Source: Staphylospora marina (lineage in GTDB: Bacteria; Bacillota; Bacilli; Thermoactinomycetales; Thermoactinomycetaceae). From it: DNA of 64,000 nt. Of the stretch, positions 1-64,000 are shown in pieces (position 1 is the first letter of the stretch; every line of letters begins with the position of its first letter). The translations under genes were made by a program, and so were the position numbers. The stretch covers positions 2,543,842 to 2,607,841 of the forward strand of contig NZ_CP034118.1 of the NCBI RefSeq assembly GCF_003856495.1. Reading direction: 5' to 3'. The notes beneath the pieces were generated by a model, which saw only the letters and a list, made by a program, of their open reading frames with translations, ran no database searches and was not told the origin of the DNA.

Positions 1-202
1 TGTGGCGCCGAATCACTTCGGCTTCCCGGATGATTTCGGGATCGGCCCGACCGTTCCACCGAATGACCCACTCCTCGCTCGTTTCCGCTTCCTCCGACGA
101 TCCCGCCACCCATGCCCGGTCGATTCCCGCGCCGGGCAGTGACAGCGTGAGCATCACCGCCGCCAACACGCACGAGCACCACCTTTTCCCGAACATCCGC
201 AT
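1..202 (-). CDS. Secreted protein, 5' end only, probable subtilase (S8) precursor
   Basis: This gene runs off the left edge, so only the first 67 codons are visible. The frame starts at ATG 202 (a second ATG lies at 196) behind AAGGCGGG, a moderate ribosome site. Residues 1-30 form a signal peptide: basic start, then a hydrophobic stretch ending near LSLPGAG. The mature part contains EEWVIRWNGRADPEIIRE, which resembles the start of the inhibitor-I9 propeptide in secreted Bacillales subtilases (pattern E-[WY]-[IV]-V-[RK]-[WF]). The export signal is clear; the peptidase family is inferred from this short piece, and another secreted enzyme is possible. Confidence 0.5.
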   Translation of the reverse strand, partial: MRMFGKRWCSCVLAAVMLTLSLPGAGIDRAWVAGSSEEAETSEEWVIRWNGRADPEIIREAEVIRRH

Positions 203-841
203 CCCGCCTTGACCTTGAATCTTTCTTTACGGGCCGCCCCGATCGGCCGATGTCTGTTCCGCCGAATCTCCGTGGTTCCCGGCCGAAACGCGGCGAGGAC
301 GTGACGGTGAACGGGAAATGCTCCAGGAGAGGATCGGAGGAGGATTGGCTGCCTCGGTCGGCCCGCCCCGGTGAGCAGCCGGAAAAAACGTGGACAAGAG
401 ATTTACCCGAACAGATTTCGAGGAACGGGCGGGCGCATCCTTCCCGGACTCCCGTCACCGGCCACCGCTTCGAATATCCTCTTGAAAACATTGGAAAACT
501 CATGGAAAGCCTCTTTGGATGTTCATGTCGGAAAAACGGAAATCAGGGCGGAGGAAAGTGCGGAAAACCTGATGAACCAATGTAAACGAAGGATCTGTTC
601 AAGTCATTCGTTCAACAACTCTTCGACATTATTCCTTGATCTTTTGGAAGGTTTCATAAAATCGCCGGAAATGAATTGTGGAAACAAGCATTTTTTTCCG
701 ATAGAATAACAGGTAGCTTCAATCAGAATCGGGCAATTGTCCATGTTTGCATCAAAGTCTTTTTTGTTTTTCCCTGACCTCTTCTGACAACAACGACAAG
801 CCAACGGGACTTATCCATGTCGAAAAAGCGGGGAATACAAG
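203..841. other. Intergenic region, no convincing gene
   Basis: About 640 bases between the divergent secreted-protein gene and the LCP gene. Frames are open on both strands, but none has a ribosome site plus a recognisable protein. The part around 600-810 is visibly AT-richer than its surroundings and probably holds the LCP promoter; I could not pick a clear -35/-10 pair. One minus-strand frame here (604-804) is cysteine-rich but has no ribosome site. Confidence 0.5.
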
Positions 842-1927
842 ATGATCGAGAGAGTGGACCAAAGCCGGATCGACCGGGTCAGAAAAAAACGGAAAAAAAA
901 GTGGACCATCCGGGTTGTTTCAATGGTTCTGGTGACCCTGCTGGGGATCGGCCTTTATTTCGGTGCGCAGATCTGGGGAGCCTTCGCGGACAGCAAGACG
1001 GAATTGTCCAAGTCCAAGCTGCGCGGCGAACAGGAAGTGAAGATCAAGGAGGATCCCTTCACGGTTCTGTTCATCGGCACCGACCAGCGAAAAGCCAATT
1101 CGGACGACTGGCGAAGCGACGTGCTGATGGTGGTGGCGGTCAACCCCAAAACCAACTCGGCGAAGGTGATCAGCATCCCGCGGGATTCATACGTGAAAAT
1201 CGCCTGTACGAAGCGGACAAAGGACAAGATCACCCACTCCTCCATCTGGGGTCACAGAACGGGCTACGGGCCGGTGGAGTGCATCCGGGAAACCGTGGAA
1301 AACTTCCTCCACATCCCGATCGACTATTACGCCCGGATCAACTTCAAAGGATTTGAAGACATCGTCGACGCGCTCGGCGGCGTGGACGTGGTGGTTGAAA
1401 AAGAATTCAAGCAGGCCATGATCGGCGGAAAAATTGCCCATTTCACGCCGGGACCCCAGCACCTGAGCGGTCCGGAAGCGCTCGCTTACGTCCGCTGCCG
1501 GAAAGGTAACGCTTGCGGCAACGACTTCGGCCGCAACCAGCGCCAACGGGAAGTGGTCTCCCAGTTGATCGACAAAATCGTCAGCCTGGACGGCGTGACC
1601 AAATTCGGCGAAATCACCAAAGCACTGGGCAAAAACTTCGAATACAGCTTCGACCTGACGGAAATGCCCAGCCTGATGGCCGTATACAAGAACATTCCCA
1701 AACAAAACATCGAAACGTTGCAAGGCGAGTATTATGACATGAAAGTCGGATCCAGTTTGGTGATCGGGTGGAGGCAGGAATCCCTCGAGCAGGTGCGGGC
1801 GGCCTTGCAGCAACAATTGCAATTCACTCCCAAACAGCCGTTGCCGGCCGACGATCACGGCCAACCGGGCCAGGAAACCGGAGAGTCATTGGATGACGGA
1901 TCCGGCGGCATCGAAGACGGCGAGTGA
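842..1927 (+). CDS. LytR-CpsA-Psr (LCP) family cell-wall polymer ligase
   Basis: Predicted 361-residue membrane-anchored LCP enzyme. The family moves teichoic acid or other polymers from undecaprenyl carriers to peptidoglycan on the outer membrane face. A basic N-terminus (residues 10-20) and one membrane segment (about 22-46) precede the extracellular LCP domain (about 72-290). Conserved acidic and arginine positions are visible: RSDVLM at 91-96, PRDSY at 113-117 and RNQRQ at 231-235. ATG 842 follows GGGGAATACAAG. A hairpin with a T-rich tail closes the gene. As in B. subtilis tagU-yvyE, the next gene is a YvyE homologue, so this is likely the TagU-like copy. It carries four cysteines (122, 147, 219, 225), unusual for this family. 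Confidence 0.9.
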   Translation: MIERVDQSRIDRVRKKRKKKWTIRVVSMVLVTLLGIGLYFGAQIWGAFADSKTELSKSKLRGEQEVKIKEDPFTVLFIGTDQRKANSDDWRSDVLMVVAVNPKTNSAKVISIPRDSYVKIACTKRTKDKITHSSIWGHRTGYGPVECIRETVENFLHIPIDYYARINFKGFEDIVDALGGVDVVVEKEFKQAMIGGKIAHFTPGPQHLSGPEALAYVRCRKGNACGNDFGRNQRQREVVSQLIDKIVSLDGVTKFGEITKALGKNFEYSFDLTEMPSLMAVYKNIPKQNIETLQGEYYDMKVGSSLVIGWRQESLEQVRAALQQQLQFTPKQPLPADDHGQPGQETGESLDDGSGGIEDGE

Positions 1928-1957
1928 CGCACCTGATGAAATTGGAAAACAGGCCCG

Positions 1958-1998
1958 AAGCGGCGGTTCCCGTGCCGGTGACCGCCGCTTTTCCTTTT
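1958..1998 (+). terminator. Intrinsic terminator after the LCP gene
   Basis: AAGCGGCGGT (1958-1967) pairs exactly with ACCGCCGCTT (1981-1990) around a 13-base loop and is followed by TTCCTTTT. It lies between the LCP gene and the yvyE start at 2051, so the two genes are probably separate or only partly coupled units. Confidence 0.85.
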
Positions 1999-2050
1999 GC
2001 CTTTCCCTTTCGCCCGCAGTAACATGGATATGAAAGGAAGGGACGCTTGC

Positions 2051-2689
2051 ATGCCGGATTCTTATCTCACCATCGGATCTTACGGGGAAACGGAATTGAT
2101 CATCCAAAAATCGCGCTTCCTCTGCCGGGCGAAGCGGGTGGAAACCGAAGAAGAAGCCGTCCGGTTCGTGGAAGAGATCAGCAAAAAACACTGGGACGCC
2201 ACGCACAATTGTTATGCCTGGCTGATCCATGAATCACAGATGAAATCCTCCGACGACGGAGAGCCTGCCGGTACCGCGGGCCGCCCGATGCTGGAGGTTC
2301 TCCAGGCCAAAAAGCTGGTGAAAACGGCGGTGGTGGTCACCCGCTATTTCGGGGGAATCAAGCTGGGGGCGGGCGGCCTCGTGCGCGCTTACAGCCAGGG
2401 GGCCGCCGCGGCCGTCGAAGCGGCCGGGATCGTCCGGCGTCAGTTGCATCGTCAGGTGATCATCACCTTTGATTATCCGTTCATGGGAAAACTGGAGCAT
2501 CATCTGCAACGAACGGGATATGTGCTGGACGCTCCACGGTTCAGCGAAGTCGTCCGTTGGCCGGTCTGGGTGCCCGCGGGAGAGGAAGGGGAGCTCACGG
2601 CTCAGGTCACCCAATGGACGAACGGACAGGCCCGTTTCGAATCCGGCCCCGAAGAATACCGGGACGTACCGATCGGAGAATCGCGGTAA
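2051..2689 (+). CDS. yvyE: YigZ/IMPACT family protein (YvyE-like)
   Basis: Predicted 212-residue protein of the UPF0029/IMPACT family. Its members have an N-terminal alpha/beta domain and a C-terminal EF-G domain V-like fold; some affect translation under stress, but the bacterial role is not settled. The N-terminal domain holds the typical stretches SRFLCRAKRV, HNCYAW, SSDDGEPAGTAGRPML and VVVTRYFGGIKLGAGGLVRA. ATG 2051 is chosen because GGAAGGG stands nine bases upstream and the protein then begins at the usual point; a start at 1997 would overlap the terminator of the preceding gene. The lytR/tagU-yvyE pairing matches B. subtilis. Confidence 0.93.
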   Translation: MPDSYLTIGSYGETELIIQKSRFLCRAKRVETEEEAVRFVEEISKKHWDATHNCYAWLIHESQMKSSDDGEPAGTAGRPMLEVLQAKKLVKTAVVVTRYFGGIKLGAGGLVRAYSQGAAAAVEAAGIVRRQLHRQVIITFDYPFMGKLEHHLQRTGYVLDAPRFSEVVRWPVWVPAGEEGELTAQVTQWTNGQARFESGPEEYRDVPIGESR

Positions 2690-2766
2690 GACGGCGCGGA
2701 CGTCGGGGCCGCGACAAACAAAAAAATGGCCGGCGCATGGGTTTGCGTCCGGCACACGGTTTTGAC

Positions 2767-2798
2767 CGGCTCCTCCCGGGAGGAGCCGTTTCCGTTTT
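2767..2798 (+). terminator. Intrinsic terminator after yvyE
   Basis: Perfect 11-base inverted repeat CGGCTCCTCCC/GGGAGGAGCCG (2767-2788) followed by TTTCCGTTTT. It sits between the convergent yvyE and metQ genes. On the minus side the flank is not T-rich, so it serves the plus strand best. Confidence 0.88.
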
Positions 2799-2811
2799 GA
2801 AGAGGCCTTGG

Positions 2812-3609
2812 TCAGAATGCGGGAACGACCGCGCCTTTGTACTTCTCTTCAATGAACTTCTTCGTTTCGTCAGAGTTGAGGGCCTCGGCCAGCTTTTTCA
2901 GGGCGGGGTCGTTTTCTTTCCCCTGTTTGGTGGCCAGCACGTTCACGTACGGGGAATCTTTGTCCTCGATGAACAGAGCGTCGCTCATCGGGTTGAGTTT
3001 GGCCTGCAGGGCATAGTTGGTGTTGATCACGGCCAGGTCGACTTCCCCGAGCACCCGCGGCAGCGTGGCGGCTTCCAACAGTTTGAACTGCAGGTTTTTC
3101 GGATTTTCCTTGATGTTTTGCAGCGTTTTGTTGCCATCCCGGTTGTCCAGTTTGATCAGTCCGTTTTTGTCCAGAAGCAGAAGGACGCGGGTGATCTCGC
3201 TGGTGCCGTTGGGCAGGGCCACGACGGCGCCGTTTTTCAGCTCGCTGACGTTTTTGATTTTGGAGGAGTAAGCCCCCATCGGCTCAAGGTGAACGCCGGT
3301 CACTTTGACCAGATGCCACCCCTGTTCCTTGTTGCTCGCTTCCATCCAGGGAATATGCTGGAAGTAGTTGGCGTCCAGCTGCCCTTCTTCCACCGTTTTG
3401 TTCGGCAGGACGTAGTCCTGGAACACTTTCACTTCCAATTGAACGCCCTCTTTTTCCAGCTTCGGCTTCACGAACTCGAGAATTTCGGCATGGGGAACGG
3501 CCGATGCCCCCACCTTGATCACTTTGCCGGCTTCCTCATCCGCTTTGCCGCAAGCCGTACCGGCGAACACCATCACAACGGCCAACAGGCCCAAAAACCA
3601 CTTTTTCAT
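2812..3609 (-). CDS. metQ: D-methionine ABC transporter, substrate-binding lipoprotein
   Basis: Predicted 265-residue NlpA/MetQ lipoprotein that captures methionine outside the cell for MetNI. The signal peptide MKKWFLGLLAVVMVFAGTAC ends at the lipidated Cys20, although the lipobox (GTAC) is less typical than LxxC. The mature protein has the family patterns KVGASAVPHAEILEFVKP and DANYFQH. The start at 3609 follows AAGGGGG nine bases upstream; an upstream alternative at 3657 would put 16 residues before the signal peptide and run into metI. It is third in metN-metI-metQ, 17 bases after metI, and under the SAM-I riboswitch upstream of metN. Confidence 0.95.
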   Translation of the reverse strand: MKKWFLGLLAVVMVFAGTACGKADEEAGKVIKVGASAVPHAEILEFVKPKLEKEGVQLEVKVFQDYVLPNKTVEEGQLDANYFQHIPWMEASNKEQGWHLVKVTGVHLEPMGAYSSKIKNVSELKNGAVVALPNGTSEITRVLLLLDKNGLIKLDNRDGNKTLQNIKENPKNLQFKLLEAATLPRVLGEVDLAVINTNYALQAKLNPMSDALFIEDKDSPYVNVLATKQGKENDPALKKLAEALNSDETKKFIEEKYKGAVVPAF

Positions 3610-3626
3610 CCCGGAAAACCCCCTTT

Positions 3627-4283
3627 TTAACGTTTGTCGATGCGACGGGAGATCCAATCTCCCGCTCCTTGCACGATTTGCACCAGCACCAACAGGAGCA
3701 GGGCGCAGACATACAGCATGGCATCGTTGAACGATTGGAAGCCGAACCGGTAGGCGGCGTCTCCCAATCCGCCTCCTCCCACGATTCCCGCCATCGCCGA
3801 ATACCCGATCAGGGCAACGCAGGTGACGGTGAGCCCGGAAACGAGTGCCGGCATGGCTTCCGGCAGGAGCACTTTGCGCACGATCGTCATCCGGGTGGCT
3901 CCCATCGCTTCGGCCGCTTCGATCACACCCCGGTCAATTTCCCGGATCGCCGTTTCCACCATCCGGGCGTAAAAGGGTGCCGCTCCCGCGATCAGAGGAA
4001 TCGTGGCGGCCGTCGGTCCCAGCGTGGTTCCCGTGAGCCACTTGGCCAGGGGAAAGAGGAGAAGTACGAGCACGATGAACGGCATCGCCCGAAACACGTT
4101 GACGATCATTCCCAACAGGCGATTCAGCCACCGATTCTCCAGGAAGTACCCTTTGTCGGTCACCACCAGCAACACGCCGAGCGGGATCCCGAGAAGCGCC
4201 GAAAACAGGGTGGAGATTCCCACCATCCATGCCGTCTCCCCGGTCGCCAGGAGTATCTGCTCCAGATCCAGGTCCTCAAACAC
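3627..4283 (-). CDS. metI: D-methionine ABC transporter, permease
   Basis: Predicted 218-residue inner-membrane permease with about five membrane segments and the EAA loop region around EAAEAMGATRMTIVRKVLLPEAMPA (conserved Gly and the following helix), where MetN docks. I choose GTG 4283 because AAAGGAGG stands nine bases upstream and the 218-residue length is typical; an ATG at 4358 would add 25 residues inside metN without a ribosome site. It overlaps metN by eight bases, so the two are translationally coupled. Confidence 0.93.
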   Translation of the reverse strand: MFEDLDLEQILLATGETAWMVGISTLFSALLGIPLGVLLVVTDKGYFLENRWLNRLLGMIVNVFRAMPFIVLVLLLFPLAKWLTGTTLGPTAATIPLIAGAAPFYARMVETAIREIDRGVIEAAEAMGATRMTIVRKVLLPEAMPALVSGLTVTCVALIGYSAMAGIVGGGGLGDAAYRFGFQSFNDAMLYVCALLLLVLVQIVQGAGDWISRRIDKR

Positions 4284-5208
4284 GGGAACACTCCTCCTTT
4301 CCGGATTCCTCAAGCTGCAAGCGGTCTTCTCCGTCCAGAATGCGGATCGCCACTTCATCCGTGTCCGGACGGATGTCCCCTTCCACGCGGAACGTGACTC
4401 CCCGCTCCTTGAGGCGCGTCAATTCCGCGAGCGCAACCCGGGTGAGCGTCCCCTCACCGGAGGATTCCCGGTTTCCGTTTTCTTCGCTTGTCTCGAGGAA
4501 GCGGCGGGTCAACGGATGGGACGGACGCTTGAAAATGTCGCGGACCGATCCGGTCTCCACCACCCGTCCGGCTTCCATCACGGCCATCCGGTTGCAGATC
4601 GCCCGCACGACGCTCATTTCGTGGGTGATCAACATCATGGTGATGCCCGTATCCGCATGAATCTCCTTCAGAAGCGCCAGAATGGAGGCCGTCGTTTCCG
4701 GATCCAGCGCCGAGGTGGCCTCGTCGCAGAGCAACACTTTCGGGCGGTTGGCCAACGCCCGGGCAATTCCCACCCGCTGTTTTTGTCCTCCGCTCAATTG
4801 GGACGGCCAGCTGTTCGCCTTGTCGGCCAGCCCCACCCGCTCCAGCAGCTCATCGGTCCTTTGGCGGATTTCCTTCGGAGAAAGCCCGGCGATTTCCAGC
4901 GGAAACGCAACGTTCTCACGCACCGTCCGCGACCAAAGCAGATGAAAATGCTGAAAAATGATGCCGATTTGCGCACGGGCTTTCCTCAATTCGGCCGGAC
5001 TCAAGCGCGGAATTTCCAGTCCGTCCACCATGACGCTTCCGGACGTGGGGGTTTCCAGTCCGTTGACCAGCCGGAGCAACGTGCTTTTCCCCGCGCCGCT
5101 CACTCCGATCACACCGAAAATGTCTCCCCGTTCAACGGTCAGCGTCACATCTTGAAGTGCGGCGACTCCACCCGGATATACTTTCGATACGTCCCTGAAC
5201 TCAATCAC
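4276..5208 (-). CDS. metN: D-methionine ABC transporter, ATPase (short C-terminus)
   Basis: Predicted 310-residue ATPase energising methionine import. The ABC domain (about 1-240) has Walker A GVSGAGKST (35-43), the LSGGQ signature and Walker B with DEATSALD. MetN proteins are usually near 340 residues, with a C-terminal NIL/ACT-like domain that binds methionine and inhibits transport. Here only about 65 residues follow the ABC domain and they do not look like a full NIL domain, so feedback control may be weakened. Start is GTG 5208 behind GGGAGGTGAG. First gene of the operon, just after the riboswitch terminator. Confidence 0.93.
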   Translation of the reverse strand: MIEFRDVSKVYPGGVAALQDVTLTVERGDIFGVIGVSGAGKSTLLRLVNGLETPTSGSVMVDGLEIPRLSPAELRKARAQIGIIFQHFHLLWSRTVRENVAFPLEIAGLSPKEIRQRTDELLERVGLADKANSWPSQLSGGQKQRVGIARALANRPKVLLCDEATSALDPETTASILALLKEIHADTGITMMLITHEMSVVRAICNRMAVMEAGRVVETGSVRDIFKRPSHPLTRRFLETSEENGNRESSGEGTLTRVALAELTRLKERGVTFRVEGDIRPDTDEVAIRILDGEDRLQLEESGKEECSRV

Positions 5209-5235
5209 GCCGTTCTCACCTCCCTGTCAGCCAAC

Positions 5236-5269
5236 AAAAAAACCCTTCTCTGCCCGCACACAGAGAAGG
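5236..5269 (-). terminator. Expression-platform terminator of the SAM-I riboswitch
   Basis: On the minus strand CCTTCTCTG (5269-5261) pairs with CAGAGAAGG (5252-5244) and is followed by a run of seven T (5242-5236). The 5' arm CCTTCTC can instead pair with GAGAAGG at the 3' end of the riboswitch P1 stem (5308-5302). That is the usual antiterminator arrangement: with SAM bound, P1 forms and the terminator folds; without SAM the antiterminator wins and metNIQ is read. Confidence 0.93.
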
Positions 5270-5301
5270 ATTGGTTTCGTCCGCATTCAGACGTCGCCGG
5301 T

Positions 5302-5427
5302 CCTTCTCATCTGTCAGGGCCGTTACCCTGCAGGAATTGGCACCTTTCCGAAGCGATCACCAAACCTCCGGATGGTTGCCGAGGGATCATCGGGCCTGTT
5401 CCCTTCCCCTCTCTGGATGAGAAAGCC
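5302..5427 (-). ncRNA. SAM-I riboswitch (S-box leader) of metNIQ
   Basis: Read on the minus strand the region carries the S-box consensus blocks in order: P1 5' strand CTTTCTCATCC, AGAGGGG, GGCCCGATGA, CCTCGGCAACC, GGTGCCAATTCCTGCAGG, the P4 region and the P1 3' strand GATGAGAAGG. Matches to the conserved GGCAACC and GTGCCAATTCC cores are exact. It switches off methionine import when S-adenosylmethionine is plentiful, through the terminator at 5236-5269. This confirms the transporter as methionine-specific rather than another NlpA-type importer. Confidence 0.96.
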
Positions 5428-5462
5428 TGTCGGCCGATATAACTTTCAAGTTACTGACAAAT

Positions 5463-5491
5463 AACTTACCACAGACCCCAACATCCGTCAA
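5463..5491 (-). promoter_or_regulatory. Sigma-A-type promoter of the metNIQ riboswitch transcript
   Basis: On the minus strand TTGACG (5491-5486) is followed after 17 bases by TAAGTT (5468-5463). It lies about 36 bases upstream of the aptamer, which fits a leader starting just before P1. The -35 is strong and the -10 moderate. Confidence 0.65.
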
Positions 5492-5999
5492 TGACCCTTT
5501 GAAATTTCAGGAAAAATGTCATCCATTCCAAGATTCCGAAAAAAAGAACCGGAATTTCCGCCAACATCTCGTCCCCGCGGAACCGACCCGATGGATTCCA
5601 ACTCCTGAAACGGCTTCAACCCTTTTCACGGGAATCACCCCCATCCCCCATCCTGGTCTTGCGGATTCCCGGCCACCGGAAGACATGTACCCGGTGCCTG
5701 CGTGGCGTATGGTCATGCAATCGTGCCGCATCCACCCTGCCGATGCCGTCAGCATCACGGATTCAGCGGCTTTTCACCATCAGGGCCACCGTTTCCGGGA
5801 TCTTTCAAGGGAGGTGCCCCTGTTGAAAGCAGTCCTTCCGGTATATAGCCCCACCAGCATTTCACAGCCGGTTTTTCGTTGTCAAGAAGCGCGCATGTCC
5901 GGAGGAAAGCCTTGAATTGCAGGGATTTTTCAATATTACCCGCACATTACATTTGGCTTACAATCCGTCGATTTCGCGCTGAATGAACGGCGATTGGCA
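5492..5999. other. Intergenic region with an orphan hairpin
   Basis: About 510 bases between the met promoter and the small gene at 6036. I see no supported gene. CTTTCAAGGG (5802-5811) can pair with CCC (5817-5819) and, past a CTG bulge, TTGAAAG (5823-5829), giving a stem of 7+3 pairs with no T-tract; its role is unknown. Confidence 0.4.
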
Positions 6000-6005
6000 T
6001 ATAAT
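6000..6005 (+). promoter_or_regulatory. Candidate -10 box for the small gene at 6036
   Basis: A perfect TATAAT lies 30 bases upstream of the ATG at 6036, giving a short 5' leader. No good -35 hexamer is visible 16-18 bases upstream, so this is a partial match. Confidence 0.45.
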
Positions 6006-6035
6006 AACGGTAAATCCCGCAGGAGGTGTTCGGCC

Positions 6036-6146
6036 ATGGAGTGCTGCACCGTGAGCAAGCATTTTTGGTTCGGCGTGTTCAATGCTTCAATGATGAGTAT
6101 TCCGCTGTGGGCCTTGCTTTATTGGTGTGTGCGCTTGGTCTTTTGA
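6036..6146 (+). CDS. Small single-span membrane protein (36 residues), paralogue of the 20755 gene
   Basis: A 36-codon frame beginning MECCTVSKHFWFGVF and ending in VRLVF. It has a strong ribosome site (AGGAGGT, eight bases before ATG 6036) and a TATAAT box upstream. About residues 12-35 are one hydrophobic segment with the pattern F-x-G-V-F-N-A-x4-S-I-P-L-W. The microprotein at 20755 shows the same pattern at matching spacing, at the other edge of the polysaccharide locus. Two cysteines sit near the N-terminus. I do not recognise the family. A regulatory or assembly partner of a membrane complex is only a guess; the case for coding is the ribosome site plus the similar partner. Confidence 0.6.
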   Translation: MECCTVSKHFWFGVFNASMMSIPLWALLYWCVRLVF

Positions 6147-6235
6147 CCCGGCCGGACGAACCGTTGACAGGGAAGATCTGATCTTTGAGATCGCCAATTC
6201 GTTGAACACTCACCGGAAAACGGTTTTTCAAAGAA

Positions 6236-6270
6236 AAAACGGGTGGCCTTTCCGAAAGGCGACCCGTTTT
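6236..6270. terminator. Bidirectional intrinsic terminator
   Basis: AAAACGGGT and ACCCGTTTT pair, with an inner CCTTT/AAAGG stem, leaving A-rich and T-rich flanks on both strands. It can end both the plus-strand microprotein transcript and the minus-strand sugar transferase transcript, whose stop codon is at 6270-6272. Confidence 0.85.
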
Positions 6271-6914
6271 CATCTTGCACCGTTTCCGGAGATGACCACC
6301 CACGCGGTGCGGAACAAAATTTCCATATCCAATTTGAGCGATTGATTGCGAATGTAATACAGGTCCATCTCCAGCTTCTCGGCCGGAGTGGCTTCGTATC
6401 CCCCGTTGACCTGTGCCCAGCCGGTCAGTCCGGGTTTGACTTTGAGCCGATTTTTGAAGCCCGGGATTTCCTTGTCGAATTGCTCGGTGAACATCGGACG
6501 CTCGGGCCGCGGACCGATCAGACTCATGTCCCCGCGCAAAATGTTGATGAGCTGGGGCAGTTCGTCAATGCGCGTCTTCCGGATGAATTTGCCCACCCGG
6601 GTGACCCTGGGGTCGTTCTTGGCCGCCCACTGCGGTCCGTTCTTTTCGGCGTCGGTGCGCATGGAGCGAAGTTTGATGATGTTGAACACTTTTCCGTTGA
6701 GTCCGACCCGCTCCTGCTTGTAGAACACGGGGCCGGGCGATTCCAGTTTGATGGCGATCGCCACCAGCACGAGCACCGGCAAGGTGAAGATCAGCAAAGC
6801 GACGGAGAAGATGACCTCCAACACCCGTTTGACCACGGGGTAGACCGATGACGTATTCAATCCTTCTCCCTGAAGGAGATGCGAGCTGCCGTGATATGCC
6901 GTCTTGGAACGCAT
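6270..6914 (-). CDS. Undecaprenyl-phosphate sugar-1-phosphate transferase (monotopic, PglC/EpsL type)
   Basis: Predicted 214-residue bacterial sugar transferase (PF02397 type) that would load the first sugar phosphate onto undecaprenyl phosphate and so start polymer assembly. One N-terminal hydrophobic hairpin (about residues 30-50) anchors it. Family blocks are present: PGPVFYKQERVG, KLRSM, the Asp-Glu dyad in RIDELPQL, DMSLIGPRPE and KPGLTGWAQV. At this length it is the minimal PglC/EpsL form without the four-helix N-terminal domain of WbaP. ATG 6914 has AGGAG nine bases upstream; a TTG at 6920 would be too close to it. It lies at the edge of the locus, transcribed toward the terminator at 6236. 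Confidence 0.92.
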   Translation of the reverse strand: MRSKTAYHGSSHLLQGEGLNTSSVYPVVKRVLEVIFSVALLIFTLPVLVLVAIAIKLESPGPVFYKQERVGLNGKVFNIIKLRSMRTDAEKNGPQWAAKNDPRVTRVGKFIRKTRIDELPQLINILRGDMSLIGPRPERPMFTEQFDKEIPGFKNRLKVKPGLTGWAQVNGGYEATPAEKLEMDLYYIRNQSLKLDMEILFRTAWVVISGNGAR

Positions 6915-7306
6915 CGCCAACCACTCCTGCTGTTTTTTGTGATCTCCCCGCTGACTGTTCCGATCCCGGGCGATCTTGTATGTAAAGCCAAAATGACAGA
7001 AACATTACAGCTATATTTCACATCCATTACGATTCCCAGTATACTTCACTTCATGCGCCATGGCAAGTGATCATTTGTCATAAAAAAACGACAATGCCGG
7101 GAACACGGTCCTTCCCGGGTGACGGAAAAACGGAAGCCGGAGCCTCTCCCCGCTCGTGTCGCGCGGCAGCGAACAAGGCTCTCGCGGGGAAAAGCTTCCG
7201 GCATCACGCGGTCCGGATCGACGCGTTTTCCGCATGACCGCACTCGGGTCCGGCACGCGGCCTTTCCGAAGATCCACGGGAGCGTCTCGCGTTCGGTGCG
7301 AACCGT
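6915..7306. other. Intergenic region between sugar transferase and epimerase genes
   Basis: About 390 bases with no supported gene. On the minus strand it should hold the epimerase terminator (annotated at 7082-7118) and the sugar transferase promoter, for which I see no clear hexamer pair. Confidence 0.4.
7082..7118 (-). terminator. Possible terminator after the epimerase gene
   Basis: On the minus strand CCGGGAA (7118-7112) pairs with TTCCCGG (7103-7097); after nine bases there is a run of seven T (7088-7082). The gap between stem and T-run makes it weaker than a standard terminator. Confidence 0.5.
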
Positions 7307-8245
7307 TTACCGGTCAGTGTCCATTGTACGATACTGCTCCCTGTAATATTCAACGGTTTTGCGAAGGCCTTCTTCCAGGGACACCTTCGGTTCCCAGCCG
7401 AGAACGCGGCGTGCCTTGGAAATGTCAAACACGCTGTGCCTGATGTCGCCGGGACGCTCGGGACCGTACACGGCCTCGACGTCCTGTCCGGTGATCTCCC
7501 GGAACAGGCGCAGCACTTCATTGAGCGAAGACTGACGGCCCGTGCCGATGTTGAGGATTTCCCCGTCCCCGGCCTCCAGAGCCGCGAGGTTGGCCCGTGC
7601 GACGTCTTCCACGTAGATGTAGTCCCGGGTTTGTTCCCCGTCACCGTGGATGGTCATCGGCAACCCCCGCAGCACCCGGTCGACGAAAATGGAAATCACG
7701 CCGCCTTCCCCGCGGGGATCCTGGCGAATGCCGTATACGTTGGCATAGCGCAGAGCGGTGAAAGAGATTCCGTACAGATGCCGGTAGACGTTCAGATAAT
7801 GCTCGACCGTGTATTTGGACACCCCGTATCCGGACAGCGGCCTGACCGGATGACGTTCATCCAGGGGAAGGGTTTCCGGATTCCCGTAGACGGCCGCCGA
7901 GGAAGCATACACCACCTTGCGCACGCCGACGTTCCGGCAGGCTTCCAGCAGATTGATCGTTCCCAGGATATTGACGGAAGCGTCGAAGGCCGGATCTTCC
8001 ACGGACGTGTTCACATGGATTTGCGCCGCTTGATGGATGACAAATTCCGGCTTTTCTTTCTCAAACACTTCCCGAAGCTCCGGACGGGTCAGATCCGTGC
8101 GATAAAAAACCGCGTCGGGATGAATCTGTTCTTCCTTGCCCGTGGAGATGTTGTCCACCACGACCACCCGATGGCCTTCGGCAATCAGGCGGTCGACGAT
8201 ATGCGAACCGATGAATCCGGCACCGCCGGTTACCAATACGTTCAT
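7307..8245 (-). CDS. NAD-dependent NDP-sugar epimerase (GalE-like extended SDR)
   Basis: Predicted 312-residue extended short-chain dehydrogenase. The Rossmann motif TGGAGFIGSHI lies near the N-terminus, the catalytic YxxxK is in SGYGVSKY, the serine context is YASSAAVYGN, and RYANVYG and RDYIYVEDVA follow, as in UDP-glucose/UDP-N-acetylglucosamine 4-epimerases. ATG 8245 follows GAGGAG by eight bases; the two GTG codons just upstream would sit too close to that site. Within the polysaccharide locus it probably supplies a C4-epimerised UDP-sugar. Motifs cannot tell glucose from N-acetyl or uronic substrates. Confidence 0.88.
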   Translation of the reverse strand: MNVLVTGGAGFIGSHIVDRLIAEGHRVVVVDNISTGKEEQIHPDAVFYRTDLTRPELREVFEKEKPEFVIHQAAQIHVNTSVEDPAFDASVNILGTINLLEACRNVGVRKVVYASSAAVYGNPETLPLDERHPVRPLSGYGVSKYTVEHYLNVYRHLYGISFTALRYANVYGIRQDPRGEGGVISIFVDRVLRGLPMTIHGDGEQTRDYIYVEDVARANLAALEAGDGEILNIGTGRQSSLNEVLRLFREITGQDVEAVYGPERPGDIRHSVFDISKARRVLGWEPKVSLEEGLRKTVEYYREQYRTMDTDR

Positions 8246-8339
8246 CACCACTGCTCCTCTCCACTCATCTGGTTGGACGGAAGATCCCGGCTTCGCGTCC
8301 GGAACTTCCTCCCGTGTCCTGTCGGCGCAATCGGACCGT

Positions 8340-9784
8340 TTACGGTCGGTCGATGCTTGCCAATGAAATGTATTTGGTCTCCAGGAATTCTCCGATTCCT
8401 TCCCGTCCGCCCTCGCGGCCGATTCCGCTTTCTTTCATGCCGCCGAACGGGGCCTGGACGGTGGAGGGAAGTCCGTCATTGATGCCGACGATGCCGAATT
8501 CCAGAGCCTCGGATATCCGAACGGCCCGCGCCAGATCCCGGGTATATACGTAAGCCGCCAGACCGTAGTGCGTGGAGTTGGCCAATCGCACCGCTTCCCG
8601 TTCGTCCTGGAACGCGATGACGGGAGCCACGGGGCCGAAGGTTTCTTCCCGGTGGATCTGCATGTCCGGCGTCACTCCCGCCAGCACCGTCGGGGCGTAA
8701 AAGTTCGGTCCCAACTCCGGAAGACGGTGACCGCCGCACACCACGCGTGCCCCTTTGGAGAGGGCATCCGCCACATGCCGCTCCACCTTGGCCACGGCGG
8801 AGCCGTCGATCAGCGGTCCGATCTCGGTTCCTTCTTGCAGCCCGTTTCCGACCCGGAGGCGTTTCACCCGTTCGACCAGGAGGCTGACAAACTTGTCCAG
8901 CACGCTTTCGTGAACGTACAGGCGATTGGCACAGATGCAGGTCTGTCCCGCGTTGCGGAATTTGCTCAGGACGGCTTGCTCCACGGCGTGCGGCAGGTCG
9001 GCGTCTTCAAACACCAGAAGCGGTGCCTGCCCCCCAGTTCGAGGCTGATCCGTTTCACGGTGGCGGCCGCCTTGCGCATGATTTCCTTGCCCACTTCGGT
9101 GGAGCCCGTGAAGGTCACTTTGCGCACACGGGGGTCGGACAGCAGAACCTCTCCGATGGCCCGCGGATCGGAACCGGTCACCAGGTTGATCACCCCGTCC
9201 GGTATCCCCGCCTCCCGGAAAATGTCCATCAACAGGCATGCGGTCAGCGGAGTTTGTTCGGCCGGTTTGACAATCACCGTGCAGCCGGCGGCCAAAGCGG
9301 GAGCGATTTTGCGGGTGATCATCGCCGCGGGGAAATTCCAGGGCGTGATCGCGACGGTGACTCCGACGGGCTGCCGGATCACCAGAATCCGTTTGCCGGG
9401 ATGGGATGCCGGAACCGTCTCTCCGTAAATCCGCTCGGCTTCCCCCGCATACCAGAGCAGGAACTCGGCCGCGTACCGGACCTCCCCGCGGGCCTCGGCC
9501 AGCGGTTTTCCCTGCTCCAGCGTCATCACTTCCGCCAGTTCGTCTTCCCTTTCCAGCATCCGTTCCCAAGCCTTCCTCAATACATCGGCACGGGCGCGGG
9601 CGGTCTTCGCCGACCAGGCCGGGAATGCGGCATGCGCCGCTTCCACCGCTTTTTCCACATCTTCCGAAGCCGCGTCCGCCGCCGTTCCCACCTGCTCCCC
9701 CGTGGCGGGATTCCTCACTCCGAACGTCCGTCCTTGGGCGGCATCCACCCATCGACCGCCGATCCACAGGCGTCCCGTTCTCAT
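8340..9784 (-). pseudogene. Aldehyde dehydrogenase (succinate-semialdehyde type), frameshifted
   Basis: Two overlapping minus-strand frames join into one NAD(P)-dependent aldehyde dehydrogenase of about 481 residues. The 5' part carries the VTFTGSTEVGKEIM cofactor region and runs to ISLELGG; the 3' part resumes with APLLVFEDADL and has the catalytic cysteine in AGQTCICANR. The break lies in a run of six G on the coding strand (9030-9035). One extra G would restore LELGGQAPLLVF, the normal family sequence. So this is a single-base deletion in a homopolymer, either a real recent mutation or a sequencing error; the rest looks intact. GGGAG precedes ATG 9784. The class resembles GabD. Confidence 0.85.
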
Positions 9785-9812
9785 GACTGTCATCTCCCTC
9801 CCGTCCGCGGAA

Positions 9813-9842
9813 TTGTCAACCAATATATGGAAAATGTATAAT
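9813..9842 (+). promoter_or_regulatory. Sigma-A promoter of the second LCP gene
   Basis: TTGTCA (9813-9818), 18-base spacer, TATAAT (9837-9842). It drives the plus-strand LCP gene, and because it covers an in-frame ATG at 9841 it supports the downstream TTG start at 9883. Confidence 0.8.
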
Positions 9843-9882
9843 GCTCATGAAAGGCCGTCTCCGGCATGTGGAGGTGCATCGG

Positions 9883-10785
9883 TTGAAAAAATTTTTTTTG
9901 CTGGCGGTGACATGCTGTGCAGGACTGTTCCTGTACGGACTGCTTACATTCTGGACCGCGGCCCGGAACGTGTACGAACCCGGGCTCTCGGGAAGCACTT
10001 CCCGGTTCGGGGAAATCAGCGCCGACAAAGACCCGGTGATGTTGCTTTTGCTCGGCGTGGACAAACGGTCCGGGGACGTCGGGCGGGCCGATTCCATCAC
10101 CGTGGCCGCCATTCATCCGGGCCGAAAGAACGTGCTGCTGGTCAATTTCCCGCGGGATTTGATCGTCCCGATTCCCGGAAGAAGCATGCCGGACAAAATC
10201 AATCACAGCTTCGCGTACGGGGGCTCCCGATTGACCCGTCTCACGGTGGAGGCCTGGACGGGACTCCCCGTTGACGGAGTCGTGCGCGTCGACATGGACG
10301 GTCTGTCCCGGGTGGTGGATGCGCTCGGCGGGGTGGACGTGGAGGTGCCGTTTGATTTCACGTTTGAAGGCATCCGCTTCCGCAAGGGGACCATGCATTT
10401 GTCCGGCCGGGAAGCGCTGGCCTTTGCCCGCATGAGAAAAGAGGATCCCCGCGGAGACTACGGGCGCATCAAGCGGCAACAGGCCGTGATGCTCGGCATC
10501 GTCAAGCGCCTGTCCGACTGGTCCTCGCTTTCCCGCTTGGACGACGTGGCGAAGCAAGCCGGAGAACACCTGAAAACGGACATCCCTCCGATGGATTGGA
10601 TCCGGCTCAAACAGGGGCTGTCCGGCATCGACGCCTCCGCCGTCCAAACGGACAGCGTTCGCGCCAATTCGGTCAAACTGCGGGGCATCTGGTATCTCGC
10701 CGCTTCCGACAAAGAGAAAAACCGGATTCGCTCGCTCTTGGAAGAAGCCACCGAACGCCGGGCGAGCGCAAACGCCTCCCGCTGA
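9883..10785 (+). CDS. LytR-CpsA-Psr (LCP) family polymer ligase inside the polysaccharide locus
   Basis: Predicted 300-residue LCP enzyme with one N-terminal membrane segment (about residues 3-22) and an outside LCP domain. Visible motifs include GVDKRSGDVGRADS, NFPRDLIV, DKINHSFAYGG and an arginine-rich ARMRKEDPRGDYGRIKRQ. I choose TTG 9883 because GGAGGTG stands six bases upstream and the ATG at 9841 overlaps the promoter -10 box. It stands alone on the plus strand between minus-strand assembly genes. That suggests it attaches the locus polymer to peptidoglycan and is expressed from its own promoter. Confidence 0.9.
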   Translation: MKKFFLLAVTCCAGLFLYGLLTFWTAARNVYEPGLSGSTSRFGEISADKDPVMLLLLGVDKRSGDVGRADSITVAAIHPGRKNVLLVNFPRDLIVPIPGRSMPDKINHSFAYGGSRLTRLTVEAWTGLPVDGVVRVDMDGLSRVVDALGGVDVEVPFDFTFEGIRFRKGTMHLSGREALAFARMRKEDPRGDYGRIKRQQAVMLGIVKRLSDWSSLSRLDDVAKQAGEHLKTDIPPMDWIRLKQGLSGIDASAVQTDSVRANSVKLRGIWYLAASDKEKNRIRSLLEEATERRASANASR

Positions 10786-10790
10786 GCATC

Positions 10791-10835
10791 CCTCCGCTTT
10801 TCAGGCCTTCCCGGTCAGGAAGCGGAGGCTTTTTT
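10791..10835 (+). terminator. Intrinsic terminator after the second LCP gene
   Basis: CCTCCGCTT (10791-10799) pairs with AAGCGGAGG (10820-10828), followed by CTTTTTT. The 3' arm extends into the end of the convergent glycosyltransferase gene. Confidence 0.82.
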
Positions 10836-11954
10836 CTCCGCCAACCCGTCCGCACCGAGCAACTCGTTGTAAAGTTCCAGCAACTTCCGCTCTTCCACTT
10901 GCCAGTTGTACGTCTCCTCATGGGCCTTTCGCCCGGCTTCTCCCATCTGACGGCGAAGCCGTTCGTCCTGCAGGATGCGGGCGACTTTTTCGGCCATTTC
11001 CGCCGGATCCAGCGCGTTCACGGTGAACCCGCATCCGCTTTGATCCACAATCTCTTTCCACAGCGGAAAATCGGTGGCCACCAGCGGCAAACCGGCCGCC
11101 ATGTACTCAAACATCTTGATCGGCAACGATTCCCGGTAATTTTCCACCGGATGCAGACATACCAGCCCCACTTTTCCCTTGGCCAACCAGCTCCGCACTT
11201 CCTCAAACGGAATCCGGCCGTGCAAGTGAATGTTCTTTTTGCGAAGCTCCTCCTCGTTTCGTTCCTCCGGGCGAATGTGCTGAAGCGGTCCGATCAGGTG
11301 CAGCTCGGCGTCCAGCTCTTTCGGCAGATGATCCATCATGCGGATCATTTCCCGGTATCCCCTCAGATAGGAAATGCCTCCCACGTACAGAATCCGGTTC
11401 ACCCCGTCCTCTTCCCGGTTGAGAGCCGGCATGGGCAGCGGCCAGTTCTTGATCACCACGGTGCGACGGACCCGGGCGAACTGATCGCGGATCGACTCCG
11501 TGGCGGTGATCACGGCAGCCAATCGGCCGGCCAATCCCTTTTCCACCACGTGGGCGATCCGGGACAAAATCCCCCGCAAAGCTTTCGGAATCCAAGGCTT
11601 GGTGTGGATCTGTTTCGGCAAATCTTCATGAGAATCGTAAATCACCGGTCGCCCGGTCCGCCAGGCCAACAGCACTCCCCACGGAAGAAGTTCCGGGTCG
11701 TGGAAATGAAAGATGTCGGCTCCGCTCCGGACGGCCCGACGATACAGCTGTCTTCCGGCCAGAAGGCGCTTCCAACCGGTTCGCCGGGCCAAGCCGACGA
11801 TCCGGACGCCGTCCTCCGTTTTTTCCGCAAAGTCGGCCACGGCGTGAAGCTCCACCTCAAATCCGTGTGCCGCGAGCGATTTGGCCTGCTTGTGAAAGAT
11901 GCGCGAGTCATCGTAAGGATGGACCGAACTGAAAATCATCACTTTCGGTGCCAA
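10815..11954 (-). CDS. Glycosyltransferase family 4 protein
   Basis: Predicted 379-residue GT-B fold glycosyltransferase. The N-terminal acceptor domain has PKVMIFSSVHPYDDSRIFHK and HFHDPELLPWG; the C-terminal domain has RILYVGGISYLRGY and the nucleotide-sugar motif KMFEYMAAGLPLVATDF. No signal or transmembrane segment is seen, as expected for a cytoplasmic enzyme. The start is uncertain: TTG 11954 has GAGGGG at a good distance, while ATG 11975 has no ribosome site. It likely adds a sugar to the lipid-linked repeat unit; donor and linkage cannot be read from sequence. Confidence 0.88.
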   Translation of the reverse strand: MAPKVMIFSSVHPYDDSRIFHKQAKSLAAHGFEVELHAVADFAEKTEDGVRIVGLARRTGWKRLLAGRQLYRRAVRSGADIFHFHDPELLPWGVLLAWRTGRPVIYDSHEDLPKQIHTKPWIPKALRGILSRIAHVVEKGLAGRLAAVITATESIRDQFARVRRTVVIKNWPLPMPALNREEDGVNRILYVGGISYLRGYREMIRMMDHLPKELDAELHLIGPLQHIRPEERNEEELRKKNIHLHGRIPFEEVRSWLAKGKVGLVCLHPVENYRESLPIKMFEYMAAGLPLVATDFPLWKEIVDQSGCGFTVNALDPAEMAEKVARILQDERLRRQMGEAGRKAHEETYNWQVEERKLLELYNELLGADGLAEKKASAS

Positions 11955-12012
11955 AGCCGTTTCCCCTCTTTCCATGGCAAGGAATCCGTCGCTGGATCCT
12001 CTCTGTGAGAAA

Positions 12013-12040
12013 GCGGGCAAATTCATGGGAATTTGCCCGC
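12013..12040 (-). terminator. Hairpin between polymerase and glycosyltransferase genes
   Basis: GCGGGCAAATT (12013-12023) pairs perfectly with AATTTGCCCGC (12030-12040). On the minus strand it is followed by TTTCTC, a weak T-tract. It follows the polymerase gene and may reduce read-through into the downstream glycosyltransferase. Confidence 0.65.
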
Positions 12041-12076
12041 CGCCGACTCACAGCTCCGGAATCTTTTCCAATGTTG

Positions 12077-13489
12077 TCAAGCCGCCTGTTCCCGGTTTCC
12101 CGTTTCCATCAATTGCTTTTTCCGGTTTTCCCCCAATGCGATGACCGCCAGACCGATTCCATAACAGATCCACATCGGGGTGAAATGGATGGCCGTGCTC
12201 GGAGCCATGCCCCCGAAGAAATACCCGGTGAGCGCGAGCATGCTGGCCGTCGCTCCCCAGCGGATGACGGGGCCGACTTCCGGTGAATGTTTGAGGCTGG
12301 CCAGTTTGTACAGCCGCCAGAGCATCCAGAAATAAAGGAACATGTACAGCGCGAAGATGATCACGCCGAAATTGACCAGGACCTCCACCCACCAGTTGTG
12401 CATGTTGACCTTGTTGACTTTGGGAGCTCCTTGCATCAGGGGCTCGATGTTGCCGGGCCCCACCCCCAGGAAATGGCTGTCCTGCAGGAACCTGAGACCG
12501 TTGAGAACCAGGTATTTGCGGACCGTGGCACTCTGTCCGGTTTCCCCTTGGACCACTTCCTGGCCTCCCTCTTCAAGGTCCCAGCTCCCCTTGTTGATGT
12601 CGAGCAAAAATCCGAGCGTGCTGGCCAATTTGGTTCTCGCCTGTTCCCGGGCTTCATCCGACAGGAAGATGGCGGACAGGACGTTGGCGATCAACAGGGC
12701 CGCCAGCAAGGCGATGAGAGCGCGGCCGATGTTTTTCTTGGTCAGTTTCTCACGGGGCACGACTTGCGGGACCAGCACCGCCAACGCCAGCCCGGCCAGA
12801 GGCAGTGCAAAGAACGTGTTGCTGCGGGATCCGGTGGCCAAAAGAGCGTAAATGGCCAACACCCCGGTCGCGTAGACGAGAATCTTGTGTTTCTTTTCAA
12901 GATCCAGCATGAACAGTGCGGTCGCCAAAAACGGCAATCCCAGCGTGATGCAGGTGGCCAGGTCGTTCTGGTTGGTGAACACCGACGTCACCGTGGCCTG
13001 ATCGGTGCCGAACGCCCGGGACGACGGAAGATGAATCAGCGTGATCGATTCGATCACCGCAAAATAGACAATGGCGGCAAACACCCAGAACAAGACACGT
13101 TGCGTTCTCCAGAAGTTGGTTCCGGAATGGATGAAGTACGGAAACGAAAGCGCAAGCGGCATCATCATTCCCAGGAAAATCAGGTAGCGGATGCCGTGCC
13201 CGATGCTGACCGCCCAGGTGAGCGAGATGACGCCGTACACGAACCAAAACGCAAAAAACGCGGCGTACCAGCGAACCGGGTACAGCGAGACCGTTTCCAG
13301 ATTTTTTTGCATGGCCCATCGTATGATCAGCCCGCCGGCCAAGAGAACAAAAGCGATCCGGAAGAAGGTGAGGTTGAATTCTTCCGTGAGAGGAATCCCC
13401 AAGGTTGGCCCGAGCAAGGCGAATGCGATCATGAAATAGAACAGGTGTTCCAACCTGTTTTGCCTGGGGAACAGCAACTCATTCACCAT
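12077..13489 (-). CDS. O-antigen ligase/polymerase family membrane protein (Wzy-like)
   Basis: Predicted 470-residue integral membrane protein with about ten to twelve hydrophobic segments. A large outside loop (about 270-370) contains FLGVGPGNIEPL and the motif NMHNWWVEVLVNFG, typical of Wzy_C/O-antigen ligase superfamily proteins that use an H-N pair. It is expected to join lipid-linked repeat units into polymer outside the membrane. ATG 13489 follows AAGGGTGAGAG. The gene starts three bases after the flippase stop, so flippase and polymerase are coupled. A ligase function is possible, but with Wzx adjacent and LCP enzymes available, polymerase fits best. Confidence 0.85.
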   Translation of the reverse strand: MVNELLFPRQNRLEHLFYFMIAFALLGPTLGIPLTEEFNLTFFRIAFVLLAGGLIIRWAMQKNLETVSLYPVRWYAAFFAFWFVYGVISLTWAVSIGHGIRYLIFLGMMMPLALSFPYFIHSGTNFWRTQRVLFWVFAAIVYFAVIESITLIHLPSSRAFGTDQATVTSVFTNQNDLATCITLGLPFLATALFMLDLEKKHKILVYATGVLAIYALLATGSRSNTFFALPLAGLALAVLVPQVVPREKLTKKNIGRALIALLAALLIANVLSAIFLSDEAREQARTKLASTLGFLLDINKGSWDLEEGGQEVVQGETGQSATVRKYLVLNGLRFLQDSHFLGVGPGNIEPLMQGAPKVNKVNMHNWWVEVLVNFGVIIFALYMFLYFWMLWRLYKLASLKHSPEVGPVIRWGATASMLALTGYFFGGMAPSTAIHFTPMWICYGIGLAVIALGENRKKQLMETGNREQAA

Positions 13490-13492
13490 CTC

Positions 13493-14962
13493 TCACCCTT
13501 TTCCTCCTAGTTTGGGTAGCAATGACCCCACCCGATTCAAAGAGCGAACGGAAAACAGCCCGGTTGCGAACACCGCGGCGACGGTCACCCCCAGCGCCGC
13601 CGCTTCCACCGCCCAGAGGAAATCCAGACGATTTGCCTGAGCCCAACTGACGACGGCCATGGCGATTAGAAAGACGGCGAGATAGGCGCTCACCGATCCG
13701 AACTTGAAGGGGATCGGATAATGGTTCTGGTTTTGCCGATACACCCAAACGATGACGAACAGGTAGGCCGCAACGGTGCTTCCCGCGGCGCCCCAGATGT
13801 GGAACACCGGCACGAACAACAGGTTGCCGGCCAAATACAGGATGGCCGCGATCAGGAATCCGCGGGAAATCAATTTGGTCTGTTTCTTGATCAGAAGACC
13901 CACCCCGAATACGTTCACCAACACGTTGAACAGGGTGCCGAGCGAGAGCGCCCAAACATACAGATATCCTTCCGCCAGGTCCTGCCGGTTGGACGTGAAC
14001 AGGGCATAAATGTCCTGCATGAAGAAGGTCAGCAGCATGATTGCGAGCGTTCCCGCCACAAGAAGTCCCCGACCGATGACGCTGTACAATCCGGGAGCGT
14101 CCTCCCGATCCTTGATGGACATGGAAAACGGACGCCAGGCCAATTGAAACGGAGAAGTGATCAAGACGATGATGCTGGCCAGTCTCATGCATGCTTCGTA
14201 GATGTCTGCGTTATGGATGGAGTCCAGATGGTACAGGATCGGCCGGCTCACCGAAGACATCACCCAAAATGCCATCAGTGTGGGGAGCAGAGGAGCTCCG
14301 TACCGGACAAGATCTTTCAGGTGGCGGGGTGAAAACTTCCAGACGAATTCATTGCGGAAAACGACCAGCAAGATGGCGGCCACCAGCAACTGGCCCACCA
14401 GTTGGCCGTAAAACAGTCCCATCACGCCGGCATTCCATTCAGCCAGAAACCAGAAACTGAGCAGCGAGGAGCCGATCACGTAGGACATGCTGAAGAGGTT
14501 GAACAGCCAGACTCTCCGGCTGTAGCGGGCGTATCCCAATATGTGCTGGATGAGAATGGCTCCGAAGGTGGCCAAAAAAGCCACGGGCAGGAGAAATTCA
14601 TAACCATGCGGTTTTTCGTACACCAAGGACGTGAGCGGTTCCCTCACCAACGTGATCAACAGGGTCAGCCCCAGACAAAGCCCTCCGCTGAACAAAACGG
14701 CATTGGTGAAGTACAGGCGACGCTCCGTCACGTCTTTCGCGTCATAAAAATAAAACGCCATGGCGGCATCGGTTCCCAGTATGCACAGGTACGTCAAAAT
14801 CAGGGTGATCGTGTTCGTGAGACCCCAGTCGGCAAGTTCGCCCTGCGAGGTGAGATAAAGTCCGTAAAGGGGGAACAGCATGGCCGAAACCAGCTTGTTC
14901 CCCATGGTGGCAATGGCAAATACGGCGGAGTCGGAAAACAGGCGTTTCAAATGTTGCCTCAT
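13493..14962 (-). CDS. Oligosaccharide flippase (Wzx-like, MOP superfamily)
   Basis: Predicted 489-residue protein with about 12-14 membrane segments and the polysaccharide-biosynthesis pattern near the N-terminus (FAIATMGNKLVSAMLFPLYG). It should move the undecaprenyl-linked repeat unit to the outer face. ATG 14962 follows GAGGGAG. It lies between the acetyltransferase gene and the wzy-like gene, the usual Wzx/Wzy pairing. Confidence 0.88.
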   Translation of the reverse strand: MRQHLKRLFSDSAVFAIATMGNKLVSAMLFPLYGLYLTSQGELADWGLTNTITLILTYLCILGTDAAMAFYFYDAKDVTERRLYFTNAVLFSGGLCLGLTLLITLVREPLTSLVYEKPHGYEFLLPVAFLATFGAILIQHILGYARYSRRVWLFNLFSMSYVIGSSLLSFWFLAEWNAGVMGLFYGQLVGQLLVAAILLVVFRNEFVWKFSPRHLKDLVRYGAPLLPTLMAFWVMSSVSRPILYHLDSIHNADIYEACMRLASIIVLITSPFQLAWRPFSMSIKDREDAPGLYSVIGRGLLVAGTLAIMLLTFFMQDIYALFTSNRQDLAEGYLYVWALSLGTLFNVLVNVFGVGLLIKKQTKLISRGFLIAAILYLAGNLLFVPVFHIWGAAGSTVAAYLFVIVWVYRQNQNHYPIPFKFGSVSAYLAVFLIAMAVVSWAQANRLDFLWAVEAAALGVTVAAVFATGLFSVRSLNRVGSLLPKLGGKG

Positions 14963-14989
14963 GTTTCGCTCCCTCGGATCATCAGGCTG

Positions 14990-15736
14990 TCAGTCCTGAT
15001 TTTCCAGCTTCTCCCGTTCGGGCACGTCCCGCAACACCTTGGCCGGGACGCCGACGTAAAGTTTTGCCGGTTCCGTGTCGCGATGCACCACCGCACCGGC
15101 GGCGATGAAGCTCTCCTCCGCCACCGTGACTCCCGGAAGCAGGATGGAACCGCCGCCCACACGGGCTCCCCGTTTCACATGCGGCCCGCGCAGGAACTTG
15201 AACCGCTCCTTGGTGCGGCCCATGAAGTTGTCGTTGGTGGTGGTGACACCGGGCGCGATGAACACGCGCTCCTCCAGGGTGGTGTAGGCGGTGATGTAGG
15301 CATTGGTTTGGATTTTGGTGTATGCTCCGATTTTCACTTGGTTTTCCACGGACACGCCCCGACCGATCACCACATTGTTTTCGATGACGCACTTCTCCCG
15401 GACCGATGCCTGATCCCCGATCATCACTTCCGTGCCGAACGTGCTTCCCCGGTAGAGAACGGAACAGGCACCGATCGTGGTGCCGTCACCGATCACCAAC
15501 GGCGGCAGATCCTGATCCACTTTCACCGTGGAAGTCTTGGCCGGACGCGGCCAGCGTCCCAACACGCAATTGTCCGAAACGAACACGTTTGAACCGATGA
15601 CCGTGCCGGCGTGGACGGTCACGTTGTTGCCGATCGTCACGTTGTCTCCGATCACCGCGCCGGCTTCGATCACCGAGAAATGACCGATTTTGACGTTTTG
15701 ACCCAGCTTGGCCTGGGGATGCACGAAATTGTTCAT
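14990..15736 (-). CDS. Left-handed beta-helix N-acetyltransferase (WbpD/WlbB-like)
   Basis: Predicted 248-residue trimeric acyltransferase built mostly of hexapeptide repeats ([LIV]-G-x4), seen from about residue 10 to 160, then TTTNDNF and a C-terminal block with GARVGGGSILLPGVTV. WbpD acetylates the 3-amino group of UDP-2-acetamido-3-amino-2,3-dideoxyglucuronate. The family call rests on the fold plus the directly adjacent wbpA-, wbpE- and wbpB-like genes. At 248 residues it is longer than the roughly 190 of classic WbpD, with an extra stretch near 60-75 (WPRPAKTSTVKVDQD). Start ATG 15736 has only GGGCGGG upstream. Confidence 0.85.
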   Translation of the reverse strand: MNNFVHPQAKLGQNVKIGHFSVIEAGAVIGDNVTIGNNVTVHAGTVIGSNVFVSDNCVLGRWPRPAKTSTVKVDQDLPPLVIGDGTTIGACSVLYRGSTFGTEVMIGDQASVREKCVIENNVVIGRGVSVENQVKIGAYTKIQTNAYITAYTTLEERVFIAPGVTTTNDNFMGRTKERFKFLRGPHVKRGARVGGGSILLPGVTVAEESFIAAGAVVHRDTEPAKLYVGVPAKVLRDVPEREKLENQD

Positions 15737-15751
15737 ATGGAACCCGCCCTA

Positions 15752-17065
15752 TTACAGTTTTTCGTAATCCGCTTTGATTTTGGGTACACCTTTGAGTGCG
15801 TTCCGCGTGTCAAAAATGACGGCGGCCTTTTCCGCGATGTTCCCGTAATCAAAGGCCGAATGGTCGGTGGTGATCAACACGATGTCCGCCGACTCCAGCA
15901 GTTCGTCGGTGAGCTCCGTCGTTTCGTATTCTTTGCCGCCCGCTTTGAAGCTCGGAATGTGCGGGTCGACCGTCACGAAGTCCGCGCCGTATTTCTCCAG
16001 AAGCTGAACGATGTTGAGCACCGGCGAATCGCGGTAGTCATCGATGTCTTTCTTGTAGGCCACGCCGAGCACGACCACTTTGGCCCCTTTGAGCGCCTTG
16101 CCGTGCCGGTTGAGGATTTTCATCAGCCGGTCCACCACGAAATGGGGCATTTCGTTGTTGATTTCGCCGGCCACTTCGATCAACCGGGTGTGGTAGTTGA
16201 ACTCCCGGGCTTTCCAAGTCAGGTAGAACGGGTCGATCGGAATGCAGTGTCCGCCGAGTCCCGGCCCCGGGTAAAACGCCATGAAACCGTACGGCTTCGT
16301 GCGTGCGGCGTCGATCACTTCCCAGATGTCGATGCCCATCCGGTTGCAGAGAATGGCCATTTCGTTCACGAGAGCGATGTTGATGTTGCGGAAGGTGTTT
16401 TCCAGGATTTTTTCCATTTCCGCCACTTTCGGGCTGGAAACGACGTGCACTTCCCCTTCCAGCACGGAACGGTACAGTGCCGCTGCCACTTCGGTGCAAC
16501 GTTCGGTCACGCCACCGACCACTTTGGGAGTGTTTTTGGTATTGAACACCTTGTTGCCCGGGTCGACGCGTTCCGGCGAATAGGCGAGGAAGAAATCCAC
16601 GCCCACCTTGAGTCCGGTCGCTTCGAGAATCGGTTGCACCACTTCTTCGGTGGTCCCGGGATACGTGGTGCTTTCCAGAACGACCAGCATGCCCGGATGC
16701 AGATGTTCGGCAATGCTTTTGGCCGAGGATTCGACGTAGGTGATGTTGGGCTGCTGATATTTGTCCAGCGGCGTGGGCACACAGATGGCCACGGCGTCCA
16801 CTTCGGCGATCAGCCCGTAGTCGGTGGTGGCTTTCAGGCGGCCGGTTTGCACCAGTTCTTTCAGTTCATCATCCACCACGTCGCCGATGTAATTGATCCC
16901 CTGGTTGACCATGTCGACGCGGTGCTGCAGAATGTCAAACGCGATGACTTGGTATCCTGCTTTCGCTTTTTCCACGGCCAGCGGCAGCCCCACGTAGCCG
17001 ATGCCGACCACGCCGATGACCGCACTTTTGTCATTGATTTTCTCCAGAAGCCGTTTTCCGTGCAT
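15752..17065 (-). CDS. UDP-N-acetylglucosamine 6-dehydrogenase (WbpA-like)
   Basis: Predicted 437-residue nucleotide-sugar dehydrogenase oxidising C6 of UDP-GlcNAc to the uronic acid with two NAD+. It has the Rossmann motif GVVGIGYVGLPLA (18-30), STTYPGTTEE, and the catalytic cysteine 274 in GPGLGGHCIPIDP, then a C-terminal UDP-binding domain (VVLGVAYKKDIDDYRDSP). ATG 17065 follows GGGGGGAAGG. The same family also contains UDP-glucose and UDP-ManNAc dehydrogenases; WbpA is preferred because the three following pathway enzymes lie beside it. Confidence 0.88.
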   Translation of the reverse strand: MHGKRLLEKINDKSAVIGVVGIGYVGLPLAVEKAKAGYQVIAFDILQHRVDMVNQGINYIGDVVDDELKELVQTGRLKATTDYGLIAEVDAVAICVPTPLDKYQQPNITYVESSAKSIAEHLHPGMLVVLESTTYPGTTEEVVQPILEATGLKVGVDFFLAYSPERVDPGNKVFNTKNTPKVVGGVTERCTEVAAALYRSVLEGEVHVVSSPKVAEMEKILENTFRNINIALVNEMAILCNRMGIDIWEVIDAARTKPYGFMAFYPGPGLGGHCIPIDPFYLTWKAREFNYHTRLIEVAGEINNEMPHFVVDRLMKILNRHGKALKGAKVVVLGVAYKKDIDDYRDSPVLNIVQLLEKYGADFVTVDPHIPSFKAGGKEYETTELTDELLESADIVLITTDHSAFDYGNIAEKAAVIFDTRNALKGVPKIKADYEKL

Positions 17066-17083
17066 GGACCTTCCCCCCTTTGG

Positions 17084-18196
17084 TCATTGTTTGCCGGCGT
17101 AAAAATCCCGGATGGTTTGAACGATGAAGCGGATGTCTTCTTCCGGAAGCTCGGGATAAAGCGGCAACGCGAACGTCCGCTTCGACAGATATTCGGCCAC
17201 CGGCAAGTCCCCTTCTTTGTATCCCAGTTCTTTGTATACCTCCTGCAGGTGCAGCGGCACAGGATAGTATACGCCGGAGGCAATGCCGTGTTGTTTCAGG
17301 TGTTCCATCAGTTCGTCCCGCTCTTCGGCCTGGATGATGTACAGGTGATAAATATGCTTGCGATTTTCGGCGTGATGCGGGGTCACCACCGGAACGTCTT
17401 TCAGCAGCTCGTCGTACAGAGCGGCTTTTTCCCGGCGGGCGTCGTTCCACGCATCCAGATGGCGGAGCTTGATGCGCAGCATGGCGGCCTGCAATTCATC
17501 CAGACGGCTGTTGTACCCGATCATGCTGTGATAGTATTTCGGATTGCTGCCGTGAACCCGAAGGATGCGAATCTTCCGGGCGAGTTCATCGTCATTGGTC
17601 ACCACCATGCCGCCGTCCCCGTAGCCTCCCAGGTTCTTGGTCGGGAAGAAAGAGAAGGTGGCGGCGTGACCCAGTCCGCCGATCCGGACGCCTTTGAATT
17701 CCGATCCCATGGCCTGTGCGGCGTCCTCCAGCACGAACAGCCCGTGTTCTTTCGCAATCGCCATGATTTCATCCATATTGGCCGGTTGACCGAAAATGTG
17801 CACCGGAATGATCGCTTTGGTCCGTTCGTTGATTTTGGAGCGGATTTGGTCCACGTCGATGTTGCAGGTTTTCGGATCAACGTCGACGAACACCGGGACG
17901 GCTCCCAGCTGCGAGACGGTCTCCGCGGTGGCGAAGAAGGTGAACGGCGTCGTGATCACTTCGTCTCCCGGACCGATGCCGGCGGCATGAAGCGCAAGTT
18001 GCAGCGCATCCGTTCCGTTGGCCACACCGATCGCGTGTTTCACGCCGATGTAAGCGGCCACTTCCTCTTCAAACGCCTTCACTTCCGGTCCGATGATGTA
18101 GTGACCGCTTTCCAGCACGCGATGAACCGCTGCGTAGATGTCTTCACGAATGGTGTCCAGTTGTGCTTTCAAATCCAAAAGAGGGATTTTTTTCAT
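17084..18196 (-). CDS. PLP-dependent sugar 3-aminotransferase (WbpE-like, DegT/DnrJ family)
   Basis: Predicted 370-residue sugar aminotransferase that adds an amino group at C3 of the 3-keto uronate made by the WbpB-like enzyme. It has GTDALQLAL near 61, VLEDAAQAMGSEFKG near 155, and the PLP-binding lysine 187 in FSFFPTKNLGGYGDGG. I choose ATG 18196 (MKKIPLLDL), behind AAAGGAG, over an ATG at 18223 without a good site. Its distance from wbpA (18 bases) indicates one operon. Confidence 0.9.
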   Translation of the reverse strand: MKKIPLLDLKAQLDTIREDIYAAVHRVLESGHYIIGPEVKAFEEEVAAYIGVKHAIGVANGTDALQLALHAAGIGPGDEVITTPFTFFATAETVSQLGAVPVFVDVDPKTCNIDVDQIRSKINERTKAIIPVHIFGQPANMDEIMAIAKEHGLFVLEDAAQAMGSEFKGVRIGGLGHAATFSFFPTKNLGGYGDGGMVVTNDDELARKIRILRVHGSNPKYYHSMIGYNSRLDELQAAMLRIKLRHLDAWNDARREKAALYDELLKDVPVVTPHHAENRKHIYHLYIIQAEERDELMEHLKQHGIASGVYYPVPLHLQEVYKELGYKEGDLPVAEYLSKRTFALPLYPELPEEDIRFIVQTIRDFYAGKQ

Positions 18197-18287
18197 GTTC
18201 GTGAAATCTCCTTTTCCGGTCAATAATGTGGTGAATCATCGGGAATCGCGGCAATCGCCGCGACGAATCCGGACAAGCCGCGTTCCG

Positions 18288-19313
18288 TCATTTCCTCGCA
18301 AGCTCTTCGATCCGCACCGGACGACGTTCCTGGGCGGACCGCTGGCAGGCGATGACGAAAGCCAGCGCATTCCTGCCGTCGATGCCTGAAACGGTGGGCT
18401 CCCGGTCTTCGCGAATCGCCGCGTTCATGTCCTCGATGATGCACTGATGACCCGGAACCCCGAACGGATCGTTTTCCACCCGTTGAATGACGGCGGACGC
18501 TTCCGCTTCATCCAGACCTTCGAACGTCCAGTGACGGATCCAGTTGGCCGTCGGTCCTCCGATGATGGCCGTTCCCTTTTCCCCGAACACGCTGAGCGAC
18601 TCTTCCAGGTTTTTCGGATAGATGGTCACGGCCGCTTCCAGGACGCCGAGCACGCCGTTTTTGAAACGAATCACGGAAACCGACGTGTCTTCCGCCTCGA
18701 TGTCGCGAATCCGCGTGGCGTCATACGTGAACACTTCTTCCACTTCCCCCGCCATCCACAAAAGCAGATCCATGTTGTGTATGGCCTGGTTCATCAGTAC
18801 GCCGCCGTCCATCGCACGGGTTCCGCGCCAGGGAGCCTGATCAAAATAAGCCTGGTTCCGGTTCCAGCGAACGGTCGCGTTGACGTGTCCGATTTTGCCG
18901 AACGCTCCGGAATCGATCATCCGTTTCAGCTCCACCGCGGCCGGGCGGAACCGGTTGGGGTGGACGACCGCCAGCTTGACTCCGTTCCGTTCGCACGCGT
19001 CGATGATGGCGTCCGCATCTTCCAGCGTCAGGGCCATCGGCTTTTCCACGATGACATGCTTGCCGGCTTCGGCCGCCTGAACGGCGAGCCGGGCGTGCAG
19101 GCCGCTGGGCGTGCAGATGCACACCACGTCAATGTCCGTTTTCAGCATTTCCGCAAGATCGGTGAATCCCTTGACCTCTCCCGTCGCAAATTCCGCGAGA
19201 CGGGCTTCGTTGGTATCGCACACGGCTACAAGCTTTGCTCCGTCCGCCGCTTCGATCGCCGCGACATGCTTCTTGGCGATATGGCCGCAACCTACAATGC
19301 CGTAGCGGATCAC
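18288..19313 (-). CDS. UDP-GlcNAc-uronate 3-dehydrogenase (WbpB-like, Gfo/Idh/MocA family)
   Basis: Predicted 341-residue NAD-dependent oxidoreductase. The N-terminal Rossmann domain begins IRYGIVGCGHIAKKH, the Gfo/Idh/MocA signature VEKPMALT follows, and the C-terminal domain has GGVLMNQAIHNMDLLLW with the substrate histidine. In the P. aeruginosa O-antigen pathway WbpB oxidises C3 of UDP-GlcNAcA and works with WbpE. GTG 19313 has AAGGAGA eight bases upstream. It is the first gene of the wbpB-E-A-D string here. Confidence 0.87.
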   Translation of the reverse strand: MIRYGIVGCGHIAKKHVAAIEAADGAKLVAVCDTNEARLAEFATGEVKGFTDLAEMLKTDIDVVCICTPSGLHARLAVQAAEAGKHVIVEKPMALTLEDADAIIDACERNGVKLAVVHPNRFRPAAVELKRMIDSGAFGKIGHVNATVRWNRNQAYFDQAPWRGTRAMDGGVLMNQAIHNMDLLLWMAGEVEEVFTYDATRIRDIEAEDTSVSVIRFKNGVLGVLEAAVTIYPKNLEESLSVFGEKGTAIIGGPTANWIRHWTFEGLDEAEASAVIQRVENDPFGVPGHQCIIEDMNAAIREDREPTVSGIDGRNALAFVIACQRSAQERRPVRIEELARK

Positions 19314-19455
19314 GAGGATCTCTCCTTTTTGTCAGAAACTGCTTTCCTTATGTCAAACCTTGCAAGGTCAATCGCTTATGTTACAGCAACATTACAAAAC
19401 CTATCATCCACTGTAACACAACTGAAATCTCTTGGGTATCCCCGTGCCGAAAAAG

Positions 19456-20649
19456 TCATAAAGTTTTTCGTTCCGTCAACTCGCGGAAACAAGCCAGCAC
19501 CGTATTGGCGTTTTGCTCCCAGACCAGTTCGCGGGACCGGTCCAGCGCGCGGCCGGCCAACCGTTCCCGGAGTCCTTCCTCCGTGAGCATTCTCCTCAGA
19601 CACTCCGCAATCTGCTCCGGATCTTTCGGCCGGGCCAACAAGCCGGTTTCCCCGTCCACCAACAGTTCGGAAATGCCGCCCACGTCGGTGGCCACCATCG
19701 GTCTTCCGCACCCCATCGATTCCAGCAGGATGGACGGAAGCCCCTCGCTCAAACTGGTGAGCACCACCATGTCGGACGCGGAAATCCAGTCGGGGATTTC
19801 TTCATGCGGGCGTCTCCCCATGAACTTGACGTTTCCGGCAATGCCGAGCTCCCTCGCCTGCCTTTCCAGGGAAGCGCGAAGCGGTCCGTCCCCCACCAAC
19901 ACCAGCGTTGCGCCGAGTTCCGCCGCTTCGGCCCGTTTGAATGCCTGGAGCAGGAAATGAACACCCTTGACAGGAAGCAGATTCCCCACATACAGGATCA
20001 TCGGCCCCGTCACTCCCAGTCCCAGCCGCTTTCGCGCCTCTTCCCGGGACACGGGCTTGAATCGTTCCGGATCAAAGCCGTTGTACACGGTTCGGACGTC
20101 GGCCTCGGGACACATCTTCCGGGCTTCCCGTTCCAAGCGGCGGCTCACGGTGATCACCCGGTCATTGCCCCGAAGTGATTCCACCGTCCGGTCATGCACC
20201 TTCCGGTCTCTGGCCGGATACAGAAGAAGGTCCGAACCGTGGGCGGTGCATACGGCCGGAACCCCGAATTCCTCTTTCAAAGCCGCCGCGGCAAAACCGT
20301 CCGGATACGCGGTATGAGCATGAATGACATCAAACGGAAACGCTTCGCGGATGTTTCGGATCGCCTCCCTCAGGGAGCGAATGTACAAATCCCCGTACAT
20401 CCGAAAGAAAAAGCCGCCGGGAAACATCAAGGTCGGCACATGATGAACAAGGATTCCGTCGATCACCGTTTGCGCCGGGAGCGACCGGTAACCTTTCCAT
20501 TTGGGATAAAGCGGAAAGCGGGGAATCGGAACGACGACGCGCACCTCCGCCCCCTTGCCCGCCAATGCCCTGTTCTGGTTGTGCACAAAGATGCCGGACA
20601 TGGGATTGACCGGATTGGGATACATATGGGAAATGACCAGGACACGCAT
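19456..20649 (-). CDS. Glycosyltransferase family 4 protein
   Basis: Predicted 397-residue GT-B glycosyltransferase. The N-terminal domain begins MRVLVISHMYPNPVNPMSGI, typical for GT4 enzymes in exopolysaccharide loci, with HAHTAYPDG and TAHGSDLL further on. The C-terminal domain has ILYVGNLLPVKG, LVGDGPLR, and SEGLPSILLESMGCGRPMVA with the donor-binding E-x7-E pattern. ATG 20649 follows AGAGGATCG. It is upstream-most of the minus-strand polysaccharide genes, separated from the WbpB-like gene by about 140 bases. Confidence 0.9.
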   Translation of the reverse strand: MRVLVISHMYPNPVNPMSGIFVHNQNRALAGKGAEVRVVVPIPRFPLYPKWKGYRSLPAQTVIDGILVHHVPTLMFPGGFFFRMYGDLYIRSLREAIRNIREAFPFDVIHAHTAYPDGFAAAALKEEFGVPAVCTAHGSDLLLYPARDRKVHDRTVESLRGNDRVITVSRRLEREARKMCPEADVRTVYNGFDPERFKPVSREEARKRLGLGVTGPMILYVGNLLPVKGVHFLLQAFKRAEAAELGATLVLVGDGPLRASLERQARELGIAGNVKFMGRRPHEEIPDWISASDMVVLTSLSEGLPSILLESMGCGRPMVATDVGGISELLVDGETGLLARPKDPEQIAECLRRMLTEEGLRERLAGRALDRSRELVWEQNANTVLACFRELTERKTL

Positions 20650-20754
20650 GGTTCGATCCTCTTCCTTCCGCAAATATCCTTCTGCCGTTTCCGGGATGAA
20701 TGGTCGACCGGGCGGGAATCCTTTCCGGTAAAAGAACCGGAAGGAGTCATCATC

Positions 20755-20877
20755 ATGAATCAAAAAGGGCTGCCGGAGGACCCGGTCCGAAGCTTCCGGG
20801 GCATCTTCAGCGCCCTGATTCTCAGCCTTCCGCTGTGGTGGCTGATCTGGGCGCTTCTTTCCCGGCTGCTCCCGTGA
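20755..20877 (+). CDS. Small single-span membrane protein (40 residues), paralogue of the 6036 gene
   Basis: A 40-codon frame (starts MNQKGLPEDPVRSFRGIF, ends LLSRLLP) with AAGGAG nine bases before ATG 20755. It has a hydrophilic N-terminus and one membrane segment (about 17-39). The core F-x-G-I-F-S-A-x3-L-S-L-P-L-W-W-L aligns without gaps with the 36-residue protein at 6036: Phe, Gly, Phe, Ala, Ser and Pro-Leu-Trp match at equal spacing. No cysteines here. It sits alone between two minus-strand genes. I do not recognise the family; similarity between two short frames with good ribosome sites is the main evidence. Confidence 0.62.
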   Translation: MNQKGLPEDPVRSFRGIFSALILSLPLWWLIWALLSRLLP

Positions 20878-20904
20878 CGCGTGATCCGGAAACAACAAAG
20901 AGAA

Positions 20905-20925
20905 GAAGGTCCGAACCGGACCTTC
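20905..20925 (-). terminator. Terminator after fabZ
   Basis: GAAGGTCCG/CGGACCTTC, nine pairs around a three-base loop; on the minus strand it is followed by TTCTCTTTGTTG. It lies 29 bases after the fabZ stop. Confidence 0.75.
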
Positions 20926-20953
20926 CCGTCCCCGTCAAGATGGGTGGTGATTT

Positions 20954-21379
20954 TCAGGAAAGGGCAAACATCAATTCACCTTCGGCCACGATCTTCTCCC
21001 CGACCCGAGCCACTCCGCGGCCTTTTCCGATGCTTCCCCTGACACGGGTCATTTCCACTTCCAGCGTGAGCACGTCTCCGGGTTTGACCTGATCCCGGAA
21101 CCGAACCTTGTCAATTCCCGCAAAAAACGCGAGCTTTCCGCGGTTTTCTTCCATTCCGAGCACCGCCACCGCCCCGACCTGGGCCAGGGCCTCGATGATC
21201 AGGACTCCGGGCATGACGGGATACCTGGGAAAATGCCCTTGGAAAAACGGTTCATTGATCGTCACGTTTTTCAATCCCACCGCCCGCTTGCCCGGCTCCA
21301 TCTCCACAATCCGGTCCACCAGCAGGAAGGGATACCGATGGGGAATGATTTCCTGAATCTTGACGACATCCATTTCCAT
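20954..21379 (-). CDS. fabZ: 3-hydroxyacyl-[acyl-carrier-protein] dehydratase
   Basis: Predicted 141-residue hot-dog dehydratase of type II fatty acid synthesis. The catalytic histidine is in [13 protein letters not shown] and the catalytic glutamate in [28 protein letters not shown] lies between. ATG 21379 follows AAAGGAG; an ATG two codons on is an alternative. A -10 box TATAAT (minus strand, 21435-21430) lies about 50 bases upstream, without a clear -35. In B. subtilis fabZ also lies in the mbl-spoIIID neighbourhood. Confidence 0.95.
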
Positions 21380-21493
21380 CGCAAGAAAGTCTCCTTTCGC
21401 AGCTCGTCCGCTTGGTATCATTGACATCCATTATAGCGAATGCATTCCCCGTTTGCCATGAACGGAAAATGGCGAATCAAAGAGGGGGCAGCC

Positions 21494-21685
21494 ATGCTGA
21501 AATCAGCGACGGAGCAGCCGCAAACGATGGCGTTTGACGTGGAAGTGCATCCCACGAACCGGCACAAGCGGCGACCCGGAACATCCCGCAAAACGGAATT
21601 TCGCCATCGCAGAGCGACCTTTCGCCAAAAAAGGGTTCGGGGACGCTTCCGCACGAAAGCAATCCCGAACCCTTTGAGCTCTTGA
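21494..21685 (+). CDS. Doubtful small basic ORF (63 residues)
   Basis: A plus-strand frame starting MLKSATEQPQTMAFDVEVH, with GAGGGGG five bases before ATG 21494, coding a very Arg/Lys-rich tail. Against it: the last third runs through the terminator of the opposite malic enzyme gene, there is no promoter, and I recognise no family. Another frame on the minus strand is equally open. Probably not a gene. Confidence 0.2.
   Translation: MLKSATEQPQTMAFDVEVHPTNRHKRRPGTSRKTEFRHRRATFRQKRVRGRFRTKAIPNPLSS
21627..21675 (-). terminator. Terminator after the malic enzyme gene
   Basis: AAGGGTTCGGG (21631-21641) pairs with CCCGAACCCTT (21664-21674); on the minus strand the stem ends in TTTTTT. The 22-base loop can fold internally (GCTTTC/GGAAGC with mismatches). 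Confidence 0.75.
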
Positions 21686-21694
21686 AAGACCCGA

Positions 21695-23023
21695 TCAAGC
21701 CAAAGCGACTTCCTCTTGGTATGCCGCCTGCTCGACCGCCAGGGCCACCTTCACATGAACCTGGGGATCGAGAGGATGCGGGACCAATTCACCCTCCGGT
21801 GTGTGATCGGCAATGGCCTTCGCCGCCGCCACCAGCATGCCGTGGGTGATCTTTTTGGCTCCCGCGTTGAGCACACCGCGGAAGATGCCCGGGAATCCCA
21901 ACACGTTGTTGACGGAACGGCCGTCCGCGGCAAAGGATGCGCCCGCTTTCAATGCCTCTTCCGGTTCGATTTCAGGCTTGGGATTGGACAGGGCGAGCAC
22001 GATCTGTCCGGGACGGATCTGCTCCGGACGAATCAGTCCGGGAACTCCCGTCGTGGCGATGACGATGTCGCAGCGCGCCATCAGTTCGTCCACCGACGAG
22101 AGAGGGATTCCTCCATAACGTTCCAGACGCTCCAGCGCATCCGGACGGGTGTCCACCCCGCACATTTCTTTCACTCCGTACGCCATGAACATCCGGCTGA
22201 TCGCCAAACCGGCCGCCCCCAGACCGATTTGGCCGACCGATGCGTCCTTGAGACTCACCCGGCTCCGGCGGCAGGCGGAAATGACCGCCGCAAGCGTCAC
22301 CACTGCCGTTCCGTGCTGATCGTCATGCATGACGGGGATCGGCAACTCCTCTTTCAATCTTTCTTCGATTTCAAAGCAGTGCGGAGCCCCGATGTCTTCC
22401 AGCAGAATGCCTCCGAATCCCTGCCAGATGTTCTTGAGCGTCCGAACCACTTCATCCGGATCGCTGGTTCCCAGCAAAACGGGAACGCCGCTGATGCCGA
22501 CAAACCGGTCAAACAAAGCGGCTTTCCCTTCCATCACCGGCATGCCCGCGAGGGGCCCGATGTTGCCCAGTCCCAAAATGGCGGTACCGTCGGTGACGAT
22601 GGCCACGGTGTTGCCGATCCCGGTGTAATACCGGGCTTTTTCCGGATCTTCGCGAATTACCCGGCAAACGTTGGCCACTCCCGGCGTGTAAACGCGCCTC
22701 AAATCGGCCAACGACCGGATGTCCATCCGGCTGACCGTGCGGATTTTGCCGCCTTCGTGCGCTTTGAGCACTTCGTCGGAGACGGACAGGATGCGGATGC
22801 CTCCTCCCAGTGCATGAAGAGCTTCCAACATCCGCTCGAGTTGTTCGTCATTTTCACAATGGACGGTAATGTCCCGGACCGTGGACATGGGACCGATCTT
22901 GATGGTGGTGATGTCTCCGATGTCGCCGCCCGATTGCCCGATGGCCGTGGTCACCCGTCCGAGATTGCCCGGTCTCGACGGGGTTTCTACGATGATGGTT
23001 CGTGTCACGTTGCGTCCTGACAA
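21695..23023 (-). CDS. NAD(P)-dependent malic enzyme with N-terminal ACT domain
   Basis: Predicted 442-residue enzyme converting malate to pyruvate, CO2 and NAD(P)H. Residues about 5-80 look like an ACT regulatory domain (RTIIVETPSRPGNLGRVTTAI and a repeating beta-alpha-beta pattern). The catalytic part has the tyrosine in RVYTPGVANVC, lysine context in PVMEGKAALFDRF, metal ligands in LEDIGAPHCFEIE, and the cofactor region GLGAAGLAISRM. I start at TTG 23023 because AAGGAGGTG-type sequence (AGGAGGTG) stands six bases upstream; an upstream GTG/ATG lacks a site. Only two short hairpins separate it from pgsA. The ACT domain suggests allosteric control by a small ligand, not identified. Confidence 0.9.
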   Translation of the reverse strand: MSGRNVTRTIIVETPSRPGNLGRVTTAIGQSGGDIGDITTIKIGPMSTVRDITVHCENDEQLERMLEALHALGGGIRILSVSDEVLKAHEGGKIRTVSRMDIRSLADLRRVYTPGVANVCRVIREDPEKARYYTGIGNTVAIVTDGTAILGLGNIGPLAGMPVMEGKAALFDRFVGISGVPVLLGTSDPDEVVRTLKNIWQGFGGILLEDIGAPHCFEIEERLKEELPIPVMHDDQHGTAVVTLAAVISACRRSRVSLKDASVGQIGLGAAGLAISRMFMAYGVKEMCGVDTRPDALERLERYGGIPLSSVDELMARCDIVIATTGVPGLIRPEQIRPGQIVLALSNPKPEIEPEEALKAGASFAADGRSVNNVLGFPGIFRGVLNAGAKKITHGMLVAAAKAIADHTPEGELVPHPLDPQVHVKVALAVEQAAYQEEVALA

Positions 23024-23179
23024 TTCGCGCACCTCCTGAACTTCTATCATACCAAAATCCCCGTGCACAAAAAAAGAACCGGCTCTCTGAAAGATCCGGT
23101 GACCATAGAGGCGCGAACGCCGAACGCCATGATGCCGTTTTGGGAACCGCCGAATTCCGGGTCAGCGGGATAAGGTCCG

Positions 23180-23216
23180 AAAAAAGCGCCGGTCTCCTGA
23201 TGCGTGCCCGGCGCTT
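23180..23216 (-). terminator. Terminator after pgsA-like gene
   Basis: AAGCGCCGG (23184-23192) pairs with CCGGCGCTT (23208-23216); on the minus strand it ends in TTTTTT. A second, imperfect CCGG-based hairpin with a T7 tail lies at about 23068-23098. Confidence 0.85.
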
Positions 23217-23267
23217 CGGCGATCCTCCGGACCGGATCGCACGCGGGCGCCGAACCGCCATTCCCTT

Positions 23268-23783
23268 TCAGACACGGTTCACCGCCCGGAACTGGAACAT
23301 GTAAATGATGGTGGTGACGTAAGAAAGCGCGATGACCCCCCAGAGTAACACCCCGGCATGCGGAAGGCCGAACATGAGCATGACCAGGACGACATAAAAC
23401 AGGAAGGTGGTCATTTTCCCCATCAGGTTGGCCGGAACCGTCTTTTTGCCCCGCAAGTGAAAGAACGCGGAACACACGATCATGGCCAAATCCCTGAACA
23501 AGATGGCCACCGCCGCCCCCACGCTGATCTTCCCGGAAAAGAGCAACGACAGAAAGACAGCGATCATCATGAGTTTGTCGGCAAGGGGATCCAACATGAT
23601 CCCCAGCTGGGTCACCTGCTTGTTGCGCCTGGCAAGATATCCGTCCACCACATCCGTCAGCCCTGCGAGAAGAAGTATCCCCAACGCCCAGTACATGCGC
23701 CCCGACAGGTCGGAAAAAAAGACCATCAGGTAAACAGGTATCAGCAGAAAACGAACCATTGTCAGGAAATTGGGCAAGTTCAT
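23268..23783 (-). CDS. CDP-alcohol phosphatidyltransferase (PgsA-type)
   Basis: Predicted 171-residue integral membrane enzyme with about five to six hydrophobic segments. The complete CDP-alcohol motif D-x2-D-G-x2-A-R-x8-G-x3-D-x3-D is visible from DVVDGYLARRNKQVTQLG into IMLDPLADK, so it should be active. The size and the start MNLPNFLTMVRFLLIPVY fit phosphatidylglycerophosphate synthase or a close cardiolipin-type homologue; which one cannot be settled here, since another pgsA is expected near cinA in Bacillales. ATG 23783 follows GAGGAGGG. Confidence 0.88.
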   Translation of the reverse strand: MNLPNFLTMVRFLLIPVYLMVFFSDLSGRMYWALGILLLAGLTDVVDGYLARRNKQVTQLGIMLDPLADKLMMIAVFLSLLFSGKISVGAAVAILFRDLAMIVCSAFFHLRGKKTVPANLMGKMTTFLFYVVLVMLMFGLPHAGVLLWGVIALSYVTTIIYMFQFRAVNRV

Positions 23784-23843
23784 CCAGGATCCCTCCTCTC
23801 AGGTTGCCGCTTCAGCGTTGCCGTTTCCGCCAACAAGAAAGAT

Positions 23844-23886
23844 CCCGTCTTTTCCGACCCGGTGGGACTGAGCCGGAGAAGACGGG
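23844..23886 (-). terminator. Terminator after the EpuA-like gene
   Basis: CCCGTCTT (23844-23851) pairs with AAGACGGG (23879-23886), with a second inner CCGG/CCGG pairing. On the minus strand it is followed by ATCTTTCTTG. Confidence 0.65.
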
Positions 23887-23890
23887 TCGT

Positions 23891-24763
23891 TTATCCGTAA
23901 ATGAGACGATACACATGCTCCCACATGTCCAGGTCAAAAACGTCGGAGGCCGGCTCATTGCCGATGGCCGAATGACCGATCATCAGACCCACGACCAGGG
24001 ATGTGAGAAGCAGCGCCGGCAGCCACAAAATCTTGACGGCCATGCGCAACACACGCCGGGCCGTGTCATTTTCCGGGCTCTCATCATCCTCGGCATCCGG
24101 GAATGTTCGTTGATCCGTGGCGGATTCCGGGACAATCTTGAGCGGTCTCGTGAGTCCGGTCCGAAGATCCGTTTCTTCCTGATTCTTTTCATCGGGAAGG
24201 GGATCGAGCGAATATTCCTTGAAGTGGATCGGGGTCAACGTGTCTTCCAGTGAAAGCGGTCTCTTCGGCGGCAGAGAGGAGAAGCTTTCGGAGTCGGAGG
24301 CCTGTTCCCGCGATTCTTTTCCCGCTTGGAAGGGATCAGGGGATTCCTGCCGTTTCGGGAATGGGGAGGCCGGTTCCTGACCGGACGGCTTCGACTGTGA
24401 TTCGGATCGGACCGGTTCAGGTTCGCGAGGTTCACCCACGGACGATTTGCCGGAGTCCTTGGGTCCGGGGAACTTCACGGCGTTTGGAGCGGGTTTCGGA
24501 ACCTCGGCTCCGGCCGCCACTTCACGCAGGTCTTCCCGAGGTGACTTCGAGTCCTTCCTGGTTCCCGACGGGATCTTTTTGGGACTTTCATCCGGTCCGT
24601 CCGCGTTCTCCTCCTGTTCTTTGCTCCATTTCAGCTTTCCGACCGGCAAACCGGCGTCCGGTTCCGGTTTTTTGACCTCGTCCGGAAAGCGTTTCGGATT
24701 TTGGGAGATGTCCAGCTGTTTGGAATCTTTTTCCAATCTCTTTTCCTGATCCGGATAACTCAT
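23891..24763 (-). CDS. EpuA/RpoY-like membrane protein with long disordered N-terminus
   Basis: Predicted 290-residue protein. The last 65 residues (TARRVLRMAVKILWLPALLL onward, ending DLDMWEHVYRLIYG) fit the EpuA family (PF11772), small single-span proteins often labelled DNA-directed RNA polymerase subunit beta in Bacillales and commonly found near fabZ, mbl and spoIIID; the context matches. One membrane helix lies at about 230-255 with a short outside tail. The first 225 residues are unusual: almost purely hydrophilic, rich in Pro, Glu, Lys, Ser and Asp, with no predicted fold by eye. Family members are normally about 60-150 residues. ATG 24763 follows GAGAGGAATG. Molecular function is not established. 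Confidence 0.72.
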   Translation of the reverse strand: MSYPDQEKRLEKDSKQLDISQNPKRFPDEVKKPEPDAGLPVGKLKWSKEQEENADGPDESPKKIPSGTRKDSKSPREDLREVAAGAEVPKPAPNAVKFPGPKDSGKSSVGEPREPEPVRSESQSKPSGQEPASPFPKRQESPDPFQAGKESREQASDSESFSSLPPKRPLSLEDTLTPIHFKEYSLDPLPDEKNQEETDLRTGLTRPLKIVPESATDQRTFPDAEDDESPENDTARRVLRMAVKILWLPALLLTSLVVGLMIGHSAIGNEPASDVFDLDMWEHVYRLIYG

Positions 24764-25037
24764 CTGGCATTCCTCTCCAACCCTTTGGCTGATTCGGGAC
24801 CCGCCGCAAGCTCGTCCCGTCTTGAAATCTCTCAAGCCAAAAAACGGAACTCAACCGGCTGTCATATTAGAATATATCGTAACTGCAGGCATAAGTCCAC
24901 AGTTGGAGCCCGCAGGTGTCGAAACGTTCAAATTCATGAAAAGGGAGCACCGGAGATAACGGGAAATCAGTGCGGGAGGCAACTTGCGTCTTGACAGGAT
25001 CATTGCTTCCGGTGCCGGTTTCGGGAAATGGTCCGAT

Positions 25038-25331
25038 TCAGACCTTTACGGACACGGCCTTCTGTTTGCCGCTTTCCGAAGCTGCTTTGCGCTTGTACTT
25101 GATTTTGGTGGCTTCACCGCCCCGAATGTGGCGAATCGACTTGTGGTACTCCAGGATTTCCTTGACCTTGCTGGCCAACTCGGGGTTGATCTCCGGCAAC
25201 CTTTCGGTCAGGTCCTTGTGCACCGTACTCTTGGACACGCCGAATTCTTTCGCGATCATACGGACGGTGTTGCGCGTCTCGACAAAATAATTGCCGATCT
25301 TGATCGTACGTTCCTTGATGTAATCATGCAC
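25038..25331 (-). CDS. spoIIID: Sporulation transcriptional regulator SpoIIID
   Basis: Predicted 97-residue DNA-binding protein of the mother cell that tunes sigma-E genes and prepares sigma-K. It is near-identical in pattern to the 93-residue B. subtilis protein: HDYIKERTIKIGNYFVETR, the helix-turn-helix AKEFGVSKSTVHKDL, RLPEINPEL and YHKSIRHIRGGEATK. The tail after residue 80 is basic and differs. GTG 25331 follows AAAGGGGGG by about ten bases. In B. subtilis mbl follows spoIIID; here the next minus-strand gene is the EpuA-like one. Confidence 0.97.
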   Translation of the reverse strand: MHDYIKERTIKIGNYFVETRNTVRMIAKEFGVSKSTVHKDLTERLPEINPELASKVKEILEYHKSIRHIRGGEATKIKYKRKAASESGKQKAVSVKV

Positions 25332-25442
25332 GGGATGAAGGCCCCCCTTTCCCTAGGGTTTGGTACATTATATTGGGCCGTCCTCCCGGTTATTCTCTTC
25401 AAACCGCGGAAGATCCGGGGACAAGCGCGTTCCGTGCCAACG

Positions 25443-25479
25443 AAAAAAGCTTTCGGGGAGTCATTCTCCCCGAAAGCTT
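25443..25479 (-). terminator. Terminator after spoIIQ
   Basis: AAGCTTTCGGGGAG (25447-25460) pairs perfectly with CTCCCCGAAAGCTT (25466-25479), 14 pairs; on the minus strand the stem ends in TTTTTT. Strong. Confidence 0.93.
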
Positions 25480-25526
25480 GCACCGCGGGAGGGAATCCCC
25501 CGCGGAATTGGCCGGCCGATTCCCGG

Positions 25527-26204
25527 TCAATGTTTGTCGGGCAGATATTGCCCGGGGTTCATGGCTTGTTGGTTTTTCCCCCGAACTTCGAAGTGCAGGT
25601 GAATGCCGGCATCCTTTTCAAAGTTGTTTTTGCCGGCGCGGGCGATCACTTCCCCTTTTTTCACCTTTTGCCCCTTCGACACTTTCACGTCGTCCAGGCT
25701 TTGGTATACGGTGATGAGGCCGTTTTCATGTTCGATTTCCACCTGATGCCCGACCACCGGGTGTTCCTCCACCCGAACGACTTTGCCGTCAAGCGCGGCC
25801 AGCACATCAAAACTTTTGCCGTCCTTGCGGGCAAAATCCATGCCGGAGTGCGGCCAGTACGTATTGGCGTATTTCACCAAAGAGGCTTCCTTGTTTTTGG
25901 CGGAATCGGCTTCATCATAAAACCCCATCTTGGGAACGGCTCCCGATTTTTCCGCCACGGGAAGGATCATGTCATCACCGGCAGGCTCTTCCACCGGCAA
26001 TACGGTGTCAGACGGGGGAACCGGTTTGCTGACTTCGCGGGTCTCGTCATTTTGCATCCACCAGGCGATCAGCAATACCACTCCCGCCGTTGCCACGTAT
26101 ACGGCCGGAAGAAACCATTTGGTTGAAAGAAGCTTTTTCCATTTCATGCGCCGCTTCACCTGGTCGAGGGAAACGGTCTGTTTTCCTGGTTCTTCAGGTT
26201 TCAT
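25527..26204 (-). CDS. spoIIQ: Forespore engulfment protein SpoIIQ (LytM/M23 domain)
   Basis: Predicted 225-residue forespore membrane protein; with mother-cell SpoIIIAH it forms the channel across the two forespore membranes. One membrane segment (about 30-49), a linker, then an M23 LytM domain (about 105-215). The metal ligands look complete: His119 and Asp123 in WPHSGMDFA, and His202/His204 in GIHLHFEVR. B. subtilis SpoIIQ lacks the first histidine, so this protein resembles the clostridial type that keeps the zinc site. ATG 26204 is preceded by CCTGAGGTGATCAATC. A sigma-F-like promoter lies just upstream and a strong terminator downstream, so it is monocistronic. Confidence 0.92.
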   Translation of the reverse strand: MKPEEPGKQTVSLDQVKRRMKWKKLLSTKWFLPAVYVATAGVVLLIAWWMQNDETREVSKPVPPSDTVLPVEEPAGDDMILPVAEKSGAVPKMGFYDEADSAKNKEASLVKYANTYWPHSGMDFARKDGKSFDVLAALDGKVVRVEEHPVVGHQVEIEHENGLITVYQSLDDVKVSKGQKVKKGEVIARAGKNNFEKDAGIHLHFEVRGKNQQAMNPGQYLPDKH

Positions 26205-26223
26205 GATTGATCACCTCAGGAAC

Positions 26224-26253
26224 CAGTGTCGACCGCCCCGATGCCCTTTATAC
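26224..26253 (-). promoter_or_regulatory. Sigma-F-like promoter of spoIIQ
   Basis: On the minus strand GTATA (26253-26249), a 15-base spacer, then GTCGACACTG (26233-26224). This matches the forespore sigma-F consensus (GYWTA, then GGNNANAHTR) at all fixed positions but one. It lies 20 bases from the spoIIQ start codon; spoIIQ is a sigma-F gene in B. subtilis. Confidence 0.7.
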
Positions 26254-26352
26254 CCAAGTTGTCCAATTTTTGGTATATTTCGTATCCGTTCGCCGGTTCC
26301 GCATCAACCCCGTCCCGATGACAGATGCTATGCGCGAAAGGAGAGGGAAGGG

Positions 26353-27375
26353 ATGAAACCGTTTCAGCCCGATTTGGTATACGCGGAGCCCGGCGCGCTG
26401 GAGTATCCCCTGGGCCGGGAGCTTTACGAACGATTCCGCTCGATGGGAATTCCGGTCCGGATGACCACTTCCCACAACCGGGTCACCGGCCTTCCCGGAA
26501 AGACGGAAGCGGAAAAATACCGCATCGCCAAGCGAACGCTGGTGATCGGCGTTCGCAAAACGCTCCGCTTCGATACATCCAAACCGTCCGCGGAATATGC
26601 CCTCCCGCTGGCCACCGGGTGCATGGGGCACTGCCATTACTGCTATCTGCAGACCACCTTGGGCAACCGCCCCTACATCCGGGTGTACGTCAATCTGGAA
26701 GACATTTTCAACGCCGCGAAATCATACATCGACGAACGCGCGCCGGAAGTGACCCGGTTTGAAGCTTCGTGCACGACCGATCCGGTCGGGCTGGAGCACC
26801 TGACCGGCTCCCTGAGGCAGGCGATCGAGTTCATGGGACGCCAGGAATTCGGACGGCTCCGCTTCGTCACCAAGTACGCGCACATCGATCCCCTGCTCCG
26901 GGCGGATCACCGCGGGCACACCCGATTCCGGTTCAGTGTCAACGCCCCTTCCGTCACCACCCGGTTCGAACCGGGCACGTCGCCGCTGGAGGAACGGATC
27001 CGTGCGGCGGCAAGGGTGGCGGAGGCCGGATATCCGCTCGGCTTCATCGTCGCGCCCATCATGTTGTTCAACGGCTGGAAAACCGAATATGAAGAGTTGT
27101 TCCGCCTTCTGGCCAAAATGATTCCTCCGGATTTGCCCGACCTGACATTCGAACTGATCACCCATCGCTTCACCCAGGCCGCCAAACGCGTGATCGAGAA
27201 ACGGTACCCGAAGACGGGTCTGGAGATGGACGAAAACCTGCGCAAGAAAAAATGGGGGAAACACGGGCATGTCAAATACGTGTATCCCGATGAACGGATG
27301 CAAGAAATCCGGTCATCGATGGAAGGATGGATCTCCCGATGGTTCCCCCATGCGGTGATTCAATATCTCACTTGA
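26353..27375 (+). CDS. splB: Spore photoproduct lyase
   Basis: Predicted 340-residue radical-SAM enzyme that reverts the spore-specific thymine dimer (5-thyminyl-5,6-dihydrothymine) during germination. The iron-sulfur cysteines are 90, 94 and 97 in GCMGHCHYCYL. Cys140 in FEASCTTDPVG corresponds to B. subtilis Cys141, the hydrogen donor. The C-terminal half has FRFSVNAPSVTTRFEPGT and the basic KKKWGKHGHVKYVYP. ATG 26353 follows AGGGAAGGG closely and AAAGGAGAG further up. It is divergent from spoIIQ; I could not identify a clear sigma-G promoter. It overlaps the convergent spoIID end by eight bases. Confidence 0.96.
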   Translation: MKPFQPDLVYAEPGALEYPLGRELYERFRSMGIPVRMTTSHNRVTGLPGKTEAEKYRIAKRTLVIGVRKTLRFDTSKPSAEYALPLATGCMGHCHYCYLQTTLGNRPYIRVYVNLEDIFNAAKSYIDERAPEVTRFEASCTTDPVGLEHLTGSLRQAIEFMGRQEFGRLRFVTKYAHIDPLLRADHRGHTRFRFSVNAPSVTTRFEPGTSPLEERIRAAARVAEAGYPLGFIVAPIMLFNGWKTEYEELFRLLAKMIPPDLPDLTFELITHRFTQAAKRVIEKRYPKTGLEMDENLRKKKWGKHGHVKYVYPDERMQEIRSSMEGWISRWFPHAVIQYLT

Positions 27376-28414
27376 CTTTCGCAATTTCGGAATCCGCTTT
27401 CCAGACGGTCTCCACCGGCACGATGCTGACACCCCGGTAGTAATGGCGGATGATGCGATCGACGGTTTCGCCCCGGGTGGCCATCAGATGAGCGCCCCAT
27501 TGGCTCATGCCGACGCCGTGACCATATCCCCGGGTGACGATCTGCACGGTGTCTCCGCGGACCGTCATGGTGAAATCGGAGGAGGGAAGCCCCAACACTT
27601 CCCTCACCTTTCTCCCGGAAAAGACCTCGTCTCCGATCCGCACCCTCGAAACCCTGTTTCCGGCGGTTCGCTGCAGCACTTGCACCAACGGTTCCCCGCC
27701 CGTGGTCTGAAGGGCGATCCGGGTGCCGGTCCCCTGTTCCAGCTTTTGAATCATCTCTTTGAGAGGAAAGGAAATGGTTTTCAGATATCGGGGGGATTCC
27801 CGGTCCCAAGAGGAATCCACGCTTCGAAGATAGGGATGCCCGGACGTGAAATAGTCCTCCGAGTTTTCCGTTCTCCCGTTGCTGGTGGAGAAAAACGCCG
27901 CATAGATGGGCTTTCCCTCGTACGTGATGATTTGCCCGGCCGTTTCCCTGACGGCTCTGTCCACTTTGGCCAGGTTTTCCGCATACTTTTTCCCCCAAGC
28001 CTTGCGAAGGGCCTGGTCGGTGGAATACACCTGATGGGTGACGGTATCCGTCACGTGGGCGCTGCTTCCCTCCTTGCCGTACTTCTCCATGTCGGACAGC
28101 TTGTCTTTCATCAATCGGGAAACAATGTAGGTGCGCGCCGCCAACGCCTGTGCCTTCAAAGCCTCCGGATGAAAATCGGCCGGCATCTCGGAAGCCACCA
28201 CTCCCCGGATGTAAACCTCCAGGGGAACTTCTTCCACCCGCTGTTCCCGCGTCAGCCAAACCCTGACCTTCGGACCGCCGGTCGGCACGCCTTTTTCCGA
28301 TTCGTTTCGAACGTCCGAAGTTCCGGGATCATCCGCCAACGACACGAGCACCGCGGGAACCAGAAGAATGAGCAAAAGCAGCACCCCGACCAACACGATC
28401 AATTGTTTTCGCAT
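27368..28414 (-). CDS. spoIID: Stage II sporulation protein D (lytic transglycosylase)
   Basis: Predicted 348-residue mother-cell enzyme that cuts glycan strands made amidase-free by SpoIIP and drives engulfment. One N-terminal membrane segment (about 5-26). The catalytic glutamate is Glu76 in ASEMPADFHPEALKAQALAA, equivalent to B. subtilis Glu88; FSTSNGRTEN and GYGHGVGMSQWGA follow. ATG 28414 has GGGAGGG nine bases upstream. It is separated from murA by a strong terminator, as in B. subtilis where murAA-spoIID are neighbours but separately controlled. Confidence 0.95.
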   Translation of the reverse strand: MRKQLIVLVGVLLLLILLVPAVLVSLADDPGTSDVRNESEKGVPTGGPKVRVWLTREQRVEEVPLEVYIRGVVASEMPADFHPEALKAQALAARTYIVSRLMKDKLSDMEKYGKEGSSAHVTDTVTHQVYSTDQALRKAWGKKYAENLAKVDRAVRETAGQIITYEGKPIYAAFFSTSNGRTENSEDYFTSGHPYLRSVDSSWDRESPRYLKTISFPLKEMIQKLEQGTGTRIALQTTGGEPLVQVLQRTAGNRVSRVRIGDEVFSGRKVREVLGLPSSDFTMTVRGDTVQIVTRGYGHGVGMSQWGAHLMATRGETVDRIIRHYYRGVSIVPVETVWKADSEIAKVK

Positions 28415-28508
28415 CCGTATTCGCCCTCCCGCCACGACCGGAACGTTCCGTTCTTTTGTTCTCTCTCAATCTATGAGAAAGGGACGGGTGTTTAGAATCG
28501 GATGAACA

Positions 28509-28537
28509 CAAAAAAGCCGGAGTGATCACTCCGGCTT
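28509..28537 (-). terminator. Terminator after murA
   Basis: Perfect 24-base palindrome (28514-28537, AAGCCGGAGTGA and its complement); on the minus strand it ends in TTTTTTGTG. It isolates murA from spoIID. Confidence 0.92.
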
Positions 28538-28643
28538 GAATGCGATGTCCAACCGTTTTGAAACGTTGTTTTTCACGCAAGCGGCCGCGAACCGGGATCC
28601 GTTTTGCACCGGTGCCGCCGGATGATCGAAGAATCCGGTTCGG

Positions 28644-29945
28644 TCACGCCAGCGACTCCCTGTCGGCCTCTTCTTCGCCCACGTCGATGGCCGGCAGGCG
28701 GGAAATGGACGCGCCCAAACCGCGAAGTTTTCCGACGATGTCCACGTAACCGCGGTCGACGTGATGCAAGTTGGTCACTTCGGTCACACCTTCCGCCACC
28801 AAACCGGCGAGGATGAGCGCCGCTCCGGCACGCAGGTCGGTGGCTTTCACCCGGGCTCCGGAAAGCGGATGACCGCCTTCGATGATGGCCGTGCGACCGT
28901 CGATGCGAATCCGGGCTCCCATGCGTTTGAATTCTTCCACATGCATGAACCGGTTTTCAAAGACGGTTTCCGTCAACATGCAGGTACCGTTGGCCGTGAG
29001 CTGCAGCGCCATCATCTGGGACTGCATGTCGGTGGGGAAACCGGGATAGGGAAGAGTCTTCACGTCGACGGGTTTCAGTTCCCCTTCGGCCCGCACGTGA
29101 ATGCCGTTTTCCGCCTCGATGACATGAACGCCCATTTCACGCAACTTGGCGGTCAGCGGGGTCAAGTGGCTGGCGATGGCCCCTTCCACAAACACTTCCC
29201 CGCGGGTGATGGCGGCGGCCACCATGTATGTGCCGGCTTCGATCCGGTCGGGGATCACGGTGTATTCGGTGCCGCGCAGGAAGTCCACGCCGTCGATGCG
29301 GATTTCGTTCGTGCCGGCTCCCCGCACCCGCGCTCCCATCGCGTTGAGGAAATTGGCCAGATCGACGATTTCCGGCTCACAGGCTGCGTTTTCGATGATG
29401 GTGCGCCCTTCGGCGAGCACCGCGGCGGTCATGATGTTCTGGGTGGCACCCACGCTCGGGAAATCCAGGTAAATCGAAGCGCCGCGCAGACGGCCGGACA
29501 CGAACCCTTCCACGTAGCCTTGGCCGATTTCGAACTTCACCCCCAAAGCTTCCAAACCTTTCAGATGAAGATCAATCGGCCGGCTTCCGATGGCACATCC
29601 GCCCGGCAGGGGGATTTTCGCATGTTTCTTGCGGGCGAGCAGCGGTCCCATCACTTGCACGGAAGCCCGCATTTTCCGCACCAGATCGTAGGGTGCTTCG
29701 GTGGAACCCACGTGTTCGGCATTGATGGTGACCTTGTCGTTGTCCAAGTGGATCCGGATTCCCATGCGGGCGAGCAGTTGGGTGATGGTTTTCACATCTT
29801 CCAACATCGGCACATCATGAATGACGATGTCTCCGCGGGATGCCAAAAGAGATGCGGCGATCAGCGGGAGAACGGCGTTTTTGGCTCCGTGCACTTTCAC
29901 TTTGCCCTTGAGACGTGCTCCACCCTGAACGATGATTTTTTCCAA
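28644..29945 (-). CDS. murA: UDP-N-acetylglucosamine 1-carboxyvinyltransferase
   Basis: Predicted 433-residue first-step enzyme of peptidoglycan synthesis, adding enolpyruvate to UDP-GlcNAc. Lys22 in HGAKNAVLP, the catalytic Cys117 in [15 protein letters not shown] (fosfomycin target; cysteine kept) and the Asp in [13 protein letters not shown] are visible. TTG 29945 follows GGGGGGAAG; another TTG at 29966 lacks a site and would overlap ywmB. The ywzB-ywmB-murA order equals that around B. subtilis murAA. Confidence 0.96.
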
Positions 29946-29962
29946 CTCTCTTCCCCCCGTTG

Positions 29963-30685
29963 TCAATATTCTATGGTGATGATCGGAGTCCCCAACGTCA
30001 GGACCAACCGATTCTCATGATGATTCAGTCTTGCGGCGATCTGCAGGTTCATGATTCCACCTGCGGTCCGGAGCCCTTCCGGAAACGGAGAAGCATAGGC
30101 CGACACGCTGACGGTTTGACCGGAGAGCATCGCCTCCACTTCGCGGGCATCGGCTTTTTCAAGCAATCGACGGACTTCCAGTCGTGCATCGGACCCCGCC
30201 GCCGGTTTGCTGCCTTGCACATTCACATGGTATTGAGGCATGATGCCGAATGAGTGCAACACTTTGGACACCCGACGCTTCCGTCGCTCCAGTGCCGCGG
30301 GGGATCCTCCCCCGGACGTGACCCGAACCGAAACATACGGACGAATCTTCCGGTCCGATGCCGCGTCATGAATCAGAGTCACCCCTGTCCGAATCCCCGA
30401 AGCTTCCGCCCGTTCCGCCGTAAAGACCACTCCGTCGGGGTTCCGCTTTTCGCTCAGACGGCCGAGCCCGAACGCACGGGCCAGTTCTTCCGCCAACCGG
30501 CGGCTTTCCGCGAGCGAAAGGGGGGATGACGTTCTTTGTCCGTGATGGAGCACCACTTTCTCCACATGAGCCCCTTCAGCCTGCAACATCCGGAGAAGCC
30601 GGTCCTCCGGCTCGGAAAACCCCGATCCCGTCGCGGTCACAAACAGAAACAGAAGAACAAGAAAAAACCGGATCGTCCGCTTCAT
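29963..30685 (-). CDS. ywmB: YwmB family secreted protein
   Basis: Predicted 240-residue exported protein of the YwmB family (DUF1779/PF08680), whose fold is TATA-box-binding-protein-like and whose role is unknown. The signal peptide [20 protein letters not shown] is clear. The body has two alpha/beta repeats (around 40-130 and 140-235). The family was called from size, signal peptide and position between ywzB and murA; only parts of the sequence ([20 protein letters not shown] near the end) resemble known members. ATG 30685 follows GGAGGGAAG, and murA begins 17 bases after its stop. Confidence 0.85.
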
Positions 30686-30754
30686 GAGAACTTCCCTCCG
30701 GGAAAAATGAGACTATTCCCATTTTTCTCACCCATCGGGAAGATTATACGGACA

Positions 30755-30997
30755 TCAGGTAAAGAGGGCGCCCATCCAGCGGGACCAGGACATGTAATCG
30801 ATCAGGAACGAAGCGAGACCATGCCCCAACACGACGGACAAAATGACGGCCAGCATTCTCGCCTGTGTCGTTCTCCCCTTTTTGAAGGCCGCTTCCAGCC
30901 TGATCCCGATGATGACCCACCAGCACAGAACGATGCAGGCGAGCGAGATCAGGATGTTGACCAGTGAGCTGATTCCCAGCTGCACGGTTCCATCCAT
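30755..30997 (-). CDS. ywzB: DUF1146 family membrane protein (YwzB)
   Basis: Predicted 80-residue protein with two membrane segments (about 5-30 and 47-68). The middle part EAAFKKGRTTQARMLAVILS and the end DYMSWSRWMGALF match the DUF1146/YwzB pattern. Function unknown; the gene is regularly found between the atp operon and murAA in Bacillales. ATG 30997 follows GGGGTG; a GTG three codons earlier is less well placed. Probably first gene of ywzB-ywmB-murA. Confidence 0.88.
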   Translation of the reverse strand: MDGTVQLGISSLVNILISLACIVLCWWVIIGIRLEAAFKKGRTTQARMLAVILSVVLGHGLASFLIDYMSWSRWMGALFT

Positions 30998-31054
30998 GTT
31001 ATGCACCCCATTTCAGCCTTGTTCCGGTCCGATCCGAGCGACAACCATGTCACC

Positions 31055-31083
31055 ATGGTACAAAAAAATCGGGGGAAGCGCAA
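31055..31083 (-). promoter_or_regulatory. Sigma-A-type promoter of ywzB-ywmB-murA
   Basis: On the minus strand TTGCGC (31083-31078), 17-base spacer, TACCAT (31060-31055). Each box matches consensus at four of six positions. It is 58 bases from the ywzB start. Confidence 0.5.
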
Positions 31084-31136
31084 AGGCGATTTCTTGAAAG
31101 TCCGTGAATTCCGGTTACATCCGGTCTCTCCGACAA

Positions 31137-31280
31137 CAGAATACCCCGTGTTCGCGTCGTTTGAAAACGGGGTATTTCTGTCTCTTATGAATTTTTTTCT
31201 CTCCAAACCGAATGAAAAGCATGCGGAGAGGGCGCCACGCGAACATCCGGAACGATGTTCCGGAGACGGGAATGGCGCCC
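31137..31280 (-). terminator. Two stacked hairpins ending the nuo operon
   Basis: First hairpin after nuoN: GGGCGCCA (31230-31237) pairs with TGGCGCCC (31273-31280), and inside it TCCGGAAC (31246-31253) pairs with GTTCCGGA (31257-31264). Second: ATACCCCGT (31141-31149) with ACGGGGTAT (31167-31175), extended by CAGA/TCTG. Neither has a clean minus-strand T-run, though TTCTGTTGTC follows the second. Together they can stop or stabilise the long nuo mRNA. Confidence 0.6.
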
Positions 31281-31290
31281 CCGATTCATG

Positions 31291-32817
31291 TCACGGCTCC
31301 ATGACGGAAGAGGAAACCGGGGTGATGGCCTGAACCCAGTCGATGACGTTCATCGGTTCGAGAAGCAGATCCGGCCACAATCCCAGAATCAACACGCCGA
31401 TCGCGCAAATCCCTCCGACCACCACCGCGGGCCAGGCTCTTCGCTCCTTGATCTCCTCCGGTCCGGACGAACGGAAATACATCTGCCGGATGAACGCAAA
31501 GTAGTAGTAATAGGAAGCCACCGTGGCTGCCACCATGACCACCGCCAGCCAATATTCCCCGGCGAAAATGACCCCGGTCATCAGGTAGAACTTGCCGAGG
31601 AATCCGGCTGCGGGCGGCAAGCCGGCGAGCGACAGCAGCAGGACGCTCATGATGAACGCCAGCCACGGCCGCCGGCGACCTAGCCCTGCGAATGCCCGGA
31701 TGTCACCGGTTTCCGCTTCCGCGGTCACCCGTTCGGTCACGGCGAACGCACCGGCGGTCATGAGCACATATACCGCCAGATAGAAGAACAGGCTCGGAAG
31801 AAGCGTCGTCCCGATTCCCTGTTTGACGGAGACCAAGGGAACCAGCAGAAAACCGGCCTGTGCGATCGACGAATACGCCAGGAGCCGCTTGGCGTCGGTT
31901 TGACGAAGGGCCGCCGCGCTTCCGACCAGCATCGATGCCGCGGCCAGGATCATCAGCATCCAGTTCACCGTCTCAAACGCTTCACGGATCATCCACAATT
32001 GCAAATACCCGATCAGCAAAACGCGGATGATCAGTGCGAAGGCGGCTGCCTTGGAGACGACGGCGAGAAACACCGTCACCGGCGTCGCCGCCCCCTGATA
32101 CACATCCGGGGTCCACATGTGAAACGGGACGGAAGAGATCTTGAACCCGAATCCGACGATCATCAGTGCCAGCGACAGCCAGACCAATCCTTCACTTCCA
32201 TTGTACAGCGCTTCCGGCACCATTTGCTGGATGGTGAACAGATCGGTGCTGCCGGAAATTCCGTAGAGGAAAGACATTCCGTACAGGGTGAATGCCGAGC
32301 CCACCCCGCCCAGCACCACGTATTTCCAGGCCGCTTCCGTGGAAGCGGGATGTTTCCTTCTGACACCGACCAGAATGTAAGAGGAGATGGAAAGGAGTTC
32401 CAATCCCACGAACAGGGTGACCAAATCGGTGGAAGAAGCCATCATCATGCCGCCCAGCAAGGCGAACAGCAAGAGATACCAGTACTCTCCTTCGCGGTTT
32501 TCCAACTCCTCTTTTCCCATCACGAACGACAGCAGAATGACCAGCGCCGTCCCTGTCAACATCAGCGCCTTGAACGCGAGAGCGAACGAGTCGGCCCGAT
32601 AGCTGCCCTCCAGGATTTGCGTGGCCGGCTCTCCGGCCTGCGCAAGCAGGAAACCTCCGGAAACGAAGACCGTCAGCAGGGCCAACGCACCGATCCAGGC
32701 GCGTGAAACGGACCGTTTCGCCAAGAGATCCAGGAGGAGCAGCAGGGCGGCACCCGCGGCGACGGTCCACTCAGGCGCCATCGCCTGCCAGTCCATCGAT
32801 ATAAGCGTTTGTTCCAT
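31291..32817 (-). CDS. nuoN: NADH-quinone oxidoreductase subunit N
   Basis: Predicted 508-residue antiporter-like membrane subunit of complex I, with about 14 membrane segments. The core lysine/glutamate helix pattern and the conserved KRLLAYSSIAQAGFLL are visible, as is FKISSVPFHMWTPDVYQGA. ATG 32817 follows GGAGGG. Last gene of the operon, four bases after nuoM. Confidence 0.95.
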   Translation of the reverse strand: MEQTLISMDWQAMAPEWTVAAGAALLLLLDLLAKRSVSRAWIGALALLTVFVSGGFLLAQAGEPATQILEGSYRADSFALAFKALMLTGTALVILLSFVMGKEELENREGEYWYLLLFALLGGMMMASSTDLVTLFVGLELLSISSYILVGVRRKHPASTEAAWKYVVLGGVGSAFTLYGMSFLYGISGSTDLFTIQQMVPEALYNGSEGLVWLSLALMIVGFGFKISSVPFHMWTPDVYQGAATPVTVFLAVVSKAAAFALIIRVLLIGYLQLWMIREAFETVNWMLMILAAASMLVGSAAALRQTDAKRLLAYSSIAQAGFLLVPLVSVKQGIGTTLLPSLFFYLAVYVLMTAGAFAVTERVTAEAETGDIRAFAGLGRRRPWLAFIMSVLLLSLAGLPPAAGFLGKFYLMTGVIFAGEYWLAVVMVAATVASYYYYFAFIRQMYFRSSGPEEIKERRAWPAVVVGGICAIGVLILGLWPDLLLEPMNVIDWVQAITPVSSSVMEP

Positions 32818-32820
32818 GCC

Positions 32821-34344
32821 CTACCCTCCGATCTTGGATACGATCACCTTTAATGTCTCCTGCATCGGATCGCCGAGTACGGCCGGCCAGACTCCGATCA
32901 GCACGATCAGCGCGGTCAGCGACAGCATGGGAACGGTCTCGCCGGGCACCAGATCCCCTTCCGCCACCAGTCGCGCCTTGAGCGGACCGAACGTGGTTTT
33001 GAGCAAGGCGCGAAGCGTGTAAGCGGCAGCCAGGACCAATCCGAGTGCACCGACGGAAGTCAGCACCGGACGGGTCTCAAACAATCCGAGGAAGGCCAGG
33101 AATTCGCTGATGAATCCGGACAGCCCCGGCAAGCCGAGCAACGCCATGGCCGCCACCATCAGGATTCCCGAAAAGACGGGCATCGCCTTGGCCAATCCGC
33201 CCAACTCATCCAGTTCGGTGGTCCGGGTGCGTTCGTAGAGGCTTCCCACGAGGAAAAACAGCAAGGCCGAAATGAGACCGTGGGACACCGCCTGAAACAC
33301 CGCTCCCTGCAACCCCGTTCCGTTCAGGGACGCAAGTCCGAACAGGATGATGCCCATGTGGCTGACACTGGAATAGGCCAACACCCGTTTCAGTTCCTTC
33401 TGCACGAAGGCGAGGACCGCTCCGTACAAAATGTTGACGAGCCCCAGGACGGCGAGCCAGCCGGCCACTTCCCGCATTTGATCCGGGAACCATCCCAGAC
33501 CGAAGCGGATCATGCCGTAAGCCCCCATCTTCAGAAGGACGCCGGAGTGGATCATCACTGCGGGAATCGGTGCCTCCACGTGCACGCGAAGCATCCATGA
33601 GTGGAACGGAAAGACGGGCAGCTTGATGGCGAAGGCGATCAGCAGCGAAATCAGCGTGACCCACGACAACGTTTCGAGCACGGGATGTACCTCGGGAGCG
33701 TTCAGCATATACTCGATTTTCTTGGCCACTTCGTCATATTGCAGCGACCGCCCCAAAACCATGGCCCCCACCATGGAAATGAGCAGAAAGCCGGATCCGA
33801 GCCCGTTGTAAAGAAGGAAGTGGTTGGCGGCTTTCTCCCGTCCGAGATATCCCCACAGCCCCACCAGGAAGAACAGGGACACCAAGGTCACTTCGAAAAA
33901 GACGAAGAACAGGAAATAGTTGTTCGCCAGGAAAACCCCCAGCATCCCGGTCTGAAGGAGCAACAGAAGCATGTAGTACGTCCGGAGGCGCTTGCGCACG
34001 TAGCGCGACGCGGCAACCGCCAGCACGGTGACGACGGCGGTCAGAAGCACCAGCGGCATGGACAGTCCATCCACACCCATGGCGTAATGAAACACCCACT
34101 CCAATTGGAATTGGGGCATAGAGATGGTGAACCAGGGAACCGACACGGCCATTTGCATGCCGGACGCCGCGGGATCAAAATGCGCGTACAGGCATACGGC
34201 AAGGGCCAGGGTCAACACCGATGACACCCATGCCACCAGCCGGTGGACGACCACCCGTTGGTTCGGAAGCAGCAGCAACGCCAGAATGCCCAAGAGCGGA
34301 GCAAAGGTCACCAACGTCGGCAAAGCCGTGGACCATTCCTTCAT
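32821..34344 (-). CDS. nuoM: NADH-quinone oxidoreductase subunit M
   Basis: Predicted 507-residue antiporter-like subunit of the proton-pumping arm. It has FEVTLVSLFFLVGLWGY with the key glutamate, LPVFPFHSWMLRVHVEAPIP and KRVLAYSSVSHMG. ATG 34344 overlaps the nuoL stop (ATGA) and has GAGGAGGTGG upstream, so translation is coupled. Confidence 0.96.
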   Translation of the reverse strand: MKEWSTALPTLVTFAPLLGILALLLLPNQRVVVHRLVAWVSSVLTLALAVCLYAHFDPAASGMQMAVSVPWFTISMPQFQLEWVFHYAMGVDGLSMPLVLLTAVVTVLAVAASRYVRKRLRTYYMLLLLLQTGMLGVFLANNYFLFFVFFEVTLVSLFFLVGLWGYLGREKAANHFLLYNGLGSGFLLISMVGAMVLGRSLQYDEVAKKIEYMLNAPEVHPVLETLSWVTLISLLIAFAIKLPVFPFHSWMLRVHVEAPIPAVMIHSGVLLKMGAYGMIRFGLGWFPDQMREVAGWLAVLGLVNILYGAVLAFVQKELKRVLAYSSVSHMGIILFGLASLNGTGLQGAVFQAVSHGLISALLFFLVGSLYERTRTTELDELGGLAKAMPVFSGILMVAAMALLGLPGLSGFISEFLAFLGLFETRPVLTSVGALGLVLAAAYTLRALLKTTFGPLKARLVAEGDLVPGETVPMLSLTALIVLIGVWPAVLGDPMQETLKVIVSKIGG

Positions 34345-36203
34345 TCAAACCACCTCCTCGCGGTGAATCCCGCAAGCAAGAGGACCAAACCGACCAGGCT
34401 GACCAAGGCGTACGTCTGGGCCTGACCGTTCTGCAGGCGGGAGGCGACCGCACCGAGCGCGCGGAACACCCATGCCTGAAGAAGAACCAGCCCGCCGATG
34501 ACAAACCGGTCGAAACCGGTCAGGAACCAGCCGAAAAACTTGAGCGGCCAAACCAATATTCCCTTGTACAGCTCATCCACGTAATACTTCCGGTAAAGCA
34601 CCCGGTGGAGCAGAGGAACGGAACCGGCCACCTTGTCAGGAGAAAGGCTCCGCTTTCCGTACATCAGCCAGGCCAGCCCGATTCCCGCCAGCGAAACCAC
34701 CGTCGACAAGACGGGAATCCAGAGCGGTCCGTCCGGAGAGTCCGCGGAAAGCGATCCCGCTCCGGTCAGCCAGTGATGGAGATGTTCCCCGGGAACGTTC
34801 ATAAATCCGGAAATCACCGACAGGACGGCCAGAACCGCCATCGGAACGGTCATGGTCAGAGGCACCGGCTCCGTTTTGCGCTCCGGATCCGGTTCTCCCC
34901 AAAAGACTTTGAAAAAGAGCCGGAACATGTAAAACGCGGTGAAAAACGCGGCGATCACCGCAAGGATGAACAGCCCCGTGCGTCCGGAAGCATGAACGGC
35001 CACCAGGATTTCATCCTTGGAGAAGAAACCGGACAGCGGAAACACGCCGGAAATGGCCAAACAGCCGATCAGGAACAATACGCCGGTCATCCGGTCGCGC
35101 TTCCAGAGACCTCCCATGTTGCGGATATCCTGTTCGTGGGACAGCGCATAAATCACCGCACCGGCTCCCAGGAACAAAAGGGCCTTGAAAAAGGCATGCG
35201 TCGTCAGATGAAACACACCGGCAACGGCTCCGCCGCTTCCCAGTGCCAGCATCATGTAGCCGAGCTGGCTGACGGTCGAATATGCCAGGATCCGTTTGAT
35301 GTCATGTTGCACCAGACCGATCGACGCGGCGAAGATGGCCGTGAACCCGCCGATCCAAGCCACCGTCGTCAATGCGGCATCGGAAGCCTCGAACAGGAAG
35401 TACAGACCGGCCACCAGCCACACGCCCGCGGCCACCATGGTTGCCGCGTGAATCAAGGCACTGACCGGAGTGGGACCTTCCATCGCGTCCGGCAACCAGG
35501 TGTGAAGCGGGAATTGCCCCGATTTTCCGATCGCCCCCACGAAAACCAACAGCGCGATCAACGTGATGATCCCGGGCGCGAGGTCCCCCGCGGATACGGC
35601 CTTGCGCAACGCCTCCAGTTCCAGGCTGCCCGTGTGCCAAAAGACGAGCAGGATGGCCAGGAACAGACCGATGTCTCCCACCCGCGTCACGATGAAAGCC
35701 TTGCGGGCGGCGGCTCTCGCTTCCGGTTTGAAGTACCAGAACCCGACCAGCAGGAACGAACAGACACCGACGAGTTCCCAGAACACGTAAAGCTGCAACA
35801 GGTTGCCCGACATCACCAGTCCCAGCATGGAGAAGGTGAACAGGGCCAGATAGGCGTAAAACACCGTGATCCGTTCATCTTCTTTCATGTAGCCCCGCGA
35901 GTAGATATGTACCAGCAGGCTGACAAGAGAGACGATCACCAGCATCAACACGTTGAGCGGCATCAGTTCCACGACGATGCGCATCGTGGTTCCGCCCGCC
36001 TCAAACCATGGAACGACGAAGCGTTCCGCTTTTCCTCCCAGGCTGTCCGGGAGCAGCCATACAGATCCCGCCAGCGAGAGAAGGACGGAAATGATGCCGG
36101 TCCAGGCGGCCGCTTCCCGCTTCAGCCATCCACGGCCGATCGTCAGCACCAGGAAGGCGGCCAAGGGAAAAAGGGGAACCAGCAAGGCTCCTTTGGCAAC
36201 CAT
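34341..36203 (-). CDS. nuoL: NADH-quinone oxidoreductase subunit L
   Basis: Predicted 620-residue largest antiporter-like subunit, with the C-terminal extension that runs as a lateral helix (about 480-620). FWELVGVCSFLLVGFWY holds the conserved glutamate, and KSGQFPLHTWLPDAMEGPTP and KRILAYSTVSQLGYMM are intact. ATG 36203 follows AAAAGGATGG. It lies 43 bases after nuoK. Confidence 0.96.
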   Translation of the reverse strand: MVAKGALLVPLFPLAAFLVLTIGRGWLKREAAAWTGIISVLLSLAGSVWLLPDSLGGKAERFVVPWFEAGGTTMRIVVELMPLNVLMLVIVSLVSLLVHIYSRGYMKEDERITVFYAYLALFTFSMLGLVMSGNLLQLYVFWELVGVCSFLLVGFWYFKPEARAAARKAFIVTRVGDIGLFLAILLVFWHTGSLELEALRKAVSAGDLAPGIITLIALLVFVGAIGKSGQFPLHTWLPDAMEGPTPVSALIHAATMVAAGVWLVAGLYFLFEASDAALTTVAWIGGFTAIFAASIGLVQHDIKRILAYSTVSQLGYMMLALGSGGAVAGVFHLTTHAFFKALLFLGAGAVIYALSHEQDIRNMGGLWKRDRMTGVLFLIGCLAISGVFPLSGFFSKDEILVAVHASGRTGLFILAVIAAFFTAFYMFRLFFKVFWGEPDPERKTEPVPLTMTVPMAVLAVLSVISGFMNVPGEHLHHWLTGAGSLSADSPDGPLWIPVLSTVVSLAGIGLAWLMYGKRSLSPDKVAGSVPLLHRVLYRKYYVDELYKGILVWPLKFFGWFLTGFDRFVIGGLVLLQAWVFRALGAVASRLQNGQAQTYALVSLVGLVLLLAGFTARRWFE

Positions 36204-36246
36204 GCGCGATCCATCCTTTTTTCAGGGATTTTGCGTTTTCCGGTCA

Positions 36247-36549
36247 TTATCCTTTCAGTGAATCGAAACGGTCCGCCTCCGCCGTTTCCCGATGGCGGTA
36301 CAGGGCGATCAGGATGGCGATGCCCACCGCCGCTTCGGCCGCGGCCACCGCGATGGTGAACAGGGTGAACACGTGCCCCGAGACCGAAGGAAACATCCCC
36401 AGCTTGGAAAACGCCACCAGATTGAGATTGGCTGCGTTCAGCATCAGTTCGATCGAAAACAACACGATGACCGCATTCCGTTTGATCAAAACACCGAACA
36501 GACCGATGCAGAACAACGTCGCTGCCAACAGCAGATAAGAACCGGCCAT
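36247..36549 (-). CDS. nuoK: NADH-quinone oxidoreductase subunit K
   Basis: Predicted 100-residue subunit with three membrane helices and the two conserved glutamates in [13 protein letters not shown] and [11 protein letters not shown], part of the proton path. I use ATG 36549 (it overlaps the nuoJ stop by one base) behind AGGGAGG at seven bases; a GTG one codon upstream is possible. Confidence 0.95.
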
Positions 36550-37091
36550 CACGGATCCTCCCTTCTCGCCAGGATCACCGCACCGACCAGCGCGGCGAGA
36601 AGCAACAGGGACGCCACCTCAAACGGAATCACGTATTGCTTGAAGACGGTTTCCCCCAGCTTCACGAGCGACAGCTCCCGGGAGTCCGCATGTCCGGCGG
36701 GAATCCAGGAGTTGTACAACACCAGGTACAGCAGGCCGAAGAACGCTCCGGCAAAAATCAGGCTGAGCCAAACGTGAGACATTCTTCGCGGCACATTCGT
36801 CCGACGGGGTCCCTCTTCCGTCCCTTGTTCCTCTTCGCTCTGCTGTTTGGTGAGCATGATGCCGAACAACATCAGGATGGTGACGGCCCCGGTGTAAACC
36901 AGCACCTGAACCACGGCGACAAATTCGGCATCCAGCATCAGGTAGATCCCGGCCAGGCTGAAAAAGGTGAACGCGAGCGAAAGCGCCATGTGCATGACCC
37001 GGGTGGAAAAGATCATGAAGATCGCTCCACCGATCGCCATCATGGCCAGGATCAAAAAGGCGACGGTTTCGCCGGTGACGGGAATATTCAT
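36549..37091 (-). CDS. nuoJ: NADH-quinone oxidoreductase subunit J
   Basis: Predicted 180-residue subunit with five membrane helices. [20 protein letters not shown] carries the conserved pi-bulge helix region. A charged stretch ([18 protein letters not shown], about 99-116) forms a cytoplasmic loop. ATG 37091 follows GGGGGG and overlaps the nuoI stop by four bases. Confidence 0.94.
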
Positions 37092-37534
37092 TGCTTTTTC
37101 CCCCCCGGCAACAGATTCATGCTGTTCTCCGAACGGATATGGGTGTTGTTGGCATGCAGCCATTCCAGATTCTTGAACAGTTCATCCCGGCTGTATACCG
37201 CCAGTTCATAGTTGTTGGTCATCACGACCGCTTCCGTCGGACACACCTCCGTGCACAGGTCACAGAGGATGCAGGTCTCAAAATTGATGTCATACGTGTC
37301 GATCACTTTTCCCTTTTTCTCGGGATCCGGATTTTTCTTTCCGGTCAGCGTGATGCAATCGGTGGGGCAAATCCGGGCGCATTGATTGCAGACAATGCAT
37401 TTCTCCGGGTCGAAATGCTGGATGCCCCGAAACCGATCCGGCATCGGAAGCGGTTCATCCGGGTAACGATGGGTCACCCGGGGTTTGGTCATGTTCTTCA
37501 GCGTGATCGCCAGCCCTTTGACCAGTCCCAGCAC
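37088..37534 (-). CDS. nuoI: NADH-quinone oxidoreductase subunit I
   Basis: Predicted 148-residue ferredoxin-like subunit carrying clusters N6a and N6b. Two full C-x2-C-x2-C-x3-C-P motifs are visible: CIVCNQCARICP and CILCDLCTEVCP. GTG 37534 has AAGGAGG eight bases upstream. With no NuoEFG in this operon, NuoI and NuoB carry all the visible clusters, so the electron entry partner is unclear. Confidence 0.96.
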   Translation of the reverse strand: MLGLVKGLAITLKNMTKPRVTHRYPDEPLPMPDRFRGIQHFDPEKCIVCNQCARICPTDCITLTGKKNPDPEKKGKVIDTYDINFETCILCDLCTEVCPTEAVVMTNNYELAVYSRDELFKNLEWLHANNTHIRSENSMNLLPGGKKQ

Positions 37535-37583
37535 GCCGAATCCCTCCTTTTCCGGAAAGTGGCGGAAAACTCGCGCTCCGGCC

Positions 37584-38558
37584 TCAGTACCAATTTCCGA
37601 TGACGGGCAGCTCCTTGAAGAGAGCCGTCAGGAAAATGTTGAAAATCGCCAGCGGCAAGAGGACTTTCCAGGCAAATTGCATCAGCTGGTCCACCCGGAT
37701 CCTCGGCATGGTGCCCCGAAGCCAGAACAGGAAAAACACGATCGCCACAAACTTGACGGCAAACCAGATGATCGGGGGAATGAAGGTCAGTCCGAACGGC
37801 GCGTTCCATCCACCCAGGAACAGCACGGTGGTCAGCGAAGCCATGGCGAACACGTACACGTATTCGGCCAGCATGAAAAAGGCAAACCGGAACCCGGAAT
37901 ATTCCACGAAATACCCGGCCACCAACTCCGATTCGGCCTCCGGCAGGTCAAAAGGAGTCCGGTTCAGTTCGGAGACGCTTGCGATCAGAAAGACGATGAA
38001 TCCGACGAACTGCGGAAAAATGAACCAAACATCTTTCTGCGCCCGGACGATCTCTTCCAGATTGAGCGAACCGACCGTCATGATGATTCCGACCACCGAC
38101 ATGACGAGCGGGATTTCATAGCTGATCATCTGAGCCGCCGACCGCATGCCGCCCAGGAGGGCGTACTTGTTGTTGGAGGCCCAGGAACCCGCCATGATCC
38201 CGATGATCGTGATGCTGGAAATCGCCATGTAGTACAGGAGTCCCACCGCAAAATCGGAAAACTTGAGCGTGTCGGTGAACGGAATGACGGCCAGGACGGC
38301 AAAGGCCGGCACAAAGGCGATGACCGGCGCAAACTTGAACAGCGATGCGTCCGCCTTGCGGGGCACCACGTCTTCCTTGATCAACAGCTTCAGAACGTCC
38401 GCCACCGTTTGCAAAAGCCCCCAGGGGCCCACCCGGTTCGGACCCGGACGGTTCTGAATCCATCCGAGCACTTTCCGTTCAAACAAAATGGCGTAAGTGA
38501 CGAACAAGAGCACGACGAGCATGAGCAACACCGGCCCGAGCACCATCGACACCTGCAT
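37584..38558 (-). CDS. nuoH: NADH-quinone oxidoreductase subunit H
   Basis: Predicted 324-residue subunit forming the quinone chamber with NuoD and NuoB. GWIQNRPGPNRVGPWGLLQ, the glutamate-rich loop SELNRTPFDLPEAESELVAG and FVEYSGFRFAFFMLAEY are typical. ATG 38558 shares one base with the nuoD stop and follows GAGGTGG. Confidence 0.96.
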   Translation of the reverse strand: MQVSMVLGPVLLMLVVLLFVTYAILFERKVLGWIQNRPGPNRVGPWGLLQTVADVLKLLIKEDVVPRKADASLFKFAPVIAFVPAFAVLAVIPFTDTLKFSDFAVGLLYYMAISSITIIGIMAGSWASNNKYALLGGMRSAAQMISYEIPLVMSVVGIIMTVGSLNLEEIVRAQKDVWFIFPQFVGFIVFLIASVSELNRTPFDLPEAESELVAGYFVEYSGFRFAFFMLAEYVYVFAMASLTTVLFLGGWNAPFGLTFIPPIIWFAVKFVAIVFFLFWLRGTMPRIRVDQLMQFAWKVLLPLAIFNIFLTALFKELPVIGNWY

Positions 38559-39658
38559 CAGCCGTCCACCTCTCCCAACACGATATCGATGCCTCCCAGA
38601 ATGGCCACCAGGTTGGCGATGTTCTGCCCCCGCAGAAGTTCAGGCAAAATTTGCAGGTTCTGGAACGAGGGACGGCGGAATTTGAGTCGCCACGGCTTGT
38701 CTTTTCCTTTGCTCACGATGTGGACGCCCAATTCTCCCCGCGGGGACTCGATGGCGGCATACACCTCGCCTTCGGGTGCACGGAGCACGCGCGGAACTTT
38801 GCCCATGACCGGACCGCTCTCCGGAAACGATTCGACGGCCTGTTCCACGATGCGGAGAGATTCGGCCATCTCCCTCATGCGGCAATGGTATTTGTCCAAA
38901 AGGTCTCCCGTTTCTCCGACCGGAACGTCGAATTCAAACCGGTCGTAAATGGAGTACGGCATGTCTTTGCGCAGATCCCACTTGACCCCGGTCACCCGCA
39001 GATTGGCACCGGACAATCCGTACCGGATGGCCGTTTCCCGATCGTAGATCCCGATTCCGCGGGTCCGTTCCAGAAAGATCTCGTTGCCGCTGATCAAACC
39101 GTGATACTCATCCAGCTTCTCTTTCATGTAGCGGACAAACTCCGCCACCTTTTCGATCCATCCCGGCGGAGCATCCCATTTGACGCCGCCGACACGCATG
39201 TAATTGTATGTGAGTCGGGCACCGCACAATTCGTTGAAAAGATTCAGGATCATCTCCCGGTCGCGGAACGCATACAGGAACGGACTCATCGCTCCCAGAT
39301 CCAGAAGATACGTTCCAAGCCACACCAGATGGCTGGCCACCCGGTTCAGTTCCGTCACGATGACCCGCAGATATTCCGCCCGCTCGGGAACCTCCAGCCC
39401 CATGAGCTTTTCCACCGCGAGGACAATGGCTTGGTTGTTGGTCATGGCGGACAGATAATCCATCCGGTCGGTGTACGGGATGATTTGGGTGTAGTTCAGA
39501 TCTTCCGCCAGCTTTTCCGTTCCCCGGTGCAGATAACCGATCACGGGTTCCGCTTCCACGATCGTCTCCCCGTCGATCCGCACGACCAGCCGGAGCACAC
39601 CGTGGGTGCTGGGATGCTGGGGTCCGACGTTCAGCAGCATCTCTTCGGTTCGGAGCAT
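38558..39658 (-). CDS. nuoD: NADH-quinone oxidoreductase subunit D
   Basis: Predicted 366-residue 49-kDa-type subunit lining the quinone site. NVGPQHPSTHGVLRLV near the N-terminus, YLHRGTEKLAE, and PRGELGVHIVSKG near the C-terminus are family marks. ATG 39658 follows GGGGGTG and begins four bases after nuoC. Confidence 0.96.
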   Translation of the reverse strand: MLRTEEMLLNVGPQHPSTHGVLRLVVRIDGETIVEAEPVIGYLHRGTEKLAEDLNYTQIIPYTDRMDYLSAMTNNQAIVLAVEKLMGLEVPERAEYLRVIVTELNRVASHLVWLGTYLLDLGAMSPFLYAFRDREMILNLFNELCGARLTYNYMRVGGVKWDAPPGWIEKVAEFVRYMKEKLDEYHGLISGNEIFLERTRGIGIYDRETAIRYGLSGANLRVTGVKWDLRKDMPYSIYDRFEFDVPVGETGDLLDKYHCRMREMAESLRIVEQAVESFPESGPVMGKVPRVLRAPEGEVYAAIESPRGELGVHIVSKGKDKPWRLKFRRPSFQNLQILPELLRGQNIANLVAILGGIDIVLGEVDG

Positions 39659-39661
39659 GGC

Positions 39662-40609
39662 TCACACCCCCTGGTCCAGCGGCTCATAGTCTTTGCGAAG
39701 CGGATGCCCCACCCAGTCTTCCGGAAGAAGGATCCTGCGCAGGTCCGGGTGGCCGTCAAACCGGATCCCCATCAGGTCCCAGATTTCCCGCTCGTTCCAG
39801 TCAGCCCCTTTGAAGACCCCGGAGATGCTGGGAAGCACCGCTTCCTCCCGGTCGGTTTTGGTCTTCAACATCACCTGATGCCCGTGCTGGAAGGAGTGAA
39901 GCATCACCACCACTTCCAGATGGGTCTGCTGGTCGATGCTCGACATGAGCCGCAGATAGTCAAACGACAATTCCGGATCATCGCGCATCAATGTGACCGT
40001 CCGGAGCCAATCCTCCTTGCGGATGACCATGACGGGCACATGCCCGGACGGGCGGTTGATGAACGATTCTTCCACCGCGTTCGCGTCCACCTTCTCTTTC
40101 ACGATGGCCACGAACTTGTCCAACAGCGGCTGCTTGGGGGAAGGCTCTTCCGGTTTTTCCTCCTTTTTGGCCGCGGTCCCCCTCGCCGCCGGTCCCGCCG
40201 GCCTCGCTCTTCCCGGCGCCGCCGGAACGGGTCTTCGGGCCGCGGCCGGCTTTTCCGCGCCCCCTTCCGCGGTTTTGCGGATCGGCGCTTTCTTCTCTCC
40301 ATCAGATCCGGCATCCGCCTTGCTCGCCGCGGGAGGCTCTTCCTTTGCACCGGAAGCGGGCTGTGCACCGTCGCCGGAAGCCTCCGCTTTTCCCGAAGCT
40401 CCGGTCGACTCCGCATCCGTCTTTGCCTTTCCGGGATCTCCGGTCTTGGCGGCGGGAGTTTCTCCTTTCCCGTCAGCGGCCGGAGACGGCTGCCCGGCCG
40501 GCTGGCCCGTTTGCTCCGTACCGGATGCATCCGCACCCTCGCGGGCTTCGGGCGAAATGCCGGCCTGCCGACGTTCGTCCATTCCCTGATCTTTGCGATC
40601 GTCGCTCAC
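39662..40609 (-). CDS. nuoC: NADH-quinone oxidoreductase subunit C with long Ala/Pro/Lys-rich N-terminus
   Basis: Predicted 315-residue subunit. The real 30-kDa-type domain spans about 158-315 and has [26 protein letters not shown] and [20 protein letters not shown]. The first 155 residues are low-complexity (Ala, Pro, Gly, Lys, Glu) and look disordered. Similar extensions occur in some Bacillales NuoC; a role in binding an electron donor in place of NuoEFG is speculation. GTG 40609 overlaps the nuoB stop (GTGA) and has AAGGTG eight bases upstream, so the extension is translated if this start is right; ATG codons later exist only at residue 10. Confidence 0.9.
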
Positions 40610-41166
40610 TGACCGGTCACCTTCTTCCCGTGCTTCGCTTCATAACGAATCTTCTCCTGGAGTTTGTGGACGCCGTAAATCAATGCCGCCGGATTGGGCG
40701 GACATCCGGGGATGTAGACATCCACCGGGACGATCTGGTCCACTCCCTTGACCACCGAATACGATTTGACGTACGGTCCTCCGGCGGTGGCGCAGGAGCC
40801 CATGGCAATCACCCACTTCGGCTCCGGCATCTGGTCATACAGCCTCCGAAGCAGGGGAGCCATCTTTTTCGTCACGGTCCCGGCAACGATCATCACGTCA
40901 GCCTGGCGCGGAGACGCACGGAAAATCACCCCGAAGCGGTCGAAGTCGTAGTGGGCTCCGCCCGTCGCCATCATCTCGATCGCGCAACAGGCAAGACCGA
41001 ACGTCAGCGGCCACAGCGAACTGCTGCGCGCCCACGCCTTGATCATCTCCAGATTGGTGGTCAACACATTCCGGGAAAGTTCCCGCTCCTCCTCCGGGGT
41101 CAAATCGGCGAAATCCACCCCGACCGGAACGGAATCCGGCTTCAGATCCGGTTTGTTCACTTCCAT
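40606..41166 (-). CDS. nuoB: NADH-quinone oxidoreductase subunit B
   Basis: Predicted 186-residue subunit holding the terminal cluster N2 next to the quinone. The ligands are the double cysteine in [20 protein letters not shown] and [10 protein letters not shown] 41166 (MEVNKPDL) follows AAGGTG, and it overlaps the end of nuoA by ten bases. Confidence 0.96.
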
Positions 41167-41540
41167 TCCAACACCTTCTTTTTCCAGGCATACACAAGAC
41201 CCAACACCAGGAAAAACAGGAACAAAGCCATTTCCATCAGGATGAACCATCCCAGTTCCCCTCTGAGCATGTCATACACAACCGCCCAGGGATAGAGAAA
41301 CAGGGCTTCGACGTCGAAAATCACGAACAACAGCGCAAACAGGTAATAGCGGACATTGAACTGAACCCAGCTGTCACCGGTCGGGTCCACGCCGCTTTCA
41401 TATGTGATCGCTTTCGCAGGCGTCGGCCGATGGGGTCTGAGCAGCCGACCCATCGTCAGAGCAACGGCCGGAAGCGCCAATCCGACCAGAAAAAAAACGG
41501 CGATGGTCAAATGCGCGGCATCGGTTTTCAAGCATTTCAC
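41157..41540 (-). CDS. nuoA: NADH-quinone oxidoreductase subunit A
   Basis: Predicted 127-residue subunit with three membrane helices; [32 protein letters not shown] are the hallmark stretches. The start is uncertain: GTG 41540 with GGAAGG at five bases, or TTG 41531 with AGGGGTG at six. First gene of the operon, about 390 bases downstream of its likely promoter. Confidence 0.94.
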
Positions 41541-42203
41541 CCCTGCCTTCCTTGGTTACGCTTCCATGGACAAGCGAAGATGTCCGCGCCCATGGACGAA
41601 TGTTCCGTCTCCGCAAGATCCGGAAAAAATGTTTCCGCGGGGCTCCGTACGCCGGAGATGGCCCATCCGGCACCGCAACAATTCTCTTGTCCGATCCATT
41701 GTTTCCTGTATTTTCTTCCCGAAAACCCTTCCGAATCGTCTTTCGGAAGATGAGCGACCCCCGATCGGACACAAATTGTTCAAAAATAAACACATCCAAC
41801 CGGATGGATGTTGAATTTCCATGAAAAAAATTCCGGAAAACTCCTGATGTACCGAAAATGCCGACAGTGCGACAACAATTGCACCGGTCATCTGATCAGC
41901 AGTCCGGGACGGGGCCCCTATTGTTTGATTATACATCACTTTGTCAATTGTGAGAAGATTGGTGGTGCCTGCGATCCGCGGTTTCCCCCGGCGGAACTCC
42001 CCTCGGGGCCACGCCTGCCCGGAGAACCATGAGGATGGAGACGATGTCCCTGTTGCGGTGGCACAACCGGTTCGGGAGCCGCTCGCCCTGTGAACCGCGC
42101 GCGGCTCTGAACATGCATGAATTCTTGGGGGAATGCGCATTCCACCCCGGGTAAAAGTCGCCGGACGGGCATTCGGAGCCCGGGAAGTTTTTTTCGGTCA
42201 GAC
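41541..42203. other. Long leader/intergenic region between nuoA and atpC
   Basis: About 660 bases. The nuo promoter is proposed at 41928-41956, which leaves a roughly 390-base untranslated leader with an imperfect inverted repeat ACATCC/GGATGT near 41791-41812. A plus-strand frame at 42029-42154 (41 residues, MRMETMSLLRWHNRFG start) has GGAGAA before its ATG and an imperfect CGGGC/GCCCG hairpin plus T7 after it, but I recognise nothing in it and rate it unlikely. Confidence 0.4.
41928..41956 (-). promoter_or_regulatory. Candidate sigma-A promoter of the nuo operon
   Basis: On the minus strand TTCTCA (41956-41951), 17-base spacer, perfect TATAAT (41933-41928). A TTGACA lies between them but only eight bases from TATAAT, too close to serve as -35; it may be part of an operator. 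Nothing closer to nuoA matches better. Confidence 0.55.
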
Positions 42204-42245
42204 AAAAAACAGGCATTTCCCGAAAGGAAACTGCCTGTCTTTTTT
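42204..42245. terminator. Terminator after the atp operon
   Basis: ACAGGCA (42209-42215) pairs with TGCCTGT (42232-42238), with an inner TTCC/GGAA; A6 on one side and TCTTTTTT on the other allow action on both strands. It lies 15 bases after the atpC stop. Confidence 0.92.
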
Positions 42246-42260
42246 CAGTCCCGATACGGA

Positions 42261-42542
42261 TCAGTCCCTGTCCGTTTCCGGCACGTCGGCCGATTCGGCC
42301 AGAATGGTGATTTTGTCGGGGCGGACTTCCAGGAAGCCCGATTTCACGGTGTAGTGATCTTCCCGTCCGTCCTTTTTCACGCGCACCACCACGCTTTCCC
42401 TGAGCGGGGTGACGAAGGGAGCATGCTTCGGCAGGATCCCGACGTCTCCCAGAACGGCGCGGGTGATGACCATGTCCACCATGTCGGAATAGACGATGCG
42501 CTCGGGAGTCACGATGTCCAGTTGCACTTTGCTCATGGCCAT
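42261..42542 (-). CDS. atpC: F1 ATP synthase epsilon subunit, C-terminal domain missing
   Basis: Predicted 93-residue epsilon subunit. It contains the whole N-terminal beta-sandwich (VQLDIVTPERIVYSDMVDMV, GDVGILPKHAPFVTPLRES, FLEVRPDKITILAESAD) but ends just where the two C-terminal helices should begin; the normal length is about 130-140. A terminator follows at once, so there is no hidden remainder or simple frameshift. The C-terminal helices bind ATP and inhibit rotation in Bacillus, so latching control may be lost; Chlorobium limicola has a similarly short epsilon. Starts at ATG 42542 or 42536, both with a poor ribosome site, unlike the other atp genes. Confidence 0.9.
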   Translation of the reverse strand: MAMSKVQLDIVTPERIVYSDMVDMVITRAVLGDVGILPKHAPFVTPLRESVVVRVKKDGREDHYTVKSGFLEVRPDKITILAESADVPETDRD

Positions 42543-42593
42543 CCGGCTGCGGTCCGCCGGGCTTCCGCGACCGGAAAAAGAATCTCCGGACGG

Positions 42594-42706
42594 TCATGCC
42601 CTTGCGGAGAGCAACCTTGCACCTCCTTCAACCGGGGAGTTGCCTTGTCCTCCAGATGGATGAACTGCCTGGCCGGGCGAGATCCGAACCCGATTCGGCC
42701 AGGCAG
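42594..42706 (-). promoter_or_regulatory. Spacer before atpC: hairpin plus short leader ORF
   Basis: atpD and atpC are 174 bases apart. On the minus strand CTGCCTGGCCG (42706-42696) pairs with CGGCCAGGCAG (42675-42665), 11 perfect pairs. Then a full-strength Shine-Dalgarno AAGGAGGTG (42628-42620) precedes TTG 42614, which opens a six-codon frame ending at TGA 42596-42594. That frame stops about 50 bases before atpC. The arrangement resembles an attenuation or mRNA-processing device that lowers epsilon output; function is inferred. Confidence 0.5.
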
Positions 42707-42716
42707 TCAGGCTTGG

Positions 42717-44243
<1,527 letters not shown>

Positions 44244-45107
44244 TCAAAGCGCGTTGGCACCGCCGACGATCTCCGCGATCTCCTGCGTGATCGCCGCCTG
44301 ACGCGCCCGGTTGAACTGGAGAACCAGCGTGTCGATGAGCTGGGACGCGTTGTCGGTCGCGTTGCCCATCGCCGTCATTCGTGCCGCATGTTCGCTCGCC
44401 TTGCTGTCAAGCAGCGCGCTGTAGATGAGCGTCTCCGCATAGCGCGGAAGCAATGCGGACAGCACTTCTTCCTGGGACGGTTCAAATTCGTAATCGGTAT
44501 TGACCACGGACTTTTCATCGAGATCGTCTCCGGCCAGCGGAAGCAGACGCTTTTCGACCGGACGTTGCACCACTGCGCTGATGAACTCGTTGTACACGAG
44601 ATACAGCTCGTCGTACTTCTCGTCCGCATAGTACGAAACGGCCTGCTTGGCAATCTCTTTCACGTCGTCATAACGGGGAGAATCGGAAAGACCCGTCACT
44701 TCCCCGATCACCGGCAAGCCCCGGCGTTTGAGGAAGTCGCGACCCTTGCGCCCGATCACGAACAGAACATACTCATCCGTGCTGTTGTGCCGCTTATTCA
44801 GGGTATTGAGCAGCATCCGAAGCAGGTTGGCATTGAAACCCCCCGCCAAACCGCGGTCGGAGGTGATCACCAGATAGCCCGTCTTTTTCACCGGACGGGA
44901 CACGAGCATCGGGTGGTCGGACTTGGTTCCCCGGGCGATGTTCACGATCACCTCACGCAGCTTTTCCGCATAAGGGCGGGCTGCCTGTGCCTGATCCTGG
45001 GCCCGGCGCAATTTGGCCGCGGACACCAGTTTCATCGCCTTGGTGATCTGTTTCGTGTTTTCAACGGAACGAATCCGCCGCTTGATGTCCCGCATCGATT
45101 GCCCCAT
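44244..45107 (-). CDS. atpG: F1 ATP synthase gamma subunit
   Basis: Predicted 287-residue rotor shaft. The N-terminal coiled-coil ([20 protein letters not shown]) and the C-terminal coil ([20 protein letters not shown]) are conserved, with the alpha/beta middle domain ([16 protein letters not shown]) between. ATG 45107 follows AAAGGCGG; an ATG 30 bases upstream lacks a site. Confidence 0.97.
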
Positions 45108-45229
45108 GAAGTTCACCGCCTTTCCGCTGGGCGACACCCGTCCGGGCCTGTCCGAACGGAGCCCGGACGATGCTTCGCCGTGATTGGATGGTGTCGGTTC
45201 AAATCAAGCAATCTGCCGTCAAAGAGCCG

Positions 45230-47320
<2,091 letters not shown>

Positions 47321-47324
<4 letters not shown>

Positions 47325-47806
47325 TGCAATCTTCCTACCTGTTCAAGATAGCTGTTGACCAGCCGGGATTGTCCTTTTGCATCCAACTCTTTTTCCAGCA
47401 GCTTGGATGCGACTCCCACGGCGAGACCGGCCACTTCTTCCCGAAGGTCGGCCAGCGCTTTCTCCTTCTCCCGGCGGATTTCGATCGTCGCCTCTTCGAT
47501 CATGCGCTCCGCGCGCTCCTGTGCTTTTTTGAGAATCTCTTCCGCTTCGCGCTCGCTTTGCGCCTTGGCGCGGTCGATGATTTCACGGGCTTCCACGCGG
47601 GCCTTGTTCAGTTCTTCCCGCTGCTTCTCCAGCAGTTCTTCCGCTTCCTTGCGATTCTTTTCGGCGCCCCGGATCTGCTCTTCAATGTAGTCCTGGCGTT
47701 TCTGCATCACGTTCAGCATCGGACGAAGGGCGAAACGACTGACAAGAAGCATCAAAATGAGGAAAGCGACCAGTTGAAACAACATGGTGCCCAGTTCCAG
47801 GTTCAT
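47321..47806 (-). CDS. atpF: F0 ATP synthase subunit b
   Basis: Predicted 161-residue peripheral-stalk subunit: one membrane helix (about 8-24), then a long right-handed coiled coil rich in Glu, Arg and Ala (30-140). ATG 47806 follows GGGAACGGGG-type purine-rich sequence. A spacer of 128 bases separates it from atpE. Confidence 0.96.
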
Positions 47807-47934
47807 CCCCGTTCACTCCCTTCCGATTCATCGATCAGAAAGTATCGGACCGTTTCTTCGGACCGTTCCAATCATAATTGGGACGGGGAAGGCGTGATGT
47901 CCCCGTCCTCTTGTGATCCTGAAACAACCGTCGA

Positions 47935-48153
47935 TTAGAACAGGCCGAGCAGAACCATGATGCCGAATGCCACGGAGATGATCGGCAGAGCCTCGACCAG
48001 ACCGATTCCGATGAAGGTTTGTCCGAACAGCAGGGAACGAGCTTCCGGTTGACGGGCGATTCCTTCCAGATAACGGCTGAACAGCATTGCGTTACCGATA
48101 GCACCTGCGACTGCAGCAAACGTGATCATGATAGCACCAGCGATGATGGACAT
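47935..48153 (-). CDS. atpE: F0 ATP synthase subunit c
   Basis: Predicted 72-residue rotor-ring subunit: two membrane helices joined by the conserved polar loop ARQPEAR (33-39). The proton-carrying glutamate is Glu54 in GLVEALPI. ATG 48153 follows AAGGAGG-like sequence. The Pro-Ile-Ile context and lack of extra polar ligands fit proton rather than sodium coupling, though this is inferred. Confidence 0.97.
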   Translation of the reverse strand: MSIIAGAIMITFAAVAGAIGNAMLFSRYLEGIARQPEARSLLFGQTFIGIGLVEALPIISVAFGIMVLLGLF

Positions 48154-48195
48154 TCAGAATTCCTCCTTATGGATGATTTGTGGTTCAGGATGTGA

Positions 48196-48966
48196 TCAGT
48201 GATCAGAAGCCAGCTTCTGTGACATGTACACCATGGCCAACACGGTGAACACATACGCCTGGATGGTTCCCACGAAGATGGAGTATCCCAGCCAAACGAT
48301 CAGCGGCGCTCCGAGAAACAGGTTTTTGCCCATGAGCATGACCGCGATCAGGATTTCCCCCGCGAAAATGTTTGCCCAAAGCCGCATGCCGTGAGTGACC
48401 GGCTTGGCCACTTCGTCGATCACGTGAAGCGGGAACATCACCGCGAATGGCTGGAAATAATGCTTGATGTATGACTTCGGCGATTTCCGGAAACCGAGAA
48501 AGTGGGCCACGATGGTAATGGCGAACGCCATGGAAATGGTCACGTTGATATCGGCCGTCGGGGATTTCCACCACGCGTAAGCATGATGTTCGTCTCCGTG
48601 AGCCGGTTCAATTCCCAGGAACGGGATGGGCTCATGAGGCTCGGTGATCACGTTGAAGATCAAACCAAGCTGGTTGGCGATGAAGATGAACAAGAAGAGC
48701 GTGAACGCAAACCCGTAAAAGCGTTCTGCGGTTTTCCCCTGAATGTTGGTTTTGACGATGCCCTGGACGAATTCGATGATCATCTCCACCACGTTCTGGA
48801 TTCCTCTCGGCACTTTGCGCAGTTTTCGGGACGCAAACCATGCCAGCAGGAACACCAGCACGCAGGTCACGGTGGTCGTGATCATGACCGTCACGTCAAA
48901 CACCACGGGGAAACCGGCCACTTCAAACGAAAGCTTCGGTGTTTTTTCCATGTCCTCCTGGTTCAC
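48196..48966 (-). CDS. atpB: F0 ATP synthase subunit a
   Basis: Predicted 256-residue proton-channel subunit with about five to six membrane helices. The essential arginine is Arg195 in MRLWANIFAGEI. A histidine- and acid-rich outer loop (HGDEHH, 123-128) is notable. Start is GTG 48966, which overlaps the atpI stop (GTGA), suggesting coupling; ATG 48951 is an alternative with AGGAGG too close. Confidence 0.96.
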   Translation of the reverse strand: MNQEDMEKTPKLSFEVAGFPVVFDVTVMITTTVTCVLVFLLAWFASRKLRKVPRGIQNVVEMIIEFVQGIVKTNIQGKTAERFYGFAFTLFLFIFIANQLGLIFNVITEPHEPIPFLGIEPAHGDEHHAYAWWKSPTADINVTISMAFAITIVAHFLGFRKSPKSYIKHYFQPFAVMFPLHVIDEVAKPVTHGMRLWANIFAGEILIAVMLMGKNLFLGAPLIVWLGYSIFVGTIQAYVFTVLAMVYMSQKLASDH

Positions 48967-49361
48967 CCCTTTCCGTCAGGTGTGGACTTGCGCAACCAAT
49001 CCCACAACTCGAGCAAAATGATCAGTATATAACAAATGGGCAACCCCAGAGGTACCACCCGAACATCGAAGAAATCCGGGTTGAGCGCGGCGATGATGAT
49101 CGCCAGGGTCGCCATGAGAAAGCGATGGATCATACCGGTGCCTCTCGTTCGACCGTTCCGACCGGACGAGACGACCATTTCGCCGGTCCATTGCATTTTG
49201 TACGCCGTGTAGAGAGTGTTGTACAGACTGACGCTGATTCCGAGGATAAAACCGGCGATCAACGGCTTATGAGGGGTAAACGTCCAAATCACCAAAAGCA
49301 CGGTGAGGATACCGGCAGTGAGGAGTACCACTCTGCGACGAATGGCTTGAATGAATTCCAT
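48963..49361 (-). CDS. atpI: ATP synthase accessory protein AtpI
   Basis: Predicted 132-residue membrane protein with four hydrophobic segments, of the AtpI family thought to help c-ring assembly or magnesium supply. The start MEFIQAIRRRVVLLTAGILT and position before atpB are as usual. A charged loop (SSGRNGRTRGTG) lies in the middle. It begins eight bases after atpZ. Confidence 0.9.
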   Translation of the reverse strand: MEFIQAIRRRVVLLTAGILTVLLVIWTFTPHKPLIAGFILGISVSLYNTLYTAYKMQWTGEMVVSSGRNGRTRGTGMIHRFLMATLAIIIAALNPDFFDVRVVPLGLPICYILIILLELWDWLRKSTPDGKG

Positions 49362-49368
49362 GGGGAGT

Positions 49369-49584
49369 TCAGTCCTTCATCAATGCCTTCAGCGTCATGA
49401 ACGCGCTGAGAAAGCCGAGGCCCAAACCCAAAATCGCTCCGACGATCAGCAGAATCGGTTTGGTCCCCCAGGAAGCGTCCAGCTTGTTACCCAGCCAAGC
49501 TCCGCCCACTGCCAGGAGAATGACCTCCGTTCCCATTGAACCGACAACGGCGACCACCTTCCAAGGATTTCCATTCCGTTTCAC
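49369..49584 (-). CDS. atpZ: AtpZ (ATP synthase gene 1-like) protein
   Basis: Predicted 71-residue protein with two membrane helices and the glycine-rich pattern of the AtpZ/F1F0 gene-1 family (LAVGGAWLGNKLD, GAILGLGLGFLSAF). It often works with AtpI in divalent cation supply to the ATP synthase. GTG 49584 has AAAGGGG seven bases upstream; the ATG at 49608 would put eight residues before this site. Confidence 0.88.
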   Translation of the reverse strand: MKRNGNPWKVVAVVGSMGTEVILLAVGGAWLGNKLDASWGTKPILLIVGAILGLGLGFLSAFMTLKALMKD

Positions 49585-49690
49585 AGAAATACCCCTTTCC
49601 GGATCCATTCCGGGGAAGGCGTCAGTGTGTTGCGAAGCTCCTGGAACGTTCCGAGCAACATTTGCGGATACAGGATGCTTTCCCCTGCCT

Positions 49691-49720
49691 ATAGTAAAGG
49701 AGCGGAAACAATATTGTCAA
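49691..49720 (-). promoter_or_regulatory. Sigma-A promoter of the atp operon
   Basis: On the minus strand TTGACA (49720-49715), 18-base spacer, TACTAT (49696-49691). It is about 107 bases upstream of atpZ, in an AT-rich patch. Strong -35, fair -10. Confidence 0.75.
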
Positions 49721-49890
49721 CGCTTTCTATAAAAGACATTTGAACAATTCTTCACAATTTGTGCAAATTCTCCGCCGAAAACCCTCTTGCATTCGGGACG
49801 GAGCGCATGATCCCCGTGAAATCCGGCCGGTTCGACCTGTCGGGCCAAGCCGTTTTCCCCCGTGATTTGTCCGTTCGTGATCAAAGATGG

Positions 49891-50520
49891 TCACTTGGTG
49901 CCGAACAGCCGGTCTCCCGCATCTCCCAGCCCGGGGACGATATAGCTTTTTTCGTTGAGTCTCTCATCCACCGCGGCGGCATAGATGTCGATGTCATCGT
50001 GCTCGGCGTGCACCCGTTTCACGCCTTCGGGCGCGGCGATCAGGCACATGAGCTTGATGTTTCTCGCTCCCATCTTTTTCAGCTCGGTGATGGCTGCGGC
50101 CGCCGAACCTCCCGTGGCCAGCATCGGATCGATCACGATCAGGTCCCGCTCGCCGATGTCGGACGGCATCTTGGAATAGTACATCACCGGCTCCAACGTT
50201 TCGGGATCCCGATACATTCCGAGATGCCCCACTTTTGCCGTCGGAATCAATTTGAGAATGCCGTCGACCATGCCGAGGCCCGCGCGCAGAATCGGAACCA
50301 GTCCGATTTTCTTTCCGGCCAGCACCTTGCATTTGGCCGTGGCCACCGGCGTTTCCACTTCCACTTCGCGAAGCGGCATGTCACGCGTGATCTCGTACGC
50401 CATCAGTGCCGCGACCTCGTCCACCAGTTCCCGGAATTCTTTCGTTCCGGTCCGTTTGTCGCGAATGTGGGTCAGTTTGTGCTGAATGAGCGGATGGTCA
50501 AACACATACAGATTGCCCAC
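49891..50520 (-). CDS. upp: Uracil phosphoribosyltransferase
   Basis: Predicted 209-residue salvage enzyme converting uracil and PRPP to UMP. The PRPP loop [16 protein letters not shown] and the uracil site [16 protein letters not shown] are conserved, and [15 protein letters not shown] is typical. GTG 50520 has GGAGGTGG upstream. glyA-upp order is the same as in B. subtilis, but a terminator separates them here. Confidence 0.97.
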
Positions 50521-50621
50521 CGGTCTCCACCTCCGTCTTGAATCGCTTCTTCCTTGCCCATCTGATAGTTAACCACAAGATGGGCCATGCCCACAACCGC
50601 TTCGTAGGCTTTTGATGGCAT
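50472..50621 (-). CDS. Doubtful small ORF overlapping the start of upp
   Basis: A 49-codon frame starting [20 protein letters not shown] at ATG 50621. It overlaps the first 49 bases of upp in another frame. An AGAAGGA lies 12 bases upstream, a little far. The first 28 residues read like plausible protein; the rest overlaps upp. It could be a leader frame coupling translation to upp, or chance. Confidence 0.25.
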
Positions 50622-50644
50622 TTGAATATTTTTTCCTTCTGATA

Positions 50645-50674
50645 TAAAAAACAACCGCCCGCAACGGGCGGTTG
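50645..50674 (-). terminator. Terminator after glyA
   Basis: CAACCGCCCG (50652-50661) pairs with CGGGCGGTTG (50665-50674) around a three-base loop; on the minus strand TTTTTT follows. It lies ten bases beyond the glyA stop, so upp depends on a separate promoter or read-through. Confidence 0.93.
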
Positions 50675-50684
50675 AAAAGGTCGG

Positions 50685-51929
50685 TCAACCGAGATCTTCA
50701 TAGAGGGGGAAACGCTTGGTGAGTTCGTTCACCCGCTTGCGGGCGGCTTCCAGCGTTTCCGCGTCCTCGGGGTTTTTGAGCGTGATCGCCATGATGTCCG
50801 CGATTTCATCCATCGCTTCCCCGTCCATGCCGCGGCTGGTGACGGCGGCGGTGCCGATCCGGATGCCGCTGGTGACGAACGGGCTCTCGGGATCGAACGG
50901 AATGGCGTTTTTGTTGGTGGTGATGCCGATTTCGTCCAGCACGTGCTCGGCCCGTTTGCCGGTCAGACCCAGATTGCGGACGTCGATCAGAATGAGGTGG
51001 TTGTCCGTACCGCCGGAGATCAGTTGGAAACCGCGGCTTTTCAGACCTTCGGCCAGGCGGGCGGCGTTGGACACGATGGCGGCCGAGTAGGCTTTGAAAT
51101 CATCGGTGAGCGCCTCTCCCAAGGCGACCGCTTTGGCGGCGATCACATGCATCAGGGGGCCTCCCTGAATGCCCGGGAACACGGATTTGTCAATCTGTTT
51201 GGCGTACTGTTCCTTGCACAAAATCATGCCGCCGCGCGGGCCCCTCAGGGTTTTGTGGGTGGTGGTGGTCACGAAGTCCGCGTACGGTACCGGGCTCGGA
51301 TGATGTCCGGTGGCGACCAGACCGGCGATGTGCGCCATGTCCACCATCAGATAAGCGCCCACTTCATCGGCGATCTCACGGAATTTGGCGAAATCGATGA
51401 CGCGGGGATACGCGCTGGCGCCGGCGACGATCAGTTTCGGCTTGTGCTCCAGGGCCGCTTTCCGCACTTCCTCATAATCGATCATGTGCGTTTCCGGATC
51501 GACGCCGTAAGCGACGAAATTGTACAGCTGGCCGGAGAAGTTGACCGGGCTTCCGTGCGTCAGGTGTCCGCCGTGGGCCAAATTCATGCCGAGCACCGTG
51601 TCTCCGGGTTTCAGCACGGCGAAATACACCGCCATGTTGGCCTGGGCTCCGGAATGCGGCTGCACGTTGGCGTGTTCGGCGCCGAACAATTCCTTCGCGC
51701 GGTTTCTGGCCAGCTCCTCCACCACGTCGACATGTTCGCATCCGCCGTAATACCGGCGGCCGGGATACCCCTCGGCATACTTGTTGGTCAACACGGTGCC
51801 GAGGGCCTCCAGCACCGACCGGGAGACGAAGTTTTCCGAAGCGATGAGCTCGATCTTGCTTTGCTGGCGGTGCAGTTCCTCACGAATGGCTTCCGCGACT
51901 TGCGGATCCGTGTGCTTCAAATGCTGCAT
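50685..51929 (-). CDS. glyA: Serine hydroxymethyltransferase
   Basis: Predicted 414-residue PLP enzyme interconverting serine and glycine with tetrahydrofolate. The PLP lysine is in [23 protein letters not shown] and [13 protein letters not shown] are conserved. ATG 51929 follows AAGGGGG. It is followed upstream in the operon order by ywlG and rpiB, as in B. subtilis. Confidence 0.98.
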
Positions 51930-51973
51930 GTCTCTTCCCCCTTGTCATCCGGAAACACGGCATACGGCGGGAT

Positions 51974-52564
51974 TCAACGGCATTCCCGCGCGGACGGGCC
52001 GGCTTCCTGCTTGAGTTCGTAAACGGCGCGGGCGCCGCCGATCAATTTGGGTCGGGTCGCGGCCAGGGTGACGCGGGCTTCCCCCACGGTTTTGCTCCTC
52101 GGCCGGACCGGGACGGCCACCGGCTTCAGATGCATGCCGATCAGGGTTTCCCCGATGTCAATGGCCGCATCCGCCCGTACGTGTTCGGCCAATCTGGCGT
52201 CCCGAAGGTGCCGGAAGGCGTGGGCCGCCATCGCCCCACCGGCCTCCGGCACGGGAACGGCGGTGACCTCCGTGAGCCCGAACCGCTCCAACGTCTCCGC
52301 CTCCACGACCAATGCCCGGTTGAGGTGTTCGCAACACTGAAACGCCAGATGAAATCCATGCTTGTCCCGGATTTCCCGGATTCCTTCGAACAGGGCGGCG
52401 GCAATGTCCCGACTTCCCGACGTTCCGATGCGACGTCCGGCCACCTCCGAAGTGCTGCAACCCACCACCAGCAGATGGCGGGATGAAAGCGGCTTCACGC
52501 TCAGCAAATCCTCCAGCGCTTCCCGGACCTCGCGACGAATCCGGACCAGATCCACGTCAGCCAT
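51974..52564 (-). CDS. ywlG: YwlG/DUF436 family protein
   Basis: Predicted 196-residue protein of the TIGR01440/DUF436 family, with the conserved HLLVVGCSTSEVAGRRIGT and AFQCCEHLNRALVVE stretches including the double cysteine. Function is unknown. ATG 52564 follows GAGGGGTG. It starts five bases after rpiB and precedes glyA by 44. Confidence 0.93.
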   Translation of the reverse strand: MADVDLVRIRREVREALEDLLSVKPLSSRHLLVVGCSTSEVAGRRIGTSGSRDIAAALFEGIREIRDKHGFHLAFQCCEHLNRALVVEAETLERFGLTEVTAVPVPEAGGAMAAHAFRHLRDARLAEHVRADAAIDIGETLIGMHLKPVAVPVRPRSKTVGEARVTLAATRPKLIGGARAVYELKQEAGPSARECR

Positions 52565-52569
52565 GAAGG

Positions 52570-53007
52570 TCACCCCTCAAGCGCACGGATTTTCTCCACG
52601 CGTCGCCCGTGGCGGCCTCCGGCAAAGTCGGTGGAGAGCCAAGCCCGGACGATGGAACGGGCCAGATCCGGTCCGATCACCCGTTCACCCAACGCGAGCA
52701 CATTGGCGTTGTTGTGTTCGCGGCTCATGCGGGCGGAGTATTCATCGGACACCACGGCGCAACGAACGCCTTTCACCTTGTTGGCCGCGATGGACATCCC
52801 GATGCCCGTTCCGCAGATCAGGATGCCGAAGTCGAATTCCCCGGAAGCCACCCGTTCCGCCACCGGGCGGGCGTAATCCGGATAATCGACCGATTCTTCC
52901 CCGTGGCAACCCGCATCTTCGTAAGAGACACCCATTTCCTCGAGCAGCTGTTTGATTTCCCGCTTCAGTCTGAGTCCCCCGTGGTCGGATCCCAAAAGCA
53001 CGCGCAA
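52570..53007 (-). CDS. rpiB: Ribose 5-phosphate isomerase B
   Basis: Predicted 145-residue isomerase of ribose 5-phosphate and ribulose 5-phosphate (or a related sugar). The catalytic cysteine is in GILICGTGIGMSIAANK, and GSDHGGLRLK begins the protein. TTG 53007 follows AGGAG at six to seven bases. It sits in the ywlE-rpiB-ywlG-glyA group of Bacillales. Confidence 0.95.
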   Translation of the reverse strand: MRVLLGSDHGGLRLKREIKQLLEEMGVSYEDAGCHGEESVDYPDYARPVAERVASGEFDFGILICGTGIGMSIAANKVKGVRCAVVSDEYSARMSREHNNANVLALGERVIGPDLARSIVRAWLSTDFAGGRHGRRVEKIRALEG

Positions 53008-53045
53008 CCTTCTCTCCTCCTTGGTTTTCCCTCAAAATGACGGCG

Positions 53046-53723
53046 TCATCGTTCACGCGGTCCGTCCGGATTCCTCTCCCGCTTGAGACGGTCGAGAATC
53101 CTGCGGATCGCCGTTTCCAGTTCATCGGCGCAGCGGCGGTACTCCTCGACCGAACCCCCGAACGGGTCGGCAACGTCCAGACTCCCGTCCAGCCGACCGA
53201 TGCGCTTCAGCAAATCCCGTTCTTCTTCGAGCAGGACTTTCGACTCCCTGTTCCAAGCTTCTTCCGCTTCTTTCGTCCAGCGGCCCCCGGCCGGAATGGA
53301 AAAGCGGCGTTGCAATTCCGCACGTTTTTCCTCCAGTTCCACGTAAAGCCTGTCCAATCTTCGATACAGCTCTTCCACTCCGGTGTCCAGGAGAGCGAAT
53401 TCCTTGAGCGTGAACACTTTGTCACCGGATTCCGGAAAATCGTGCATGATGAGCGCTTTGTGACGGGTGGTCATCGTCAGAATCAGATCGGCGCGGCGCA
53501 CCTCTTCTCTCGTCAGGGAGCGCGAACGGTGCGTGAGTTCGATCCCACGTTCCCGGAGAACCCGGACGGCATGGGCGGAAGCTCCCGATCCGTCCGACGC
53601 GGCCACTCCCGCCGAACGCGCCTTCACGTCCAGTCCTTCTTCCCGGGCCATTTTTGCCAGCAGCGCTTCCGCCATCGGGCTTCTGCAAGTGTTTCCCGTA
53701 CAGACGAACAATACTCTCAGCAA
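53046..53723 (-). CDS. ywlE: Protein-arginine/tyrosine phosphatase YwlE-like, with helical insertion
   Basis: Predicted 225-residue low-molecular-weight phosphatase. The P-loop CTGNTCRS (Cys8 to Ser15) has the threonine after asparagine that favours phospho-arginine in YwlE, and the general-acid aspartate 186 is in DVADPFGGS. YwlE is about 150 residues; here an extra 65-70 residues (about 112-180), rich in Glu, Arg and Leu and likely helical or coiled coil, sit between TLKEFALL and the acid loop. This would cover one side of the active site. TTG 53723 has GAGGTG seven bases upstream. YwlE opposes McsB arginine kinase in protein quality control; that link here is inference. Confidence 0.9.
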   Translation of the reverse strand: MLRVLFVCTGNTCRSPMAEALLAKMAREEGLDVKARSAGVAASDGSGASAHAVRVLRERGIELTHRSRSLTREEVRRADLILTMTTRHKALIMHDFPESGDKVFTLKEFALLDTGVEELYRRLDRLYVELEEKRAELQRRFSIPAGGRWTKEAEEAWNRESKVLLEEERDLLKRIGRLDGSLDVADPFGGSVEEYRRCADELETAIRRILDRLKRERNPDGPRER

Positions 53724-54103
53724 AACGGTTCACCTCAATTCGCCTGTTCTCAGGATGGGTGGAACAGACGGATGATATGCAGGAATGATTCCCCCTCCGG
53801 CTGACGGAGGTCACGGACGGAAAACCGCATGCACAAAAAAAGAGCCCGACAACCCGACCGGTCGGTCGCCCCTCCCGCTTCAAAACCGTTTCTCCGTTTC
53901 CCGGGACGGGGTCGCTTTTGGCTTATGTGATCGCCGTGTCCGGCGTGTGTATGTCCAGGGCAGGGAACATGCCGAAAAAGAGGGAGTATCCCCTCTCTTT
54001 TTACTTTACAGAATGAAAAGAGGCGGGGCAATAGGCTTCCCTGCCCGGATCGCCGACACTTCCGCCGAAAACGCATGAACCGCTCGCGATCGGAGACGGT
54101 TCC
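53724..54103. other. Intergenic region between ywlE and mntP
   Basis: About 380 bases without a supported gene. Near 53830-53880 a palindromic CCGACCGGTCGG is followed on the minus strand by CTCTTTTTTTG, a possible second terminator; the stronger one is at 53975-54002. The ywlE promoter is not obvious. Confidence 0.4.
53975..54002. terminator. Terminator after mntP
   Basis: AAAAAGAGGGA (53975-53985) faces CCCTCTCTTTTT (53991-54002) and gives a stem with A-rich and T-rich ends on both strands, one small mismatch. It follows mntP on the minus strand by about 100 bases. Confidence 0.7.
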
Positions 54104-54673
54104 TTACCACAGGAATTTGCTCCCGAGAATCACCAAAATGAGACCTCCCAGCGCTTCTCCGTAGGTGCCCGCCCAGCTTCCCACAAACCGTCCCACCGCC
54201 AGCCCGGTTCCGGCCATGATCGAGCCGGCACAGCCGAACAGAAGAATCGCCATCGCAAGATCGGCGGAAAACAATCCCAGACTGAGTCCCGCGGACAGGG
54301 AATCGAGACTGACACTGACGGAAAACAACAGAACACCCGCCCAGGAGCTGACCGACACGCTTCGCTCCTTTTCTTCCGGCTCTCCCCGGAACACCTGGAG
54401 CAGCATGCCGACTCCCAACAGACAAAGCATGGCTCCCCCCAAGGCCGCGGCAATTTCCCGCATCACCGATGACAACCACTGTCCCAGCAGAATCCCCGCC
54501 AACGGCATCAAGACGTGAAACGCACCGATGGACAGGCTGAGCCGGGTCATCATCCACGGGGAAAGCCGCTTCATGCCCAAACCGATTCCGAGGGAGAAGG
54601 CGTCCATTCCCAAGGCCACCGCAATCAGAGACATGGTGATCAATTGTCCCCATTGGGGCATGGACCAATCCAT
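54104..54673 (-). CDS. mntP: Manganese efflux pump MntP
   Basis: Predicted 189-residue exporter with six membrane segments and the paired conserved aspartates in ALGMDAFSLGIGLG and SVSLDSLSAGLSLG that define MntP/YebN. The start at ATG 54673 (MDWSMPQWG) follows GGAGGGGG; upstream in-frame codons lack a site. In B. subtilis mntP (ywlD) also lies between ywlC and ywlE. Confidence 0.93.
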   Translation of the reverse strand: MDWSMPQWGQLITMSLIAVALGMDAFSLGIGLGMKRLSPWMMTRLSLSIGAFHVLMPLAGILLGQWLSSVMREIAAALGGAMLCLLGVGMLLQVFRGEPEEKERSVSVSSWAGVLLFSVSVSLDSLSAGLSLGLFSADLAMAILLFGCAGSIMAGTGLAVGRFVGSWAGTYGEALGGLILVILGSKFLW

Positions 54674-54844
54674 CCCGGAACCCCCTCCCCTTGTACATGC
54701 TCGTCTCCAGCTTATGTACCGCCCGACGGAAAAAGAACCGGAGTTTCCCGGTCCAAGCATCCCGCGCACATCAAGGTTCCGGATCACAAAAAAATCTCCC
54801 TGCGGCCGCCATCGGCCGAGGGAGCCTGAACCCGTTTCCCCGGT

Positions 54845-55930
54845 TCATTCGTCATCCGGGATGAATGTCTTTCCTTCCGCCGCTTTTCGCAGCCGGTTCA
54901 TGACGGAGTGAAACAACCCTTCTTCCGGAAACGTCTCCGCCAGAATCAGATCGACGTCCTCTTCGTCAAACCGGCGCAGCGACGCATACAGCGCCCGGGC
55001 CACACTGGAGGGGTCGGATCGTCGGCCGCAACTCACCACCACGTCGGCCCGGTAATGATCCTCGCTTTCTTCCGTGGTGAGCACGCCGGTCCGTTTTCCT
55101 TGTCTGCGGGCCTCTTCCAACATCCGGTTGATCCGCTTGCGGGCTTCTTCGGGAGAGCCCGCCACGAGCCAAAGCTCCCCCCGCGGAGCATAGTGCCGGT
55201 ATTTCATGCCCGGGGACTTGGGGGCCCGGCTTGCGGAAATCCCGCCGCCGTCCACTTCCAACGACCCGACCGTCCGGCGAATCTCTTCCGCGGAGATGCC
55301 GCCGGGCCGAAGGAGCACCGGAACCGGTCCCGTCACATCCACCACGGAAGATTCCACGCCCACGCCGCAAGGCCCTCCATCCAGCAACACATCGATCCGT
55401 CCGCGCAAATCCTCGAACACATGTCGCGCCTCCGTGGGACTGGGACGGCCGGACCGGTTGGCGCTCGGAGCGGCCACCGGAATTCCCGCCTCCAGGATGA
55501 GAGCCCGCGCGACGGGATGGGACGGCACCCGCACCGCCACCGTCGGCAGTCCCGCCGTCACCCGCGGCGACAGATTTCCGCGGTGAGGGAGCACCAAGGT
55601 CAGCGGTCCCGGCCAGAACGCCTCCGCCAATTTCCGGGCAGCGGGCGTGATCTCTTCCACCCAGTCCGCCAAACCGGACGCATCCCCCAGATGAATGATG
55701 AGTGGATTGTCGGACGGCCTCCCCTTGGCGGCGAAAATGCCGGACACGGCCTCGTCGCACGTGGCATCCGCTCCCAATCCGTACACCGTCTCCGTCGGAA
55801 ACGCCACCAACCCTCCGTTTCGGAGGAATTCGGCCGCCTTGCGAATCTCTTCCGACGAGCGGAGACTTCGCTCATCCCCTCCCCGGGGAAGTTTCCACCA
55901 CCGAGTCTCCTTGCTGTCCAAGATGTTCAT
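54845..55930 (-). CDS. ywlC: L-threonylcarbamoyladenylate synthase (Sua5/YwlC)
   Basis: Predicted 361-residue enzyme that starts t6A37 formation in tRNAs, making threonylcarbamoyl-AMP from threonine, bicarbonate and ATP. The YrdC domain (about 22-210) has VAFPTETVYGLGADAT, KGRPSDNPLI and SANRSGRPSPT. The C-terminal Sua5 domain (about 240-361) begins near SPGMKYRHYAP. Start ATG 55930 is uncertain: AAAAGGGG stands only one base before it. TsaB/E partners are not in the window. Confidence 0.92.
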   Translation of the reverse strand: MNILDSKETRWWKLPRGGDERSLRSSEEIRKAAEFLRNGGLVAFPTETVYGLGADATCDEAVSGIFAAKGRPSDNPLIIHLGDASGLADWVEEITPAARKLAEAFWPGPLTLVLPHRGNLSPRVTAGLPTVAVRVPSHPVARALILEAGIPVAAPSANRSGRPSPTEARHVFEDLRGRIDVLLDGGPCGVGVESSVVDVTGPVPVLLRPGGISAEEIRRTVGSLEVDGGGISASRAPKSPGMKYRHYAPRGELWLVAGSPEEARKRINRMLEEARRQGKRTGVLTTEESEDHYRADVVVSCGRRSDPSSVARALYASLRRFDEEDVDLILAETFPEEGLFHSVMNRLRKAAEGKTFIPDDE

Positions 55931-56116
55931 ACCCCTTTTGCGCAACCGTTCGTTGCCTGTTCCCGGGACCCGGCCGTCCGGCCCCCGCCGGTCCGCGCGG
56001 GCCGCATCACCGGACATTCCCGGTTCGACTTTCCCCATGATACCACAAATCGCGAAAGGCTTGTCCAGCGATGCCCCGCCGGCTGTCACCGGATCAGGAC
56101 CGGCCCGAAAAGCCGG

Positions 56117-56605
56117 TCATCCGCCTCCGGCGTTCCTCTCCCCGGTCGGGACGGTGATGCGGCAAACCATCGGAACACCTCCGCGGGAGTGTCCGAGGTG
56201 TTCGGATTTTTGCAAGGCTTCGGGCAGGGATTCCCGGTCCGTTTCTTCAAATCCCCATTCCCGAAAAAACGAGGAAGAGGCTCCGGCCAACAGGTACACC
56301 CGGGACAACTTCAGTTCTTTCGCATATTCCATCAGGAATTTCATCATCTGGACGCCCACTTTTCCGTTCCAGGGTCCCCGTTTGAGCACGAATGACCGGA
56401 TCAATCCGAACTCCCCGTACACTTCCATGCCGACCGCACCGACCATCTCCGGCACGCCCTCCGTTTCCGGCCGTTCCACCACGAAAAAATGGCGAATGTG
56501 GGGCTCGATGCCCCGATCATTGAGCCCCGCTTCTTTCAAGAGACGTCTCACCCGGAACAAGTCTTCCTCCGACGCCCTTCTGACCAGAAACAACGTTGCC
56601 ACCAT
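56117..56605 (-). CDS. ywlB: GNAT acetyltransferase (YwlB-like)
   Basis: Predicted 162-residue GNAT protein. FLVRRASEEDLFRVRRLLKEAGL is the usual N-terminal strand-helix, GAVGMEVYGEFGLIRSF the central strand, and KVGVQMMKFLMEYAKEL the acetyl-CoA helix. Here the loop reads GKVGV rather than RGxG[IL]G, which is a weakened acetyl-CoA motif. The start is unsure: ATG 56605 (AAGGG four bases off) fits family length, ATG 56638 is possible. Location between ywlC and spoIIR matches B. subtilis ywlB. Confidence 0.8.
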   Translation of the reverse strand: MVATLFLVRRASEEDLFRVRRLLKEAGLNDRGIEPHIRHFFVVERPETEGVPEMVGAVGMEVYGEFGLIRSFVLKRGPWNGKVGVQMMKFLMEYAKELKLSRVYLLAGASSSFFREWGFEETDRESLPEALQKSEHLGHSRGGVPMVCRITVPTGERNAGGG

Positions 56606-56663
56606 CCTTCCCTTGCACACCTTGTCCCTTTCAGCCATATGCAGGGAGTCACCCGGACAGAAC

Positions 56664-56687
56664 AAAAAAAGCCGGAAGATCTCCGGC
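56664..56687 (-). terminator. Terminator after spoIIR
   Basis: GCCGGA (56671-56676) pairs with TCCGGC (56682-56687); on the minus strand TTTTTTT follows. It lies 53 bases after the spoIIR stop. Confidence 0.88.
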
Positions 56688-56739
56688 GGCGGGAAGGCTG
56701 TCGGGCGTGCGGAGGCAACAGGCAGTCCACCCCCGCGGT

Positions 56740-57450
56740 TTATTCTCCGAACCATTCCTTGATCGCGTCCCACAGAAAGAACCGCACTTCCAAGGGCTCC
56801 GGGGAGACGGGGCGCTCCTCACGGAAATCCCCGGCGGCGTACACATCCTCCACCGTGCCGAGCGAAGCGGTGAACGATGCGGGATTTCCGGCCGGCTTGA
56901 TCGCATCTCCGTTTTGCATGTCGATGAAGCAGAGCGGCGGGAACAGCACGCACCACCAATTCTCCCCCTTGCCGTCGCCGATCTTCACCAGGAGCGCTTC
57001 GTACTCACCGGCGGGATAAAGACGTTCCCCGTAGAGCTTGGTGGGAAACGGAACCTTTCCGAACGTGACTTCCACCTGTTCGTCAAATCCGTTCTCTTTC
57101 ACGGTGCGGGAAGCCAGCCGTTGCAGTTCGGGCATGCGGCTTTGAATCAGCGACCGGGCTTCCTCGATGTTTCGGGGTTGATCTTTCCAGGTGCCGATGC
57201 TTTTCACCAGTTCATCGCGAACTCTGCGTTTGATCCACTGGTCTTCCGGACGGTCGCTGTGCGCGAGAATGCGCAGGCGGATCGCCTGTTCGGGAATCTC
57301 ACCGACGGATGAGGAAATCGGAATCTCCGCCGTTTCCGCGGTCGAATGAATCCACCAGACATACACACCGACAATGAGTGCAATGAGTCCGATCATGAAT
57401 CCGGCAGAACCGTGCTTTTTCGGTTTCCGGCGATGAACTTTCCGTTTCAT
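56740..57450 (-). CDS. spoIIR: Stage II sporulation protein R
   Basis: Predicted 236-residue forespore-secreted signal that triggers SpoIIGA to process pro-sigma-E in the mother cell. One N-terminal membrane segment (about 16-34), then IRLRILAHSDRPEDQWIKRRVRD, VEVTFGKVPFPTKLYGE, YPAGEYEALLVKIGDGKGENWWCVLFPPLC and KVRFFLWD-type end (EVRFFLWDAI). ATG 57450 follows GGGGAGGG. A sigma-F-like promoter lies about 30 bases upstream. A terminator isolates it from ywlB. Confidence 0.96.
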   Translation of the reverse strand: MKRKVHRRKPKKHGSAGFMIGLIALIVGVYVWWIHSTAETAEIPISSSVGEIPEQAIRLRILAHSDRPEDQWIKRRVRDELVKSIGTWKDQPRNIEEARSLIQSRMPELQRLASRTVKENGFDEQVEVTFGKVPFPTKLYGERLYPAGEYEALLVKIGDGKGENWWCVLFPPLCFIDMQNGDAIKPAGNPASFTASLGTVEDVYAAGDFREERPVSPEPLEVRFFLWDAIKEWFGE

Positions 57451-57478
57451 CCCTCGTCCCTCCCCTGTTCCTGTTACT

Positions 57479-57508
57479 CAGTATGGACAGGGGCGGAGAG
57501 ATTTAACC
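57479..57508 (-). promoter_or_regulatory. Sigma-F-like promoter of spoIIR
   Basis: On the minus strand GGTTA (57508-57504), 15-base spacer, GTCCATACTG (57488-57479). The -10 matches GGNNANAHTR except the second base, the same deviation seen upstream of spoIIQ. spoIIR is a known sigma-F gene. Confidence 0.65.
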
Positions 57509-57526
57509 CGATTGTTTTTCAAATAT

Positions 57527-58408
57527 TCACACCGAAGGCAACAGCCGCGCTTTCACGATCCGGTCTTTTCCCGCCAGATCCGGCAGCACGTGAACCTCGG
57601 CATCCGGAAACGCTTCTTTGAGGATTTGCCGGACGGCCGTTCCCTGGTCATGGCCGATTTCGAAAAACAGCCGGTCCGGCCGGCCCGGCCATCGGCTGAG
57701 CTCCGCCGCCATCACCCGGTAAGGCCCGAGCCCGTCCGTCCCGCCGTCGAGGGCCAGACGGGGCTCATGGTCACGCACTTCCGGCTGCAACCCTCCGATG
57801 TCTCCGGTGGGGATGTAGGGCGGATTGGACACCAGCACGTCCGCGGAAATTCCCCGGTTTGCCAAAGGCTTCAGGAAATCGCCGCAAACCCAGTGGATCC
57901 GGTTCTCCACTCCGTGCATCCTCGCATTCTCCCGTGCGACGGCAAGCGCCGCTTCCGACACGTCGACGGCGGTCACCCGTGCCTCCGGAAATTCCAGCGC
58001 GAGGGTGACGGCAATGGCGCCGCTTCCCGTCCCCGCGTCGACAAAGTGGATCGGTTGCCCGGAAACGTCCTTCAAGTCCCGAATCACGGTCTCCACCAGG
58101 ATTTCCGTCTCCGGCCTCGGGATCAGCACATCGGGGGTGACCCGGAACGTCCGCCCGAAAAAGTCCTGATGTCCCAACAAATACTGGAGGGGTTCCCCTT
58201 GCGTCCTGCGCCGAAGCCATTCCTCCAGGCGGGAAGCGGTTTCGGGCGGTAAAGGATCCGACAGCCCGGAAAAGAACCGGGTCCGGTCCCGACCGGTCAA
58301 TTCCCGGATCATCACTTCGGCTTCCCATTCGGCGGATGCCACCCGATGCTCGCGCAAAAAAGAAGAAGCCCGCAGCCAGGCTTCACGAACGGTGCGCGGA
58401 AAAGACAT
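57527..58408 (-). CDS. prmC: Peptide chain release factor N5-glutamine methyltransferase
   Basis: Predicted 293-residue methyltransferase that modifies the GGQ glutamine of PrfA. The N-terminal helical domain (1-95) precedes the Rossmann domain with VDAGTGSGAIAVTLAL and the catalytic NPPY in LVSNPPYIP. It follows prfA by 13 bases, as in Bacillales. The 3' end meets the spoIIR promoter region. Confidence 0.96.
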   Translation of the reverse strand: MSFPRTVREAWLRASSFLREHRVASAEWEAEVMIRELTGRDRTRFFSGLSDPLPPETASRLEEWLRRRTQGEPLQYLLGHQDFFGRTFRVTPDVLIPRPETEILVETVIRDLKDVSGQPIHFVDAGTGSGAIAVTLALEFPEARVTAVDVSEAALAVARENARMHGVENRIHWVCGDFLKPLANRGISADVLVSNPPYIPTGDIGGLQPEVRDHEPRLALDGGTDGLGPYRVMAAELSRWPGRPDRLFFEIGHDQGTAVRQILKEAFPDAEVHVLPDLAGKDRIVKARLLPSV

Positions 58409-58421
58409 GTCCGTTCCCTCC

Positions 58422-59510
58422 TCAGGAAGTCGGCGAGGCCGCTTCCTGCTGACGTTTGAGCAGTTCGGTCTGTTCGTGCAGGATCAGGGCATCGATGATC
58501 TCCTGCAACTCGCCGTCCAGAACCTGATTCAGCTTGTGAATCGTCAAACCGATCCGGTGATCGGTCACGCGGCTCTGCGGGAAATTGTAGGTGCGAATCC
58601 GCTCCGAACGATCCCCCGTTCCCACGGCGGACCGGCGGGCATCCGCCCGTTTGGCCATCTCTTCCTGCCGTTTCAGATCGAACAGCCGGGCGCGCAAAAT
58701 GCGAAGAGCCTTGTCTTTGTTGGTGTTCTGCGACTTCTCATCCTGACAGGAAACGACGATGCCGGTGGGCAAATGGGTGATGCGGACCGCGGATTTGGTC
58801 GTGTTCACGCTTTGCCCTCCGGGACCGCTGGAGCAGAACGTATCGATTCGGAGATCCTTTTCGTGAATCTCCACTTCGATCTCTTCCGCTTCGGGGAGCA
58901 CCGCCACGGTGGCCGTGGACGTGTGAATGCGTCCGCCCGATTCGGTTTCCGGCACCCGTTGAACCCGATGGGCCCCGCTTTCGTATTTCAGGCGGCTGTA
59001 CGCTCCCCTCCCCACGATGGAAAACACCACTTCCTTGAAGCCTCCGAGGCCGGTGGCGTTCGCTTCCATCAGCTCCACTTTCCATCCCTGCCGTTCCGCG
59101 TAGCGGGTGTACATGCGGAACAGATCCGCGGCAAACAAAGCGGCTTCCTCCCCGCCCGCCGCACCGCGAATCTCCACGATCACGTTTTTGTCGTCATGCG
59201 GATCCTTGGGCAAAAGGAGAATCTTGATTCGTTCTTCCAATTCCTCCTTGCGGGCGGTGAGAGCGTTCACTTCTTCTTTCACCAGTTCCCGCATCTCCTC
59301 ATCAAGCTTGTCCGCCAGCATCTCCCTGGCTTCCGACAGCTGCCGCACCACGTCCCGGTACTCCAGATAAGCCCGGTTCTGCTCTTCCAGTGCCGCCTGC
59401 TCCTTGGAGACTTCCCGCAATTTCCCGGCGTCGTTCAGCACGTCGGGATCGCACAGAAGCCGGCTCAATTCCTCATATCGCTTGTGGATCGCCTCAAGAC
59501 GTTCCAGCAC
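58422..59510 (-). CDS. prfA: Peptide chain release factor 1
   Basis: Predicted 362-residue RF1 reading UAA/UAG. The GGQ is in [14 protein letters not shown] and the codon-recognition tripeptide is in [15 protein letters not shown] (PET, the usual Gram-positive form of PxT). GTG 59510 follows GGGAGTG. First gene of prfA-prmC. Confidence 0.97.
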
Positions 59511-59654
59511 GTTTTCTCACTCCCGAACATCCAGGTGGTTAAGAGCATCGTTCGGCCATTCGACGAAAGAAACCGGAAATTCACTCGGAACGGGACCTCA
59601 TCTCCCGATTCGTCCGCAACAATGATCTTGCCGTCCGCTTGATCACGTCATTTG

Positions 59655-59683
59655 ATTGTACCATACGGGCGAAGGTTTGGAAA
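59655..59683 (-). promoter_or_regulatory. Promoter of prfA-prmC
   Basis: On the minus strand TTTCCA (59683-59678), 17-base spacer, TACAAT (59660-59655), with an extended -10 (TGG before TACAAT). It is about 145 bases upstream of prfA. Confidence 0.55.
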
Positions 59684-59748
59684 AGTGAACCGGTCCGCGC
59701 CCGTTCGTGATATGATGAGGGAGAAAAACCGAATCAAGGGAGCGCTGC

Positions 59749-60753
59749 ATGTCCATGACTTGGGAGTTGTTGGCCGAAATCATCTTGTTTGTTTGGATCA
59801 CCCTGACTGTGATCCTGCTGAACCTGTCCGAAAAGTATCGCCGCCTCGGGACCGGCGGCAAGGAAACGGGATGGCCGGCATTCACCTTGATCATTGTCCT
59901 GTACTCGATCATGTTTCTGAACGGGATCATCTTGTCTTTTGCGGGAGCCTTGCTCCCCCTGGACCCTGAAATGACGGAAACGAACATCGGGATGGTGATG
60001 TGGGTCCTGGCCCTGCTCGCCCTGTTGCTGCTCGTTCCCGCCGTTCGCAGGCTTCTGTCCCGATGGATCCCCATCGATCCGGAAAACCGTCTGCACGCCG
60101 GTGCCTTGTCTCTGAGCATGATCATCGCTATCAATCTGGGGACGACGCTGGCCTTCGGACTGGAAGATCTCAGCGAATACGCCGCCACCCCCGATTTTTC
60201 GGAGGTGTTGGTCCAAATCTGGTCGCAAAATCTTCTGTTTCTGCTGATCTCACTGCTCGGCGTCGGATGGCTCATCCGCCGAAGCGGACGGGAAGTCCTG
60301 CAGCGGTTGGGATTCACCCGGCCATCCCCCGTGGCCGTCCTGAAAGGCGCAGGAGTCGGTCTGGTGCTGATGGTGGTGGCGGCGCTGGCGGAACAGCTGG
60401 CTGCCAACGTGGAATGGTTGTATGACCCGCACGTCGAAGAGATGACGGAAAAATTGCTGGGGCCTCTGCTGACATCTCCGCTGGGCATCCTGACGCTCGG
60501 TCTGGCGGCGGCTCTCGGAGAGGAGACCCTGTTCCGGGGAGCCCTTCAACCGCGCTTCGGACTGCTCCCGACCTCGGTCCTGTTCACCCTTTCCCATGTC
60601 CAATACGGCCTTTCCATGGCCACATTGGTGGTGTTCCTTTTGGGACTTTATCTGGGATGGGTGCGGCAGCGTGAGGGGACGGTGATGTGCATGGTGATTC
60701 ACGCCACGTACAACATGGGTTTGGGGGTATTGAGCCTGTACATGGGCTCGTGA
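59749..60753 (+). CDS. CPBP family intramembrane metalloprotease
   Basis: Predicted 334-residue membrane protein of the CPBP/Abi family (PF02517), seven to eight membrane segments. The catalytic motif EETLFRG (E-E-x3-R), then FTLSHVQYG with the first histidine and MVIHATYN with the second, are all present. Such enzymes include prenyl-protein-type endopeptidases; bacterial ones process or immunise against peptides, target unknown. ATG 59749 has AAGGGAG six bases upstream. It is followed by a second, similar copy, and opposite to prfA. Confidence 0.9.
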   Translation: MSMTWELLAEIILFVWITLTVILLNLSEKYRRLGTGGKETGWPAFTLIIVLYSIMFLNGIILSFAGALLPLDPEMTETNIGMVMWVLALLALLLLVPAVRRLLSRWIPIDPENRLHAGALSLSMIIAINLGTTLAFGLEDLSEYAATPDFSEVLVQIWSQNLLFLLISLLGVGWLIRRSGREVLQRLGFTRPSPVAVLKGAGVGLVLMVVAALAEQLAANVEWLYDPHVEEMTEKLLGPLLTSPLGILTLGLAAALGEETLFRGALQPRFGLLPTSVLFTLSHVQYGLSMATLVVFLLGLYLGWVRQREGTVMCMVIHATYNMGLGVLSLYMGS

Positions 60754-60815
60754 GGGAAAAGACTCCCATGGGGGTTGGAGGAAATGACTCATGCGAAGCA
60801 GATGAGATGACACAC

Positions 60816-60838
60816 CCCCGGTCCCTCCAGGGCCGGGG
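60816..60838 (+). terminator. Hairpin after the first CPBP gene
   Basis: CCCCGG then CCC (60816-60825) pairs with GGG and CCGGGG (60830-60838) with one bulge; no T-run follows, so termination would be weak. The same position after the second CPBP gene has a related hairpin. Confidence 0.55.
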
Positions 60839-60945
60839 TACTCGAATTTCAGGCCATGTTGAGCCGTTTCGCCCGTTCCCTTGACCGTGGGGACCCGGAA
60901 TCATGGAATGAGAAAGAGAATTCGAATGGAGGACACACTAAGGCC

Positions 60946-62042
60946 ATGATTGAGAAACTGCTGGTCTTTGTCTTGTTCTTCCTGATTGTGATCGTGATTC
61001 TGCTGAACACGTCCGAAAAATATCGCCCCTCGGGGGGATTACCGCCTTTCATGCAAGAACTTGTGAAATTGGGTTTTCGAATCAGAAACCCTTGGATCGT
61101 CCTCCCTTATTTTTTGATCTTTGCCCTGTACTTGATGGTTTTTTTTTCGGAATCATGACCTCTGTCGGGGGACTCGCGTATTCCTTGTATCCCGAAAATG
61201 AGGAATGGTTAGGCATGACCATGCTCGGAATGGCTATATGGGTTCCGGCACTGCTCGCCCTGTTGCTGCTCGTTATCGATGTTCGCAAACTCCTGGCCCG
61301 ATGGATCCCCATTGATCCGGAAAACCGTGTGCACACCGGTGCCCTGACACTGAGCATGTTGATCGTCATCTGTTCAGGATTGACGCTTTCCATCGGAATG
61401 GAGAATCTCAGCCTGGCCGTCCCCTCCCTTGACTTTTGGGAAGCGATGGCTTTCCTGCGGTTTCAGAATCTTCTGCTCTTGATGCTTTCGCTGCTTGGCG
61501 TCGGTTGGCTCATCCGCCGAAGCGGGCAAGAAGTCCTGAAGCGGCTAGGATTCACCCAACCTTCCCCCGGAGCCGTCTTCAGAGGAGTGGTTGTCGGTCT
61601 GGTCCTGACGGTGGTGGCGGCGTTTGCGGATCAACTGGCTTCCAACGTTCAATGGCAGTATGACCTATATGTCGAATTGTTGACGGAAAAATGGACGGGA
61701 CCTCTTCTTACATCCCCGATGGGCATTCTGAGCCTCGGGCTGGCAGCCATTGGAGAAGAAACCCTGTTTCGGGGAGCCCTTCAACCTCGCTTCGGACTGC
61801 TCTTGACCTCGGTCCTGTTCACCCTCTTCCACTTCCATTACGGCCTCTCCGTTGCCACCTTGGTGGTGCTCCTGCTGGGGCTGTGTCTCGGATGGGTGCG
61901 GCAGCGTGAGGGGATGGTGATGTGCATGGTGATCCACGCCACGTACAACATCGGATCGGGAGTATGGAGCCTGTACATGGGCTCGTTACGAAAAAACCGA
62001 CCCGGGGGGTCGGAAGAGACACATGCGAAGCGAATGAGATGA
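60946..62042 (+). pseudogene. Second CPBP family protease, frameshifted
   Basis: A close paralogue of the 59749 gene, split over two frames. The first frame starts MIEKLLVFVLFFLIVIVILL at ATG 60946 and stops at 61158 after VFFSES. The second frame carries the rest, beginning around FGIMTSVGGLAYS, with EETLFRG, FHFHYG and MVIHATYN intact. The break is at a run of nine T (61139-61147); a tenth T would restore a single protein of about 365 residues. So either this is a slipped-strand (phase) mutation or a sequencing error. Starts behind GGAGG (far) or AAGG. Flanks after both genes are alike, so this is a tandem duplication. Confidence 0.82.
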
Positions 62043-62043
62043 A

Positions 62044-62074
62044 ACACCCCCGTTCCTTCCGGGGCCGGGGGCGT
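62044..62074 (+). terminator. Hairpin after the second CPBP gene
   Basis: ACACCCCCG (62044-62052) pairs with CGGGGGCGT (62066-62074) with one mismatch; no T-run. It overlaps nothing and resembles the hairpin after copy one. Confidence 0.5.
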
Positions 62075-62148
62075 TCAGTATCAAGCTGCAGCCAAAGCGG
62101 TTTTGCATCACGATTCAAAAGCGACGTGTGTTTCCCGCCCGCTGACGC

Positions 62149-62649
62149 TTACAGCTTCTTTTCCAGTTCCAGTTCGTCATGGATGGGGATGTTGTAAGAT
62201 CCCACCAAGGGAATCGCGGGCTTCCGTTTGCGTGCCTCATCAATGGCGCCGGGATGCACCGCGACGATCCGGTATCCGCGACGTTGATAGAAACGCAACG
62301 CATCCAAATTGTCGTTGGAAGTGATCAGCCATACCCGGCGCACCCCGGCTTGACGGGCGGCCTGTTCAAAGGCGGTCAGAAGCATGGTTCCGATCCCCGA
62401 ACCGCCAACCGTGGCGTTGAGACTCAAAAGCTCCCATTCCTCTGTCCCCGGGTGATAGGTCGCCGCACCGACACGGGTCTCATTGTCCCATGCAATGAAA
62501 GCCTCCAAGTCCCCAACGTGATGTGTCTTTCCTCTTGTCACCATCGTTTCTCCGCCCCACTCGGACACCCACAAATCCCTCAGCCATTGCCGGTCTTCTC
62601 CGGTCAACGGGGGACGGATGCCGATGTTGCTTTTTTCCTTCATCATCAT
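62149..62649 (-). CDS. GNAT family N-acetyltransferase
   Basis: Predicted 166-residue GNAT protein. The acetyl-CoA site reads VGGSGIGTMLLTAFEQAA (G-G-S-G-I-G, close to R/Q-x-x-G-x-G/A), and VWLITSNDNLDALRFYQRRGY is the usual strand-helix after it. No substrate can be inferred. The start is unclear (run of ATG codons 62649-62641, GTG 62652) with no good ribosome site. Between the CPBP pair and tdk. Confidence 0.85.
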   Translation of the reverse strand: MMMKEKSNIGIRPPLTGEDRQWLRDLWVSEWGGETMVTRGKTHHVGDLEAFIAWDNETRVGAATYHPGTEEWELLSLNATVGGSGIGTMLLTAFEQAARQAGVRRVWLITSNDNLDALRFYQRRGYRIVAVHPGAIDEARKRKPAIPLVGSYNIPIHDELELEKKL

Positions 62650-62755
62650 CACCGGTCACAAACATGATCTTCCGTGAAAGCGAGTGGCACATCCTGCTTG
62701 GCGAGCGAACCTGCCTGATTTCCGGTCCTCCGCCAACCTTCCCTCCGGACCGTTT

Positions 62756-63355
62756 TCAACCGTTTGAGCTCTCCGGCAGTTCATGACAATGACGGCAACG
62801 GGCTTCGTACTGCTCCGAAGCTCCCACCAGAATCACCGGTTGATCCGGAGCGGCGGGACGACCGTTGATCAACCGCTGCGTCCGGCTGGCGGGTCCGCCG
62901 CAGATCACGCAAATGGCCTGCAACTTGGTGACGGATTCCGCCACCGCCAGCAACACCGGCGTCGGTCCGAACGGTTCTCCGCGGAAATCCTGATCCAGTC
63001 CCGCGCAAATCACCCGTTTTCCCGAGTCAGCCAGCTGTTGGCAAACATGTACGATCTCCGGTTCGAAAAACTGGATTTCATCGATGGCCACCACATCGGT
63101 ATCTTCCAACACATGTTCCAGGATCTCGGCCGCGGACGTGACGGCCTTGGCCTCGGCCATCCATCCGTTGTGCGAAGCGATCGCCTCCTGATGATAGCGA
63201 TTGTCGATCGCCGGCTTGAACGCCTGGACCCTCAACTTCGCGATCCGTGCCCGCGTGATTCGACGGATCAACTCCTCGCTTTTGCCCGAAAACATCCCGC
63301 CGCAGATCAATTCAATCCAACCTCGGCGCGCGAGGTGAGGATGTTCATGTTTCAT
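62756..63355 (-). CDS. tdk: Thymidine kinase
   Basis: Predicted 199-residue type II thymidine kinase. The P-loop [25 protein letters not shown] and the four zinc cysteines CVICG and CRHC are present, along with [13 protein letters not shown] 63355 has GGAGG nine bases upstream. tdk next to rpmE is the B. subtilis arrangement. Confidence 0.97.
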
Positions 63356-63429
63356 TGTTGCGATCCTCCAGTTTCCCCGTTCAAGCAAAAAGGCAAGCAG
63401 ACCGATGTGCTTGCCCTTCATTTCCCGCA

Positions 63430-63630
63430 TTATTTCAGATTGTATTTCTTCTTGAAACGATCGACGCGTCCGCCCTTGTTCACGATTTTCTGTTTGCCGG
63501 TGTAGAACGGATGGCACTCGGAGCAAATGTCAACGCGCAGATTTTCCACGGTGGATCCGGTTTCGAATGTATTTCCACACGCACAGGTGACGGTCGTCAG
63601 CTTGTAAGCCGGATGAATGCCTGCTTTCAT
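63430..63630 (-). CDS. rpmE: Ribosomal protein L31 (zinc-type)
   Basis: Predicted 66-residue L31 with the zinc ligands in CACGNTF and [10 protein letters not shown], so it is the RpmEA zinc form rather than the C-minus YtiA form made under zinc shortage. ATG 63630 follows GAGGTG. It is 74 bases from tdk and likely shares its promoter. Confidence 0.98.
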
Positions 63631-63678
63631 CGTTATCACCTCTTTTCATTGCCGTTCAAGGAAGTCAATCACTGGTGT

Positions 63679-63707
63679 ATTATAGCATGTTCCGAATGAT
63701 AGGGCAA
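63679..63707 (-). promoter_or_regulatory. Sigma-A promoter of rpmE-tdk
   Basis: On the minus strand TTGCCC (63707-63702), 17-base spacer, TATAAT (63684-63679), preceded by an extended-10 TGC. It is 49 bases upstream of rpmE. Confidence 0.8.
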
Positions 63708-63785
63708 GCGACTCCGTCCCGCGCGGACCAACCGTTCTTCCGGCGTGACAGGCCCGGAAAAGCGAACCCGCCCGGAAAGGATGAA

Positions 63786-63836
63786 CGACCCGGTCCTCCG
63801 GTGATTCATCGCACGTTCCGCCGGAGAACCGGGTCG
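63786..63836. terminator. Long GC-rich hairpin between rpmE and M23 gene
   Basis: CGACCCGGT (63786-63794) plus CTCCGG (63796-63801) pairs with CCGGAG (63821-63826) plus ACCGGGTCG (63828-63836): 15 pairs with one single-base mismatch (C opposite A) and a 19-base loop. It lacks a minus-strand T-run (TTCATCC follows). It may end the M23 transcript or block read-through into rpmE. Confidence 0.5.
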
Positions 63837-63902
63837 TCGGGGCGCCCCCGTTTCGTGATTCGTTCTATCTGTCAAAAGGCCGGAGACATGATCTGGAAAT
63901 GA

Positions 63903-64000
63903 TTACTTGCCCAACACCGAGAGAGGATTGATCGGCCGGCCGTCTTTTCTGACCTCAAAGTGCAGATGATATCCGGTCGCGTTCCCGGACCGTCCCATGT
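63903..64000 (-). CDS. M23 (LytM) family peptidase, 3' end only
   Basis: The last 31 codons and the TAA stop of a gene that begins outside the window. The visible stretch GYHLHFEVRKDGRPINP carries the HxH zinc/catalytic motif of M23 endopeptidases. Full size, membrane anchor and exact subfamily cannot be judged. Confidence 0.82.
   Translation of the reverse strand, partial: MGRSGNATGYHLHFEVRKDGRPINPLSVLGK

Follow-up and report, generated by a model that had tools for sequence, protein, structure and literature searches.

The window, a 64,000-nucleotide stretch of the Staphylospora marina genome, contains an atp operon that ends with atpC, the gene for the epsilon subunit of ATP synthase (Table 1). 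The initial annotation described a gap of 174 bases between atpD and atpC, a weak ribosome-binding site directly at atpC, and a terminator right behind it, and all three are confirmed. The atpD stop codon is at 42717-42719 and the gap runs from 42543 to 42716; the Shine-Dalgarno (SD) sequence immediately 5' of atpC scores -5.0 kcal/mol, versus about -11 for those of atpE, atpF, atpA, and atpD; and the stem and T run of an intrinsic terminator lie 3' of atpC. (On the same strand, 3' of the atp operon, there is a nuo gene cluster for complex I, at 38558-41540.)

Table 1. Features of the atpD-atpC region, in window coordinates.
Feature	Position	Strand	Remarks
atpD (beta subunit)	42717..44126	-	DELSEED region intact; own strong direct SD AAGGAGG
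post-atpD hairpin CTGCCTGGCC...GGCCAGGCAG	42665..42706	-	folds in the window and in relatives
strong SD AAGGAGGTG, putatively of atpC	42620..42628	-	GGAGGTG invariant in 9 genomes
six-codon TTG frame	42594..42614	-	judged not a gene
bridging hairpin (predicted)	42545..42616	-	core stem GGTTGC/GCAGCC; would bring 79 nt down to 7 nt
atpC	42261..42542	-	epsilon, N-terminal beta-sandwich domain only; 93 aa from ATG 42542
intrinsic terminator after atpC	about 42209..42238	-	stem ACAGGCA..TGCCTGT, then T run

The hairpin that had been reported just after atpD is there as well; its stem has about 12 pairs rather than 11. Laceyella and T. daqus have the identical stem sequence, followed there by TTTTC. 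In the window, no T tract follows the hairpin and a terminator scan does not list it. Because the T tract is lacking, strong termination seems unlikely at the window's copy; more speculatively, the hairpin may set or protect the boundary between the atpD and atpC parts of the mRNA. An Rfam scan of the loci returned nothing beyond a chance microRNA match. We also considered whether the intergenic region is a dispersed repeat, and rejected this, as the genome has no second copy of it.

Domain content and history of the epsilon subunit

We found that the atpC product matches just one domain family, PF02823 (residues 7-85; 97 bits, with a cut-off of 27). The C-terminal domain, PF00401, has no match in the 93 residues, and the protein ends where the two C-terminal helices would begin. 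(A second in-frame ATG at 42536 would give a 91-residue epsilon, and this start is kept in relatives as MSK.) The AlphaFold model of the protein (pLDDT 89) has beta strands throughout, and the solved structure that it matches best is 8yh8_H, the epsilon subunit of Bacillus PS3 with its C-terminal domain deleted (TM 0.89/0.93). The PF02823 match, the fold, and the place of the gene as the last of the atp operon, 3' of atpD, identify the product as AtpC. A regulatory (latching) epsilon would also have the two-helix domain PF00401 and its ATP-binding residues, which this protein lacks, just as the initial annotation had claimed.

A second atpC elsewhere in the genome would have cast doubt on this claim, but the genome, which is 99.8% complete, has a single copy and nothing that would rescue the missing domain: a search of it with the PF00401 profile gave no credible match (best E 0.3, inside a 1184-residue frame). 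There is next to no chance that the domain only seems to be missing, through a sequencing or frameshift artefact, or that it was relocated elsewhere in the genome. Besides the failed search for PF00401, the terminator occupies the sequence 3' of the atpC stop codon, and the relatives already refute this explanation, as 8 genomes from 6 genera are truncated in the same way, and each has a stop codon of its own.

To place the truncation, we compared atpC across the 23 available genomes of the family, which represent 15 genera. Epsilon is 84-93 amino acids long in 6 genera (the genus of the window, Laceyella, Lihuaxuella, Paenactinomyces, and two genus-level groups named Thermoactinomyces) and 129-134 amino acids long in the other 9. 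In the remainder of the order, all of the epsilon frames are long. The initial annotation had proposed this comparison of atpC length and spacing, and had counted relatives with a full-length subunit in this position as evidence against itself. Such subunits do occur, in 9 of the 15 genera, but not in the nearest ones, which share the truncation; what does not stand is the notion of a local oddity.

A tree of the alpha, gamma, and beta subunits groups the truncated genera, with UFBoot values of 54 for the whole group and 78 for the subclade that includes the window. On this weakly supported tree, the distribution is consistent with, and most simply read as, one old loss of the epsilon tail, in the ancestor of the truncated genera. 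The gene is single-copy, its N-terminal domain is conserved, and its truncation is common to relatives, as expected of a natural epsilon without a C-terminal domain. By the evidence of these sequences, atpC encodes a genuine, stably inherited "minimal" epsilon subunit.

More broadly, 115 of 121 genomes sampled from the class (Bacilli) have PF00401 above the cut-off. Of the remaining six, three belong to this family and two to another, and the last is a genome in whose search set no epsilon could be detected. A second family of Bacilli (f29, two genomes) has an epsilon of about 89-90 amino acids, encoded about 20-30 bases after atpD, and lost the C-terminal domain independently. The tail was therefore lost more than once in Bacilli, and a detached gene is not required for this. 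Conversely, the full-length genera Croceifilum, Seinonella, and G021 have atpD-atpC gaps of 80-125 bases. Because a short epsilon can go with a short gap and a full-length epsilon with a long one, truncation and gap are separable, and the initial annotation's view of the short epsilon and the detached gene as a single combined story does not survive the comparison. In Bacillus relatives, the gap is typically 21-25 nt with a direct SD; Halobacillus and Shouchella have longer gaps, yet still have direct SDs. (In Thermoflavimicrobium daqui, the 5' neighbours of atpC are not atpD but two very long frames, of 1521 and 1399 amino acids, which resemble polyketide or non-ribosomal peptide synthase genes; the operon looks as though it had been interrupted by a biosynthetic cluster.)

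A distant Shine-Dalgarno sequence and its candidate link to atpC

The gap also contains a strong SD, AAGGAGGTG, which the initial annotation assigned to a six-codon frame. Elsewhere in the window, strong SD-like sites that have no start codon at a working distance are inside coding frames, so that AAGGAGGTG is the sole one outside coding frames without a gene directly after it. We found that GGAGGTGNA..TGC, with a hairpin 3' of it, is conserved in nine genomes from six lineages: the window, two Laceyella, three Thermoactinomyces species, and three Croceifilum-type genomes (three of the nine sequences are near-identical). Three elements never vary among the nine: GGAGGTG, an A closely 3' of it, and a TGC further on. 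The linear distance from GGAGGTG to the atpC start is 44-79 nt, with the window at the upper end. Furthermore, in most of the nine genomes the local SD of atpC is weak while those of the other atp genes are strong; T. mirandus has a fairly strong local atpC SD (-10.2). Most relatives, whether their gaps are short or long, have an ordinary SD about 8-10 bases 5' of atpC.

Between the strong SD and the atpC start, a stem-loop is predicted in all nine genomes. In the window, this hairpin, which the initial annotation missed, is larger than the one after atpD; its stem has a pairing probability of 1.00 and leaves 5+2 nt of residual spacing. Folding of the hairpin would leave 7 nt between the SD and ATG 42542 in the window, 8, 8, 9, and 11 nt before the start in four other lineages, and 16 nt in Laceyella, which is long and borderline. 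The minimum free energy of the window's spacer has a z score of -3.4 relative to dinucleotide shuffles; across the genomes, z ranges from -0.9 to -5.2, and most spacers are more stable than their shuffles. The closing stems vary by lineage, with GGTTGC/GCAGCC in the window and CTGCTAC/GTAGCAG, CTGCTG/CAGCAG, CCTGC/GCAGG, or CTGC/GCAG in others, while the pairing is kept. The arms pair more strongly with their own partners than with arms swapped between lineages (14 of 720 permutations were as good, for few independent lineages). The closing stem taken alone is not unusually stable relative to shuffles in the window (109 of 1000 were as good), Laceyella sacchari, or T. daqus.

These observations suggest that AAGGAGGTG is probably atpC's own SD, brought near the start codon by a conserved RNA hairpin. 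The ribosome would bind at 42620-42628, and the stem-loop at 42545-42616 would fold the spacer away and leave ATG 42542 at about 7 nt. Both hallmarks of a split ribosome-binding site are present, namely a strong, conserved SD that is too distant and, in the predicted folds, a structure that restores the spacing. A precedent is found in genes 38 and 25 of T4, in which structure reduces an SD spacing of 22 nt to 5 nt and one of 27 nt to 11 nt, respectively, and in which translation falls if the structure is destabilised (PMC3014915). There too, a hairpin between the SD and the start brings a distant SD to working distance. Unlike the T4 genes, atpC is a cellular ATP-synthase gene, the bridged spacers are 44-79 nt rather than 22-27 nt, and the structure is a predicted one. 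In the literature, we found no directly comparable split ribosome-binding site from a cellular gene.

What else might the strong SD and the long gap be for? It is improbable that AAGGAGGTG drives a six-codon leader peptide that regulates or dampens atpC and so lowers the amount of epsilon. The SD and the frame both exist, and the window's TTG is 7 nt after GGAGG, but the start of the frame is not conserved: the other five lineages have no conserved ATG, GTG, or TTG at that position, where CTG is found instead, and their frames and lengths differ. Also, the TTG sits in the 5' arm of the bridging stem, whose predicted pairing probability is 1.00. For a leader-peptide attenuator, one would expect a short frame 3' of the SD that is conserved along with its start codon, and we did not see one. 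(A 29-codon frame that runs from a GTG within the SD to the ATGA of atpC was rejected as well; it lacks conservation, and its start would fall within the very SD that serves it.)

It is a little easier to imagine, but still doubtful, that the gap is mainly a transcript boundary, at which the post-atpD hairpin attenuates or stabilises the mRNA so that atpC is expressed at about a third of the level of atpD, with the SD and the second hairpin either decaying or part of the element. ATP synthase has one epsilon per three beta subunits, so such a ratio would make sense; also, most of the long-gap relatives have a strong hairpin 3' of atpD, which in Laceyella, T. daqus, and Paenactinomyces is followed by TTTTC or longer T runs. 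However, the window's copy has no T tract, and a boundary would leave the invariant GGAGGTG and the folded spacer unexplained. It is very unlikely that the gap has a promoter of its own and that atpC is a separate transcript, with the SD and the hairpin as features of its 5' UTR: the gap is long enough, but a crude consensus scan of 42100-42900 identified no sigma-70-like promoter sites.

Overall, we put the probability at roughly 0.6 that the minimal epsilon stems from a single ancestral loss of the tail and that atpC is translated via a split ribosome-binding site. The initial annotation had also predicted reduced synthesis of epsilon. Because the strong SD, which is conserved without the short frame and linked to atpC by the hairpin, most likely serves atpC, this prediction is not supported, and epsilon is probably not under-produced.

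The split site could also be regulated. When the whole gap is folded, the SD tends to be drawn into pairing with sequence 5' of it and is about 20% unpaired in the window, and the probability of the bridging stem is only 0.28-0.57 in three Thermoactinomyces species. The motif ACTCC, 5' of the SD (window 42620-42660), which reads CACTCC in T. vulgaris and T. mirandus, could base-pair with GGAGG, and in these models such pairing may sequester the SD. A split site whose SD is sequestered by upstream sequence would be a structural switch, which could tie the synthesis of epsilon to the translation of atpD. Since the SD pairs upstream in the full-gap folds, such regulation is possible, but it is speculative and we think it less likely than not to operate. 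As a separate observation, in relatives with a direct SD (L027, L031, L034, L044, L045, and L059), GATGTCC just 5' of the atpC start can pair with GGACATC in codons 6-8, and the loop of the resulting hairpin would contain the start codon; a one-base variant, GATGGCC, is present in the window.

Consequences for ATP synthase and for annotation

The beta-sandwich that joins the gamma subunit to the c-ring is kept, so assembly and coupling should work. The two C-terminal helices, which are the ATP-sensing latch in Bacillus and form the part of epsilon that inserts into the catalytic ring, are absent from the sequence, and their function would be lost with them. It is therefore reasonable to expect altered latching of the ATP synthase, as initially proposed. 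ATP hydrolysis goes up when the epsilon tail is deleted in Bacillus PS3, E. coli, and TA2.A1, but the same deletion lowers ATPase activity and proton pumping in B. subtilis (PMC6692558). Given these opposite effects, the direction of any change in hydrolysis cannot be predicted.

We found no convincing compensating changes in the other atp subunits that all truncated members have in common. The two groups differ only at one residue near the N-terminus of gamma and in a variable loop of subunit a. Near the gamma N-terminus (window 45090-45110), all members with a truncated epsilon have Q (M-G/A-Q-S), and nearly all others have A, E, or N.

The window's epsilon resembles the engineered epsilon-deltaC of Bacillus PS3 (8yh8, 87 amino acids) in its length, its beta-sandwich-only fold, and its sequence (48% identity); unlike that protein, it is natural and is fixed in a clade. 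It also shares an N-terminal domain (about 50% identical) and a place in the operon after atpD with the full-length epsilon of Bacillus PS3, Caldalkalibacillus thermarum, and B. subtilis, which, in contrast, retain the two-helix ATP-sensing domain. A natural short epsilon is also known from green sulfur bacteria. Among other natural short epsilons in the literature, we found the case of the alpha-proteobacteria, many of which have a C-terminally truncated, non-inhibitory epsilon; there, inhibition was taken over by the zeta subunit (PMC9317440). The truncation described here adds a new example to a known phenomenon and is stably common to several genera.

If atpC is indeed translated from AAGGAGGTG, its hairpin-bridged ribosome-binding site would be unusual for a cellular gene. 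It would also be a warning for annotation, as a distant strong SD can serve a gene that seems to have none. For the family, culturable organisms naturally carry what biochemists engineer as epsilon-deltaC, while sister genera keep the full subunit. These sister genera with short or full-length epsilon provide a natural experiment on why bacteria retain the epsilon latch.
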